Assembly: GCA_017475035.1 (NCBI GenBank)
Contig: JAFVGK010000094.1
Location: 1 to 46,029 of the forward strand
Length of the DNA: 46,029 nt
Direction: 5' to 3'
Origin: Blautia sp.
GTDB taxonomy: Bacteria > Bacillota > Clostridia > Lachnospirales > Lachnospiraceae
Below, piece by piece: positions 1 through 46,029 of this stretch. Position 1 is the stretch's first letter. Each line of letters opens with the position of its first letter. The notes below the pieces were generated by a model, which saw nothing but the letters and a program-made list of their open reading frames with translations, was not told the origin of the DNA and searched no databases. Position numbers and translations under genes: made by a program.

Positions 1-21
1 CAGGATCAAACTCTCTGTAAA
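1..21 (-). rRNA. rrs: 16S rRNA, 5' end only (cut by window edge)
   Basis: The reverse complement of the first bases reads AGAGTTTGATCCTG, the conserved start of bacterial 16S rRNA. The gene continues leftward out of the window. The mature 5' end is placed about 7 bases before this motif by analogy with other 16S genes, so position 21 is approximate. Its leader (about 22-226) contains the GTACTTTGA-type motif common upstream of Firmicutes 16S genes (minus strand, near 165-175) and no protein gene. Confidence 0.93.
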
Positions 22-226
22 AGTGTGATCACTCAAGACAACTGCATGGCTGTCTCTCGTCATTACTGTTTTTGTGGACATCCGTTCCAGCCAACCAGGG
101 CTGAACAGATATCGCAAGAATTATGTAAAGAATTTTTCGAGAATCGTATGTGTTTCACTGTTCGATTGTCAAAGTACGTTGATGAACTCAAATGCTCATC
201 GATGCTGTCACGGCGACAGCCGCTAA

Positions 227-255
227 ACTATATCACAGCGCTGATCGCTTGTCAA
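227..255 (-). promoter_or_regulatory. rRNA operon promoter
   Basis: On the minus strand a perfect -35 TTGACA (250-255) is followed after 17 bases by -10 TATAGT (227-232). It lies about 205 bases before the 16S 5' end, as expected for an rrn promoter. An A-rich stretch just upstream (260-294) could act as an UP element. Confidence 0.85.
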
Positions 256-294
256 CAGCTTTTTTTGTTTTTGAAAAATTTCTTTTTCAAAAAG

Positions 295-384
295 CGGAGA
301 AGGAGGGATTTGAACCCTCGCGCCGCTATCAACGACCTACTCCCTTTCCAGGGGAGCCCCTTCGGCCAGCTTGGGTACTTCTCC
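295..384 (-). tRNA. tRNA-Ser (anticodon GGA)
   Basis: The reverse complement folds as a class II tRNA. It has acceptor stem GGAGAAG paired with CTTCTCC, a D-arm, an anticodon stem CTCCC/GGGAG around the loop CTGGAAA, a long variable arm and a T-arm with GGTTCAAAT. The anticodon GGA reads UCC/UCU serine codons, and the long variable arm fits tRNA-Ser. The 3' CCA is not encoded. It sits about 275 bases before 16S on the same strand. Confidence 0.95.
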
Positions 385-462
385 AAAAAGCCCGACTTAT
401 AAATAAGTACGTTTATTCAATTCCATCTGTAAGAAATATGATCTCTCGCAGACAGCTTGTAG

Positions 463-491
463 ATACTACCATGCATCAATCTGTTTGTCAA
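463..491 (-). promoter_or_regulatory. promoter of tRNA-Ser(GGA)
   Basis: Minus-strand -35 TTGACA (486-491), 17-base spacer, -10 TAGTAT (463-468), in the gap between the two tRNA-Ser genes. The second tRNA therefore need not depend on read-through from the first. Confidence 0.75.
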
Positions 492-526
492 GTCTTTTTT
501 TAACTTTTTTTGATTTTTACATGGAG

Positions 527-612
527 CGGAGAGAGTGGGATTCGAACCCACGCGCCCTTGCGGACAAACGGTTTTCAAGACCGCCTCGTTATGACCACTT
601 CGATATCTCTCC
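527..612 (-). tRNA. tRNA-Ser (anticodon TGA)
   Basis: The reverse complement begins GGAGAGATATCG and ends with the matching CTCTCC acceptor arm. The anticodon loop is CTTGAAA (anticodon TGA, reading UCA/UCG) in the stem GCGGT/ACCGT-type arm, with a long serine variable arm and a GGTTCGAAT T-loop. The 3' CCA is not encoded. Confidence 0.95.
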
Positions 613-639
613 GGGTGCGTCTTACGTAACGCATGCATC

Positions 640-669
640 AGGATAACACAGTTTTTATACGATTGTCAA
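640..669 (-). promoter_or_regulatory. promoter of tRNA-Ser(TGA)
   Basis: Minus-strand -35 TTGACA (664-669) and -10 TATCCT (640-645) with an 18-base spacer, about 27 bases before the tRNA 5' end. Confidence 0.75.
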
Positions 670-723
670 TTGATATTTTGCATTTTTCCAAAATGTAAAA
701 TGTTCGCAAAAAATACGAAAGAT

Positions 724-1470
724 TTACGTATTTTCCTTACGGCATCGGCAGGCATTCCTCTCTCGGATCGTTTCCAGGATTCTTTTTGCCGTCGCCAGAT
801 CATCCGGGGTAGTCAGCTTGATATTCTCATATGAGCCGCTTACCATGGCTACTTTTCCCATACCGGTCTTTTCCACGACCATGGCGTCGTCTGTGATTCC
901 CTTCATGGCATCCTGCTCACGAAGCTTTTCATGCGCCTGGCATATGAGCGGATAGGAAAATACCTGGGGCGTCTGCACCAGCCATACCTCTTCTCTTGGC
1001 GGCGTGGAAACTACAATGCCTTCCTTATTTACTATTTTTACCGTATCCTTCGAGGGCATACCCACCGCACAGGCACCGTAAAGAACAGCCGCTTCAAGCG
1101 CTCTGTCCAAAATGGACTTTTCTATAAACGGACGCGCGCTGTCGTGAATAAATACCACGTCCGTTTCATCGCAGGCACGAAGTCCTGAATATACAGAATC
1201 GTACCGCTCCGCTCCGGCTGCCGCAAAGTATTTTACTTTCTGAAAACCGTATCTCTCAACTATTTCGTCTTTGCAGAACGGTATATCCTTTTCCTTGCAG
1301 ACCAGCACGATATCCTGTACCTTTTCATATTCCTCGAAGCATTTCAGTGAATAATATAAAACAGGATGCCCCTCCAATGACAGATATTGCTTGTCTGTTT
1401 TTGTCTGCATGCGGGTGCCGCTGCCTCCCGCCAGGACTATGGCGGTACAATGTAGTTTCTTATTTATCAT
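724..1470 (-). CDS. ispD: 2-C-methyl-D-erythritol 4-phosphate cytidylyltransferase
   Basis: IspD couples MEP to CTP to give CDP-ME, the third step of the MEP isoprenoid pathway in the cytoplasm. The 248-residue protein begins with the nucleotide-binding loop AIVLAGGSGTRM (10-21) and a following KQY lysine, and carries HDSARPF, PSKDTVK, QTPQVF and TDDA motifs, all typical of IspD. The paralogue TarI (ribitol-5-phosphate cytidylyltransferase) was considered. The absence of any teichoic-acid partner and the KDTVK/TPQVF pattern favour IspD. The start has an AAAAGGGA ribosome site. It is the last gene of the leftward housekeeping cluster, about 105 bases after tsaD, and no strong terminator is visible before the tRNA promoter downstream. 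Confidence 0.92.
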   Translation of the reverse strand: MINKKLHCTAIVLAGGSGTRMQTKTDKQYLSLEGHPVLYYSLKCFEEYEKVQDIVLVCKEKDIPFCKDEIVERYGFQKVKYFAAAGAERYDSVYSGLRACDETDVVFIHDSARPFIEKSILDRALEAAVLYGACAVGMPSKDTVKIVNKEGIVVSTPPREEVWLVQTPQVFSYPLICQAHEKLREQDAMKGITDDAMVVEKTGMGKVAMVSGSYENIKLTTPDDLATAKRILETIRERNACRCRKENT

Positions 1471-1575
1471 CGGAAATCCCTTTTCCCGTTTCTTTCTTAC
1501 TTTTTTATTGTATGATCCTGCCGTATAAGCCGCATTTCCACGGCAAGCGCCTGATTCCGTGCTTGCCCGGCTGCT

Positions 1576-2595
1576 TCATCGCTGCCCCAGCCGAAGGTTC
1601 GGAACCGCGTTCAGATCCCAGCCATGGCGGACGCCCTTAATGTATTCATAATAACCCGCGCAGCCGATCATTGCAGCATTATCCGTGCAAAGTCCCGGCG
1701 ACGGACGGTAAAACGAAAACCCTCTTTGGGCACAGGCCTCCTCCATTGCGCTGCGCAGCGCGCTGTTCGAAGCCACTCCTCCGGCTATCGCCACTTTTTT
1801 CATTCCCAGTGTCTTTGCGGCAAGCATCGTATGCTCTGTCAGTACTTCTACAACGGTCTTTTGAAAGGAAGCCGCCACATCTGCCCGGCAAACTTCTCTT
1901 CCCTTCATCTGCTCACCATTCAGATAATTCAGAACCGCCGTCTTTACTCCGCTGAAACTGAAATCATAGGGGTTGTCAGCCATTTTCGGTTTCGGAAACA
2001 CAATCGCGTCCGGATCTCCGTCTTTCGCCTCCCGGTCAATCTTCGGTCCGCCCGGATACCCCAATCCGATTGCCCTGGCCACCTTGTCAAAGGCTTCTCC
2101 GGCAGCATCGTCCCTCGTCCTGCCCAGAATCTCATAGACTCCATAGTCCCTGACAATGACAAGATGGGTATGCCCTCCGGATACGATCAGGCACAAAAAC
2201 GGCGGTTCCAGATCTTTATTCTCGATAAAATTCGCCGCCACGTGCCCTTCTATATGATGTACTCCCACCAGCGGCTTATGCCTGGCAAAGGCGATGGCTT
2301 TCGCCTCGGCGACGCCGACAAGCAGGGCTCCCACAAGTCCCGGCCCGTATGTCACGGCAATCGCGTCCATATCGTCCAGGCTCCTGTCGGCATCCGCCAA
2401 CGCCTTTCGGATCACAGGGTTGATTTTTTCCATATGCTTGCGGGAAGCCAGCTCCGGCACTACGCCCCCATATAACGTATGAATCGGAATCTGGGAATGG
2501 ATGACATTCGACAGCACCTCTCTGCCGTTTTTCACGACAGCGCAGGCTGTCTCATCGCAAGAGCTCTCAATTGCCAATATCAGGATATCTTCCAA
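1576..2595 (-). CDS. tsaD: tRNA N6-adenosine threonylcarbamoyltransferase TsaD
   Basis: TsaD transfers threonylcarbamoyl from TC-AMP to A37 of ANN-decoding tRNAs, working with TsaB and TsaE (both encoded upstream here). The 339-residue ASKHA-fold protein has ESSCDET at the N-terminus, [10 protein letters not shown], the metal-binding H114-I-E-G-H118 motif, the ATP motif SGGHTHL and a C-terminal GGVASN/CTDNAAM region. The start is a TTG at 2595, preceded by GGAGGA that lies in the last codons of rnz. The gap to the rnz stop is 2 bases, so translation is probably coupled. It is full length for the family. Confidence 0.96.
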
Positions 2596-2597
2596 TA

Positions 2598-3512
2598 TTA
2601 TTCATCCTCCTCAAACTTCAATTCCACGCTTTTTCCGTCTTTACATGCGTAAGCCCTGGGAAAAATCTCCCTGACCATTGCCATATATTCCTCCGGATTA
2701 ATCAGCGCAGGGCTGTAATGAGTCAGCCACATCTGATCCGGATCTGCCTCTCTTGCTATTTCCGCGGCTTCCCGGAACATCATATGCCTGTTTTCCTTCG
2801 CCTTGTCAATCTTATCTTCCTCGCCGTACATTCCTTCGCAGATAAACAGGTCAGCGCCGGCGGCGTTTCTTGCTATGGACTCGGTAGGCCGGGTATCCGT
2901 CGCATACACAACCTTCAGTCCTTTCCGTTCAGGTCCGAGAACCATTGACGGAGTATAAATCTGATCCCCGTCCTCGATAATCTGTCCCTTCTGGAGAGGA
3001 TTCCAATATTTCAGTGGGATCTGCTGCTCTTTCGCGCGCTCCGGCGAAAATTTACCCTGCCGGGGAATCTCCAGAGAATATCCATAACAGGTGACATTGT
3101 GGTTCACGCGGAATGCGGTAATATGATAGCCTGCAAGCTCCAGCGTCTCCTCCGGCTTTGTCAGCTCGATATATCTGATCTCGAAGGGCAGCTCCGGAGC
3201 AATGACCCGAAGAGCATTGACCACCCGTTCCAGGCCCTTCGGGCCAACCATCGTCAGCGGCTCCTCCCTCTGCGCGTTCCCCATTGTCAGCAGCAGCCCC
3301 GGAAGGCCTGCAACATGGTCTCCGTGGTAATGCGTAAAACAGATCACGTCGATGGGTTTGAAGCTCCATCCTTTCTGTTTAATCGCGATCTGGGTTCCTT
3401 CACCGCAGTCTATCAGGATACTGCTGCCGTTAAACCTTGTCATCAGAGCTGTCAGCCATCTTTTCGGCAAAGGCATCATTCCCCCTGTACCCAGCAAACA
3501 AACATCAAGCAT
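2598..3512 (-). CDS. rnz: ribonuclease Z
   Basis: RNase Z cuts the 3' trailer from tRNA precursors that lack an encoded CCA, and the three tRNAs in this window are of that kind. The protein is a metallo-beta-lactamase fold enzyme with the zinc motif T-H61-Y-H63-G-D65-H66, an N-terminal LLGTGG strand, and later GHDTRPT-like (YATDTRPT) and TH (MWLTHYSP) ligand regions. It has 304 residues when started at the ATG at 3512, which follows GGAGG by 8 bases. An upstream in-frame ATG at 3557 has no ribosome site and lies in a dispersed repeat, so it is rejected. The gene is between rimI and tsaD, probably in one operon. Confidence 0.95.
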
Positions 3513-3520
3513 TCTCGCCC

Positions 3521-3633
3521 ACCTCCTCCATAACGAAGCTTTGTACGCTGACTCCATGTCTTCAGATAACGATTTTGCAGCTTCGGCAGCCGGGCTGCCG
3601 AAGACAGAATCCGTCTCCCAAACGCAGTTTTGC
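3521..3633 (-). repeat. dispersed Shine-Dalgarno-bearing repeat, copy A
   Basis: Intergenic element whose minus-strand end supplies the ribosome site of rnz. It contains an internal hairpin (CTTCGGCAGCC / GGCTGCCGAAG, about 3580-3603) and a second half copy beginning at about 3612 (CTCCCAAACGCAGTTTTG). Related copies lie at 8023, 17341, 26522, 29881 (degraded) and 37981. Confidence 0.75.
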
Positions 3634-3652
3634 AGCGCTTAAGATAAGCGTA

Positions 3653-4105
3653 TCAGACTGCGCCGCAATTTTCTTCACATGCGCTCATCAAAATGGCGTC
3701 TTCCTTCGGATCACTGTAATAATCCTTCCGCAGTCCATCCTGAACAAAGCCGCACCTCAGATAAAGCCGAATCGCCGCCTCGTTTCCCTGGCGCACCTCA
3801 AGATGGATTTTCGTGATGCCGAATTCCCGGGCAATCCGCATCGCCCCGTCCAAAAGAAAATGTCCGATCCCTTCCCTCCGCCTGTCCCTTCGCACCGCTA
3901 TGCTCAGGACATCCGCTTCATCCAGCACATACTGCAGCCCGCAGTACCCCAGGATCTCCCCTCCCTGTTCCACAGAGAAGAAAAGAGTATTCTTCATAGA
4001 CCAGAAGGCAAAAAGTCCTTCTCTCGACCAGGGATCGGAAAAAGATTCGCTCTCAATCTGAAGCACCTGGTCAAAATCCTCCAGGATCATTTCCCGCAAT
4101 GTCAT
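3653..4105 (-). CDS. rimI: ribosomal protein S18-alanine N-acetyltransferase RimI
   Basis: GNAT-family enzyme that acetylates the N-terminal alanine of ribosomal protein S18 using acetyl-CoA. It has 150 residues, the usual length for RimI. The acetyl-CoA loop RRDRRREGIGHFLL and the RimI-typical segment IHLEVRQGNEAAIRLYLRCG are clear. Its start codon overlaps the end of tsaB by 4 bases (ATGA), the classic tsaB-rimI coupling, which supports RimI over other GNAT proteins. An approximately 140-base gap containing repeat copy A separates it from rnz. Confidence 0.93.
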   Translation of the reverse strand: MTLREMILEDFDQVLQIESESFSDPWSREGLFAFWSMKNTLFFSVEQGGEILGYCGLQYVLDEADVLSIAVRRDRRREGIGHFLLDGAMRIAREFGITKIHLEVRQGNEAAIRLYLRCGFVQDGLRKDYYSDPKEDAILMSACEENCGAV

Positions 4106-4821
4106 GGCGTCTCCTTTTGGGCACGTTCCCGCTCTGCCTGGGACAGGCGTAGATACTCCGGCACAAACTCATCCGCCGTGCAGCTCTTTCCCGCCCGGAA
4201 CAGCTCCAGACCCAATACGGCAACCGCGCCGGCCCGTTGTCTCGACAGATGCGCCGGTGCCTCACGCCAGGGAAGCTCTAACAGTTTTTCCAGCTTTTCC
4301 CTGTAAACCGGCACGCCATCTCCCAGCACAATCACAGAAGCCTGCGGATCTGTTTCCGTGAGGGCATTCAATTTCCCGGCAATATCCTCCACAGACATCG
4401 CCGTCTGGGCAAGAACCGTTTTCTGCCTGTTTCCCTCGTCAAAATATATTCCTGTGTAAACCTGCTGCCTCCTGGCATCCATCATGGGACAGACATAAGT
4501 CCCGCAGCCCAGAAGATTGTACGACAGTCCGTCAACAGTCGGAACTGGTACCAGCGGTTTATCCAGAGCCAGTCCCAGCCCCTTTGCCGTTGAGGCCCCG
4601 ATCCGAAGCCCGGTAAAGGAACCGGGACCGGCAGCTACGGCAATCAGATCAATCTCTTCTATCGTCAGCTCCGCCATTTTAAGCATCTGATCCAGCATCG
4701 ACAGCAGCGTCTGGGAATGGGTCAGCTTATGATTGATTGTATATTCTCCTGCCAGGATCTCCTCTGTCAAAAGCGCAGCCGAAGCGACCATACCGGAGCT
4801 GTCAAGGCCTAAGATATTCAT
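4102..4821 (-). CDS. tsaB: tRNA threonylcarbamoyladenosine synthesis protein TsaB
   Basis: TsaB is the inactive ASKHA paralogue that scaffolds TsaD and TsaE in the t6A37 complex. The 239-residue protein starts MNILGLDSSG, has THSQTLLSMLDQML, and the family signature GPGSFTGLRIGASTAKGL. Length and motifs are normal. The region after about residue 150 is variable, as is usual for TsaB. It overlaps rimI by 4 bases and lies 150 bases after tsaE, with a small perfect hairpin in the gap. Confidence 0.94.
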   Translation of the reverse strand: MNILGLDSSGMVASAALLTEEILAGEYTINHKLTHSQTLLSMLDQMLKMAELTIEEIDLIAVAAGPGSFTGLRIGASTAKGLGLALDKPLVPVPTVDGLSYNLLGCGTYVCPMMDARRQQVYTGIYFDEGNRQKTVLAQTAMSVEDIAGKLNALTETDPQASVIVLGDGVPVYREKLEKLLELPWREAPAHLSRQRAGAVAVLGLELFRAGKSCTADEFVPEYLRLSQAERERAQKETP

Positions 4822-4870
4822 CGAGTTTCATCCCTTCTATCAGTATCCCATATCTGTACTCTGATTAAAG

Positions 4871-4966
4871 CCGATTCACGGCAAGGCTGCCCTCGTCTCA
4901 GCGCGCCGTCGAATCACATGGGAAAATGAGCAGGCTCATTTTCCGGAACTTTTGCGGCATGAATCA
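4871..4966. repeat. degenerate palindromic intergenic repeat
   Basis: The gap between tsaE and tsaB contains a perfect 10-bp stem with a 4-base loop (GGAAAATGAG / CTCATTTTCC, 4921-4944). GATTC/GAATCA pieces flank it and resemble the longer palindromes at 18951, 20123 and 45895. There is no T-run, so it is unlikely to stop transcription of the operon fully. Confidence 0.45.
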
Positions 4967-4971
4967 TGCTC

Positions 4972-5397
4972 TCATTCATCCTGAATCGAAATCCTTCGAT
5001 AGGAAAACCCTTTCTCCGGATCTTTCTCTATTGTAATATTCACACAATCGGAGGGCAGGATTTCGCGGATTCTCTGCGGCCATTCGATCAGGCATACGCC
5101 GTCTCCATAAAAATATTCATCAGCCCCGATCTCCTCCATCTCCTCCGGTTCTTCGATCCGATATACGTCAAAGTGATACAGCGGCAGGCGCCCGTCCGTA
5201 TATTCCTGTACGATGGTAAACGTAGGACTGTTTACATAATCGCAGACTCCAAGCCCTGCCGCAAATCCCTGTGCAAAAACAGTCTTACCCGCGCCGAGAT
5301 CGCCCTCCAGCGTATATACCGAGGAAGGCTTCGCCGACTCTGCCAGCCGTCTGCCCAGCGCAAACGTCTCCTCAGCCGAATATGTCTCAACCGTCAT
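4972..5397 (-). CDS. tsaE: tRNA threonylcarbamoyladenosine synthesis ATPase TsaE
   Basis: TsaE is the small ATPase that drives turnover of the TsaB-TsaD complex in t6A synthesis. The protein has a P-loop EGDLGAGKT (31-39), NSPTFTIVQEY, the HFDVYRIE motif and a C-terminal LIEWPQ. Starting at the ATG at 5397 gives 141 residues, close to the family norm, with GAGGGG 7 bases upstream. Longer in-frame starts (5418, 5550) are rejected because the promoter at 5435-5463 would put transcription start at about 5428 and they lack ribosome sites. First gene of the housekeeping operon. Confidence 0.94.
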   Translation of the reverse strand: MTVETYSAEETFALGRRLAESAKPSSVYTLEGDLGAGKTVFAQGFAAGLGVCDYVNSPTFTIVQEYTDGRLPLYHFDVYRIEEPEEMEEIGADEYFYGDGVCLIEWPQRIREILPSDCVNITIEKDPEKGFSYRRISIQDE

Positions 5398-5434
5398 CCC
5401 TGTCCCCTCACTTTCCATGGCAATCGTGTTCCCA

Positions 5435-5463
5435 AGTGTAATCAATTCAGACACAATTGTCAA
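5435..5463 (-). promoter_or_regulatory. promoter of the tsaE-tsaB-rimI-rnz-tsaD-ispD cluster
   Basis: Minus-strand -35 TTGACA (5458-5463), 17-base spacer, -10 TACACT (5435-5440), about 40 bases before the chosen tsaE start. Confidence 0.7.
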
Positions 5464-5561
5464 GGGTCCGATAAACGGCGCGGAAAACCTGGCCGATGCT
5501 TTCCGCCTGAGTGAATGCCGCATCAGCCCGGCAAGATAAGCGCCATCCATAAAGCCGTGCG

Positions 5562-8018
5562 TCAGGTAATCGGCAGAAAATCCGTAAGCTCCTTCAGGAT
5601 TGCCTCGGCGTCCGCCAGCGGCTTTACGTACCCCTCCAGCATTTTTGCCTTAGCGGCAAGCCCGCGCGACCTCGGACTGATAAAGATCCGGCATTTCTCC
5701 CTTCCGTTCTTTGCCTCCTGAATCAGATTCTGCGCGGCGGAATTTCCGTCAAACGCCAGCAGCACGGAAGGCTGACGCTTAAAAATCTCATACGCAAAGC
5801 TCTTGTAAAGTCCCATCCCGGAGCTTTCAATCGACACCAGGATACGGACGCCGGATTTTTGAAGCCGCATTTTCTGGCTCACGGTAATCCTGCTTGGCAC
5901 AATCGCATATACAGGGAACCGCCCCTGTGCGCGCTTTGCCAGATAGCCTTCCTGTCCGCACAGGGTATGTCCCACCACAAAGCAGAACCGTTCCGGATCC
6001 AGAAATTCCAGCATTCTGTCGATACAGCGTTTATCTTCCGGTTTTACAATCGTGTGATGCTGGGTATTGTTAAAGCTTCCGCCGGCGATCAGGATCGGGA
6101 AGCATTCCCTGGAAAGAGGCGCGATCTGCGCTGCCAGCACATTTTTTGCTTCTACCCTGCCGGAATCCTTCCAAAGATTGTCCAGGTCCAACGCGGGGTT
6201 TTCCATCCGTTCACGGTAATACCGTTCCACGTCCCCCCCGGCAAACGTCTCCTGAAAGCTCTTCATTTTTTCGTCAAAAGCCCAAAGCGCCTGCATCCGG
6301 ACAGCATCCTCCCCCTGACGCATGCGCTGAAGTTCATCTCCCGACAGCTCCAGAAGCTTTTCCAGGCTCAGCTCCTCCTCGATGGAATTTGTTCCATACA
6401 GAGCCCCTCCGTCCGTTCCCTGAACACATCTGACGCCCGCCTTCAGATACCGGCGAAGCGGGTGGTTTTCCAGACTGCTCAGGTTATTCAGACGGACATT
6501 TGAGCTGAGCTGGAATTCCAGAATCACGTCATTTCTTCGGATCTCTTCCAGAAGCGCTTTTCCTTTTGCGCTGCCAAGCTCACAGGTATACAGTCCATGG
6601 CCGATCCGGACCTGAGGCCTGTAGGGTCTCTCAGGCCGGACCGCTTCCGCCACGCAGCGGATGCTGTTCGCGACATTGTCCTTCAGACTGTCATTTTCAC
6701 CCGCATGAATCCGGATCACGAAGCCAGGAATCTCCTGGGCGATCTTCACCAGCTCACGGATCACCTCTTTCAGCTCCAGAATGTCATTGATCTCCTCTCC
6801 GATGATGTCACTCCCCGCAATGTACGGATCCGCGGCGATCACGGAAAGAATATTCAGGTTTTCCGCCAGATAATCCCCCGGCGTGATATTGTCCCGCACG
6901 ATGGTCAGCGGAATCCGCCGGATACCCGCAAGAAAGCGCAGGCAGACCCCCGTCTCCCTCGATACGGAAGGCATGATCTCATGAATCTCCCGCAGCTTTG
7001 CCGGAAACTCTCCGGGCTTCAGCAAAGCCGTATCCGTAATCTCCACATATTCGATCCCATGCTTCTGGTATTCCCTTGCAATCCATAACAGCAGGTCCTG
7101 ATACAGCGTGTTTTGACGATACGTATCCGACCGGCGGTCCTCCCGGATCTGCCCGGCATAATTCCGGACCTCCCGGTCTCCGATCAGCTCCAGGTTCAAC
7201 CCGCCCAGCAAATGTTTCGTCTGTACGCCTTTTGTAAAAACGTACCGGTAAAGATAAACCTTCTCAAGATCCGCAAATACAGCCTGCCCATCCTTCGGAA
7301 CTGTCAGGGAATTACGAATCCGCTCAATATTTTCCGCGGCAAATTCCGGATTTCCCAGAATCAGGTCCGCAAAATTAATAAAGGTCAGGTCGTCGATCCG
7401 CCGCTGCCTGTATTTCCCCGTCAGTGTCTGATCTGTCAAAGCCTCCTCTGCCCTGGAGCGTTCTGCCTCCAGGAAGGCAATCTGCCTGTCTGTGCAATGC
7501 AGCCGCAGTTTTTTGATATAATAATAAGGATACCGGATCTGATGCATGATCCCCAGCGCAATCAGAATATCCGGCGGAAGATTCCCGTTCATATGCGTAT
7601 GCAGGTCCGTGCGGAATTTCATCTCCCTCTGAATATAGGTCTTGACGATCGTCTTTTCTTCACCCAGACGATAATCCTTGGTCTGGCTCATCAGTGTTTT
7701 CGAGATCGCCGGTATGGAAGCCTTCTGCTCTACGCTTCCGTCCGGATAGATATTCGCGACCTTCGTATTCCCCAGCCTCAGAATGTACATTTTCCTGTTG
7801 TCGCCGTCATAATAGCAGGGAATCTCATTTTGAATCACCAGAAGCCCGTTTTCTCCCTGACTCGTCTCAAGACCGCACAGGCCTGCCAGATTACGGATCA
7901 GATTTCCCGTATGATGGTTCGGCGTTCGTATAATATGGAACAAGCGTTCTCCCTCCATATAGAGGTCCACAACAATATCCTTTTCCCGATCGAGATAAAA
8001 CCGCTGAAAAAAAACCAT
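5562..8018 (-). CDS. adenosine deaminase-like protein with C-terminal DprA/LOG-like (SLOG) domain
   Basis: 818-residue multidomain protein. Residues 1-135 are an unassigned N-terminal domain. A metal-dependent deaminase barrel follows: HTH (140-142) for the canonical HxH, HAGE (438-441), GHG (H474) and TDG (D536). These match the zinc ligands and catalytic Glu/His of adenosine deaminases. However, the second Asp of the usual DD pair is Gly, and the HxH to HAGE distance is about 296 residues against about 200 in ordinary ADA, implying a large insertion. Residues 641-784 look like a Rossmann-type SLOG domain: ILIAGGSFN, FVVGHTLCGQE, VYAIVPSRI, then SMGLYKS-to-IFISPRS resembling the RNRIIAGLS...VfavPg part of DprA. 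The start at 8018 follows GGGAGGAGG from a dispersed repeat, and an ATG at 8081 is inside that repeat. It appears monocistronic with its own promoter. The deaminase assignment is firm at motif level. Substrate and role are unknown. Confidence 0.75.
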   Translation of the reverse strand: MVFFQRFYLDREKDIVVDLYMEGERLFHIIRTPNHHTGNLIRNLAGLCGLETSQGENGLLVIQNEIPCYYDGDNRKMYILRLGNTKVANIYPDGSVEQKASIPAISKTLMSQTKDYRLGEEKTIVKTYIQREMKFRTDLHTHMNGNLPPDILIALGIMHQIRYPYYYIKKLRLHCTDRQIAFLEAERSRAEEALTDQTLTGKYRQRRIDDLTFINFADLILGNPEFAAENIERIRNSLTVPKDGQAVFADLEKVYLYRYVFTKGVQTKHLLGGLNLELIGDREVRNYAGQIREDRRSDTYRQNTLYQDLLLWIAREYQKHGIEYVEITDTALLKPGEFPAKLREIHEIMPSVSRETGVCLRFLAGIRRIPLTIVRDNITPGDYLAENLNILSVIAADPYIAGSDIIGEEINDILELKEVIRELVKIAQEIPGFVIRIHAGENDSLKDNVANSIRCVAEAVRPERPYRPQVRIGHGLYTCELGSAKGKALLEEIRRNDVILEFQLSSNVRLNNLSSLENHPLRRYLKAGVRCVQGTDGGALYGTNSIEEELSLEKLLELSGDELQRMRQGEDAVRMQALWAFDEKMKSFQETFAGGDVERYYRERMENPALDLDNLWKDSGRVEAKNVLAAQIAPLSRECFPILIAGGSFNNTQHHTIVKPEDKRCIDRMLEFLDPERFCFVVGHTLCGQEGYLAKRAQGRFPVYAIVPSRITVSQKMRLQKSGVRILVSIESSGMGLYKSFAYEIFKRQPSVLLAFDGNSAAQNLIQEAKNGREKCRIFISPRSRGLAAKAKMLEGYVKPLADAEAILKELTDFLPIT

Positions 8019-8022
8019 AGCT

Positions 8023-8081
8023 GCCTCCTCCCAAATCGCAGTTTGATTCCATGTTTTCAGATGACGATTTTGCTTCTTCAC
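8023..8081 (-). repeat. dispersed Shine-Dalgarno-bearing repeat, copy B (short)
   Basis: Short copy lacking the internal hairpin half. On the minus strand it ends in GGGAGGAGG, 5 bases before the ATG at 8018. Compare copies A, C, D and F. Confidence 0.7.
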
Positions 8082-8108
8082 AATGAATTTTCAATTCCTG
8101 TCATCTTT

Positions 8109-8137
8109 ATCATAATCGACGTTTTGTCCGAAATCAA
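8109..8137 (-). promoter_or_regulatory. promoter of the deaminase-SLOG gene
   Basis: Minus-strand -35 TTGATT (8132-8137), 17-base spacer, -10 TATGAT (8109-8114), upstream of repeat copy B. The whole repeat would be in the 5' leader of the transcript. Confidence 0.6.
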
Positions 8138-8252
8138 GAGCTTTCCAGGCTTTCCCGCTTCCAATAATTGCAGCCTGTCCGGCAGCTATAGCAAAAGGCA
8201 TTGATGTTCTTACTTTTATCCACAATCATAATAGATTTTCCTGCAATATATG

Positions 8253-8279
8253 AACATCAAAAAAGATCTTTTTGATGTT
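8253..8279. terminator. palindrome with A/T-rich arms, terminator-like
   Basis: AACATCAAAAA and TTTTTGATGTT form a perfect 11-bp stem around AGATC. It lies in the 570-base divergent gap between the deaminase-SLOG gene and the Lpl-type operon. Neither neighbouring gene ends here, so its role as terminator is uncertain. Confidence 0.35.
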
Positions 8280-8380
8280 TCCGATAAAGCGGCCGATATC
8301 GACGCTATTCGCAAAATCCGAGCTGCCCGCTCCTGCGGCAGCTGCGCATCGGCATTCTGCTCATTCCGTCGGCGGCTGTC

Positions 8381-8438
8381 CCGTAAGTCTGCGGCGTTAT
8401 GCCCGGCTTCACCCGGTCAGAACACCGCAGACTTACGG
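8381..8438. repeat. 18-bp inverted repeat hairpin in the divergent intergenic region
   Basis: CCGTAAGTCTGCGGCGTT and AACACCGCAGACTTACGG pair over 18 bp with a single G.T wobble around a 22-base loop. No T-run follows. The rest of 8139-8590 contains no convincing gene. A stable RNA or a regulatory site are both possible. Confidence 0.5.
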
Positions 8439-8590
8439 CCCCTTACAGGCCGCTTAATTGTAAATAATCTATGAATATTGTTCATGTATCATTCATATTC
8501 GCGCTTCTGTTTTTGTACAGGATGACAATTAAACAAAGGTTTGTTATGGCCTTGATAGCAATTTTTGATAATTAAAAAGCAATTTTTTCC

Positions 8591-8619
8591 TTGTACACAA
8601 AAATGAGATATGTTATAAT
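8591..8619 (+). promoter_or_regulatory. promoter of the Lpl-type sugar transporter operon
   Basis: -35 TTGTAC (8591-8596), 17-base spacer, perfect -10 TATAAT (8614-8619), about 57 bases before the binding-protein start. Confidence 0.75.
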
Positions 8620-8675
8620 TACCATATGTTTTTGTTTGCACTTTCATACAAAACAGACAAAGGAGGAACTTACGT

Positions 8676-10355
8676 ATGAAGAGATTTCTTGCAACAGCAA
8701 TGGCTGTATCCATGTTAGCTGCGGCGATCCCGGCTGTACCTGCCATGGCAGAGGAAGCTCCGGAGCCCATCACCCTCACCGTTTTCCGCGGCGATCCCGG
8801 CGACCAGCCCGCTGACGACAACAAGATCTATCAGAAGATCAAAGATGAATTAGGCATCTCCTTCGAGTTCGAATTCCTGGCAGGCGATCTGGATGAGAAA
8901 CTCGGCATGATGATTGCCGGCGAAGATTATCCGGATCTGTTTGACGGCGGCAACAGCGCAGACCTGTTGATCCAGAACGGCGCTTTGATTAACCTTCTGG
9001 ATTACGTTTCCCCGGAGACCACCCCGCGTCTCTGGGCTCATATCGAGCCGCAGAAGGCCCGCATCATCACCCAGGATGAGGACGGAAACGATGTCCTTTA
9101 CATCATCCCGAACTATGGTCTTGCCGATGGCGAGCAGATTGTCAACCGTGTCAACGGACCTGCTTTCTTTATCCAGAAACAGGTTCTCGCATGGGCAGGC
9201 TATCCGCAGATCCACACCCTGAACGAATACTTCGACCTGATCGAAGCCTTCCTTGCCGAGAATCCCACGGATGAAAACGGTACGCCTTATGTCGGCTTTG
9301 ATATCCTCTGCGAGGACTGGAGACATTTCTGCCTGATCAATCCGGTACAGCATCTGATGGGACGTCCGAATGACGGCGAGGTTATCGTGGATGTCAACTC
9401 CGAAGATTTCCACACAGAGACCTTCATCGACAAGCCTTACGCAAAGCCATACTACAAAAAGCTGAACGAAGAGTTCCAGAAGGGCCTGATTTCCAAAGAT
9501 ACCTTCGTTATGAACTATGACCAGTATATCGCCCAGCTTTCCAGCGGCATCGTGCTCGGCATGTTTGACCAGACCTGGGATTTCGACAACGCGACCTATG
9601 CCCTTCAGGACGCCAACATGTACAAGAACACCTATGTTGCCCTCGGTCTTGTTTACGATCCGGAATATGTAGACGGCAAAGAGATTGAAGAGCATTATGT
9701 CAACGGTACCCTTCCGAATATCAACCGCGGTTTCGGCATTTCTGTCAACTGCGAATGCCCGGAGCGCATCGTAGCGATGTGGGAAGAGCTGTTGTCCGAT
9801 GAATGGCAGCTTCTTCTGAACTGGGGCGTGGAAGGCGAAGACTACTCCATCGAGGACGGACGTCTGACCATGACGATGGAACAGTATGAAAACACCCTGA
9901 ACAACACCTGGATGCTTCACAACAAAGCCCGTGCCCTTTTCGAGAGCAGCCCCAAAAAGCAGGGCTACATTATGGAAGGCGACCTTGCCGGCAACTGCTG
10001 GGAGGTCGGAAATCAGCCTGAGATCGTCTTCGGCAACATGAACGAATACGATAAGGAATTCCTTTCCGCATATGGCTATCAGAAATTTGCCGATTTTGTC
10101 AATCCTCCGATCGAGCTGGCTCCCTATGGCGAAGCATGGCAGATCGATTATACGCCGGTTGACGTAGATCATCAGGACTTCCTGGATATCCAGGACAAAT
10201 ACCTTCCGGAGCTGATCATGACAGATCCCGACAATTTTGACGCTCTTTGGGACGAATTCGTCGAGAAGATCACTCCGTCCGCCACTGTATTCAGTGAATT
10301 TATGCAGGAGCAGGTCTATACGAAAGCAATGCAGTTACTGGAAGCCGAAGACTAA
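8676..10355 (+). CDS. extracellular sugar-binding protein, LplA/YtcQ type
   Basis: 559-residue solute-binding protein for a carbohydrate ABC importer. It has a Sec signal peptide (about 1-25, ending AVPAMA), followed by a family-1-like binding fold (LTVFRGDPGDQPADDNKI, GMMIAGEDYPDLFDGG). The large size and the following LplB/LplC permeases place it with the LplA/YtcQ group that binds oligosaccharides or uronate-containing polymers in Firmicutes. No cysteine lipobox is present at the cleavage site, which is odd for a Gram-positive binding protein. Start chosen at the ATG after AAAGGAGGAA. A hairpin and a long inverted repeat separate it from the permease genes. Substrate unknown. Confidence 0.85.
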   Translation: MKRFLATAMAVSMLAAAIPAVPAMAEEAPEPITLTVFRGDPGDQPADDNKIYQKIKDELGISFEFEFLAGDLDEKLGMMIAGEDYPDLFDGGNSADLLIQNGALINLLDYVSPETTPRLWAHIEPQKARIITQDEDGNDVLYIIPNYGLADGEQIVNRVNGPAFFIQKQVLAWAGYPQIHTLNEYFDLIEAFLAENPTDENGTPYVGFDILCEDWRHFCLINPVQHLMGRPNDGEVIVDVNSEDFHTETFIDKPYAKPYYKKLNEEFQKGLISKDTFVMNYDQYIAQLSSGIVLGMFDQTWDFDNATYALQDANMYKNTYVALGLVYDPEYVDGKEIEEHYVNGTLPNINRGFGISVNCECPERIVAMWEELLSDEWQLLLNWGVEGEDYSIEDGRLTMTMEQYENTLNNTWMLHNKARALFESSPKKQGYIMEGDLAGNCWEVGNQPEIVFGNMNEYDKEFLSAYGYQKFADFVNPPIELAPYGEAWQIDYTPVDVDHQDFLDIQDKYLPELIMTDPDNFDALWDEFVEKITPSATVFSEFMQEQVYTKAMQLLEAED

Positions 10356-10402
10356 AAGATCCTGGCGGCAAAAACAGATTCGTTGAGTGCCGCTTCTGAA
10401 AT

Positions 10403-10433
10403 GCAGGGGGGAGAAAATGATTTTCTCTCCCCT
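10403..10433 (+). terminator. hairpin after the binding-protein gene
   Basis: AGGGGGGAGAAAAT / ATTTTCTCTCCCCT pairs over about 14 bp with one mismatch, 48 bases after the stop codon. It lacks a clean T-run, so it may mainly stabilise the upstream mRNA or terminate partially, lowering permease expression relative to the binding protein. Confidence 0.5.
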
Positions 10434-10460
10434 GTCATTCGTTCTTATGTAGATGCTGAT

Positions 10461-10625
10461 TAAGGATCGAACCGTAAGTGAATGTCCATAAAATACCTCA
10501 GGATTTCTGATCGAGGATGTCGTCCCAAAATCAGGCACACAGCGGGTGGCTTGCCTGATTTTGGGACGGTGCCCTCAAGCACAGAGTCAGGAAACTGCGG
10601 GCATTCACTTTGGACTCGTTCCTAA
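10461..10625. repeat. long imperfect inverted repeat (about 165 bp)
   Basis: The core arms GTCCCAAAATCAGGCA and TGCCTGATTTTGGGAC are a perfect 16-bp match (about 10521-10567) around a 14-base loop. Outer arms also pair imperfectly (AAGTGAATGTCC near 10475 with GGGCATTCACTT near 10599, and TAAGGA with TCCTTA-like ends). The whole region could fold into one very long hairpin between the binding protein and its permeases. The following 10626-10769 holds no gene beyond the LplB ribosome site. Confidence 0.6.
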
Positions 10626-10769
10626 GGAACCAGCCAAACGAACAGGACGCCTGCGTTCTGATTCGCTTTCCGCAACGGATTTAAGCTGCGCGGGCAGCAT
10701 TATTCCACTATAAATTCGTGTGCACCCAAAAATGGTTCCCGAGCCTCTTAGCAAAAAGGAGAGACAGCC

Positions 10770-11726
10770 ATGAGCACAGTCACGGCAAATTCCGGACAGG
10801 TCATTCAGCCGGCAAAAAAGCCAGGCTTTTTCAAAAAACTCGGCAAGCAGTGGCAGCTTTTACTGATGTCGCTGCCGATGCTGATCTACGTCCTTATATT
10901 TAATTACGCCCCCATGTGGGGCTGGATCACCGCGTTTCAGGACTATAAACCCAAGCTGGGGATTTCCGGCAGTAAATTCGTCGGCCTCAAAAATTTTAAA
11001 TGGCTGTTCGGCCGGGAAGACTTCATCCAGAGTATCCGTAATACCCTGGGCATGAGCATCATCAATCTGGTACTCGGCACGGTAACGGCCATTCTTCTGG
11101 CAATCCTCTTAAACGAAGTGCTGCATTCCGGCTTCAAGCGTTTTGTCCAGACCGTCACTTACCTGCCTCACTTCCTTAGTATGGTTATCGTAGTCGGCAT
11201 GGCGCAGAATATTTTCGCCAGCAACGGACCTCTCAACCAACTGCTCATGAACCTCCATCTCATCCGGCAGCCCATCTTCTTTTTAGGCGAGGGCAAGCTG
11301 TTCTGGTGGCTGGTAGGCGTCATCAATGTCTGGAAAGAAGTAGGCTGGAATACCATTATTTACATTGCTGCCATGACCGCCATCGACCCCTGCCTGTATG
11401 AGGCGGCCTCCATCGACGGAGCCGGGCGTTTCAGCAAGATCCGCTATATCACCCTGCCGGGCATCAAGTCCACCTTCGTCATCCTCCTGATCATGAATAT
11501 CGGACATCTGATGGAAGCTGGCTTTGAGATGCAGTACCTGCTGGGTTCTTCCCTCGTTCAGGACTGGTCGCAGACCATCGATATCTTCGTTCTGAAATAT
11601 GGTATCTCCAAACAGCAATACGGAGTTGCAACCGCAGCCGGTATGTTCAAGAGTGTTGTCGCCATCATCCTTTTGTTTACGGCAAATACCCTGGCGAAAA
11701 AGCTGGATGAAAGTACATTGATATAA
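10770..11726 (+). CDS. sugar ABC transporter permease, LplB/YtcP-partner type
   Basis: 318-residue inner-membrane permease with about six membrane helices. The ATPase-contact EAA loop reads YEAASIDGAGRFSKIRYITL near residue 210. The N-terminal WGWITAFQDYKP segment is typical of LplB proteins. ATG after AAAAAGGAGAGA. It pairs with the permease encoded 12 bases downstream to form the channel for the binding protein at 8676. No ATPase gene is nearby, so a shared MsmX-like ATPase is inferred. Confidence 0.9.
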   Translation: MSTVTANSGQVIQPAKKPGFFKKLGKQWQLLLMSLPMLIYVLIFNYAPMWGWITAFQDYKPKLGISGSKFVGLKNFKWLFGREDFIQSIRNTLGMSIINLVLGTVTAILLAILLNEVLHSGFKRFVQTVTYLPHFLSMVIVVGMAQNIFASNGPLNQLLMNLHLIRQPIFFLGEGKLFWWLVGVINVWKEVGWNTIIYIAAMTAIDPCLYEAASIDGAGRFSKIRYITLPGIKSTFVILLIMNIGHLMEAGFEMQYLLGSSLVQDWSQTIDIFVLKYGISKQQYGVATAAGMFKSVVAIILLFTANTLAKKLDESTLI

Positions 11727-11738
11727 AGGGAGGGCGTC

Positions 11739-12650
11739 ATGAAGGAATATACAGCAAAAACCAATAGAATACGCCGTGACAGGATATTCCCGGTTGTCAA
11801 TACGATTTTCCTGCTGATTTTGGTATTCATCACCTTATATCCTGTCCTTAATACCGTCGCTTACTCTTTCAACGACGGCACCGATGCTCTGAGAGGCAAT
11901 ATCGGCCTGTGGCCCAGGGTTTTCAGCCTGGAAAGCTATCGCTCCATCCTTTCAGACAACGCCGTCTATACCGCGGCATGGATTTCCGCTTCCAAAACCG
12001 TGCTCATCACACTGCTGAACCTGTTCTGGACCAGCATGCTGGCCTATGCGCTGTCCCGCAAGGAATTCGTCCTCCGCAAATTCATCACGGTCATTATGGT
12101 TCTGACCATGTACGTCAACGCCGGACTGATTCCGAATTACCTGTTGATTTCACGTACCCTGCACCTGAGCAATACCTATCTGGTATACATTATCCCGACC
12201 ATGTTCTCCTGCTTTAACATGATCGTGATCCGTACCTATATTTCCAGCCTGCCCGATGCATTGATCGAATCAGCCAAGATCGACGGCGCCGGTGATCTCC
12301 GGGCTTTCTGGCAGATCATCTTCCCGCTGTGCAAACCCGTGCTCGCTACGGTAGCCTTATTCGTGGCCGTAGGAAGCTGGAACAGCTGGTTTGACACCTA
12401 TCTGTATAACGGCGGAAAGAAAGAGCTGTACAGCCTGCAGTACCTGTTAAAGATGAAGCTGGCCACAACACAGGCCAGCGCCAACGCGGCCAAGGCTACG
12501 GCAGACGCCCTGAAATCTGCAACCATGACAACGCCTGTCACCATCCGCTGCGCCATCACGGTCATCGCCACCGTACCGATTCTGCTTATCTATCCTTTCC
12601 TGCAGAAATACTTTGTCACAGGTATTGCTCTGGGAAGCGTAAAAGAGTAA
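11739..12650 (+). CDS. carbohydrate ABC transporter permease, LplC/YtcP type
   Basis: 303-residue second permease of the importer, with about six membrane helices and the EAA loop IESAKIDGAGDLRAFWQIIF. The segment VAYSFNDGTDALRG and the C-terminal end QKYFVTGIALGSVKE are characteristic of LplC/YtcP. It starts 12 bases after the LplB stop with AAAGGGAGGG. The operon ends at a strong terminator 34 bases downstream, so no glycoside hydrolase or regulator is included in it. Confidence 0.9.
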   Translation: MKEYTAKTNRIRRDRIFPVVNTIFLLILVFITLYPVLNTVAYSFNDGTDALRGNIGLWPRVFSLESYRSILSDNAVYTAAWISASKTVLITLLNLFWTSMLAYALSRKEFVLRKFITVIMVLTMYVNAGLIPNYLLISRTLHLSNTYLVYIIPTMFSCFNMIVIRTYISSLPDALIESAKIDGAGDLRAFWQIIFPLCKPVLATVALFVAVGSWNSWFDTYLYNGGKKELYSLQYLLKMKLATTQASANAAKATADALKSATMTTPVTIRCAITVIATVPILLIYPFLQKYFVTGIALGSVKE

Positions 12651-12683
12651 TCGGACTTCCTCTGTTCAGAAGCTCAGCGATAT

Positions 12684-12737
12684 AAAAAACGCATTGGGGA
12701 CGGTTCCTTTGAAAGAACCGTCCCCAATGTGTTTTTT
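12684..12737 (+). terminator. strong bidirectional terminator after the Lpl-type operon
   Basis: CATTGGGGACGGTTC pairs perfectly with GAACCGTCCCCAATG, with A6 before and T6 after. It serves the rightward operon and the convergent DUF308 gene. Confidence 0.9.
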
Positions 12738-12767
12738 GGATTCTTCGTAGCAATCATATCATCTCAT

Positions 12768-13280
12768 TCACCCGCGGTAACGAGACAACGCCAGAATCAT
12801 GCTTAAGCCTTCTACAATCAATGAAACACCAATGATCTGGGTTGCCCACGCCGAAAACATGGCAGGCTTGAGAATAACAATCACAGCCAGTACCAGTGTT
12901 GCCAATGCCATAATAATGGCCGGGGTGAACAGCGCCACGTCAAATTTTCTGATCCGGATCAGCTCCACCAGGCTTACAATTGCTCCATAGGCAATCACGA
13001 TTCCCCAGGTCCAGGAATAGATTCCCACGAATTGGCTCGGTTTCACCAATAAGAACGCGCCTGCAGTTACCTGGACGATGCCGATGAGCAGCCTTATGAC
13101 ATCCCGTTCTTCCTTGCCGGTAATAAACACGACAATTTTCACGATGCCGAAGATCAGCAAAACAATACCGATAATACGAAGCATGTATTCTATCGCCTGA
13201 AACGGCCTGACCAGCATAAAGACGCCAAGCACAATTATCAGGATCGCGTCAATAATATAGTTTCTGAAAAAAGATCTCAT
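12768..13280 (-). CDS. DUF308 / HdeD-family membrane protein
   Basis: 170-residue integral membrane protein with about six hydrophobic segments arranged in pairs, and short polar loops such as TGKEERD and IRIRKFD. The repeated LGVFMLVRP.../ITVILKPAMF-like pattern is characteristic of the HdeD/DUF308 family, whose founding member is an acid-resistance protein of enterobacteria. Function in Firmicutes is not established. Start with AAGGGGG nine bases upstream. It is monocistronic and shares the terminator at 12684. Confidence 0.8.
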   Translation of the reverse strand: MRSFFRNYIIDAILIIVLGVFMLVRPFQAIEYMLRIIGIVLLIFGIVKIVVFITGKEERDVIRLLIGIVQVTAGAFLLVKPSQFVGIYSWTWGIVIAYGAIVSLVELIRIRKFDVALFTPAIIMALATLVLAVIVILKPAMFSAWATQIIGVSLIVEGLSMILALSRYRG

Positions 13281-13363
13281 GAAAATCCCCCTTTCGCAGC
13301 AAAGCTGCTCTCAAGTCCATATAACCGCCCGAAATCTTTTCATAAATTGCACTCCTGACCCAA

Positions 13364-13410
13364 AGGGAGGGTTTCAGACCGCCATCCTCCGGCACTCTGA
13401 AACCCTCCCT
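13364..13410 (-). terminator. hairpin after the Ggu-type transporter operon
   Basis: AGGGAGGGTTTCAGA and TCTGAAACCCTCCCT are a perfect 15-bp inverted repeat about 25 bases after the last permease stop. The T-run is weak (TTTGGG), so termination efficiency is uncertain. Confidence 0.6.
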
Positions 13411-13434
13411 CATTGATTCGTCAGACAGACATTA

Positions 13435-14604
13435 TTACCTTGCGCGTTCCTTGGAAAGAATGTCAAACGCCACGGCCCCGAGAAGAACCACGCCTTTGAC
13501 GACTTTCTGATAGTTCGCGTCAATGTTCATCAGACTCATGCCCAGGTTGATCACACCGATCAGAGTAGCGCCGACGACCATACCGGTGATCTTTCCGGCC
13601 CCGCCGTATGCGGAAACGCCGCCGACAACGCAGGCGGAGATGGCATCCATCTCATAGTTTGTTCCGGCAGTGGAGTTTGCAGCCTGGAACCTCGCCAGAA
13701 CCACCCATGTGGTGACAACCGTCAGAATTGCCATGTTCAGGTATGCCACAAACATGATCCTTCTCGTGTTGACGCCGGAAAGACGCGCCGCTTCACGATT
13801 GCCGCCGACCACATAGAAATGACGGCCTACCGTGGACTTCTCTGTGATAAAGCTGTAAATCAGCACGACGCCCATCACCCATACCAGAACAGTGGGAATT
13901 CCGCCGGCCATTGCCAGCTTGTAAGCTACCAGAATGATTACCGCTGCCTCGAGAACAGACTTGATCAGCACGGCCTTTGCGGAATCCGCCTCATAGCCCT
14001 TTTTCACCTTGCTCGCTCTGCTGATCACATTCGCCAGCACCACAATCACTGCCAGCGCTATACCGGCGATCATGCAGGGCTGATTAAGGGTATTCATCTT
14101 CGTGCTGAACAGCTTTCCGGAAAAGACCTTTAAAAAGCTGTCCATGCTCTTTACGGAAATCGATCCTGTGGAGCTGTTGGCGCTCAATACGGCCGTGCCC
14201 AGACCACGGAAGGCCAGATAGCCGGCCAGGGTGGCAATCCACGGAGGAATATTCAGGTAAGCGATGAGATAACCAAGCAGGCAGCCGTAAAGGATACCGA
14301 TCCCCAGCATTAACGCAATGGAGACTCCTACGCCCAGACCGCGGATTACCATGAAATAAGAACCGATGGCGCCAAGCAGGCAGACAAAAGAGCCGCAGGC
14401 CAGGTCAATGTTTCCGCCTGTCAGCATACACATCAGCATGCCGCTCGCCAGGATATACACGTAGGCATTCTGTGTAACCAGCGCGTTAAAATTCATCGGC
14501 ATGAACATGGAGCCCTTCGTCTGGATCGTAAAGAAAACATAGACTACGGCAAGGACGATGAGCATCGTATTTTCTTTTAATACAGTTGAAACATTCTTTT
14601 TCAT
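13435..14604 (-). CDS. gguB: monosaccharide ABC transporter permease, GguB/MmsB type (second copy)
   Basis: 389-residue multi-spanning permease of the BPD_transp_2 (RbsC/XylH) family, with GGNIDLACGS near the N-terminus, VGGNREAARLSGVNTRR, and the C-terminal VVGGVSAYGGAGKITG motif. It is collinear with, and exactly as long as, the permease encoded just upstream (14620-15789), so the pair is a tandem duplication that has diverged. Ribosome site GGAGGAGG. Last gene of the ggu operon, 15 bases after its paralogue. The two may form a heterodimeric pore. Confidence 0.88.
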   Translation of the reverse strand: MKKNVSTVLKENTMLIVLAVVYVFFTIQTKGSMFMPMNFNALVTQNAYVYILASGMLMCMLTGGNIDLACGSFVCLLGAIGSYFMVIRGLGVGVSIALMLGIGILYGCLLGYLIAYLNIPPWIATLAGYLAFRGLGTAVLSANSSTGSISVKSMDSFLKVFSGKLFSTKMNTLNQPCMIAGIALAVIVVLANVISRASKVKKGYEADSAKAVLIKSVLEAAVIILVAYKLAMAGGIPTVLVWVMGVVLIYSFITEKSTVGRHFYVVGGNREAARLSGVNTRRIMFVAYLNMAILTVVTTWVVLARFQAANSTAGTNYEMDAISACVVGGVSAYGGAGKITGMVVGATLIGVINLGMSLMNIDANYQKVVKGVVLLGAVAFDILSKERAR

Positions 14605-14619
14605 GATCGTCCTCCTCCC

Positions 14620-15789
14620 TTATGCCTTTTCTTTCTTGGACAGAACATCCACGAGCACGGCGACCAGAAGAACAACGCCTTTGACGGCTCTCTGATAATT
14701 CGCCGAAATGCCCATGATGCTCATGCCCTGGTTGATAACGCCCATCAAGGTTGCGCCGATGATGACACCGGTGATCTTGCCGACACCGCCATAAGCGGAA
14801 GCGCCGCCGATGAAGCAGGAGGCAATGGCGTCCATCTCATAGCCCTGCCCATAGGTAGGCTGCGAGGAGCTTGCCCTTGCTACCGTGAGAATACCGGCAA
14901 GACCTGCCAGAAGTCCCATATTCGCATAAGCGATAAAATAAACCATCTTGGTATTGACGCCGGAAAGCCTTGTAGCCTTCTCATTTCCGCCTACCGCGTA
15001 GAAGTAACGGCCGATCGCCGTATACTTTGTGATATATCCATAGATCAGCAGAACCCCGGCTATCCACATCAGAACCGTAGGAATTCCTTTATAGCTGGCC
15101 AGCTTATAGCTGATCCAGAGGATCAGGGCACTGATGACGACCAGCCTTACCTTGTCTGCCACAGGGCTTGCGGAAACAACGCCTTTTTTCCTGCCGACGG
15201 ACCAGCCGATCAAGGTCAGAAGGACATACAGCATCGTGATGCCAACGCCTGCTGCCAGACAGGTCAGGTTCAGCTTGTCCCCGCCTAAATAATCCGGGAT
15301 ATAGCAATCTGCCCCGCCGCCGAAGATACGCAGGAATTTCTGATTATCGATACCGACAGTCAATCCCTGCAGCACGACATTGGAAAGGCCGCGGAAGGCA
15401 TACATGCCGGCCAGCGTGGCGATAAACGGAGGAACGGAAATTTTCGCAATCCAAAAGCCCTGGAACATGCCGATCGCAAGTCCTACCGCCAGCATCACGG
15501 CCACTGCCTGAAGATAATTAAATCCCCTTGACATCATCACGCCGCCGATCGCGCCGGTAAAACAGACTACCGAACCGACCGCCAGGTCGATGTTGCCGCC
15601 GGTCAGGATGCAAAGCAGCATGCCGGCTGCCAGCACAAACACATAACCGTTCTGGGAAATCAGATTGTTGATATTCTGCGCGTACAGAATCTTTCCGCCT
15701 GTAGTAATGGAGAAGAAGATGACGACGGCAACGAGCGCGATAATCATCATATTCTTCTTTGCGTAGGTTCCAATCGAACCGGTCTTCAT
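14620..15789 (-). CDS. gguB: monosaccharide ABC transporter permease, GguB/MmsB type (first copy)
   Basis: 389-residue BPD_transp_2 permease with about ten membrane helices. It shows TGGNIDLAVGSVVCFTGAIG, VGGNEKATRLSGVNTK and FIGGASAYGGVGKITG, the pattern of GguB/MmsB multiple-monosaccharide permeases. It starts 1 base after the ATPase stop with GGGGGG as ribosome site, so it is translationally coupled to the ATPase. It is the better match to GguB on motif spacing. The second copy follows at once. Confidence 0.9.
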   Translation of the reverse strand: MKTGSIGTYAKKNMMIIALVAVVIFFSITTGGKILYAQNINNLISQNGYVFVLAAGMLLCILTGGNIDLAVGSVVCFTGAIGGVMMSRGFNYLQAVAVMLAVGLAIGMFQGFWIAKISVPPFIATLAGMYAFRGLSNVVLQGLTVGIDNQKFLRIFGGGADCYIPDYLGGDKLNLTCLAAGVGITMLYVLLTLIGWSVGRKKGVVSASPVADKVRLVVISALILWISYKLASYKGIPTVLMWIAGVLLIYGYITKYTAIGRYFYAVGGNEKATRLSGVNTKMVYFIAYANMGLLAGLAGILTVARASSSQPTYGQGYEMDAIASCFIGGASAYGGVGKITGVIIGATLMGVINQGMSIMGISANYQRAVKGVVLLVAVLVDVLSKKEKA

Positions 15790-15790
15790 C

Positions 15791-17332
15791 TCAATCCCCC
15801 CTTCCTGACTTCAAGATCGCCGCCATAATATTCTCCTGGGTCGCCTCAGAAGCCTTCATCTCTCCGACGATCTTTGACGCGTTCATGATATAGATACGGT
15901 CGCTCATTGCCAGAACCTCCGGAAGCTCGGAAGAGATCATGATAACAGACTTGCCGGCAGCAGCCAGGTCATTAATGATACAGTAAATCTCATATTTCGC
16001 GCCGACGTCGATACCTCTGGTCGGCTCGTCGAGGATCAGGATATCCGGCTCTGCAAACATCCACTTCGCCAGCAGAACCTTCTGCTGGTTGCCGCCGGAA
16101 AGATTGCCCACAAGCTGCTCCACGCTCGGCGTTTTGATCTTAAGCTTGCCGCGGTATTCTTCCGCCACCTGATATTCCTTGTCCTTATCAATTACAGTCG
16201 CCGTAGCCAGGGCGTCCAGGTTAGCCAGGGAGGTATTGACCTTGATGGTCTGGGACAGAACCAGGCCGTTGCCCTTTCTGTCCTCTGTTACATAGGCAAT
16301 CTTATGCCGGATGGCGTCAATCGGAGATTTTTTCAGATGAACCTGTTTGCCGTCCATCGTAAGGGTGCCTTCCACAAGCGTACCGTAAGACTGGCCGAAA
16401 ATGCTCATCGCCAGCTCGGTACGGCCCGCGCCCATCAGACCGTAAATGCCGACCACTTCGCCCTTGCGGACATACAAAGACGCATGGTCAACTACCGTAC
16501 GCTCAGGATACAACGGGTGACGCACGGTCCAGTTTTCCACCTGCATGTTGATCTCACCGATGGGAACATTTTCTCTCTTCGGGAAACGGTTGGTGATCTC
16601 CCGGCCTACCATTCCTTTGATGATCCGGTCTTCATCGATGTCATGACCCGCATTGTCAATCGTCTCAATCGTCGATCCGTCACGAACCACCGTGATCTTA
16701 TCCGCCACATAAGAAACCTCATTCAGCTTGTGGGTGATAATGATCATGGTCATGCCCTGTTTCTTAAAACCGAGCATCAGATCCAGCAGCGCCCTGGAAT
16801 CCTCTTCGTTCAGGGAAGAGGTGGGCTCGTCGAGGATCAACAGCCGTGCCTTCTTTGCCAGGGCTTTGGCGATCTCGACCAGCTGCTGCTTACCGGTACC
16901 GATCTCCTTGACCAGCACTTTGGAAGACTCCGTAAGGCCTACCATCTTCAGATACCTGTCCGCTTCGGAATAGGTTGTATTCCAGTCAATACGCGCTTTA
17001 AAGCCACGTTCATTTCCCAGATACATGTTCTCCCCGATGGACATCTCCGGAACCAGGGCCAGCTCCTGGTGAATAATGACGATGCCCTTCGCCTCACTGT
17101 CTTTGATCGTGCGGAACTTGCAGACCTCGCCATCATAAACAATATCTCCTGTGTATGTCCCGTAGGGATATATTCCGGACAGAACATTCATCAGCGTAGA
17201 TTTCCCCGCTCCGTTTTCGCCTACCAGCGCGTGAATTTCTCCTTCCTCCACCTGCAGGTTTACGTTATCCAGAGCTTTTACCCCAGGGAATTCTTTGGTG
17301 ATATTTTTCATCTCCAACAGTATCTTTGCCAA
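15791..17332 (-). CDS. gguA: monosaccharide ABC transporter ATPase, GguA/MmsA type
   Basis: 513-residue double-cassette ATPase of the RbsA/XylG class. Cassette 1 has Walker [10 protein letters not shown] (38-46), a degenerate signature [14 protein letters not shown] and Walker [12 protein letters not shown]. Cassette 2 has a relaxed Walker [11 protein letters not shown], a good LSGGNQQK signature and [12 protein letters not shown]. This asymmetry is normal for the class. The start is TTG at 17332, preceded by GGGAGGAGGG of repeat copy C. An upstream in-frame ATG at 17383 is inside the repeat, and an internal ATG at 17308 is too far from the ribosome site. Confidence 0.9.
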
Positions 17333-17340
17333 ATTACTTC

Positions 17341-17444
17341 CCTCCTCCCAAAACAAAGTTTTGTACGTTGACTCAATGATCACGGATGACTATTTTGCAG
17401 CCACGCCTGCAAAAAACGCAGCCGTGGGCAAAATATGTCTCCTC
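17341..17444 (-). repeat. dispersed Shine-Dalgarno-bearing repeat, copy C
   Basis: On the minus strand this copy ends in GGGAGGAGGG before the TTG start of gguA. The internal hairpin is a different sequence from copies A and D (GCCCACGGCTGCG / CGCAGGCGTGGC-like arms near 17397-17430), so the hairpin seems conserved in shape more than in sequence. Confidence 0.7.
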
Positions 17445-17491
17445 ACTGCCGCTTATTTTTCCTAACATCTTCCTTTGCGCGGCTCTGCGAT

Positions 17492-17526
17492 AAAAAAACA
17501 GGCAGGCCTTTGGACCTGCCTGTTTC
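17492..17526 (-). terminator. terminator/attenuator between the ChvE-like gene and gguA
   Basis: Minus-strand stem ACAGGCAGGTCC / GGCCTGCCTGT with a 3-base loop and T7 run, about 80 bases after the binding-protein stop. Part of the transcripts should stop here and give an excess of binding protein over transporter. Confidence 0.85.
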
Positions 17527-17606
17527 GTGTTTACCATCACGTCCATACAGAGCCGCATCTCTCAATGGGTCCTGCACAGGCCTCATCTTGTGAATATCGC
17601 AAAGGA

Positions 17607-18662
17607 TTACTGAAGCTGATCCTCTGTGTAATATCCGGAATCGATGAGAAGCTCTTTGTAGTTGTTTACATCCGCGAACACCGGCTCGCAAAGGTAGGAC
17701 GGTACTACGATGGCGTTGTTGTTGTAGGTCTCGGTGTCGTTTACATCAACTTCTTCGCCGTTGACGATCTGGCCGACCATCTTGACAACCTGGGAAGCCA
17801 GGGTACGGGTATCCTTGAATACGGACATGGCCTGTTTGCCGGCGATCATGTTCTTGGTGTTCTGGATGTCGCAGTCCTGACCGGTGATAATCGGATAGGT
17901 GCCGCTGTAGTTTGCATCAAGGGCGTTCTCTACGCCGAGAGCTGTAGAGTCGTTGGAGCAAAGCCATACGTCAACGTTGGTGCCGTCTGCGTAGTTAGAG
18001 GAAAGAATATTCTCGGCTCTGGTCTGTGCGGTCTCGGTAGCCCATGTCGGGGTAGCAACCTCTTCGAATGCGAGCTGTCCGGACGGGATAACCAGCTTGC
18101 CGGCGTCGATGTAAGGCTGAAGGACATCGATAGCGCCCTGATAGAAGTATTTTGCATTGTTGTCGCCGGGATCGCCTGCGGTGACCTCAAGGTTGAACGG
18201 GCCTTCAGCATTCTCAAGGTCAAGAGCTTCTACAATGTAGGTGCCCTGAACGGTACCGACCATGTAGTTGTCAAATGTAGCATAGTAGGAAACAGCGTCG
18301 GACTCCATCAGCAGACGGTCATATGCGATAACCGGGATCTCATTCTCTGCCGCCATGTCAAGAGCCTCGCCAAGGGAAGAACCTTCGATTGCGGCAATAA
18401 CCAGAACGTCAGCGCCGGCAGCGATCATGTTCTCAACCTGGGAAAGCTGTGTCTGGACATCGTTGGATGCGTACTGAAGGTCTACTTCAAATCCTGCAGC
18501 CTGGAGCTCTGCTTCCATGTTGGCGCCGTCCTGGTTCCATCTCTGGAGATCCTTTGTCGGCATGGAAACACCGATTTTCTCGCCTTCTGCGAATGCGGTC
18601 GAGGAAACAGCCAAAGCTGCTGCCATTGCAGCGATGAGAGCAAGCTTCATCATGTTTTTCAT
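17607..18662 (-). CDS. chvE: ChvE-type multiple-monosaccharide-binding protein
   Basis: 351-residue periplasmic-binding-protein-like (type 1 fold) sugar-binding protein. It has a signal peptide (about 1-24, ending STAFA) and then EKIGVSMPTKDLQRWNQDG, the form typical of ChvE/XylF-like proteins. DLQYASNDVQTQLSQVENMI, VIAYDRLLM and YYATFDNYMVG also match ChvE of Agrobacterium. It probably binds several aldoses such as glucose, galactose, xylose or arabinose. No lipobox cysteine is present. The start at 18662 follows AGGAGGAGAAG. An ATG at 18740 would precede the signal peptide with 26 unlikely residues. First gene of the ggu operon. Confidence 0.92.
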   Translation of the reverse strand: MKNMMKLALIAAMAAALAVSSTAFAEGEKIGVSMPTKDLQRWNQDGANMEAELQAAGFEVDLQYASNDVQTQLSQVENMIAAGADVLVIAAIEGSSLGEALDMAAENEIPVIAYDRLLMESDAVSYYATFDNYMVGTVQGTYIVEALDLENAEGPFNLEVTAGDPGDNNAKYFYQGAIDVLQPYIDAGKLVIPSGQLAFEEVATPTWATETAQTRAENILSSNYADGTNVDVWLCSNDSTALGVENALDANYSGTYPIITGQDCDIQNTKNMIAGKQAMSVFKDTRTLASQVVKMVGQIVNGEEVDVNDTETYNNNAIVVPSYLCEPVFADVNNYKELLIDSGYYTEDQLQ

Positions 18663-18764
18663 AATCTTCTCCTCCTGTAAAATAATATAATATACGAAGC
18701 CGCTGTCCGAAACGGGAAAAAAGCTAATGCTTTTGTCCATTCTGTCCGGCAGCTACTATAATGA

Positions 18765-18793
18765 ATTTTAGTAATTCTGACTGCTTTTGTCAA
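18765..18793 (-). promoter_or_regulatory. promoter of the chvE-gguA-gguB-gguB operon
   Basis: Minus-strand -35 TTGACA (18788-18793), 17-base spacer, -10 TAAAAT (18765-18770), leaving a leader of about 95 bases. Confidence 0.75.
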
Positions 18794-18931
18794 GTTAAAT
18801 CTTCAAAATTCGTAGGCTTTTGAGTGAATGTGAAACAGGTCCGGAAGCCGGCACAGTCTCTGCAGGCAAGCGTCAGGGTATCGTCTGAAGCACCGGACCG
18901 GCTCTGCCTCCGAAAGTATTATTCTGCCTAC

Positions 18932-18960
18932 TTGACAGTTAAATCCTCATTCAGTACGAT
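18932..18960 (+). promoter_or_regulatory. promoter of the SGNH-like gene
   Basis: -35 TTGACA (18932-18937), 17-base spacer, -10 TACGAT (18955-18960). The -10 is inside the outermost arm of the palindromic repeat that follows. Confidence 0.7.
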
Positions 18961-19042
18961 AGAGCCAGACGACAAAAGCCTGCTTCAAAAAAGAGCGGGC
19001 TCCTTTTTGCATGACCTTTTGTCGCCTGAATCATTGTACTGA
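18951..19042. repeat. long palindromic intergenic repeat, copy 1
   Basis: The outer arms TCAGTACGAT / ATCATTGTACTGA and inner arms GACGACAAAAG / CTTTTGTCGCC with GAGCGGGCTC at the tip form one long hairpin. It lies in the 5' leader of the downstream gene. The right half, from GGCTCCTTTTTGCATGACC to TGAATCAT, is almost identical to copies at 20163, 31030 and 37150. Confidence 0.65.
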
Positions 19043-19074
19043 GAAAGAATTTTTACATAAATCAGGAGGCAGAC

Positions 19075-20118
19075 TTGCGCACAAGAAAAGAAGAGCATTT
19101 GCTCACTGCCGCGATCATCCTGTTCGCGGGGCTTTTAACGGGAATCATCTTTTTGGGCCTGCGGCAGGCCCGCAGCAGACAGGAAGCCATCGCCAGGCTG
19201 TCCTTAGCCGTTGATGCCCGGACAAGGGCAAGGTACGATCACGGGGATCAGATTTACCGGCAGACCGGGGAACAAATCCGGGCTGTCCTTCCGGGCATTG
19301 TCTGCTGGGGAAACACCTCACCGGACACAAACAGAATCGCCAGACTTACAAAAGCGCTGCGCAGCGTAGTTGACGAAACCCTTTACAGCGGCTTTTTTGC
19401 TGATCTGCGCCATGAAACACAGTTTTTCTCCCGGGCTTCCGTAAAGACCAGAATCGCCGGCCTTGGCATTTTTCAGGAAGGAATACCGGAGATTCTCTCC
19501 CGCAGCGGCGCCCGCCCTATTCATGTCCTCGCTGACTTTACGATTCCGTCCGATATTGCCCAGGCTCCGATCCGTTTATCCGACGAGGAAGGAAAAGAGC
19601 TTATCTTCGCGCTTCAATCAAACGTCAGATTCGGCGTCGTTACCATCTCCGGCATAGAAGGGTACTTCTATCTCGGAGACGGTTATTATGACGCTTCCCA
19701 TCCCACCCTCTCCTTTGCCCGAAAAGAGCCTGGTGAAGAAGTCCCTGTACCGTCCCGGACCCCGGTGGACACGGAGCTGAGCCAATTATACAGAGCCTGT
19801 CTTCCGATCCTCTGGCTGGACAAGCCGGAAGAAATGGAGGAAACGGCCTACATCACAGCCCTCAGGGAAATGCTCGCCCATCAGCTTTCCCCCGCCGGTC
19901 AATATGTCATTCTTGCCTGCACAGAGCCTGACTCCGATCTGGATCAGGCATTGGAGCTTGCATTTCAAGGGCATTATCTCAATGTGACCCCAAAAATGAA
20001 AGGATGGAAGCCCTCTGCCTACAATACCCTTGCCCGGCAGGTGTTCGACTGTTTTTCAGACCAGGGCGCGTTTGATCAGGTAAAAGAAATTGTCACTCAG
20101 GCACGGCAGTTATTTTAA
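19075..20118 (+). CDS. membrane-anchored, divergent SGNH-hydrolase-like protein (catalytic serine motif apparently lost)
   Basis: 347-residue protein starting with TTG after CAGGAGG, with one N-terminal membrane helix (about 9-29) and an extracellular domain. The segment LPGIVCWGNTSPDTN resembles block I of Firmicutes SGNH/GDSL proteins, where GDS would be expected. Here the Ser position reads GNT, so hydrolase activity is doubtful. Later parts (FTIPS, ISGIEGYFYL, SFARKEPGEEVPVP, PILWLDKPEE) also fit that family from memory. The catalytic DxxH near the C-terminus is not evident. The family call is an inference, and it could be treated as an unknown membrane protein. Single gene with its own promoter. 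Confidence 0.5.
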   Translation: MRTRKEEHLLTAAIILFAGLLTGIIFLGLRQARSRQEAIARLSLAVDARTRARYDHGDQIYRQTGEQIRAVLPGIVCWGNTSPDTNRIARLTKALRSVVDETLYSGFFADLRHETQFFSRASVKTRIAGLGIFQEGIPEILSRSGARPIHVLADFTIPSDIAQAPIRLSDEEGKELIFALQSNVRFGVVTISGIEGYFYLGDGYYDASHPTLSFARKEPGEEVPVPSRTPVDTELSQLYRACLPILWLDKPEEMEETAYITALREMLAHQLSPAGQYVILACTEPDSDLDQALELAFQGHYLNVTPKMKGWKPSAYNTLARQVFDCFSDQGAFDQVKEIVTQARQLF

Positions 20119-20122
20119 AAAT

Positions 20123-20197
20123 CTGATTCTGCAGGCGGCAAAAGGCCATGCAAAATGAGCAAGCTCCTTTTTGCATGACCTTTTGCCGCCTGAATCA
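20123..20197. repeat. long palindromic intergenic repeat, copy 2 (best preserved)
   Basis: GCAGGCGGCAAAAGGCCATG continuing to GAGC (20131-20160) pairs with 20163-20192 over about 30 bp with few mismatches and a 2-base loop. It lies exactly between the convergent SGNH-like gene and the SNF2 helicase gene, so it may serve as terminator for both. Confidence 0.8.
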
Positions 20198-20208
20198 TAA
20201 TTCCCTTA

Positions 20209-23200
20209 TTATTCCAAAAGTGCCATCAGATCTTCCTGGTTCAGCGTTCCGCTGGAAATTCCTTCTCCGCTGAGGATATCATCGGCCAGCTTTTGTTTAT
20301 CCTCCTGCATCTGGATGATCCTTTCCTCGATCGTCCCTTTCGTCACGAGCTTATACACGGTAACCACGTTTACCTGTCCGATCCGGTGCGCCCTGTCTGT
20401 CGCCTGATTCTCAACGGCAATATTCCACCAGGGATCATAATGAATCACCACGTCCGCCCCGACCAGGTTTAATCCGGTGCCGCCTGCTCTTAAGGAAATC
20501 AGGAAAACCGGCGTCTCATCTTCATTAAAAGCCTTCACCAGCGTCAGCCGCCGTTCCTTCGGCGTAGAACCGGTAATGGTATAAAACGGAATATGCTCCT
20601 TTTCCAGATCCTTTGCCAGAAGATCCAGCATCGAAGTAAACTGGGAGAAAATCAAAGCCTTGTGGCCTCCGTCGGCAAGATTTCTCACCAGCTCCATGCA
20701 CATCTCACGTTTCGCCGACTGTCCCTTAAAGTCTTCGAAGCACAGATTCGGATCACAGCAGATCTGGCGCAGCTTCATCAGTTCCGCCAGAAACTCCAGC
20801 TTCATGCGGCGGAAGTCCGTTTCCGACTTGCCCGCAAACTTGCTCTTCATTTTCACCACCTGGCCGTCATACAGGTTCTGCTGCTTCACATCCATCTGGG
20901 CAAAGCGCAGCTCCACCAGCTTATCCGGCAGGTCCTTCAGCACATCCCGTTTCAGCCTGCGCAGGATAAAGGGCGTAACCATGCGCTGCAGCTCCATCTG
21001 CGCCTCTTCCTTCTGATATTTCACGATAGGTAATTCATAATTATTCCGGAAGGTATCATAATCATAGAGGAATCCCGGCATAAGATAATCAAAAATACTC
21101 CAAAGCTCAGAAAGCCGGTTTTCAATCGGGGTACCGGTGAGAGCATACTTCGTCCTGGCCTGAATCAGTTTCACGGACTTCGCCGCGGCAGTATCATGGT
21201 TTTTGATATACTGCGCTTCATCAATTACCTGAAAACGGAACTGTTTTCCCTCATAATCCGCAATGTCTCTCTTCAGCAGGTCATAGGAAGTCACAAGAAC
21301 ATCAGCCTGACGATAAATCGCCAGCTTCTCTCTCCTGTCGCCCTGAGTCCCGGAAAGCAGCAGGACCTTCAGCTCCGGAGCGAAACGGCGCAGCTCCTCT
21401 CCCCAGTTAAATACGAGGGAAGCCGGGCAGATGATCAGGGACGGAAAATGCTCTTCAGAAAATTCTTTTTCCCTGTGCTTCACCGAAAGCATGACCGTAA
21501 TCACCTGCAGCGTCTTTCCCAGACCCATCTCATCCGCAAGAATACCGCCAAAATTATAGTGATCCAGGGTACACAGCCATTGAAAGCCCGTCTCCTGATA
21601 TTTTCTGAGAACACCCTTCAGTTCTTCGGGAATCTCAAAATCAGCGTCCTCCACTGTCTTGAATTCCTTGATCAGCTTACGGAAATGAACATCCCGGTTC
21701 AGATACACATCCTTTACCGATTCCAGCATCTTGTCCAGATACAAAGCGCGGTAGGCAGGAATCGACATCTTGCCCTTAACAAATTCCTGTACGGAAACGC
21801 CCAGCACATCCAGCATCTGGGCCAGCTGGGCAATCGTATCCTGGGCGTCCAGCCGCAGAAAGTCCCCGTTCCGCAGCCGGACAAAACGCCGTTTTTCCCT
21901 GTACTGGAACAGAATCTCCAGCAGCTCCTCCTGGCTTAAATCCTCCGAAAGAATCGAAAGATTCATAATCCCGGAAGAAACCGAAACGCCGATGTCGAAT
22001 TTCACGGATTTGCGCACGCGAAGACGCTTGAAGCGTTCTGTCGCCCGCACTTCACACACCTCCATCAGCTCGCCGATCCCATAGCTCAAAAAGGCGAAGA
22101 CCTGCTCTTCGTCCCTGGTTCCCGACAGAAGGTGAAGATCCCGGTCATAATTCGTCAGATATTTGCAGATTACCCGCAGGACGTTTCCTTCCGCCTCCTG
22201 ATCCCGGTAGGATGCCACACCGCTTCCGATCCGGTCCTGCTCCTGATCCAAAAGATCCGTCAGGGAAAAAATCTGCGGCCCGTAGGTCACCTCTGCGCGG
22301 CAGATCACCGTATCCTTCATATAATCCAGATAACACAGAAAAGTCGGCTCAGGCGGCAGATACCGGGCAATCTCTTCGATATCATACTCCACGATATCCG
22401 CAATTTCCCTTAACTGCGGCAATGTTTTATAATAAAAATCAGACAGATGGTTCCTGCCGATACACATGCGCACATACCCGCCATGTCCGGCCTGAACCAG
22501 CGGCTCCAGCGCCTTGAACCGCTCATGGGGAACCCGGTTGAAATAGCATCCTTTTTTATCCTGAGAAAAATAATACGCGCTGCGGCGTCCTTCAATCATC
22601 TCAGGCAGATCTCCGGTAATCACAATTCCCTGGAAATATCCCGTTTTCTCATCCAGATCCCTGGCAATCTCCAGCTTCGGCTGGAAATCCTGATCCCGGA
22701 ACAGATAACTGCTTTTCTCTTTACTGATCGCGTCCCGAACGGTTACCTCCAGGCTTTTCCCGTTCATAAGCTCAAAGAACCGGTCCAGACGTGAGCCCAG
22801 AAGCTGCACCGAGCTTTTCATCTCGGGAAGGGTCACGGGCTGATAATAGCTTCCGCCATATAAATTCCTGAATCTCTCGTTGATCTCCCGGTCTTCTTCA
22901 GCGATCTCCTCCAGGAAAGAAAAAACGGAAAGGGAGTCAGGATCAAGACTTTCCCTGCTCAAAGAAAATACGGTATTTTTCCCAAAGGTTTCCTTCTTAC
23001 CCTCCCGGATTTTCTGTATGATATCCCCCAGCATTTTTATTTTATAGAATTTCCCGCCCTGTCCGATCCGGAAAGAGGCAGAAATGCTGTTATCATGTTC
23101 AACCTCCAGGGAAGGAACGATGCTCAGAAGCTGCGGCGCATCCGTCGCCACGAGCGAAAGCGCTGCTTTCGGACTGTAAAGCATATGGTTCAGGAGCGCC

Positions 23201-23826
23201 ATACCCGAACGGTTCGTCGCATCCCCTATATTGTTGTCCTCCAGATATTCCTGAAGCAGAAGTATCGCCGCTGCCTGATGATGGCAGATCGTATGCTTCA
23301 GCGTCGAATTCTTATCCTGCACCGAATAACAGCTGTATTTGGTACAGGCGCTGTAGACGATTTTGTGGGAAGTGAAACGGATCCGCACCTGCCATCCTTC
23401 AAAATAAGAACGGCTTACGCTCAGCAATCTCGCCTCTCCCATCTGCCTCTCGGATCCGACATCCTCTTCAAAGCCCAGGGAGACCTCCATCGGCAGGCAC
23501 TCCTGATTCCGTATCAGTTCCCGGGCCTTCTTAATAGTATCCAACGGTACATTGAGTCCCTTAAAAAATCCCTCTGACTGAAAATATCGATATTCCTCTG
23601 CCGGAAAAAGCGCGGCATTCTCTTCACGAAAAGCCTGTGCGATCTGTTCATGTTCCTGTGTAATCAGCTCATCCAAGGTATCAGACGTTTCCCGGTCCGG
23701 GTCATCCGGATCCCGGGGCCTTGCGATCACCTCCGTCCCGTTCTCTGTCAGAGAAATCACTTCCTGTTCCGTGCTGTCTTCCGCCTGCATCGTCATATGT
23801 TCATCTTTTCTGTCATCAGCCGACAC
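20209..23826 (-). CDS. SNF2-family DEAD/DEAH helicase
   Basis: About 1205-residue SWI2/SNF2 ATPase. The C-terminal half has all helicase motifs: ADEMGLGKTLQ (I), CPASLVFNW (Ia), DEAQYIKN (II), LTGTPIENR (III), RAGGTGLNLVGAD (V) and QATDRAHRIGQ (VI). The N-terminal half has a region like a SWIM zinc finger (Cx4C...ICHH), with the usual CxC pair changed to Cx4C. Such proteins remodel nucleic-acid-protein complexes, but the cellular role in bacteria is poorly known. A GTG start at 23826 follows AGGAAAGGAG by 8 bases. The in-frame ATG at 23847 lacks a ribosome site. It begins about 50 bases after the secreted LRR gene on the same strand and may be co-transcribed with it. Confidence 0.9.
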   Translation of the reverse strand: MSADDRKDEHMTMQAEDSTEQEVISLTENGTEVIARPRDPDDPDRETSDTLDELITQEHEQIAQAFREENAALFPAEEYRYFQSEGFFKGLNVPLDTIKKARELIRNQECLPMEVSLGFEEDVGSERQMGEARLLSVSRSYFEGWQVRIRFTSHKIVYSACTKYSCYSVQDKNSTLKHTICHHQAAAILLLQEYLEDNNIGDATNRSGMALLNHMLYSPKAALSLVATDAPQLLSIVPSLEVEHDNSISASFRIGQGGKFYKIKMLGDIIQKIREGKKETFGKNTVFSLSRESLDPDSLSVFSFLEEIAEEDREINERFRNLYGGSYYQPVTLPEMKSSVQLLGSRLDRFFELMNGKSLEVTVRDAISKEKSSYLFRDQDFQPKLEIARDLDEKTGYFQGIVITGDLPEMIEGRRSAYYFSQDKKGCYFNRVPHERFKALEPLVQAGHGGYVRMCIGRNHLSDFYYKTLPQLREIADIVEYDIEEIARYLPPEPTFLCYLDYMKDTVICRAEVTYGPQIFSLTDLLDQEQDRIGSGVASYRDQEAEGNVLRVICKYLTNYDRDLHLLSGTRDEEQVFAFLSYGIGELMEVCEVRATERFKRLRVRKSVKFDIGVSVSSGIMNLSILSEDLSQEELLEILFQYREKRRFVRLRNGDFLRLDAQDTIAQLAQMLDVLGVSVQEFVKGKMSIPAYRALYLDKMLESVKDVYLNRDVHFRKLIKEFKTVEDADFEIPEELKGVLRKYQETGFQWLCTLDHYNFGGILADEMGLGKTLQVITVMLSVKHREKEFSEEHFPSLIICPASLVFNWGEELRRFAPELKVLLLSGTQGDRREKLAIYRQADVLVTSYDLLKRDIADYEGKQFRFQVIDEAQYIKNHDTAAAKSVKLIQARTKYALTGTPIENRLSELWSIFDYLMPGFLYDYDTFRNNYELPIVKYQKEEAQMELQRMVTPFILRRLKRDVLKDLPDKLVELRFAQMDVKQQNLYDGQVVKMKSKFAGKSETDFRRMKLEFLAELMKLRQICCDPNLCFEDFKGQSAKREMCMELVRNLADGGHKALIFSQFTSMLDLLAKDLEKEHIPFYTITGSTPKERRLTLVKAFNEDETPVFLISLRAGGTGLNLVGADVVIHYDPWWNIAVENQATDRAHRIGQVNVVTVYKLVTKGTIEERIIQMQEDKQKLADDILSGEGISSGTLNQEDLMALLE

Positions 23827-23876
23827 CCTGCCGTCTCCTTTCCTCATAGGGAAGCTGTGAAAAACAGCCTGTTTTT

Positions 23877-26516
23877 TCAGAATCCCGCAAAGCCTGCTTT
23901 CTTATTCAGTCCTCTGGCCCGGAAAAGCTTCCGATAAGCCTCCAGCTTTGTCTTCGGCACGCTGACTGCCATCTTTGCATAGGTATTCTTAAAAATACCG
24001 GTTCCCAGACTGCCGTCTGTCAGCTTCGCTGTCTTTACCGTCAGGGTCTTCAGGCCGACACAGCCGGCAAAAGCCCCTGCGCCGATTTTCTTCACCTTTT
24101 TCGGCAGCGTGACTGTGCCCAGGGATACACAGCCGTTAAAAGCGTTTTTGCCGATGGAAACGAGGCCGGATCCCAGAGACACTGTTTTCAGATTTACACA
24201 GTTGGAAAATGCGGCTTTCCCTATCGTTGTCACAGTCCTGGCAACTGTCACCTTCGTGATCTTGCTGTTGGCGCGAAATGCGCCTGCCGCCACCGACGTC
24301 ACCTGATATGTAATCTTTTTCCGTTTCACGGCTGCCGGGATCGCCGCAGTACCTTTCGCGCTGCCGGCAGGACTTACATAAGCAACGGCCGGATTTGAGG
24401 GATCCGAGTCTGTCACCCGGTATGAGGCTCCGGCGCTGTCCTGAAAAACGGTTCCCACCGCTGCCGGGAGATCCGCAGGAGAAGGCGCAGCTGTCACCGG
24501 AACCGCTTTTACCGTAATCCCGGCGTTCCCGCTATACTTATTAAACCCGGCGTTCAGAGTAACCAGGCAGCAGATGTACTTCCCGTCCAGCCAGGTATCC
24601 TTCGGAACCAGCTGCACGCTGTCCGTCTCTTCTCCGGAAACATCCGCATGCGTCTTCACCGTACTCCAGGACCACTTGCTTCCGCCCGCCACATCAGATA
24701 TCCACCAATGATAAGCATTGGCTCCCTTACATTTCGTCCGGAAGGTCAGCTTTCCCAAAACATAAGCGCTGTCATCGGCAGGCTGTTCCTCAAAGCAGTC
24801 GTTGACTGTCATTTTCGCAAAATACGACCTGACCACCTTTCCGTCCGCGCCCTTGACATCGCAGGCTATATATTTTCCGTTCAGCCACCTATCTTTCGGA
24901 ATCAGGGTGATCCTGGACGTATTTCTTCCGGAAACAAGCGCATGTCCCGAAACAGAATCGGTGCCGGTCCAGGAATATGCCTGAGAGCCGGTTCCGTTAT
25001 TGTCATACACATACCAGGCGTAGCTTTCTGCATTCCCTGCACTCACCTCATAGGTAAAGGACTCTCCTACTGATCCGGTCTGACTGACGGGCTGCGTGGT
25101 GATGCTGGCATGTAATGGCTGTACATAAATATAATTGCTGTAAAGTACCCCTGTATGGTTTCTCAGCGTCACCGCAACCCTGAGATAACAGCCGTTATCC
25201 TGCTTCACAGTCTTATAGGTACTGCTGAAAGCCCCTGTAATCGCCACCCAGCTTCCCGTATTATTATCTTTTTTTGTCCATCTTTGCCAGACATAGCTTC
25301 TCGTACCTGCAGGAAGGCCTGTCGTGTCAGCCGACAGGACATCCCCCACAACATAGGTCTTATTCTGCAGCTCTACTTTCCAGGAACCGGTCAGCTTCTG
25401 GCCGATCATAACGTTATTTGCGTCCGCCCCGGAGGACGTGCGGATATTATGGGTGCTGACCACTCCTCCGGAGGGCGTCAGGATCTGAAGGGGAGAAGAA
25501 ACCGAGACCGTGCCGTTTTTTGCCCACACAGCGTTCTTCTGTCCTTTGATGCCGGCTCCTCCTGAAAAAAAAGTAATGTTTCCGCAGGCATAGATTCCTT
25601 CTTTTAAAGAGCTGGTTACCACCGCGCTCCCATGAATCCATACATCTCCTTCACAGTAAATCCCATAGGAATCCGCGCTTACCTGATCCAGATTTCCCTG
25701 TGACCCGACATCAACCAGAGTCTTTGCCGACAGCCCGATATAGCCGGTGACGGATACCTCTCCCCCGATCAGAATGCTGCCGTTATCAGCCAGCATTCCC
25801 TGTCTGCCGGAACCTGTTGCCTTGACTTTCACTGTCGCTTCCCGGATGCTGATCGTACCGTTTTTTGCACGGATCGGAAGATATCCTTCCACCGTCGTGC
25901 TGCCTCCGGTGATATAAATATCTTCATTGGCATAAAGCACAGCACCGCCTTTGCCGGCATTCGATGCCGTCACATTCCCGTTCTGCAATGTGATCTTCTT
26001 ATACGCCTCAATCGCGGAACCGGTGACGGACGAGGCACTGACGGAACCGCCCTGAACCAGAATATTTCCTCCGCTGGAGCGAATCCCGACCGCGAAGCCG
26101 ACAGAGCTTAAACTGCCTCCGCTTTTTACCGTAATATTCCCGGAGGTCAGGACGCCATAATCGGCCTCGCTGACAGTACCCTGCTGGACGGACACCTCAG
26201 CGCTGACCGTCAGCTCCTTCACGCAGATCGGGATCGTCTTATCTCTCGAGAATAACATCAGAGAACCTTTTGTCCCGCTTTTTTGCATGATGGCAAGACT
26301 ATAGTTCTTTCCCGTGATGGAGTTGATTCTCCTGACGGTCGTATTGACAATCAGTGTCGTATCACCTGTCAGATTCAGATTGACTCCATCACTCAGATAA
26401 CTGGTATACACTGTCCCCTCAATATTCCTCGTCTCCGCATTCACCGGAGTCCGGGGCAGAATCAAAATCCCAAAAATCAGGCACAAAAAGGCTATACAAA
26501 ACTTTTGAAGCTTCAT
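23877..26516 (-). CDS. secreted surface protein: beta-helix-like region, Ig-like domains and BspA-type leucine-rich repeats
   Basis: 879-residue secreted protein with signal peptide (about 1-27, ending TPVNA). Residues of about 60-350 are short repeating Gly/Ser/Val-rich units (GNITVKSGG, GNILVQGG, DIYITGGS, GSILIGG) that suggest a right-handed beta-helix. Two or three Ig-like modules follow (about 380-690, with ITTQPVSQTGSVGESFTY). The C-terminus (about 740-850) has at least three LRR_5 units (AFSNCVNLKTVSLGSGL, AFNGCVSLGTVTLPKKV, AFAGCVGLKTLTV). No LPXTG or membrane anchor is seen, so it is probably released or bound non-covalently. Similar BspA-like proteins act in adhesion. Ribosome site AGGAGGAG comes from repeat copy D. 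Confidence 0.82.
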   Translation of the reverse strand: MKLQKFCIAFLCLIFGILILPRTPVNAETRNIEGTVYTSYLSDGVNLNLTGDTTLIVNTTVRRINSITGKNYSLAIMQKSGTKGSLMLFSRDKTIPICVKELTVSAEVSVQQGTVSEADYGVLTSGNITVKSGGSLSSVGFAVGIRSSGGNILVQGGSVSASSVTGSAIEAYKKITLQNGNVTASNAGKGGAVLYANEDIYITGGSTTVEGYLPIRAKNGTISIREATVKVKATGSGRQGMLADNGSILIGGEVSVTGYIGLSAKTLVDVGSQGNLDQVSADSYGIYCEGDVWIHGSAVVTSSLKEGIYACGNITFFSGGAGIKGQKNAVWAKNGTVSVSSPLQILTPSGGVVSTHNIRTSSGADANNVMIGQKLTGSWKVELQNKTYVVGDVLSADTTGLPAGTRSYVWQRWTKKDNNTGSWVAITGAFSSTYKTVKQDNGCYLRVAVTLRNHTGVLYSNYIYVQPLHASITTQPVSQTGSVGESFTYEVSAGNAESYAWYVYDNNGTGSQAYSWTGTDSVSGHALVSGRNTSRITLIPKDRWLNGKYIACDVKGADGKVVRSYFAKMTVNDCFEEQPADDSAYVLGKLTFRTKCKGANAYHWWISDVAGGSKWSWSTVKTHADVSGEETDSVQLVPKDTWLDGKYICCLVTLNAGFNKYSGNAGITVKAVPVTAAPSPADLPAAVGTVFQDSAGASYRVTDSDPSNPAVAYVSPAGSAKGTAAIPAAVKRKKITYQVTSVAAGAFRANSKITKVTVARTVTTIGKAAFSNCVNLKTVSLGSGLVSIGKNAFNGCVSLGTVTLPKKVKKIGAGAFAGCVGLKTLTVKTAKLTDGSLGTGIFKNTYAKMAVSVPKTKLEAYRKLFRARGLNKKAGFAGF

Positions 26517-26521
26517 GATCC

Positions 26522-26651
26522 GTCTCCTCCTCCCTTAACGAAGTCTTGTCCGTTGACTCAATATTCTCGGACGACGATTCAGCTGCTTCGGCAGTCGGGC
26601 TGCCGAAGACAAAATCAGTCTCCTCCCACAACACAGTTTTGTACGTTGAAT
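26522..26651 (-). repeat. dispersed Shine-Dalgarno-bearing repeat, copy D (longest)
   Basis: This copy shows one and a half units: CTCCTCCC...ACGACGATTC, the hairpin CTTCGGCAGTCGGGCTGCCGAAG (its arms at 26587-26608), then a second CTCCTCCCACAACACAGTTTTG half unit. The minus-strand end provides the ribosome site of the 879-residue surface protein. Confidence 0.8.
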
Positions 26652-26678
26652 TTTCCGGCATTTATACTCTGTAAAAAA

Positions 26679-26708
26679 ATTATACTCTATAAAAGAAGGA
26701 TGTGTCAA
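26679..26708 (-). promoter_or_regulatory. promoter of the surface-protein gene
   Basis: Minus-strand -35 TTGACA (26703-26708) and perfect -10 TATAAT (26679-26684) with an 18-base spacer. Repeat copy D lies entirely in the leader. From 26709 to 26940 I see no gene, and no convincing promoter for the rightward neighbour. Confidence 0.75.
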
Positions 26709-26957
26709 TCTTGAACAGCTTTGGGCGAGGGCTCTCCGGAATCAGATTTACGATAAAGATAAACGCGCCTGTACATTTGATGGATATATGTTGGACAGCA
26801 TGATGTATACTTTTCTCATCATAAAGAAGCAATCATATGGACGGCCGCATTTAATAAACAGATCCATTCTCCCGGCTATCCTGATGATTGTTCTATGATT
26901 CTGAGACATGAAGGGTCATTAAAAAGGAACGTATGATATGAAAGGAAGGGAATAACT

Positions 26958-27587
26958 ATGTTCAGAAAATTGAAAACCGGTACATTTCTTGCTTTCGTTC
27001 TGATCGCTTTTGCGTTCGCTGTCTCAACGAATGCACATGCTGCCGTCTCAAAGGTACCTCAGCAGATCACGGCAAGCAAAACAAACATCACTTTTACGCA
27101 AAAGAAGACGCAGAAAATCTGGATTACCGGTGTCATGCGCTCGCTTTCCTGCAGCTTTGATAACGGCGCTGTGATCGATGTCAACCTTGTAAGTGCTTCC
27201 GAGCTGAGAATTACGCCCAAGAAAAACGGTACCGCCAATGTTTACCTGACCGCCTCTGCCTGGGGAAATTACGCGCAGTCCAATACGATCAGAATCAAGG
27301 TGAAGGTCCAGCTCACGAGCGGCAGACTTCCGCAGCCCATCACCGCCAGCGCAACCAGCCTTGTCCTGAAAAAAGGAAAATCACAGAAGATTTCTCTCCT
27401 GGGCGTACAGACCTCTGTGAGATGCTCCTGGGATAACGACAGCGTCATATCCGTAAGGCTTGACAGCGTATCCAGGCTCACCGTGACCGCCAAAAAGAAG
27501 GGAACCGCGATCATCACCCTCTTTGCTCCCAGAAACGCTGTCTTTAAACGATCGAACATCATAAAAATCAAAGTCAAAGTAAAGTAA
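26958..27587 (+). CDS. secreted protein of two tandem Ig-like repeats
   Basis: 209-residue exported protein with signal peptide (about 1-29, ending AHA) followed by two homologous modules of about 85 residues. They begin QQITASKTNITFTQKKTQKI and QPITASATSLVLKKGKSQKI and end NTIRIKVKVQ and NIIKIKVKVK. Each has one cysteine at the same place (LSCSFDN / VRCSWDN). The modules resemble bacterial Ig-like (BIG2-type) domains, which are common in surface proteins. No enzyme or anchor is seen. ATG after AAAGGAAGGGA. It is a single gene between a divergent surface-protein gene and a strong terminator. Confidence 0.7.
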   Translation: MFRKLKTGTFLAFVLIAFAFAVSTNAHAAVSKVPQQITASKTNITFTQKKTQKIWITGVMRSLSCSFDNGAVIDVNLVSASELRITPKKNGTANVYLTASAWGNYAQSNTIRIKVKVQLTSGRLPQPITASATSLVLKKGKSQKISLLGVQTSVRCSWDNDSVISVRLDSVSRLTVTAKKKGTAIITLFAPRNAVFKRSNIIKIKVKVK

Positions 27588-27617
27588 AGTATTCAGAAAA
27601 AAGTTTTGCAAAACGGC

Positions 27618-27673
27618 GCAGGACATATTCAGCCACGGTAAGATCACCGCAGCTGAATATGTCCTGCTTTTTT
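27618..27673 (+). terminator. terminator after the Ig-like protein gene
   Basis: GCAGGACATATTCAGC and GCTGAATATGTCCTGC form a perfect 16-bp stem with an 18-base loop, followed by T6. Confidence 0.9.
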
Positions 27674-27812
27674 ATTCCCGTCATGCGGAAAACCTCCGAT
27701 GTACCATTCTGTACCGAATGATTCCCCTGCAGCAGCCTTCCTTTGCTGCCTCGGAAAAAGGCCCTGGCCGACCGTCGCCGACAGGTGACATCTTCCTTCG
27801 GACATCTCCGGA

Positions 27813-27842
27813 GAAAAAAAAACAGGCATCTTTCGATACCTG
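27813..27842 (-). terminator. terminator of tRNA-Arg
   Basis: Minus-strand CAGGTATC-GAAA-GATGCCTG followed by T9, 12 bases after the tRNA 3' end. A GNRA tetraloop and long T-run make this a textbook intrinsic terminator. Confidence 0.9.
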
Positions 27843-27854
27843 CTGTCTTTTAAG

Positions 27855-27928
27855 CGTGCGTTAGAGGATTCGAACCCCCGACCTTTTGGTCCGTAGCCAA
27901 ACGCTCTATCCAGCTGAGCTAAACGCAC
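27855..27928 (-). tRNA. tRNA-Arg (anticodon ACG)
   Basis: The reverse complement has acceptor GTGCGTT/AACGCAC, D-arm GCTCAGCTGGATAGAGC, anticodon stem TTTGG/CCAAA around CTACGGA, and T-arm GGGGGTTCGAATCCTC. Anticodon ACG is normally edited to ICG and reads CGU/CGC/CGA. The 3' CCA is not encoded. Confidence 0.96.
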
Positions 27929-27958
27929 ATTTTGCTGCCGTTCCTTGCAACAAATGGT

Positions 27959-27987
27959 ATCTTACCTCATCTCCTGGTTTTTGTCAA
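27959..27987 (-). promoter_or_regulatory. promoter of tRNA-Arg
   Basis: Minus-strand -35 TTGACA (27982-27987), 17-base spacer, -10 TAAGAT (27959-27964), about 30 bases before the tRNA. Confidence 0.78.
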
Positions 27988-28066
27988 GGGATTTTTTAAA
28001 TTTTCACTGTTTTTTTCATTTTTAGTGCAGTATCAATTTAAAGCTTTAGTGCGGCAAATTTTTCTC

Positions 28067-28095
28067 TTGCATTTCTCTTTTCTCTCCTATATAAT
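28067..28095 (+). promoter_or_regulatory. promoter of the amino-acid symporter gene
   Basis: -35 TTGCAT (28067-28072), 17-base spacer, perfect -10 TATAAT (28090-28095). The roughly 100-base leader contains two small hairpins (GGGCA.../TTGCCC near 28115-28140 and TGCGT/ACGCA near 28150-28165), which may be regulatory but do not match a glycine riboswitch. Confidence 0.75.
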
Positions 28096-28203
28096 CCATT
28101 ACTGTGAATTCCCGGGCAGATAAACTTTCAGATTTGCCCATAATGACATCTGCGTTTCAGACGCACATGGTCATAATCAAGGAAAAAGGAAAGGAGTTCT
28201 TTT

Positions 28204-29706
28204 ATGATCGAAACCATCACCAAAATAAACGGCACCCTCAACGGTATCGTCTGGGGCTGGCCCGCCTTGATTCTGCTTGCTTTCGTCGGCATCCTTCTGA
28301 CGCTTCTCACCCGGTTCTTCCAGATTTCCCATTTCGGATACTGGATGAAGCATACGATCGGCGCGATCTTTGGCGAAAAGCACGTGACCGCACACACAGG
28401 AGATAAAACCATCTCCCAGTTTCAGTCCCTTTGTACGGCGCTCGCCGCTACCGTCGGTACCGGCAATATCGTCGGTGTCGCAGGCGCCATTGCTGTCGGC
28501 GGCCCCGGAGCAGTCTTCTGGATGTGGCTGATCGCTTTCTTCGGAATGATGACAAACTATTCCGAAAATGTTCTCGGTATCCTTTACCGTAAGAAAAACG
28601 AGAAAGGTGAATGGTGCGGAGGCGCGATGTACTATCTTCGCGACGGACTCGGAAGCAAAAAGGGATGTAAGCAGATCGGCGCATTTCTCGCCATTCTCTT
28701 TTCCTGCTTCTGTCTTCTGGCATCCTTCGGTATCGGAAATATGAGCCAGGTCAACAGTATGGTCAATAACGTCAATCACGCATTCGGCGTTCCCATGGTT
28801 GCCACAGGCATTTTCCTGTTCATCGCAGTTTCCCTGGTCATTATCGGCGGTCTGAAGCGTATCGCGGCCTTTACGGAAAAGCTTGTTCCCTTCATGGTCA
28901 TCCTGTATCTCATCGGGACACTGATCATCATTATTATGCACGCCGGTCAGATCCCCGCTGTATTCGTTTCTATCTTCCGCGGCGCTTTTGCCTTACAATC
29001 AGCGGCCGGCGGCGTAGTCGGTTCAGGCATCGCCCTCGCTATGCAGATGGGTATGAAGAGAGGCGTGTTCTCGAATGAAGCAGGTTTAGGTTCTTCCGTC
29101 ATGGTTCATTCCAGCTCCAACGTCAAAGAGCCTGTCCGTCAGGGTATGTGGGGTATTTTTGAGGTATTTGCGGATACCATCGTTGTCTGTACTTTGACAG
29201 CCTTCACCATCCTCACCAGCGGAACCATTGACCTTGCCACCGGAACAATGACAGAAGCGGCGGCCGCTGTCGGCAGCAGTTCCCTTGTCAGCTATTCCTT
29301 TGAGCAGACCTTCGGCAGAGTCGGAGCAGGCTTTATCGCGCTGGCCATCCTTCTCTTTGCCTATTCTACCGTACTTGGCTGGAGCCATTACGGAGCCACT
29401 GCCTGCGAGTACCTTTTCGGCACAAAATCTGTCGTTTTTTACCGTATCATTTTCTCAGCCATTGTTTTCACCGGCTCCGTCATCGAGGCGCAGCTTGCCT
29501 GGGATATCTCCGATACCTTCAACGGACTGATGATGCTCCCCAACCTGATCGGCGTCCTGGTCCTCTCTCCTATCGTCATGCAATGCACACGCAACTATGT
29601 TGACCGCAGGATAAAGGGAAAGACCGATGTGGAGCCTATGCTTTCCATGTTCCCGGACATCCAGGAAATGCAGAAGCAGGCCGTGATCACAGAGGGAGAC
29701 GACTGA
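28204..29706 (+). CDS. sodium:alanine/glycine symporter, AgcS/AlsT family
   Basis: 500-residue cation-coupled importer of alanine and/or glycine in the cytoplasmic membrane, with about ten membrane helices. The family signature GGPGAVFWMWLIAFFGM (about 99-115) is clear, as are TLLTRFFQISHFGYW near the N-terminus, the TGNIVGVAGA loop and the substrate region SNEAGLGSS. Length is normal. ATG after AAAGGAGTT. Single gene with its own promoter and terminator. Confidence 0.94.
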   Translation: MIETITKINGTLNGIVWGWPALILLAFVGILLTLLTRFFQISHFGYWMKHTIGAIFGEKHVTAHTGDKTISQFQSLCTALAATVGTGNIVGVAGAIAVGGPGAVFWMWLIAFFGMMTNYSENVLGILYRKKNEKGEWCGGAMYYLRDGLGSKKGCKQIGAFLAILFSCFCLLASFGIGNMSQVNSMVNNVNHAFGVPMVATGIFLFIAVSLVIIGGLKRIAAFTEKLVPFMVILYLIGTLIIIIMHAGQIPAVFVSIFRGAFALQSAAGGVVGSGIALAMQMGMKRGVFSNEAGLGSSVMVHSSSNVKEPVRQGMWGIFEVFADTIVVCTLTAFTILTSGTIDLATGTMTEAAAAVGSSSLVSYSFEQTFGRVGAGFIALAILLFAYSTVLGWSHYGATACEYLFGTKSVVFYRIIFSAIVFTGSVIEAQLAWDISDTFNGLMMLPNLIGVLVLSPIVMQCTRNYVDRRIKGKTDVEPMLSMFPDIQEMQKQAVITEGDD

Positions 29707-29799
29707 CGTTCTTTTGTGTAATGTGATCTTTCCATAACAGACAGCGGTTCATCCGCAGATAAACGACGGTTCTCCGGCTGTTTCAGACTACGGTTCATC

Positions 29800-29837
29800 A
29801 AAAAAGCTTGCACGGTTCGCTGTGTAAGCTTTTTTTA
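29800..29837 (+). terminator. terminator after the symporter gene
   Basis: AAAAAAGCTTGCAC pairs with GTGTAAGCTTTTTT (one G.T pair) around an 8-base loop, followed by T7. It lies 94 bases after the stop codon. Confidence 0.85.
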
Positions 29838-29880
29838 ATGGACACACTCCGATAAATAATACCGGTGTAAAGTGATTCTC

Positions 29881-29950
29881 CTCTTCCCGCCTGTAACGAA
29901 GTCCGGTACATCGACTCATTGTTTTCGGATGATGTTTTTATTGTCCGGCG
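29881..29950 (-). repeat. dispersed Shine-Dalgarno-bearing repeat, copy E (degraded, orphan)
   Basis: TAACGAAGTCCGGTACATCG and TTTTCGGATGATG match the outer part of copies A-D, but the GGAGG end is mutated (CTCTTCCCGCC) and no leftward gene begins here. It is apparently a decaying copy. Confidence 0.5.
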
Positions 29951-29983
29951 CTTTACTTTTTTGCTTTTCTTTCACATTTCTGA

Positions 29984-30012
29984 TTGTAAGACATGCTGAA
30001 TCATGGTACAAT
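29984..30012 (+). promoter_or_regulatory. promoter of the DegV gene
   Basis: -35 TTGTAA (29984-29989), 17-base spacer, -10 TACAAT (30007-30012), about 90 bases before the start codon. Confidence 0.65.
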
Positions 30013-30100
30013 CGATTCATTATCCTTTAAACACTTTCAGGATATTTTATAATGACAATGGTTTAATTTCAGCATCATTCGTTAACAGGAGTATAAACCA

Positions 30101-30967
30101 ATGCAGACAGCCATTATTACAGATACAAATAGTGGAATCTCCGTAGAGGAAGGACGCGGTATGGGACTTTTCGTATTGCCCATGCCGGTCATTATCGATG
30201 GCAAAGATTACCTCGAAGGAGACAACATGACTCACAGTCAGCTTTATCAGGCTATTCTGGATGGTCGTGATGTATCCTCTTCCCAGCCCTCTCCGGGCAG
30301 CATATTAGACCTTTGGGATTTCATTTTTTCCAGCGGTTATGAAGAAGCTGTTTATATCCCCATGTCCAGCGGGTTATCCGGATCCTGTGCCGCTGCGCAG
30401 GCTCTGGCATCTGATTATCCTCATAAAGTAGAAGTCGCTGACAACCATCGCATCTCCGTAACGCTCCACGATTCCGTTCTGGAAGCCCTTGATATGGCGA
30501 AGGAGGGATATGACGCCGCATCGATCCGAAAATATCTGGAAGATACCGCATATGATTCCAGTATCTATATTGCGGTCAATTCCCTCGAGCTTCTCCGCAA
30601 AAGCGGACGGGTCACCCCGGCAGCGGCAGCCATCGCGCAGGTTATGCATCTCAAACCCATTCTGACCATTCAGGGCGGGAAGCTGGATACCTTTTCTAAA
30701 GCGCGGGGCATGAAACAGACCGAACATAAAATCCTCGACGCCGTAGCCGAAGACCTCCGCTCCCGTTTCGCGGCTTACCCCGCTGACAGAATCAGTATCG
30801 GCGCCGCCGGAACCTTTGCGAAAGCCGAAGACGAGAGCGCATGGCTCGCAGCCGTGCAGAAAGCATTCCCGGAGCACCCCACTTTTTACGGCAGATTATC
30901 CTGCAGTATTGCCTGTCATGTCAGTGTGGATGCCATCGGTATCGGTGTATCCGTGCTTCGCAAATGA
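30101..30967 (+). CDS. DegV family fatty-acid-binding protein
   Basis: 288-residue soluble protein of the DegV/FakB fold, which holds a fatty acid for phosphorylation by FakA in Gram-positive bacteria. Visible family marks are the N-terminal AIITDTNSGIS, the TSQPSPG-like SSSQPSPGSI loop, MSSGLSGSC, VNSLELLRKSGRV and LKPILTIQGGKL. FakB function is known for some members only, so a fatty-acid carrier role is inferred. ATG after ACAGGAG. Single gene. Confidence 0.92.
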   Translation: MQTAIITDTNSGISVEEGRGMGLFVLPMPVIIDGKDYLEGDNMTHSQLYQAILDGRDVSSSQPSPGSILDLWDFIFSSGYEEAVYIPMSSGLSGSCAAAQALASDYPHKVEVADNHRISVTLHDSVLEALDMAKEGYDAASIRKYLEDTAYDSSIYIAVNSLELLRKSGRVTPAAAAIAQVMHLKPILTIQGGKLDTFSKARGMKQTEHKILDAVAEDLRSRFAAYPADRISIGAAGTFAKAEDESAWLAAVQKAFPEHPTFYGRLSCSIACHVSVDAIGIGVSVLRK

Positions 30968-31000
30968 TCAGCAGCCCCTTTACCGCATGAAGAATACAGG

Positions 31001-31068
31001 AGCGCATAGATAAAAGCCTGATTCTGCGCGAGCTCCTTTTTGCATTGCCTTTTGTCATCTGAATCATA
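31001..31068. repeat. long palindromic intergenic repeat, copy 3 (left arm decayed)
   Basis: The right arm (GAGCTCCTTTTTGCATTGCC to TGAATCAT) matches copies 1 and 2. The left arm keeps only AGATAAAAGCC and GCGC-type fragments. Confidence 0.55.
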
Positions 31069-31081
31069 GGAAAGCATCGAC

Positions 31082-31140
31082 AAAAGCCCGTATTCCCGAC
31101 AGATATTGGTCAACCAAAACTGTCGGGAATACGGGCTTTT
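31082..31140. terminator. bidirectional terminator between DegV and the secreted double-psi-barrel gene
   Basis: AAAAGCCCGTATTCCCGACA and its 21-bp perfect complement (31120-31140) form a long stem with A/T ends on both sides, placed between convergent genes. Confidence 0.9.
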
Positions 31141-31176
31141 CGTAATTCCATACTCCTCACAAAACGAAACTTTTTC

Positions 31177-31911
31177 TTACCAGGTAACGGCAATATCAAG
31201 CTGTTCAGGATTCCAATCCGCAAATCCGCCGGTATCGCACACAATTGCCATGCCAAGGCTGCAGGGTACCAGACTGCCTCTCGGATGTACCTGCAGATTG
31301 GCCGCGCACATAATGTAATCACCCAGCATCTTGCATCCGTCTTCCCTGACCCAATAGGGATCTTCATTTCCCATGCTTCGCATAATACTCACAACGCCTG
31401 ACATATCCAGATTATAATATGTTTCTTTCCCGCTTGGTCCCATCACGGTTCCTGACATGGTGTTCAGCACGGGACCGTCCCACTCAAAGGCAGAAGTAAA
31501 GCTCTCCTCTTCTTCCGCTGTTTCATCTACCACCACAGGAACCGTCAGTGCCTTCGTGATGCTGGTAACGGCCTCATCCATAGTCCCGGAGGTAAACATT
31601 TCCTCTGCCTCAACAGAAATCAGCTTTCTCGCCTTAAGGCTCTCTTCCTCCAGAATCTCTTCCATCGGAAGCTCTTCCGCAACAGACGCTTCCGCATACG
31701 GAACCTCTGCCTCCATGGCTTCAGGGATGCCCACAGGTCCGCTGGTAAAATCAATCGTAACGGCCTTTTTCACAGCTGCTTCAACACCTGTGCCGGAAGA
31801 GAAATTCTCTGCCGCGCACACACCGGATTCACAGAATAATACTGCGGCTGCAAGGAAAAGTCCGCTCCGTTTTTTTATTGATATTTTTTTCACTAACTTC
31901 ATAAAATTCAT
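31177..31911 (-). CDS. secreted protein with C-terminal double-psi-beta-barrel (3D/RlpA-like) domain
   Basis: 244-residue exported protein. It has a basic N-terminus and a hydrophobic signal (about 17-33, ending GVCA), then an acidic Glu-rich linker (about 60-140). The C-terminal domain (about 145-244) includes GTVMGPSGKETYYNLDMSG, MCAANLQVHPRGSLV and the AIVCDTGGF...LDIAV end. That HPRGS...DTGGF...D order is the pattern of 3D/YuiC-like barrels, some of which are lytic transglycosylases acting on peptidoglycan. Cell-wall hydrolase activity is inferred only. ATG after GAGG. Single gene with a consensus promoter. Confidence 0.65.
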   Translation of the reverse strand: MNFMKLVKKISIKKRSGLFLAAAVLFCESGVCAAENFSSGTGVEAAVKKAVTIDFTSGPVGIPEAMEAEVPYAEASVAEELPMEEILEEESLKARKLISVEAEEMFTSGTMDEAVTSITKALTVPVVVDETAEEEESFTSAFEWDGPVLNTMSGTVMGPSGKETYYNLDMSGVVSIMRSMGNEDPYWVREDGCKMLGDYIMCAANLQVHPRGSLVPCSLGMAIVCDTGGFADWNPEQLDIAVTW

Positions 31912-31981
31912 AAACTAAACCTCATTTCGTAATCGTTTCATGACAAAATATGTCTCAGGCATTTCAACGTATTACATGGAG

Positions 31982-32010
31982 ATTATACTCCTTTTACGTA
32001 TGTTTGTCAA
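31982..32010 (-). promoter_or_regulatory. promoter of the secreted barrel protein gene
   Basis: Minus-strand -35 TTGACA (32005-32010), 17-base spacer, -10 TATAAT (31982-31987): a perfect consensus match. Confidence 0.85.
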
Positions 32011-32089
32011 TTCACGGAAAAACACAGGCAAATCGGGTAACGGTGTCATATCATACGCCGGCGGGAGCCTGATTTGTAATCTTCATTTA

Positions 32090-32118
32090 TTGACAACATT
32101 TTCATTCTATGCTTTACT
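32090..32118 (+). promoter_or_regulatory. promoter of the PTS IIC-like gene
   Basis: -35 TTGACA (32090-32095) with -10 TTTACT (32113-32118) after 17 bases. TACTAT two bases further is an alternative -10. Confidence 0.55.
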
Positions 32119-32165
32119 ATACTCGACATGAAATAGGATGCTCACGAAGGAAAGGTATCTTTATT

Positions 32166-33236
32166 ATGAATATCAAAGCGTTCCTGAAGAAAAAAAATAT
32201 TGAAATCTCTGCCCGGAGATATGGCATCGATGCCTTAGGCGCCATGGCTCAGGGTTTATTCTGTTCCCTGCTGATCGGAACCATCATCCGTACACTCGGA
32301 CAGCAGCTCGGCTGGGCATTTATGACGGATATCGGCACGTATGCCATGTCTGTCTCCGGTCCTGCCATGGCCGTTGCCATTGGGTACGCCCTGAAGGCCG
32401 ATCCCATGGTCCTCTTCTCTCTGGCAGCCGTAGGCTGGGCAGCAAACGCTGAGGGAGGCGCAGGAGGACCGCTTGCCGTCCTGCTTATCGCTATTATCTC
32501 TGCAGAATGCGGGAAAGCCGTTTCCAAAGAAACAAAGGTCGATATTCTCGTAACCCCGTTCGTTACGATCTTCGTCGGGGTAGCCCTGGCAAAGCTGATT
32601 GCTCCGCCGATCGGAACCGGCGCAAATGTATTCGGTCTGGTGATTGACCGGGCGACCAGATTACAGCCTTTCTGGATGGGCATCGCCGTTTCGGTACTTG
32701 TAGGCATCGCGCTGACACTGCCTGTTTCTTCCGCCGCTATCTGCTCTGTCCTGGGTCTGACCGGAATTGCCGGCGGCGCTGCCGTAGCCGGCTGCTGCGC
32801 CCAGATGATCGGCTTTGCAGTGATTTCTTTCCGCGAAAACCGTTGGGGCGGTCTGATCAGTCAGGGGCTTGGAACATCGATGCTCCAGATGCCGAACATC
32901 GTACGTAATCCACGGATCTGGATTGCTCCGATTCTGGCTTCCGCTGTCACGGGTCCGCTGGCGACCTGTGTCTTTGGTCTGGAGATGAACGGAGCTCCCA
33001 TCAATTCCGGCATGGGTACCTGCGGTCTTTGCGGGCAGATCGGGATATGGACAGGATGGCTCGAGCCAAGCGAAACCGCCGCTGCGAAAGGCGCGGTTGC
33101 CATCACGCCTACCGCGTTCCATTGGCTTGGACTGATTCTCATCTGCTTCGTCCTTCCCGCGATCCTCTCCCTTCTCATTCATCTGGCCTGCCGCCGTCTG
33201 GGATGGGTGAAAGACGGAGATCTGACTCTTTCATAA
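32166..33236 (+). CDS. PTS transporter subunit IIC-like membrane protein (PTS_EIIC_2 family)
   Basis: 356-residue polytopic membrane protein with about nine hydrophobic segments. N-terminal SARRYGIDALGAMAQGLFCS and central IGTGANVFGLVIDR and GMGTCGLCGQIG match the stand-alone EIIC_2-like family from memory. There is no IIA or IIB domain, no His/Cys phosphorylation site and no PTS partner gene nearby, so sugar phosphorylation is unproven and it may be a plain transporter. Start at 32166 after GAAAGG. The in-frame ATG at 32109 overlaps the promoter and is rejected. Convergent with aqpZ. Confidence 0.72.
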   Translation: MNIKAFLKKKNIEISARRYGIDALGAMAQGLFCSLLIGTIIRTLGQQLGWAFMTDIGTYAMSVSGPAMAVAIGYALKADPMVLFSLAAVGWAANAEGGAGGPLAVLLIAIISAECGKAVSKETKVDILVTPFVTIFVGVALAKLIAPPIGTGANVFGLVIDRATRLQPFWMGIAVSVLVGIALTLPVSSAAICSVLGLTGIAGGAAVAGCCAQMIGFAVISFRENRWGGLISQGLGTSMLQMPNIVRNPRIWIAPILASAVTGPLATCVFGLEMNGAPINSGMGTCGLCGQIGIWTGWLEPSETAAAKGAVAITPTAFHWLGLILICFVLPAILSLLIHLACRRLGWVKDGDLTLS

Positions 33237-33246
33237 AGTATTGCCA

Positions 33247-33291
33247 TAAAAAAAACCTCCCCCTGTTTCATAAACAGAAGGAGGTTTTTTA
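33247..33291. terminator. bidirectional terminator between the IIC-like gene and aqpZ
   Basis: AAAAAACCTCC pairs with GGAGGTTTTTT, with an inner CTGTTT/AAACAG stem. A8 and T6 runs allow use in both directions. Confidence 0.88.
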
Positions 33292-33309
33292 TTCATTCCT
33301 GATTATATC

Positions 33310-33957
33310 TTATTCCGCAAAGAATTTTCCGCAGATTGCTGCAACTGCCGCGCCAATCAACGGACCAACGATGAATACCCAGACATTGGCAAGGGCAGCG
33401 CCGCCGACGAAGATAGCCGGTCCTAAGGATCTGGCCGGATTTACGGAAGTTCCGGTCAGGCCGATGCCGATGATGTGTACCAGTACGAGGGTAAGACCAA
33501 TGATCAGGCCTGCAATCGCGGAATTCTCAACCTTGCTGGTCACCTGGATGATAACAAAGATAAATACGAAGGTAAGAATCGCCTCGATCAGCAGAGAAAG
33601 AGCAACGTTGTCATTGAACAGACCATTCGTGCCAAGACCGCTTCCTGCTCCCCAGATCGGCAGCATCAGAGCCGCGCCTGCAACCGCGCCAAGCACCTGT
33701 GCGATCACATAAAGGACGAACTCACCGATTTCAAGCTTACCGCTCAGGAACATCGCGAAAGAAACTGCCGGATTAACATGGCAGCCGGAAACTCCTCCGA
33801 TCGCGTAAGCCATCGCCATAACGGTAAGACCGAATGCGAAAGCGGTAAGAATGTAGCCGGAACCGGCAGCCGGATCACAGCCTACTGTACAAGCCGTTCC
33901 ACAGCCGATAAAGACCAGGCACAGGGTTCCCAAAAACTCCGCCACAAACTTTTTCAT
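33310..33957 (-). CDS. aqpZ: aquaporin Z-type water channel
   Basis: 215-residue MIP channel with six membrane helices and two half-helix NPA motifs (62-64 and 173-175). The four selectivity-filter residues of AqpZ are all conserved: F42, H161, T170 and R176. This points to a water channel rather than a glycerol facilitator. N-terminus MKKFVAEFLGT. Start at 33957 after AGAAAGGAG. A longer reading frame to 34089 has no ribosome site. The upstream 33958-34227 contains no gene. It includes a perfect 10-bp palindrome TAACCGGTTA (34114-34123) that could be an operator. Confidence 0.94.
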   Translation of the reverse strand: MKKFVAEFLGTLCLVFIGCGTACTVGCDPAAGSGYILTAFAFGLTVMAMAYAIGGVSGCHVNPAVSFAMFLSGKLEIGEFVLYVIAQVLGAVAGAALMLPIWGAGSGLGTNGLFNDNVALSLLIEAILTFVFIFVIIQVTSKVENSAIAGLIIGLTLVLVHIIGIGLTGTSVNPARSLGPAIFVGGAALANVWVFIVGPLIGAAVAAICGKFFAE

Positions 33958-34227
33958 CTCTTTTTCTCCTTTCTGAAAGTAGTTTGTCATTTGCCGTCGG
34001 GGCATCCCCGGCGGACGCTTCGACACACGTCTCCCAAAAGTATTAACGTATGTGCCTATACTATGAACTATTTTTGCCCCAAAGTCCATAGTTTTTTTTC
34101 AAAAAAATAAAATTAACCGGTTACTTTTCATATATTCTTTTTACGATAGCCCGTCAATTCATACAAACGTATCCGACTCGACCGTTAATGCCATATCTGC
34201 AATTTTTCAGAAGAAACCACTCGCTTC

Positions 34228-34256
34228 TTCACAATGCCCCGGCGCAGTGTTATAAT
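34228..34256 (+). promoter_or_regulatory. promoter of the GNAT gene
   Basis: -35 TTCACA (34228-34233), 17-base spacer, perfect -10 TATAAT (34251-34256). Confidence 0.7.
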
Positions 34257-34323
34257 ACCTCCTTGTACCGGTCCGTCCGGATTACCGAAGCATTCAAAAA
34301 AAAGCAGAAAGGACAAAAATATC

Positions 34324-34794
34324 ATGACTATCCGCAGAGCTATGCAGCACGACATCAGAGGAATCAACCGGCTTTTGCACCAGGTCGAGGACGTACATCA
34401 GAAAGGAAGGCCGGATCTGTTTAAACCCGGCGCAAAAAAATACACGGATGAGGAGCTTTCCGTCCTGATCGACGACGATACACGTCCCATCTTTGTCTGC
34501 GTAAATGAGCAGGATGACGTTCTGGGATACGCTTTCTGCATACTGGAGGATCATAGTCCCGAGCATGTCCTGACGGACATTCTCTCTCTGTATATTGATG
34601 ATCTTTGTGTAGAAGAAAATCAGAGAGGAAAGCATATCGGAAGCCAGATATATGAATATGTGACACGCTATGCCAAAGAAGCGGGCTGCTACAATATCAC
34701 CCTGAATGTCTGGGAATGTAATCCCGGAGCAAAACGTTTTTACGAAGCACTCGGATTGACCCCCTACAAAACCTGTATGGAAAAAATCCTGTAA
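34324..34794 (+). CDS. GNAT-family N-acetyltransferase
   Basis: 156-residue acetyl-CoA-dependent acyltransferase of unknown substrate. Motif A reads LCVEENQRGKHIGSQIYEYV (about 96-115) with the Q/RxxGxG-type pyrophosphate loop, and the C-terminal NPGAKRFYEALGL is typical of GNAT. Start at 34324 after AGAAAGGA. An upstream ATG at 34234 lies at the promoter and is rejected. Single gene, convergent with the GH78-like gene. No obvious terminator in the 65-base gap. Confidence 0.88.
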   Translation: MTIRRAMQHDIRGINRLLHQVEDVHQKGRPDLFKPGAKKYTDEELSVLIDDDTRPIFVCVNEQDDVLGYAFCILEDHSPEHVLTDILSLYIDDLCVEENQRGKHIGSQIYEYVTRYAKEAGCYNITLNVWECNPGAKRFYEALGLTPYKTCMEKIL

Positions 34795-34859
34795 TAATGA
34801 ACCCGAAATTTCACTGCATCGGCAAAATCCGATTCCGCGAATCGCTTCGCCGAAGCTCC

Positions 34860-36413
34860 TTAGGTCAGGAATCGCCGGATGATATACGCCGGAGTGCAGC
34901 TCCACGCATGGCAATAGCTGTTGACGATACTCCCGCCTTCTCCGTAGGGAGATGCCCCCGGATCATCCGGGTTCCACGCTTCATAAAACGTATCCGCTCC
35001 TGCTTCGATCATGCTGCCCCAGTAGGCCTTGATATGAGCGACGGCGTCTTCTTTCCGTCCTGCATGCAGCAAAGCCATCACGTAATAATGATGCATATAG
35101 GGAGTCTGCATAGGATAATCATCCGCAAATTCCTGTGCGCGTCCCATCAGTTCTGCTGCCGCCTCCGGCTCCGGAACATCTGCCAGCACCATCCATACCT
35201 GTGTTGCGATGGATTTTTGCCCGTTGCTCAGGAAACAGCCGGCCTTTTCATCCCAATAATGCTTCAGGGCGGCTTGTTTCAGATACTCCGCTTTTCCTGC
35301 AAGCTCCCCTGCTTTTCGGGCATCTCCTTTACGGTCTGCCAGCTTTACGGCATAAGCCAGGGCATAGATCAGGACGGCAAGAGCGCAGCCTGATTTATCA
35401 ACTTCATCATTCCAGTCAATAAAGGTATCAGCCACCGTTTCCGGCGTTACGCATCCGTCATCATCCACACGATCCAGTGCGATGTCAATCTGCTCCATGG
35501 CAACATCGTAAAGCTCCTCCAGAGCCTGGGCATCCTCATATTCCTCCAGATACTCTTCCAGTGTAATCACGAAAAACAGGGCATAATCAAACAGATACGT
35601 ATCATCTGCCGCCACTTCAGGCTCCGTAAACAGGCATGCGCTCACCCTGCCGTCCGGGAACCTGCTTCCGGCAAAAAGATACAGACACCGTTTTACCAGA
35701 TCCCCGTTCCGAAAACTCACGGCATTTGTCAGGGCCTGCAGACGAAAATCCCCCGTCCACAGCCGGCGGTCTCTCTTCGGGCCATCTTCAAACACTTCCT
35801 GCATGCAGTCTTTCAAGGTAGCCAGGCTCACCTGATAAATCCGTTCCAGCATCGCATCCCGGCAGGAAAAATCGTCCAGTCTCCCCGGATCCGCTGAAGT
35901 CTGCGTCATACACTCTGCATGCCTTACCACTACCTTATATTTCGGGGAAGTATCGATCACGGAAATCTTCAGATAACGCAATGCATATCTTCGGGGCAGT
36001 ACCAGTCTGGCCGGCAGGACATCCACATGAATATACTCCTCGGGAACCCAGCTGCCGGAAATCCAGCCTTTATACTGCTCAGAATCCGCCTCCAGTTCCG
36101 CCCTTGTCTCCGCGAAAGTCAGCTTTAAAAAAGCCGGCGCGTCCTGATGGCTCCCGGCATGGGAAAGATCCAGCATGATGCGGCCGACATAGTGAGCTCC
36201 AAAGTCCAGGCAGAGCTCCTCGCCCTTTCCCAGGGAAATATGCGGCAGCTCTTCCGGCAGTATTCCATCCTGACAAGATAAAACACTGCAGCTGTCAATC
36301 CTTTTTGGTAAAACAATCCTGTGGTGAAGCACCGGCATCAGCTCCTTTGCCCTGTCCAACAGGGCAGCGTGATTCTCCGGATGAAAATCTTCTACAATTC
36401 TGATCAGAGCCAT
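34860..36413 (-). CDS. GH78 alpha-L-rhamnosidase-like glycoside hydrolase
   Basis: 517-residue protein, probably cytoplasmic (no signal peptide). Residues 209-222 (EDGPKRDRRLWTGD) match the GH78 catalytic-region signature in which the acid and substrate-binding carboxylates lie, and the C-terminal FYEAWNPDD and HAWSCTPAYII also fit the (alpha/alpha)6 barrel. It is short: typical GH78 enzymes exceed 700 residues with several beta-sandwich domains. Here only one (about 55-165) precedes the barrel. Substrate is inferred to be a rhamnoside or a related deoxysugar glycoside. It starts 19 bases after the Nudix gene and probably shares its transcript. Confidence 0.8.
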   Translation of the reverse strand: MALIRIVEDFHPENHAALLDRAKELMPVLHHRIVLPKRIDSCSVLSCQDGILPEELPHISLGKGEELCLDFGAHYVGRIMLDLSHAGSHQDAPAFLKLTFAETRAELEADSEQYKGWISGSWVPEEYIHVDVLPARLVLPRRYALRYLKISVIDTSPKYKVVVRHAECMTQTSADPGRLDDFSCRDAMLERIYQVSLATLKDCMQEVFEDGPKRDRRLWTGDFRLQALTNAVSFRNGDLVKRCLYLFAGSRFPDGRVSACLFTEPEVAADDTYLFDYALFFVITLEEYLEEYEDAQALEELYDVAMEQIDIALDRVDDDGCVTPETVADTFIDWNDEVDKSGCALAVLIYALAYAVKLADRKGDARKAGELAGKAEYLKQAALKHYWDEKAGCFLSNGQKSIATQVWMVLADVPEPEAAAELMGRAQEFADDYPMQTPYMHHYYVMALLHAGRKEDAVAHIKAYWGSMIEAGADTFYEAWNPDDPGASPYGEGGSIVNSYCHAWSCTPAYIIRRFLT

Positions 36414-36432
36414 TTTCTTTCCCCGCCTGTTT

Positions 36433-37107
36433 TTACCTTTCCTGAGATTTCAGATAATCGATCGCCTGCGCAATCAAAGATCCGTGATCGATCGCCAATC
36501 CACTTGTCGAAACCATTTTATACCGGTATTCGCGCAGAAGTCCCGCGCTCCGGCATGTCCGTTCCACACCGGCCTCCATCGTCAGACCGCTTTCCGGCTG
36601 ACAGAACTTCAGGGTGATCAGATCCTTGTCACCCTCCCTGCGCACTTCCTCGGACACCTCAAACCATGCGGCATCCGCGGCGTCATCTCCCGCCTCTGCC
36701 CGGATATCCTCCTCAATCAGAGTCAGATAAGCCGTCGTGATGATTCTCCACCTCGGATCCCTGTCGACATTCCCGTAAGTATGCAGCTGGATCATCGGAA
36801 GGCCGGTAATCCCCGTTTCCTCTTCCAGTTCCCTTCGTGCCGCGGTCTCCAGATCCTCACGAAGCTCCACAAAGCCTCCCGGCAATGCCCAGAAGCCAAT
36901 ATTCGGGTGATTTCTCCTCTTGATCATCAAGAGCTTCCAGGAGGAAGCACTTTCCCCACACTTTTTAAAAATCAGCATATCTACGGTATTGCTGGGGCAA
37001 TCGTATTTTTTTGCGTCGTATTCCTCCAGAAACTCTTCCAGAGTCTGTCCGGCTTCATTTCTGCCTCCGCAGCCCCGATACTTTTCCAGGTCATCTAAAA
37101 ACCGCAT
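36433..37107 (-). CDS. Nudix hydrolase
   Basis: 224-residue Nudix protein with a perfect Nudix box, GFVELRE...RRELEEETGI (GX5EX7REUXEEXGU). It is preceded by a NIGFWALPGG strand. It hydrolyses some nucleoside-diphosphate-X substrate, with ADP-ribose or an NDP-sugar possible. The N-terminal 50 residues (MRFLDDLEKYRGCGG...YDAKKYDCPS) and a C-terminal extension after the box are additional to the core. Start at 37107 after GAGGAGGGAG. First gene of a two-gene unit with the GH78-like enzyme. Confidence 0.9.
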   Translation of the reverse strand: MRFLDDLEKYRGCGGRNEAGQTLEEFLEEYDAKKYDCPSNTVDMLIFKKCGESASSWKLLMIKRRNHPNIGFWALPGGFVELREDLETAARRELEEETGITGLPMIQLHTYGNVDRDPRWRIITTAYLTLIEEDIRAEAGDDAADAAWFEVSEEVRREGDKDLITLKFCQPESGLTMEAGVERTCRSAGLLREYRYKMVSTSGLAIDHGSLIAQAIDYLKSQER

Positions 37108-37134
37108 TTCCGCTCCCTCCTCAACCACATTCCA

Positions 37135-37186
37135 CGCAAAAATGAGTGGGGTCATTTTTGCATGACCTTTTGTCGCCTGAATCATT
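37135..37186. repeat. long palindromic intergenic repeat, copy 4 (half copy)
   Basis: The right arm GCATGACCTTTTGTCGCCTG and TGAATCA match other copies. The tip GCAAAAATGAG/GTCATTTTTGC is kept and the left outer arm is missing. On the minus strand the element starts immediately at the end of the -10 box (TATAATGATTCAGGCG). Confidence 0.6.
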
Positions 37187-37212
37187 ATATCATGCTGAAC
37201 AAAAATAAGCAA
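37184..37212 (-). promoter_or_regulatory. promoter of the Nudix-GH78 unit
   Basis: Minus-strand -35 TTGCTT (37207-37212), 17-base spacer, perfect -10 TATAAT (37184-37189). The palindromic repeat would form the first bases of the transcript. Confidence 0.7.
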
Positions 37213-37252
37213 ACGGACAACAGAACTCTGCCCGCTTCAAAAGGGAAACGGC

Positions 37253-37972
37253 TCACATCCCCATCTTCTTCATATCCTCCAGCGTTTTTTCCGCTTTTCT
37301 TTCCTCTTTCTCCGTCTGCTCTTCTTCCTCATATACCGTCGGCAGATATTCGGAGAAATCCTTTACCAGCAGGGACGCCCCGATCATGGCAACAGCGCCG
37401 AACCCAAAGGCAACCCAGCAAAAGGCATACAGGGGCAGCATCTGCGGATCTGAATACGTCAGAAAAAGAGGGAACACATCAAAAAATACCAGGACGAGGA
37501 TTTTCCACGGTCTTCTCGCGGCAAAAAAAACGGCGTTTCTCATCAGATGAGGAATCGTATCCGCAAAAGCCGCCATGACCGGCAGCAAAAAAGCAGTCAA
37601 GATCAATCCGGCCATCGCCAGCACATAGATCGCATACCGGAACCAGATAAAAACGCCGCCTGCATACCCGCAAAATCTTAAGTCAAAATAACAAAGAAGA
37701 GCAAATGCGGCAGCCATCGCTTCATACATCATGCTCTGCCTGAAATTTGTCCGAAAGCCGGTCCAGAACTCTTTAAAGGGATTGATAACTCCATCCGAGC
37801 GCAGTACCCGCAGCATCACATGATACAAAGCCACAGCGGAGGGCAGGGCCGTCACGATCGGCAAAGTAAAAAGCACAAACATCAGATTTGCTCCGATGAT
37901 AATCCCGATTCTCGTCATCAGCTGCCCGAAAGCACTGTCATTCTGAAAGATCCCGTTTATCAGCCTGCCCAT
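37253..37972 (-). CDS. yesL: YesL family (DUF624) membrane protein
   Basis: 239-residue membrane protein with about five hydrophobic segments and a highly charged C-terminal tail (EEEEQTEKEERKAEKTLED). MGRLINGIFQNDSAFGQLMT, LFTLPIVTALPSAVALYHVM and the following GVINPFKEFW are typical of YesL/DUF624 proteins, which are encoded next to sugar ABC transporters in Bacillus and Clostridia. Their precise role is unknown. Start at 37972, nine bases after GGGAGGAGG of repeat copy F. Confidence 0.86.
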   Translation of the reverse strand: MGRLINGIFQNDSAFGQLMTRIGIIIGANLMFVLFTLPIVTALPSAVALYHVMLRVLRSDGVINPFKEFWTGFRTNFRQSMMYEAMAAAFALLCYFDLRFCGYAGGVFIWFRYAIYVLAMAGLILTAFLLPVMAAFADTIPHLMRNAVFFAARRPWKILVLVFFDVFPLFLTYSDPQMLPLYAFCWVAFGFGAVAMIGASLLVKDFSEYLPTVYEEEEQTEKEERKAEKTLEDMKKMGM

Positions 37973-37980
37973 TCCTGCAC

Positions 37981-38076
37981 TCCTCCTCCCAAAGCGAAGT
38001 TTTATAAGTTGACTCAATGATCACGGATGACGATTTTGCTGTTCTGGCAATTGGGCTGCCGATGACAAAATCAGTC
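37981..38076 (-). repeat. dispersed Shine-Dalgarno-bearing repeat, copy F
   Basis: On the minus strand this copy runs from just after the stop codon of the membrane protein gene at 38077 to GGGAGGAGG before yesL. The internal hairpin is weaker (GGCAGCCC/TTGCC) than in copies A and D. Confidence 0.72.
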
Positions 38077-38892
38077 TCACTCACTGACATACTCCAAAAA
38101 AGACTCCACTGCTTCCAGATGTGACGTATATGCTCCGATTCCCAGACAGCAGCTTTCCGGGTACAGGTTCCACTCCGTCATCAGCTTACTGTCCGTCAGG
38201 TCTATCCCTACAGGAACCGGTTCCTGAGAATAGGCTTCATCCAAAGGCAGCGTCCAGACCAGACGATCCGCGTATTTTTCCCGCAGCTCCTCACAGCCCT
38301 CATGATTTAGATCCAACAGTCTCCCGGTTGCGCCTAAGGCTTCGAGTCCTTCCCGTTCCATGGTTACCACGTCAACCGTGCCGGTTTCCACAAGGGCAAC
38401 AAAAGACTGAAAATAGCTGTTGTTTGTCCCTCCCTCCCTGGAAGGATCAAAAAAAGATCTTGCCTGAAAGACCACGTTTTTTTCCCTCAGATCAAAGCTG
38501 CTATAGGAAACAAAACCGTCATAAAGCTCCGAATCGTTTCCTACGTCTGCCATCGTGTTTGCAAAAACCGCGTAAAACCAGTTTTCTTTCACAGAAAACA
38601 AAGCATGCCACCCGACATATCCGATCAGAAAAACCGCTGCGGCAATCCCGATCATCCACAGCCAGTAGTAATCCAGGATATAAGAAAGCCTGCTGCCCTT
38701 CGGCAAAGCAAGTATTTTCTGTTTTTCCGCATAAAACGATTCCCTGAGTTTTTGTTTCATAGACTGACGCTCCGGTCCGTTTCCTCTGCTTTTCTCCGAT
38801 TGTTTCGTCTGGGGCCTTCCCTGACGCTTTACCGGCTGTCTCGTCTGATATTTCACAGAATGCTTCACCCGAGGCTTTGTTTTCTGCTTCAA
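38077..38892 (-). CDS. single-pass membrane protein with extracellular domain, unknown function
   Basis: Not recognised as a named family. The 271-residue protein begins with TTG after AGGAGAAGGAG. It has a very basic cytoplasmic N-terminus of about 70 residues (many Lys/Arg/Gln), one membrane helix (about 74-97) and an outside domain of about 170 residues. That domain has a VDVVTMEREGLEALGATGRL...PVGIDLTDS pattern that recalls a lobe of a sugar-binding protein. An alternative ATG at 38760 (MKQKLRES) would remove the basic tail. It lies between the alpha-galactoside transporter genes and yesL on the same strand, so a helper role in sugar uptake is possible but unproven. Confidence 0.6.
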   Translation of the reverse strand: MKQKTKPRVKHSVKYQTRQPVKRQGRPQTKQSEKSRGNGPERQSMKQKLRESFYAEKQKILALPKGSRLSYILDYYWLWMIGIAAAVFLIGYVGWHALFSVKENWFYAVFANTMADVGNDSELYDGFVSYSSFDLREKNVVFQARSFFDPSREGGTNNSYFQSFVALVETGTVDVVTMEREGLEALGATGRLLDLNHEGCEELREKYADRLVWTLPLDEAYSQEPVPVGIDLTDSKLMTEWNLYPESCCLGIGAYTSHLEAVESFLEYVSE

Positions 38893-38971
38893 TGTATTTT
38901 TCTCCTTCTCCTGTAAAAATTAAAAGTAAACAAAATGCCTGCATTCTGATTCGTTTACTCCGCCCTGCCAT

Positions 38972-39008
38972 AAAAAAGGCTGGCAGGAAACCTCCTGTCA
39001 GCCTTTTT
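38972..39008 (-). terminator. terminator after the alpha-galactoside permease genes
   Basis: Minus-strand AAAAAGGCTGACAGGAGG / CCTGCCAGCC with T6, 4 bases after the second permease stop. It separates the permeases from the downstream membrane protein gene. Confidence 0.82.
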
Positions 39009-39011
39009 ATC

Positions 39012-39854
39012 TCACAGCTTTCCGCCGGAGGTGGCAATACCTTCCACAAACTGCTTCTGGAAGATGACATAGATAATAACCATCGGCAATACAGCAAGCG
39101 TAGCTGCAGCCATCATGGTCGGATATTCCGAGCCATACTGTCCCTGCATCTTCGCAAGGCCGGCGGACAAGGTCGTCGTATTTGCATTCGTACATACGAT
39201 CATCGGCCACATCAGGTCCTTAAACGCGAAGACCGCGGTAAAGATGCCCAGGGAAATCATGGAGCTTCTGGTCAGCGGCATCATGATGCGAAGGAATCTC
39301 TGTCCCACATTACATCCGTCGATGCTGGCCGCCTCCTCCAGGTCCTTAGGCAGGCCCTGATAGCCTGTCTTTAAAAGATACGTGCCGAAGGCGGTCACCG
39401 CTCCCGGGAAAACCAGACCGAAGGTGGTATTCAGCATACCCATCTTGGAAACCATCAGGTACTGCGGGATAATAAAGATCTGGGCCGGAACCATCATCTG
39501 GATCAGAACCATCGCGAAAAGAACATTCTTTCCGGGGAAATTCAGGCGGCCGAACGCATAGCCGGCCATCGTGGCAGTCAGGCAGGCGCAGACAACACGG
39601 AAGAAAATCATCAGGAGCGTATTCTTATACAGAACGACGAAGTTGTAGCTCTTCCATACCGTCGCGAAATTCTCCCAATGCCACCCGCTGTTCGGGAAGA
39701 TATAGAAGGGATTCACCGAGATGGACTCCTGTGTCGTCTTGACCGCAGTCAGAATCATCCAGGCAAAAGGCACAAGCATGATGAACGCCATGATGATCAG
39801 AACAGTATGGGTCAGGATCTTGTTGCGTCTCATTCTTTTTTCAGCGCTATCCAT
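39012..39854 (-). CDS. sugar ABC transporter permease, MalG/RafG type
   Basis: 280-residue membrane permease with six helices. The EAA loop is DLEEAASIDGCNVGQRFLRI (about 187-206), and the C-terminal QKQFVEGIATSGGKL is the typical MalG-like end. ATG after AAAGGAGGG. With the preceding permease it forms the pore for the binding protein at 40901. No ATPase gene is present, so a shared MsmK/MsmX-like ATPase is inferred. The neighbouring GH36 gene suggests alpha-galactoside transport. Confidence 0.9.
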   Translation of the reverse strand: MDSAEKRMRRNKILTHTVLIIMAFIMLVPFAWMILTAVKTTQESISVNPFYIFPNSGWHWENFATVWKSYNFVVLYKNTLLMIFFRVVCACLTATMAGYAFGRLNFPGKNVLFAMVLIQMMVPAQIFIIPQYLMVSKMGMLNTTFGLVFPGAVTAFGTYLLKTGYQGLPKDLEEAASIDGCNVGQRFLRIMMPLTRSSMISLGIFTAVFAFKDLMWPMIVCTNANTTTLSAGLAKMQGQYGSEYPTMMAAATLAVLPMVIIYVIFQKQFVEGIATSGGKL

Positions 39855-39869
39855 TTATCCATCCCTCCT

Positions 39870-40757
39870 TTAATTCTGATATACAACCTTCTTCTCCACC
39901 TGCTGCAAAATCCAGGTCAGGATCAGGATGAAGATCAGAAGGACAACGACAAGCGTAGCACCATATCCCTTGTTACCATTCGTGAACGCATACTGATAGA
40001 ACAGGTAAACGATAGACTGCACTTTCTTCAAAGCCACGTTCGTCTTGTCCATGACCATGAACATCAGGTCAAATATGGTCAGGGCGCCAATGATACGGGT
40101 CTGGACAATAAAGAAGGTCGTCGGGGAAAGAAGCGGTATCGTAATCGAGAAAAACTGGCGCAGCTCGCTGGCTCCGTCAATATCTGCCGCTTCATAATAG
40201 TCTCCGGGAATCTCCTGAAGACCGGAAAGGAACAATACCATGTTATAACCGATGATCGACCACACGCCGATCACGCCGATGGAAATCCAGGCGATCTTCG
40301 GATCGGAAATCCAGGCGACCTTGGTATGCAGGATATTGTTCAGCAGGCCAAACTGGGTATTGTACAGCCACTTCCAGACCATAGCCACCGCTGCCGGAGC
40401 GCAGACCATAGGGAGGAAGAAGATCGTCCGGTAAACAGACCTGCCCGCGATCTTCTTGTTCAGCAATACGGCCAGAATCAAAGCGATAATGATGCCAAAG
40501 GGCACCTCTATAACGGCATACTTGATCGTATTCAACAAAGACTGCCAGGTTTCGGGATTCTGGATCACACGCTGATAATTTGCCAATCCGACAAAGGTAT
40601 TTCCCCGTCCGAAGTCTCCTGTCTTGCAGAAGGACTGATAAATCGTATTCACAATCGGATAAAAGTTCAGCACGATCAGGCCGATCATGGTAGGCGCCAC
40701 GAATGCCAGCCCCCACTTCGCCTCGCTTTTTTCCTTTGGCGACATATTCTTAAACAA
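39870..40757 (-). CDS. sugar ABC transporter permease, MalF/RafF type
   Basis: 295-residue permease with six helices and an N-terminal KWGLAFVAPTMIGLIVLNFY that is common to this family. The EAA loop is YEAADIDGASELRQFFSITI. The start is probably TTG at 40757, seven bases after AGGGGG. The ATG four codons later is too far from that ribosome site. It lies 15 bases before the MalG-type gene and follows an attenuator hairpin after the binding-protein gene. Confidence 0.9.
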   Translation of the reverse strand: MFKNMSPKEKSEAKWGLAFVAPTMIGLIVLNFYPIVNTIYQSFCKTGDFGRGNTFVGLANYQRVIQNPETWQSLLNTIKYAVIEVPFGIIIALILAVLLNKKIAGRSVYRTIFFLPMVCAPAAVAMVWKWLYNTQFGLLNNILHTKVAWISDPKIAWISIGVIGVWSIIGYNMVLFLSGLQEIPGDYYEAADIDGASELRQFFSITIPLLSPTTFFIVQTRIIGALTIFDLMFMVMDKTNVALKKVQSIVYLFYQYAFTNGNKGYGATLVVVLLIFILILTWILQQVEKKVVYQN

Positions 40758-40816
40758 CGGATATCCCCCTTTCTTATACAGGGTATCAGAAAGACTTTCC
40801 AGCCGGTTTCCGATAC

Positions 40817-40861
40817 AAAAAAGACGGGAAAGGAATCAGCCTTTGGCTGTTCTTTCCCGTC
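40817..40861 (-). terminator. attenuator between binding-protein and permease genes
   Basis: Minus-strand GACGGGAAAG and CTTTCCCGTC with inner CAGCC/GGCTG form a stem followed by T6, about 40 bases after the binding-protein stop. Partial read-through is required for the permeases unless a second promoter exists. Confidence 0.82.
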
Positions 40862-40900
40862 CAAAGGGCTTTTCAATTACACTTCAGCGACGGTTTCCGA

Positions 40901-42208
40901 TCATTCGTTCGCGATCGCGTTCTCGATAATCATCTGCGCATTGTCGCAGGCCTGAGCCATCACATCCGGATCAGAAGGATTCTGCCATGCATCAAGGAAT
41001 GCTCCTGACTGCTGCAGAGCATCTTCCCAGACGGTAGTATTACGTGTATACGGACGGAAGAACAGGTCTCCTTCCAGCTCCGCGCGAACAAACGCGGAAA
41101 CATCCATGCCCTCGAACGCGCTTGCAAAAGCATCGGAAATGCCAACCATGCCGCCCATCGTTACGCCCAGCTCAGCCTGCTCCAGCTGGCCTTTTTCTGC
41201 GCAGAAATAGGAGATCAGGCTGTAAGCGGCATCCGGATCTGCTGTGTTATATGAAGCAGCCCAGCCAAGGCCGTTGTATGCGGAATAACGCTCTCCCTCG
41301 TCACAGGCGCCGTTCTCATTGACATCTGCGTACGGAAGCATTGCCCATGCATAATCTGCGGAATTCTCAGCCTTATAGAAGTTGTTGATCATCCAGGAGC
41401 CCTGGGTAATCATAGCGGTAAGCCCGGACATAAACAGAGAATCCGTACCGGTCTCGGCGACTGTCGTCTGCGGCGCGGCATACTCAAGGATCTGGCGCAG
41501 CTTCTCCATGGCAGCTTTGCCCTGCTCGGATCCGATCGTCGTGCCCTTGTGATCATCTGTAATAACCTGTGCGCCATAATCATAGATGATGTTATACCAG
41601 CCGTCCTGGTTGTTGGAGGTATTGATGGCATAGCCATAAACGCCGTCAGCTGCGCCTGCTTCCGTGATCGTCTTCGCGGCCGCAAGAACATCGTCCCAGG
41701 TCCAGTCATCGGTAGGATAATCTACGCCGTATTTGTCAAAGATCGCTTTATTGTACAGCAAAGCGATGGTATCATGATCCTTCGGCAGAGCATACTGTAC
41801 GCCGTTGGAATTGTACAGATTTACCACGCCTTCATAATAGTTCGCCAGATCAATGGCGTCATCCGCGGCGATATAATCGTCCAGATTCAGAAGAAGGTCA
41901 TTCTCCATGTAGAGCTGAGCTGTATTGGAATGCATCCAGAATACATCCGGCATCTGGCCGCCGGAAGCGCCGGCTTCAAGCAATGTCCAATAATTATCCC
42001 AGTCAACAACATTGATCGTAACCTTCACGCCGGATTCTGCGGACCACTCATCTGCGATCTGCTGAAGACCTGCAAGCTGGTTGTTGTCCCAGATATTGAC
42101 CTGCAACTCGCTGGTCGTATAAGCGCCAGCGGTGGTCGGCATCGCGAGACACAAGCCTGCTGCCATGCCAAGTGAAAGAGCTGCGGATAAAATCTTCTTT
42201 GCTTTCAT
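40901..42208 (-). CDS. sugar-binding protein of an alpha-galactoside-type ABC transporter
   Basis: 435-residue family-1 solute-binding protein (MsmE/RafE-like by context). The signal peptide (about 1-28) ends PTTAGA, followed by LQVNIWDNNQLAGLQQIADE. Family features include SGGQMPDVFWMHSN, ALPKDHDTIALLYNK and QGSWMINNF. It has no lipobox cysteine, as with the other two binding proteins in the window. ATG after AAGGAGGAA. It lies downstream of the AraC regulator gene with its own promoter region, and the substrate is inferred from the GH36 neighbour. Confidence 0.88.
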   Translation of the reverse strand: MKAKKILSAALSLGMAAGLCLAMPTTAGAYTTSELQVNIWDNNQLAGLQQIADEWSAESGVKVTINVVDWDNYWTLLEAGASGGQMPDVFWMHSNTAQLYMENDLLLNLDDYIAADDAIDLANYYEGVVNLYNSNGVQYALPKDHDTIALLYNKAIFDKYGVDYPTDDWTWDDVLAAAKTITEAGAADGVYGYAINTSNNQDGWYNIIYDYGAQVITDDHKGTTIGSEQGKAAMEKLRQILEYAAPQTTVAETGTDSLFMSGLTAMITQGSWMINNFYKAENSADYAWAMLPYADVNENGACDEGERYSAYNGLGWAASYNTADPDAAYSLISYFCAEKGQLEQAELGVTMGGMVGISDAFASAFEGMDVSAFVRAELEGDLFFRPYTRNTTVWEDALQQSGAFLDAWQNPSDPDVMAQACDNAQMIIENAIANE

Positions 42209-42328
42209 TCCGGTTCCTCCTTAAAAAGTGCTTTACATGAATGGTTCCTGCTTCCGGAATCTCCATCCTTGTGATTTCGAATCCGGTGCTTTCCGGTTGG
42301 TACGGCGTCTTCAACAGACGTTAAAAAG

Positions 42329-42334
42329 ATTATA
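42329..42334 (-). promoter_or_regulatory. -10 box of the binding-protein promoter
   Basis: Minus-strand TATAAT at 42329-42334, about 120 bases before the start codon. No good -35 is present at 17 bases (TACAAA), which fits a promoter needing an activator such as the adjacent AraC protein. The 260-base gap 42209-42468 holds no gene. Confidence 0.5.
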
Positions 42335-42468
42335 AAGAATCCTCATTCTTTTTTGTATGGTATTATGTCATTTCCATATGGACAAATCATGGTTATTCGT
42401 GATTTTGCCATTTATCAGGAACATTCTTTGTCTTTTTTCCGTCAAAGCTTCAGAAACAATCGTATCTT

Positions 42469-43404
42469 TCACAATGGATAGTCACTGACATACGTTCCCT
42501 TTTTGTCCCTCATTGCCAGCTTTGGACGTTTCTCCCGAAATTCCGACGGACTCATTCCATAGCGCCTCTTGAATGCTTTGGAAAAGGAAAGCGCGTCCAC
42601 GTATCCGACTTCATATGCGATGGCATTGATCGGGCTCTGGGTATCGCACAGCAGGGAAGCAGCCTTTTCCATGCGGAAATTCATCAGAAATTCCTGGGGC
42701 GACGCATTCATTTCCTTCTTGAAAATGCTGGCCAGATAATTCCTGCTGATCCCGATCGCCCTGGCTACGTCCTCCACCCTGATGCCCGTCTGGTAGGAAC
42801 TCAGCAGGAGATTCACCGCCGTCTGGACATAGATGTGATCTGCCCCTGCCTCCTCTTTTACATCCAGAACGTTTTCCCTGTTCTCTCCCATCAAGAGCGC
42901 CATCAGGCCATATAAAGCGCTTGTGCGGATCAGGTCATTCACATAAGTCAATTCAATCGCCCCAAGCATCCGATCCATCATGACCTTCATCTTGTCCATA
43001 TTCGGGCAGTCGATTACCGGACAAAGCTGCAGAAAACCTGCCCGGCGCATCATTTCATCCGCCCGGAACCCATGAAAACCGATCCACATATACTCCCAGG
43101 GTTCTTCCGGATCCGCCTGATACACCGTTTCTTCTTTTGGATAGATAAGAAACGCCTGTTTTTCCTTTACCGGGAAGATTTTTCCATCTTTGCTGAGCTT
43201 TCCCTTTCCCGAAATCACCATATGTAATACATAGCTTGTCCGCACAAAAGGGCCAAAGGAATAACCGGGTGTACACTGTTCCCGTCCGCAATAATCCAGA
43301 TTGATCGGATTCAGGCTGGAAATATTCTGAATCTGTTTCAGATCCTCAAGACCGGTAAAGTTCTCCGCCCGTGTCACGCCTACACTTCTTGATTTCTTTC
43401 CCAT
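42469..43404 (-). CDS. AraC-family transcriptional regulator
   Basis: 311-residue regulator with an N-terminal cupin sensor domain (about 40-130, including SYVLHMVISGKGKLSKDGK and AFLIYP). The C-terminal AraC double helix-turn-helix (about 205-300) includes VEDVARAIGISRNYLASIFK and the signature AYEVGYVDALSFSKAFKRRY-GMSPSEFR. It probably activates the GH36 and transporter genes in response to an alpha-galactoside, as MsmR and RafR do (family knowledge plus context). It starts 7 bases after the alpha-galactosidase stop with AGGAAGGAA. Confidence 0.92.
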   Translation of the reverse strand: MGKKSRSVGVTRAENFTGLEDLKQIQNISSLNPINLDYCGREQCTPGYSFGPFVRTSYVLHMVISGKGKLSKDGKIFPVKEKQAFLIYPKEETVYQADPEEPWEYMWIGFHGFRADEMMRRAGFLQLCPVIDCPNMDKMKVMMDRMLGAIELTYVNDLIRTSALYGLMALLMGENRENVLDVKEEAGADHIYVQTAVNLLLSSYQTGIRVEDVARAIGISRNYLASIFKKEMNASPQEFLMNFRMEKAASLLCDTQSPINAIAYEVGYVDALSFSKAFKRRYGMSPSEFREKRPKLAMRDKKGTYVSDYPL

Positions 43405-43411
43405 TTCCTTC

Positions 43412-45631
43412 CTATTTCACCGCCTTAAGGAGATAGATCACAGAGCTGAAGTCTCCGGAAGGCATGATGTTTTCCCCGACCTTACCTGTTGCAGCGTCGC
43501 TGGTCACAAGTCCGGCTCCCATCAGTTCGTCACCGTAAAATGTTCCCATGCCCTCCACCTCATACAGCAGATCCTCGCGAAGCCCGGCGAGCCGCAGCCT
43601 CATGAAAGCCTGATTCGCCTTACTTAATATCCTGAAGCTGCCGACGATCGCTTCCTTCTGATCCCCGGATACAACCATCCACGCCGGTTCATTGCTCTCA
43701 AACGGAGAACGGAGCCGGTAGAAGGTACCGAACTGCAAAAGCTCCCGATGATCCTTCATAAATTGGGTATACTTTCTGACATCCGCGATCTCTTCCTCTG
43801 AAAGACGGTTCAGATCCAGCTCATAGCCATAAGTTCCAAAGAAAGCTGTTTCAGCCCTTGTCTTAAGTGGGGTAATCCGATTCAGCTGATGATTCGGGAC
43901 CGCGGAAACATGACTTCCCATGCTGCTTACCGGATACCCGTAGGATGTCCCGTACTGAATCTTAATACGCTCCACGGCATCCGTATCATCGCTTGTCCAC
44001 GCCTGCGGCGCATAATACAGTAAGCCGGCGTCAAACCTTCCGCCGCCTCCCGCGCAGGACTCAAAAAGGATATGGGGGAATTCGGCTGTGAGCCGTTCAT
44101 AAAGATCATAGACTCCAAGGATATAACGATGGAAAATCTCTCCCTGGCGATCCGCCGGATAAGCCTGGGAACCGCACTCCGTAATGCTTCTGTTCATATC
44201 CCATTTTACATAGGAAATCCTGCTCTCCCTTAAAATCCCGGAAACCAGACCGTAAATATAATCCACAACCTCCGGCCTGGAAAAATCCAGAACCAGCTGA
44301 TGCCGTGCCAGTGAATTCTTCCTGTCCGGAATCTGCAGCACCCAGTCAGGATGCGCCCGGTAAAGATCGGAATCCGGATTTACCATCTCCGGTTCAAACC
44401 ACAGGCCGAATTTCATCCCCATCTGCTCTATTTTTTCAGAGAGCCCTGCAATCCCGTCCGGGAGCAGCTCTTTAGCCGGGTACCAGTCTCCAAGGCCGGC
44501 GTAATCATTTCTTCTTGCGCCGAACCATCCGTCATCCAGAACAAACATTTCCACGCCGCATTCCTTAGCCTTTGCGGCAATGGCAAGAAGCTTCTCCTCA
44601 TTGAAATCAAAGTACGTCGCTTCCCAGTTATTAATCAGAATCGGGCGCACCTTATGTCGGTATTCCCCCCTGATCAGATGATTCTGAAACAATCTGTGGA
44701 AGGTCTGGCTCAAATCATTCAGACCTTCCCTCGTATAGGCCAATACAACCTCCGGCGTTGTAAAATCGTCTCCTGACTCCAGCTTCCATGAAAACCAGGT
44801 CGGATGGATTCCCATCATAAAACGGGTCACCTGATAGGTATCCACTTCTGCCTGCGCAAGGAAATTACCGCTGTAGACAAAGGAAAACCCCATCGCCTCT
44901 CCGGAAAACTCATCCGTCCGGGGACGTTTCAAAATGACAAAAGGATTCTGCTGATGAGAAGAATGCCCGCGAAGGCTTTCGATGGCGTGGATTCCCTCTG
45001 ACAGACGATGGGTGACCGGCATGCGCTCCCTTGCCCAGGAACCGGAAAACTGAATCCAGTCATATTGATCGTCAGGCAGATCCAGGCTCAAGGACATCGC
45101 GCGGGTAAGCTGTACGGCTTTGCTGCCCTTGTTGATAAAATGTGCCGACCGCGTCAGCACGCCCATTTCTCGAAAAACCGTATAAAAAAGCTCCAGCTCC
45201 ACACCCGTCACGGCATCTGACAGATTCAGAACCAGGGTTTGGGCATCGGATTCATCCTCCACGTATGTCGCAGGCAAACCTGTCAGACGCGGTTTTCCTT
45301 CAATGATACGGTAACCGCGGTAAACAAAATCGCAAAGCCTGCTTCCGTTTTCCTGGAGAATTTCAACTGCGCCCTGGCGAAAATCCGCGCTCCCGTAAAC
45401 CGGATATTCCTGTCTTACGTGCTCCAGCGAAAACCCTTCCAGCAAATCCGGAGAAGCGCTGTGGGAACGAATACACTTTTCCAGCAGATAATCATAATTC
45501 TCCCGGTCATGAATGGGCCTTCCGAAATACAGCTGCCCCATATGACCGTTTGGCAGAACTTTCATAATATAACTGAATTGCTGATTCTGTAAATGAAATG
45601 TCCGAGAAGTCTCATGTATATAGACAGACAT
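43412..45631 (-). CDS. aga: GH36 alpha-galactosidase
   Basis: 739-residue enzyme that removes alpha-1,6-galactose from raffinose, stachyose or melibiose, probably in the cytoplasm (no signal peptide). Domains are an N-terminal beta-supersandwich (about 1-330), a TIM barrel (about 330-640) and a C-terminal beta domain. The nucleophile is D478 in KWDMNR and the acid/base is D548 in TSDDTDA, the same numbering as the Geobacillus AgaA enzyme. FVLDDGWFGARR and FESCAGGGGRFD are also present. Start at 45631 after GGGGG. An ATG 24 bases upstream has no ribosome site. First gene of the region. Confidence 0.95.
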   Translation of the reverse strand: MSVYIHETSRTFHLQNQQFSYIMKVLPNGHMGQLYFGRPIHDRENYDYLLEKCIRSHSASPDLLEGFSLEHVRQEYPVYGSADFRQGAVEILQENGSRLCDFVYRGYRIIEGKPRLTGLPATYVEDESDAQTLVLNLSDAVTGVELELFYTVFREMGVLTRSAHFINKGSKAVQLTRAMSLSLDLPDDQYDWIQFSGSWARERMPVTHRLSEGIHAIESLRGHSSHQQNPFVILKRPRTDEFSGEAMGFSFVYSGNFLAQAEVDTYQVTRFMMGIHPTWFSWKLESGDDFTTPEVVLAYTREGLNDLSQTFHRLFQNHLIRGEYRHKVRPILINNWEATYFDFNEEKLLAIAAKAKECGVEMFVLDDGWFGARRNDYAGLGDWYPAKELLPDGIAGLSEKIEQMGMKFGLWFEPEMVNPDSDLYRAHPDWVLQIPDRKNSLARHQLVLDFSRPEVVDYIYGLVSGILRESRISYVKWDMNRSITECGSQAYPADRQGEIFHRYILGVYDLYERLTAEFPHILFESCAGGGGRFDAGLLYYAPQAWTSDDTDAVERIKIQYGTSYGYPVSSMGSHVSAVPNHQLNRITPLKTRAETAFFGTYGYELDLNRLSEEEIADVRKYTQFMKDHRELLQFGTFYRLRSPFESNEPAWMVVSGDQKEAIVGSFRILSKANQAFMRLRLAGLREDLLYEVEGMGTFYGDELMGAGLVTSDAATGKVGENIMPSGDFSSVIYLLKAVK

Positions 45632-45660
45632 GGCATAACCCCCTTTATGTGTCATGGATC

Positions 45661-45894
45661 TGAAGTAATGAACGATCTTGCTTTACGTTATTTCCTTATT
45701 AGATTTAAACACACAAAAGGGGATGATTGTGAGGGGAAATGTTAGGGGAAACAGTCAAAATGTTAGATAACCGTTTCTACGAATACAGTCCCGGTAAAGC
45801 AGATGCTTTCCGGGCAGCTCAACACATGACGGGTGAACACGCTCTGCTTCGAATCTGAAACGGCAATAACCGCATTCACGAATACATGATAATA
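45661..45894. other. upstream region of the alpha-galactosidase gene, no gene seen
   Basis: This stretch and the rest to 46029 contain no convincing coding sequence. The promoter of the leftward GH36 gene should lie near 45660-45740. The sequence there is A/T-rich with TTGTGT and AATAA-like elements, but I cannot choose a clear -35/-10 pair. CATTTTGCAC and GTGCAAAATG at the extreme right end (45980-46028) form a small inverted repeat. Confidence 0.4.
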
Positions 45895-45960
45895 TGATTC
45901 AGGCGACAAAAGGTCATGCAAAAAGGAGCTCGCTCATTTTTGCATGAGATTGGGTCGCCC
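45895..45960. repeat. long palindromic intergenic repeat, copy 5
   Basis: TGATTCAGGCGACAAAAGGT to GGAGC (45895-45928) pairs with GCTCATTTTTGCATGAGATT...GGTCGCC (45932-45959). The left arm is the reverse complement of the right arms of copies 1, 2 and 4, so this copy is in inverted orientation. Confidence 0.72.
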
Positions 45961-46029
45961 ACAGACACGAGGAAGCAGCCATTTTGCACTATATACACTT
46001 GATTTTACAAATCTTTCTGTGCAAAATGA

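Follow-up and report, generated by a model that had tools for sequence, protein, structure and literature searches.

We found that the gene at positions 5562-8018 on the minus strand of the window (the whole 46,029-nucleotide stretch of Blautia sp. DNA analysed here) encodes an 818-residue protein in which an N-terminal β-rich domain, an adenosine deaminase (ADA)-like barrel and a C-terminal SLOG-fold domain are fused. We tentatively favour the reading, which we place a little short of an even chance, that the protein works alone as a ligand-gated deaminase whose substrate is a phosphorylated adenine nucleotide, whether ATP, ADP, AMP or a deoxy form. The original prediction had proposed a ligand-gated deaminase with a possible part in defence; the domain anatomy and the departure of the barrel from ordinary ADA speak for the gated deaminase, whose function we infer from them, whereas the defence role gained no support from the context of the gene. 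The three-part enzyme, which has drawn little notice and is carried by some gut bacteria, often of ruminant origin, may be a self-contained switch of the cell's adenine nucleotides that acts on a signal.

The gene is complete according to the ORF listing, the translation and the relatives, with the ATG at 8018, the stop codon ending at 5562 and 818 codons plus stop. The ORF had been proposed earlier with its strand left unstated; it is real and lies on the minus strand, the plus-strand reading of 5562-8018 being ruled out by stops in frame 1. The 92 relatives have 50-76% identity to the window protein and nearly all are full length, which rules out a chance ORF. One search for relatives supplied the best 80 of 157 loci. 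Together with the window protein the 92 relatives were reduced to 77 sequences by thinning at 90% identity, and the omission of L038, which is cut by a contig end, gave the 76 aligned rows used below. Also left out were L052, L056, L058 and L061 (ORF calls without the first 16-20 residues), L113 (which contains L005) and duplicates of the window; per-member family searches were carried out on a smaller set of 39 of the 76 aligned sequences. A Shine-Dalgarno-like GGGAGGAGG (8024..8032; this and all further features are on the minus strand) is located 6-14 nt 5' of the ATG. Rfam searches of the window at gathering scores gave three tRNAs only and no riboswitch, and the RNA fold upstream of the gene was unremarkable (z -0.52). 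The best upstream 9-mer occurred in 6 of 91 upstream regions compared with 3-4 in shuffles, a slight excess for which shared ancestry can account.

The ADA-type metallo-dependent barrel was delimited by Pfam, Foldseek and the predicted model to residues about 133-600 (6219..7622). Pfam A_deaminase (PF00962) matched with an E-value of 3.8e-15 (56.2 bits against a cut-off of 27), the best stretch being residues 313-577. The ADA motifs that had been recognized in the protein are all present, and their six metal and catalytic residues were invariant in 76/76 sequences: H140 and H142 of the HTH metal motif (7593..7601), H438 and E441 of HAGE (6696..6707), which by analogy would be a metal ligand and the catalytic residue, H474 of GHG (6594..6602), and D536 of TDG (6408..6416), by analogy also a metal ligand. 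The predicted surplus of about 100 residues between HxH and HAGE was borne out as well, as H142 and H438 are 296 residues apart, ~100 more than the corresponding pair of mouse ADA, which we take to be H17-H214. The extra segment comprises residues about 200-300 (approximately 7119..7421, boundaries set by eye) and carries a conserved KDGQAVF...EKVYLYRYVFTKG block.

At the same time, both positions equivalent to the adenosine-gripping residues of mouse ADA, D19 and D296 (available part of PMC12669630), are altered. N144, which follows the HTH motif at the place of D19, is Asn in 73 and Ser in 3 of the 76 sequences, and G537, at the place of D296, is Gly in every one of the 76, in agreement with the earlier remark that the second Asp of the DD pair is missing. 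A change at the D19 place is not special to nucleotide substrates: Glu instead of Asp also occupies it in the two solved chains whose alignments cover the HxH region (E 0.013-0.015), of which one bears the title adenine deaminase. The glycine at 537 is an unusual change of the substrate pocket and might mean that the barrel has given up 6-aminopurine deamination and become a different hydrolase of the amidohydrolase type. We consider this very improbable: the HAGE glutamate, the GHG histidine and all metal ligands are kept throughout the alignment, and the 50 fold matches listed for the full-length protein are nearly all adenosine, adenine, AMP or N6-methyl-AMP deaminases or Cad1-type proteins, the exceptions being a cog1816 amidohydrolase, present as two chains, and an engineered hydrolase.

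In its layout the protein has a nearer parallel in Cad1 (CARF-ADA, or CAAD) of type III CRISPR than in RADAR. Both Cad1 and the window protein fuse a ligand-sensing Rossmann-type domain to an ADA barrel, and both have altered adenosine-gripping positions (Gly264 and Asn549 in TaqCad1, Asn/Ser144 and Gly537 here). The available part of PMC12669630 reports that TaqCad1 forms the inosine product from ATP and not from adenosine, and that restoring both aspartates raised adenosine deamination without rescuing it. In contrast to Cad1, the sensor here is SLOG-like and C-terminal instead of CARF, and there is a unique N-terminal domain in addition. The CARF sensor itself is absent: CARF_ADA, the sole PADLOC match of the protein, matched weakly and over barrel residues 309-539 only (2.9e-5), while the C-terminal fold matched SLOG-type proteins. 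In both fold and family searches the barrel matched ordinary ADA best, not Cad1; the Cad1 chain 9c6f ranked 41st among the 50 matches listed for the full-length protein (E 2.7e-7), and no CRISPR genes were noticed among the window ORFs or the recurrent neighbours.

The parallel with RdrB of RADAR, drawn in the original prediction, stood with respect to length and the position of the insert. The two proteins share ~800-850 residues, an N-terminal extension of ~140-150 residues before HxH and a long insert between HxH and HAGE (H154-H498 for RdrB in the available part of its description, H142-H438 here). It did not extend to the RdrB model NF041744, which was missing from the 10 families listed for the window protein at E <= 10. 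The model also had no match in the window's own genome, a weak negative as it matched no control genome either, and RdrB relatives exceeded the cut-off in 0 of 299 genomes, with short weak matches in 6. Unlike the RADAR system, the window protein has no RdrA, and for its SLOG domain the available part of the RdrB description mentions no counterpart.

The C-terminal SLOG-fold domain (residues 622-806; 5601..6155) was assigned from the AlphaFold (AF2) model, with a pLDDT of 92.7, and from Foldseek. Against the PDB, the first 26 of the 50 matches listed, which include several chains of each protein, were DprA, Moco-carrier, LOG/YvdD-type or TRPM chains, all of which we take to be SLOG-type (best E 1.1e-3, probability 0.99-1.00, TM-query 0.53-0.62). 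The C-terminal matches included AMP-bound LOG 5zbk, a TRPM2 entry with ADPR, 1t35 and YgdH 9us2. No match reached an E-value of 0.001 in the PDB or the viral fold library, and 3 of the 50 matches listed from the latter were named SLOG or DprA. Sequence profiles gave no support to the SLOG assignment; Pfam searches of the C-terminus in 39 members returned scattered weak matches to other families (Toprim_2 in 10/39, best 0.017; SIS in one, 0.0024). The predicted Rossmann/SLOG domain was therefore upheld by structure prediction and fold search, in which the C-terminus proved SLOG-like, and not by profiles.

The strand-1 loop GGSFN of the SLOG domain (646-650; 6069..6083) is a candidate ligand loop, and GMGLYKS (734-740; 5799..5819) a candidate ligand pocket. 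The residues G736, Y738, K739 and S740 of the latter are invariant in 76/76 sequences, as are E744, G758, N759, Q767 and E768. By eye, DGNSAAQNLIQEA (757-769; 5712..5750) stands at the place of PGGxGTxxE, the phosphoribohydrolase motif of LOG. The enzyme could be imagined to break down purine nucleotides bifunctionally, the barrel deaminating and the SLOG domain cleaving the N-glycosidic bond as in LOG and PpnN, given the LOG-type fold matches (5zbk, 1t35 and 9us2) and the prediction, in the part of the source available, that SLOG-type folds free bases from nucleotides and so make signals. This is improbable in our view, since PGGxGT is missing from all 92 near-full-length sequences and the place of the LOG glutamate is, by eye, Leu. 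The absence of the motif favours ligand binding over LOG-type hydrolysis; the window protein shares the SLOG fold with the PpnN/LOG nucleosidases but differs from them in this motif and in the fusion to an ADA barrel. In ThsA (SIR2-SLOG) of Thoeris, SLOG is likewise fused to a nucleotide-consuming enzyme, and by analogy gating is proposed here; the ThsA effector is, however, a SIR2 NADase whose signal comes from ThsB, and no such source is linked to the gene.

The N-terminal domain, predicted as an unassigned region of about 135 residues, corresponds to residues 1-132 (7623..8018), is β-rich in the model and had no Pfam match or other known family in the searches. Like the SLOG-fold domain, it was seen in the fusion only among 196 genomes searched, of which 21 carry it.

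In the ligand-gated scheme that we favour, the SLOG domain would bind a nucleotide-derived ligand, and this would change the state of the barrel, perhaps by way of an oligomer in which the N-terminal domain takes part. The barrel would then deaminate an adenine nucleotide to the inosine counterpart, and the altered adenine pool could slow growth or reset purine metabolism. In CRISPR Cad1 sensing falls to CARF and deamination of ATP to ADA; the scheme would work likewise, SLOG taking over the part of CARF. As the gene is close to fixation in one genus and has no ligand-making partner linked to it, a general stress or metabolic nucleotide would be a likelier ligand than one made by a dedicated synthase encoded nearby. 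In a bolder version, which we regard as doubtful, the protein would belong to a class of nucleotide-signal effectors that act on their own and have not been described before. Under direct control by SLOG, the ADA barrel would deaminate (d)ATP or some other adenine nucleotide to the corresponding inosine nucleotide, and this single chromosomal gene would give Firmicutes of the rumen and gut a response to stress or phage; the unique N-terminal domain would be an oligomerisation or trigger module. If this is true, SLOG and CARF were each recruited independently to switch the same type of ATP-deaminating barrel. Deamination of ATP to ITP is a recently found bacterial growth stop under attack (RADAR, CRISPR Cad1), and a one-gene version with a different sensor would extend the mechanism beyond these two systems; otherwise, the enzyme would bring to light a regulated deaminase of adenine nucleotides in the purine control of bacteria. 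In either case the gene is near-fixed in one genus and occurs across ruminant-gut Firmicutes.

The main rival, unlikely on balance, is a metabolic role, in which the protein would serve purine salvage in a gut rich in nucleic acids as the adenosine or AMP deaminase proper to its lineage, with SLOG as its ordinary allosteric control. Of the good genomes of one related genus 39/47 carried the gene, which was patchily distributed elsewhere; no genome searched held two complete copies, and no match was found in the plasmid, phage and viral-contig collections (the viral scans being pattern-limited), all of which would suit such a role. So would the titles of the relatives: of the 80 kept, 32 are titled with a ruminant host and 30 with a RUG label, 62 in all. 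Moreover, in the related genus a canonical-looking ADA (PF00962 at E < 1e-60, a cut chosen after the list was seen) occurred in 3/39 good genomes with the gene and 4/8 without it, as if each could replace the other (Fisher p 0.011 on a hand count, uncorrected for kinship or number of tests). This complementarity rests on only 8 gene-less genomes, and 3 of the 7 canonical-ADA matches (G318, G440 and G445) show in-frame stops in the search output. Against a salvage enzyme also speaks the comparison with canonical ADA (PF00962, TIGR01430): the fold, HxH, HAGE, GHG and the metal Asp are shared, whereas both adenosine-gripping positions are changed in 76/76 and the insert and two extra domains are added. 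The protein is far below the NCBIfam ADA equivalog cut-offs (PRK09358, 44 bits against 459; TIGR01430, 43.7 against 216.55) and so does not appear as the ordinary purine-salvage deaminase; in addition, the window genome encodes another ADA-like protein.

The same gated (d)ATP deamination might instead have evolved for abortive infection, as Cad1 (a fused ADA) and RdrB (an oversized ADA) deaminate ATP in phage defence and the SLOG domain of ThsA senses a ligand in defence. We judge an anti-phage effector to be quite unlikely. The three carriers within the genus of the window do not form a single clade (AU p 3.7e-7) and have the gene at different sites, and a ThsB-type TIR was commoner with the gene (31/39 good genomes compared with 3/8 without; p 0.028, uncorrected, from a hand count that ignores kinship), which would fit defence. 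The predicted phage-defence role was nevertheless unsupported by context, the gene being near-fixed in one genus and unmatched in the phage, plasmid and viral collections. As had been claimed, no RdrA-like ATPase or mobile gene adjoined it among the window ORFs (judged by eye), and no neighbour recurred widely across 98 loci (93 distinct, 31 of these with flanks of only ~1.5 kb). The PADLOC scan of 113 neighbour proteins (of 115 chosen from 309 clusters, two L055 proteins being omitted) matched 19 models, 8 of them DrmC models, each in one protein and with no baseline for comparison.

The candidate partners were rejected: the ThsB-type TIR is absent from 8/39 good genomes carrying the gene and is not obligate, and the most frequent cluster of neighbours, judged by eye to be a HAD-type hydrolase, occurred in only 10/98 loci (7 distinct sequences after genomes present twice were merged), no conserved operon partner being found. 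Next downstream of the enzyme gene, and outside it, a tsaE-like gene (named by eye; 4972..5550) marks the insertion-site context; its longest ORF starts 11 nt past the enzyme stop, but homology to relatives starts near 5418.

An 818-aa fusion protein is encoded on the minus strand of the window at 5562-8018 (ATG at 8018), and its gene is preceded by a good ribosome-binding site. Pfam A_deaminase matched the protein with E 3.8e-15, the best stretch being residues 313-577, and Amidohydro_1 remained below the cut-off (0.047). The scores obtained with the NCBIfam adenosine-deaminase equivalogs were far under their cut-offs, and the only PADLOC profile matching the protein was CARF_ADA, which hit the barrel (2.9e-5). 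The AlphaFold model of the whole fusion, built from a 76-row alignment of the window protein and relatives thinned at 90% identity, had a mean pLDDT of 87.6 and a pTM of 0.80. When this model was searched with Foldseek, ADA enzymes were on top (6n9m, E 5.3e-10), Cad1 chains appeared from rank 41 (9c6f, E 2.7e-7), and RdrB was absent among the best 50 of the 78 matches at E ≤ 0.001.

The residues H140, H142, H438, E441, H474 and D536 were invariant in the 76-sequence alignment, and the position after D536 was occupied by Gly in all 76 sequences. At the place of D19 of mouse ADA, Asn was found in 73 and Ser in 3 of the 76 sequences. With E values of 0.013 and 0.015, the HxH region aligned with two solved chains, one of them titled adenine deaminase, and both carry Glu at the D19 place. 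According to PMC12669630, D296 of mouse ADA is a catalytic and D19 an adenosine-binding residue, and these are replaced by Asn549 and Gly264 in TaqCad1, which converts ATP to ITP without adenosine deamination; putting both residues back increased the adenosine activity of TaqCad1, yet did not rescue it. Both adenosine-site residues are changed in the fusion as in TaqCad1; this parallel, which is no proof, supports a non-adenosine and probably phosphorylated substrate.

The C-terminal domain (residues 622-806), modelled by itself, reached a pLDDT of 92.7. In the Foldseek search every one of the first 26 PDB rows was a chain of DprA, a Moco carrier, a LOG/YvdD-type protein or TRPM, several chains of each being listed, with E values of 1.1e-3 to 8.5e-3, probabilities of 0.99-1.00 and TM-query values of 0.53-0.62; the aligned portion of TRPM is not given by the output, and further down the list there are unrelated Rossmann-like folds with lower TM. 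We take these four kinds of match to be SLOG-superfamily folds; the SLOG network was reportedly defined in a 2015 paper. Since Pfam, PADLOC and PDB sequence searches gave no support for SLOG membership and the fold search yielded no match reaching E 0.001 in the PDB or the viral library, the domain is a predicted SLOG fold assigned by fold alone. The PGGxGT motif was missing from all 92 near-full-length sequences, and G736, Y738, K739, S740, E744, N764, Q767, E768 and N771 were invariant in 76/76. This combination suggests a putative binding site rather than a LOG-hydrolase site.

The N-domain (residues 1-132) is beta-rich in the AlphaFold model, resembles no profile searched and is well conserved (mean major-residue frequency 0.76; barrel, 0.71; SLOG domain, 0.62). 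Searched separately in 196 genomes, the N- and C-domains were each found in 21 genomes, the frames being about 820 aa long or, where shorter, apparently contig-cut, and neither occurred in these genomes in any architecture other than the fusion. The parts of the protein argue for a gated deaminase of a phosphorylated adenine nucleotide. Compared with the Cad1 and RADAR accounts (PMC11645235, PMC12669630, PMC9994260), the fusion is similar to Cad1 in layout but lacks CARF and hence is no Cad1. With RdrB it shares the length and the position of the insert, yet the RdrB model does not match it. ThsA and Kongming are described in the review PMC12948488 and SLOG as a signal generator in PMC7159879. 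No published account of a SLOG-ADA fusion was found among the entries listed by a literature search thin on subscription papers, and an earlier mention is possible.

With a profile of three relatives, the fusion was detected in 39 of the 392 genomes of the order, all within two families, and in 58 of the 79 genomes of genus g18 (39/47 among the good-quality ones). Two complete copies in one genome were not observed among these 392 and 79 genomes; some drafts contained contig-cut pieces alone, and genome G461 had a further partial piece containing a stop. Phylum-wide, 2 of 398 genomes carried the fusion, one being the window's own. A GTDB contig scan restricted by two peptide patterns yielded 157 relatives, and the best 80 of these were retained. 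The titles of these best 80 of 157 name Clostridia and Erysipelotrichia, with a ruminant host in 32 and a RUG assembly (presumably rumen genomes) in 30. The link with ruminants is a lead only, because the best 80 are the relatives most similar to the window and sampling in the collection is unbalanced. No fusion relatives were found in plasmid or phage collections or, in pattern-limited scans, in viral contigs. The way the fusion is distributed speaks against a mobile defence module of the classic kind.

The neighbour survey covered 98 loci, 93 of them distinct and 31 having only short flanks, with genes named by eye unless a profile is named, and no neighbour cluster recurred in more than 10 of them. 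Nineteen PADLOC models matched one protein each among 113 neighbour proteins (≤1e-5), eight being DrmC, counts that have no baseline; the neighbour-protein Pfam families listed (25 of 146) represent varied metabolism and transport. At 4972-5562 of the window the fusion gene lies directly before a tsaE-like gene and adjoins a tsaE-tsaB-rimI-RNase Z-tsaD strand (names by eye). A tsaE match was found in 24 relatives of the same genus, and the locus was examined in 19 of them; in 18 of these 19 a peptidyl-prolyl isomerase, which had no match in the window, adjoins tsaE on the side taken by the fusion gene in the window. The other two same-genus carriers, G002 and G003 (L141 and L124), are among these 18 and have the fusion gene on other contigs. 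The three same-genus fusion sequences did not form one clade in a quick tree (AU p 3.7e-7; the group was fixed by taxonomy, yet the test was made after the tree was seen). The simplest reading is repeated acquisition in the window's genus, with the caveat of mis-binned MAG contigs. The g18 sequences grouped together in a quick tree with those of genus g26 nested among them, which fits a longer residence of the fusion in g18.

At two g26 loci (L026 and L028) a NUDIX hydrolase, by eye like ADP-ribose pyrophosphatase, is encoded on the same strand 33-50 nt ahead of the fusion gene. It might point to a ligand of the ADP-ribose type, but was found at that distance in only 2 of 98 loci. A HAD-type, Cof-like hydrolase (by eye) is located immediately upstream on the same strand at nine loci (L014, L017, L018, L089, L093, L099, L102, L104 and L114), apparently of two lineages, three of the nine duplicating others.

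Alternatively, the fusion could be the lineage's own adenosine/AMP deaminase for purine salvage, with the SLOG domain providing allosteric control. This is favoured by the rarity of canonical-looking ADA in fusion-carrying good genomes of g18, 3/39 versus 4/8 without the fusion (p 0.011, kinship ignored; the cut was set after the list was seen, and 3 of the 7 ADA matches have in-frame stops). The window genome encodes a second, shorter ADA-like protein (locus L001, G000:C49:12338-12940, E 2.3e-34) that matches the profile from about position 109, and similar short proteins recur in g18. ThsB-type TIR was found in 31/39 good g18 genomes with the fusion versus 3/8 without it (p 0.028, uncorrected), most matches sitting within frames of about 1000 residues. 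As 8 of the 39 carriers lack it, TIR was rejected as an obligatory partner of the fusion. Across g18, such TIR matches were present in 51 of 79 genomes, sometimes in tandem. Elsewhere in the window, a 1212-aa SNF2-type helicase ORF (by eye; 20209-23847, minus strand) lies next to an 879-aa ORF for a repeat-rich secreted protein (23877-26516).
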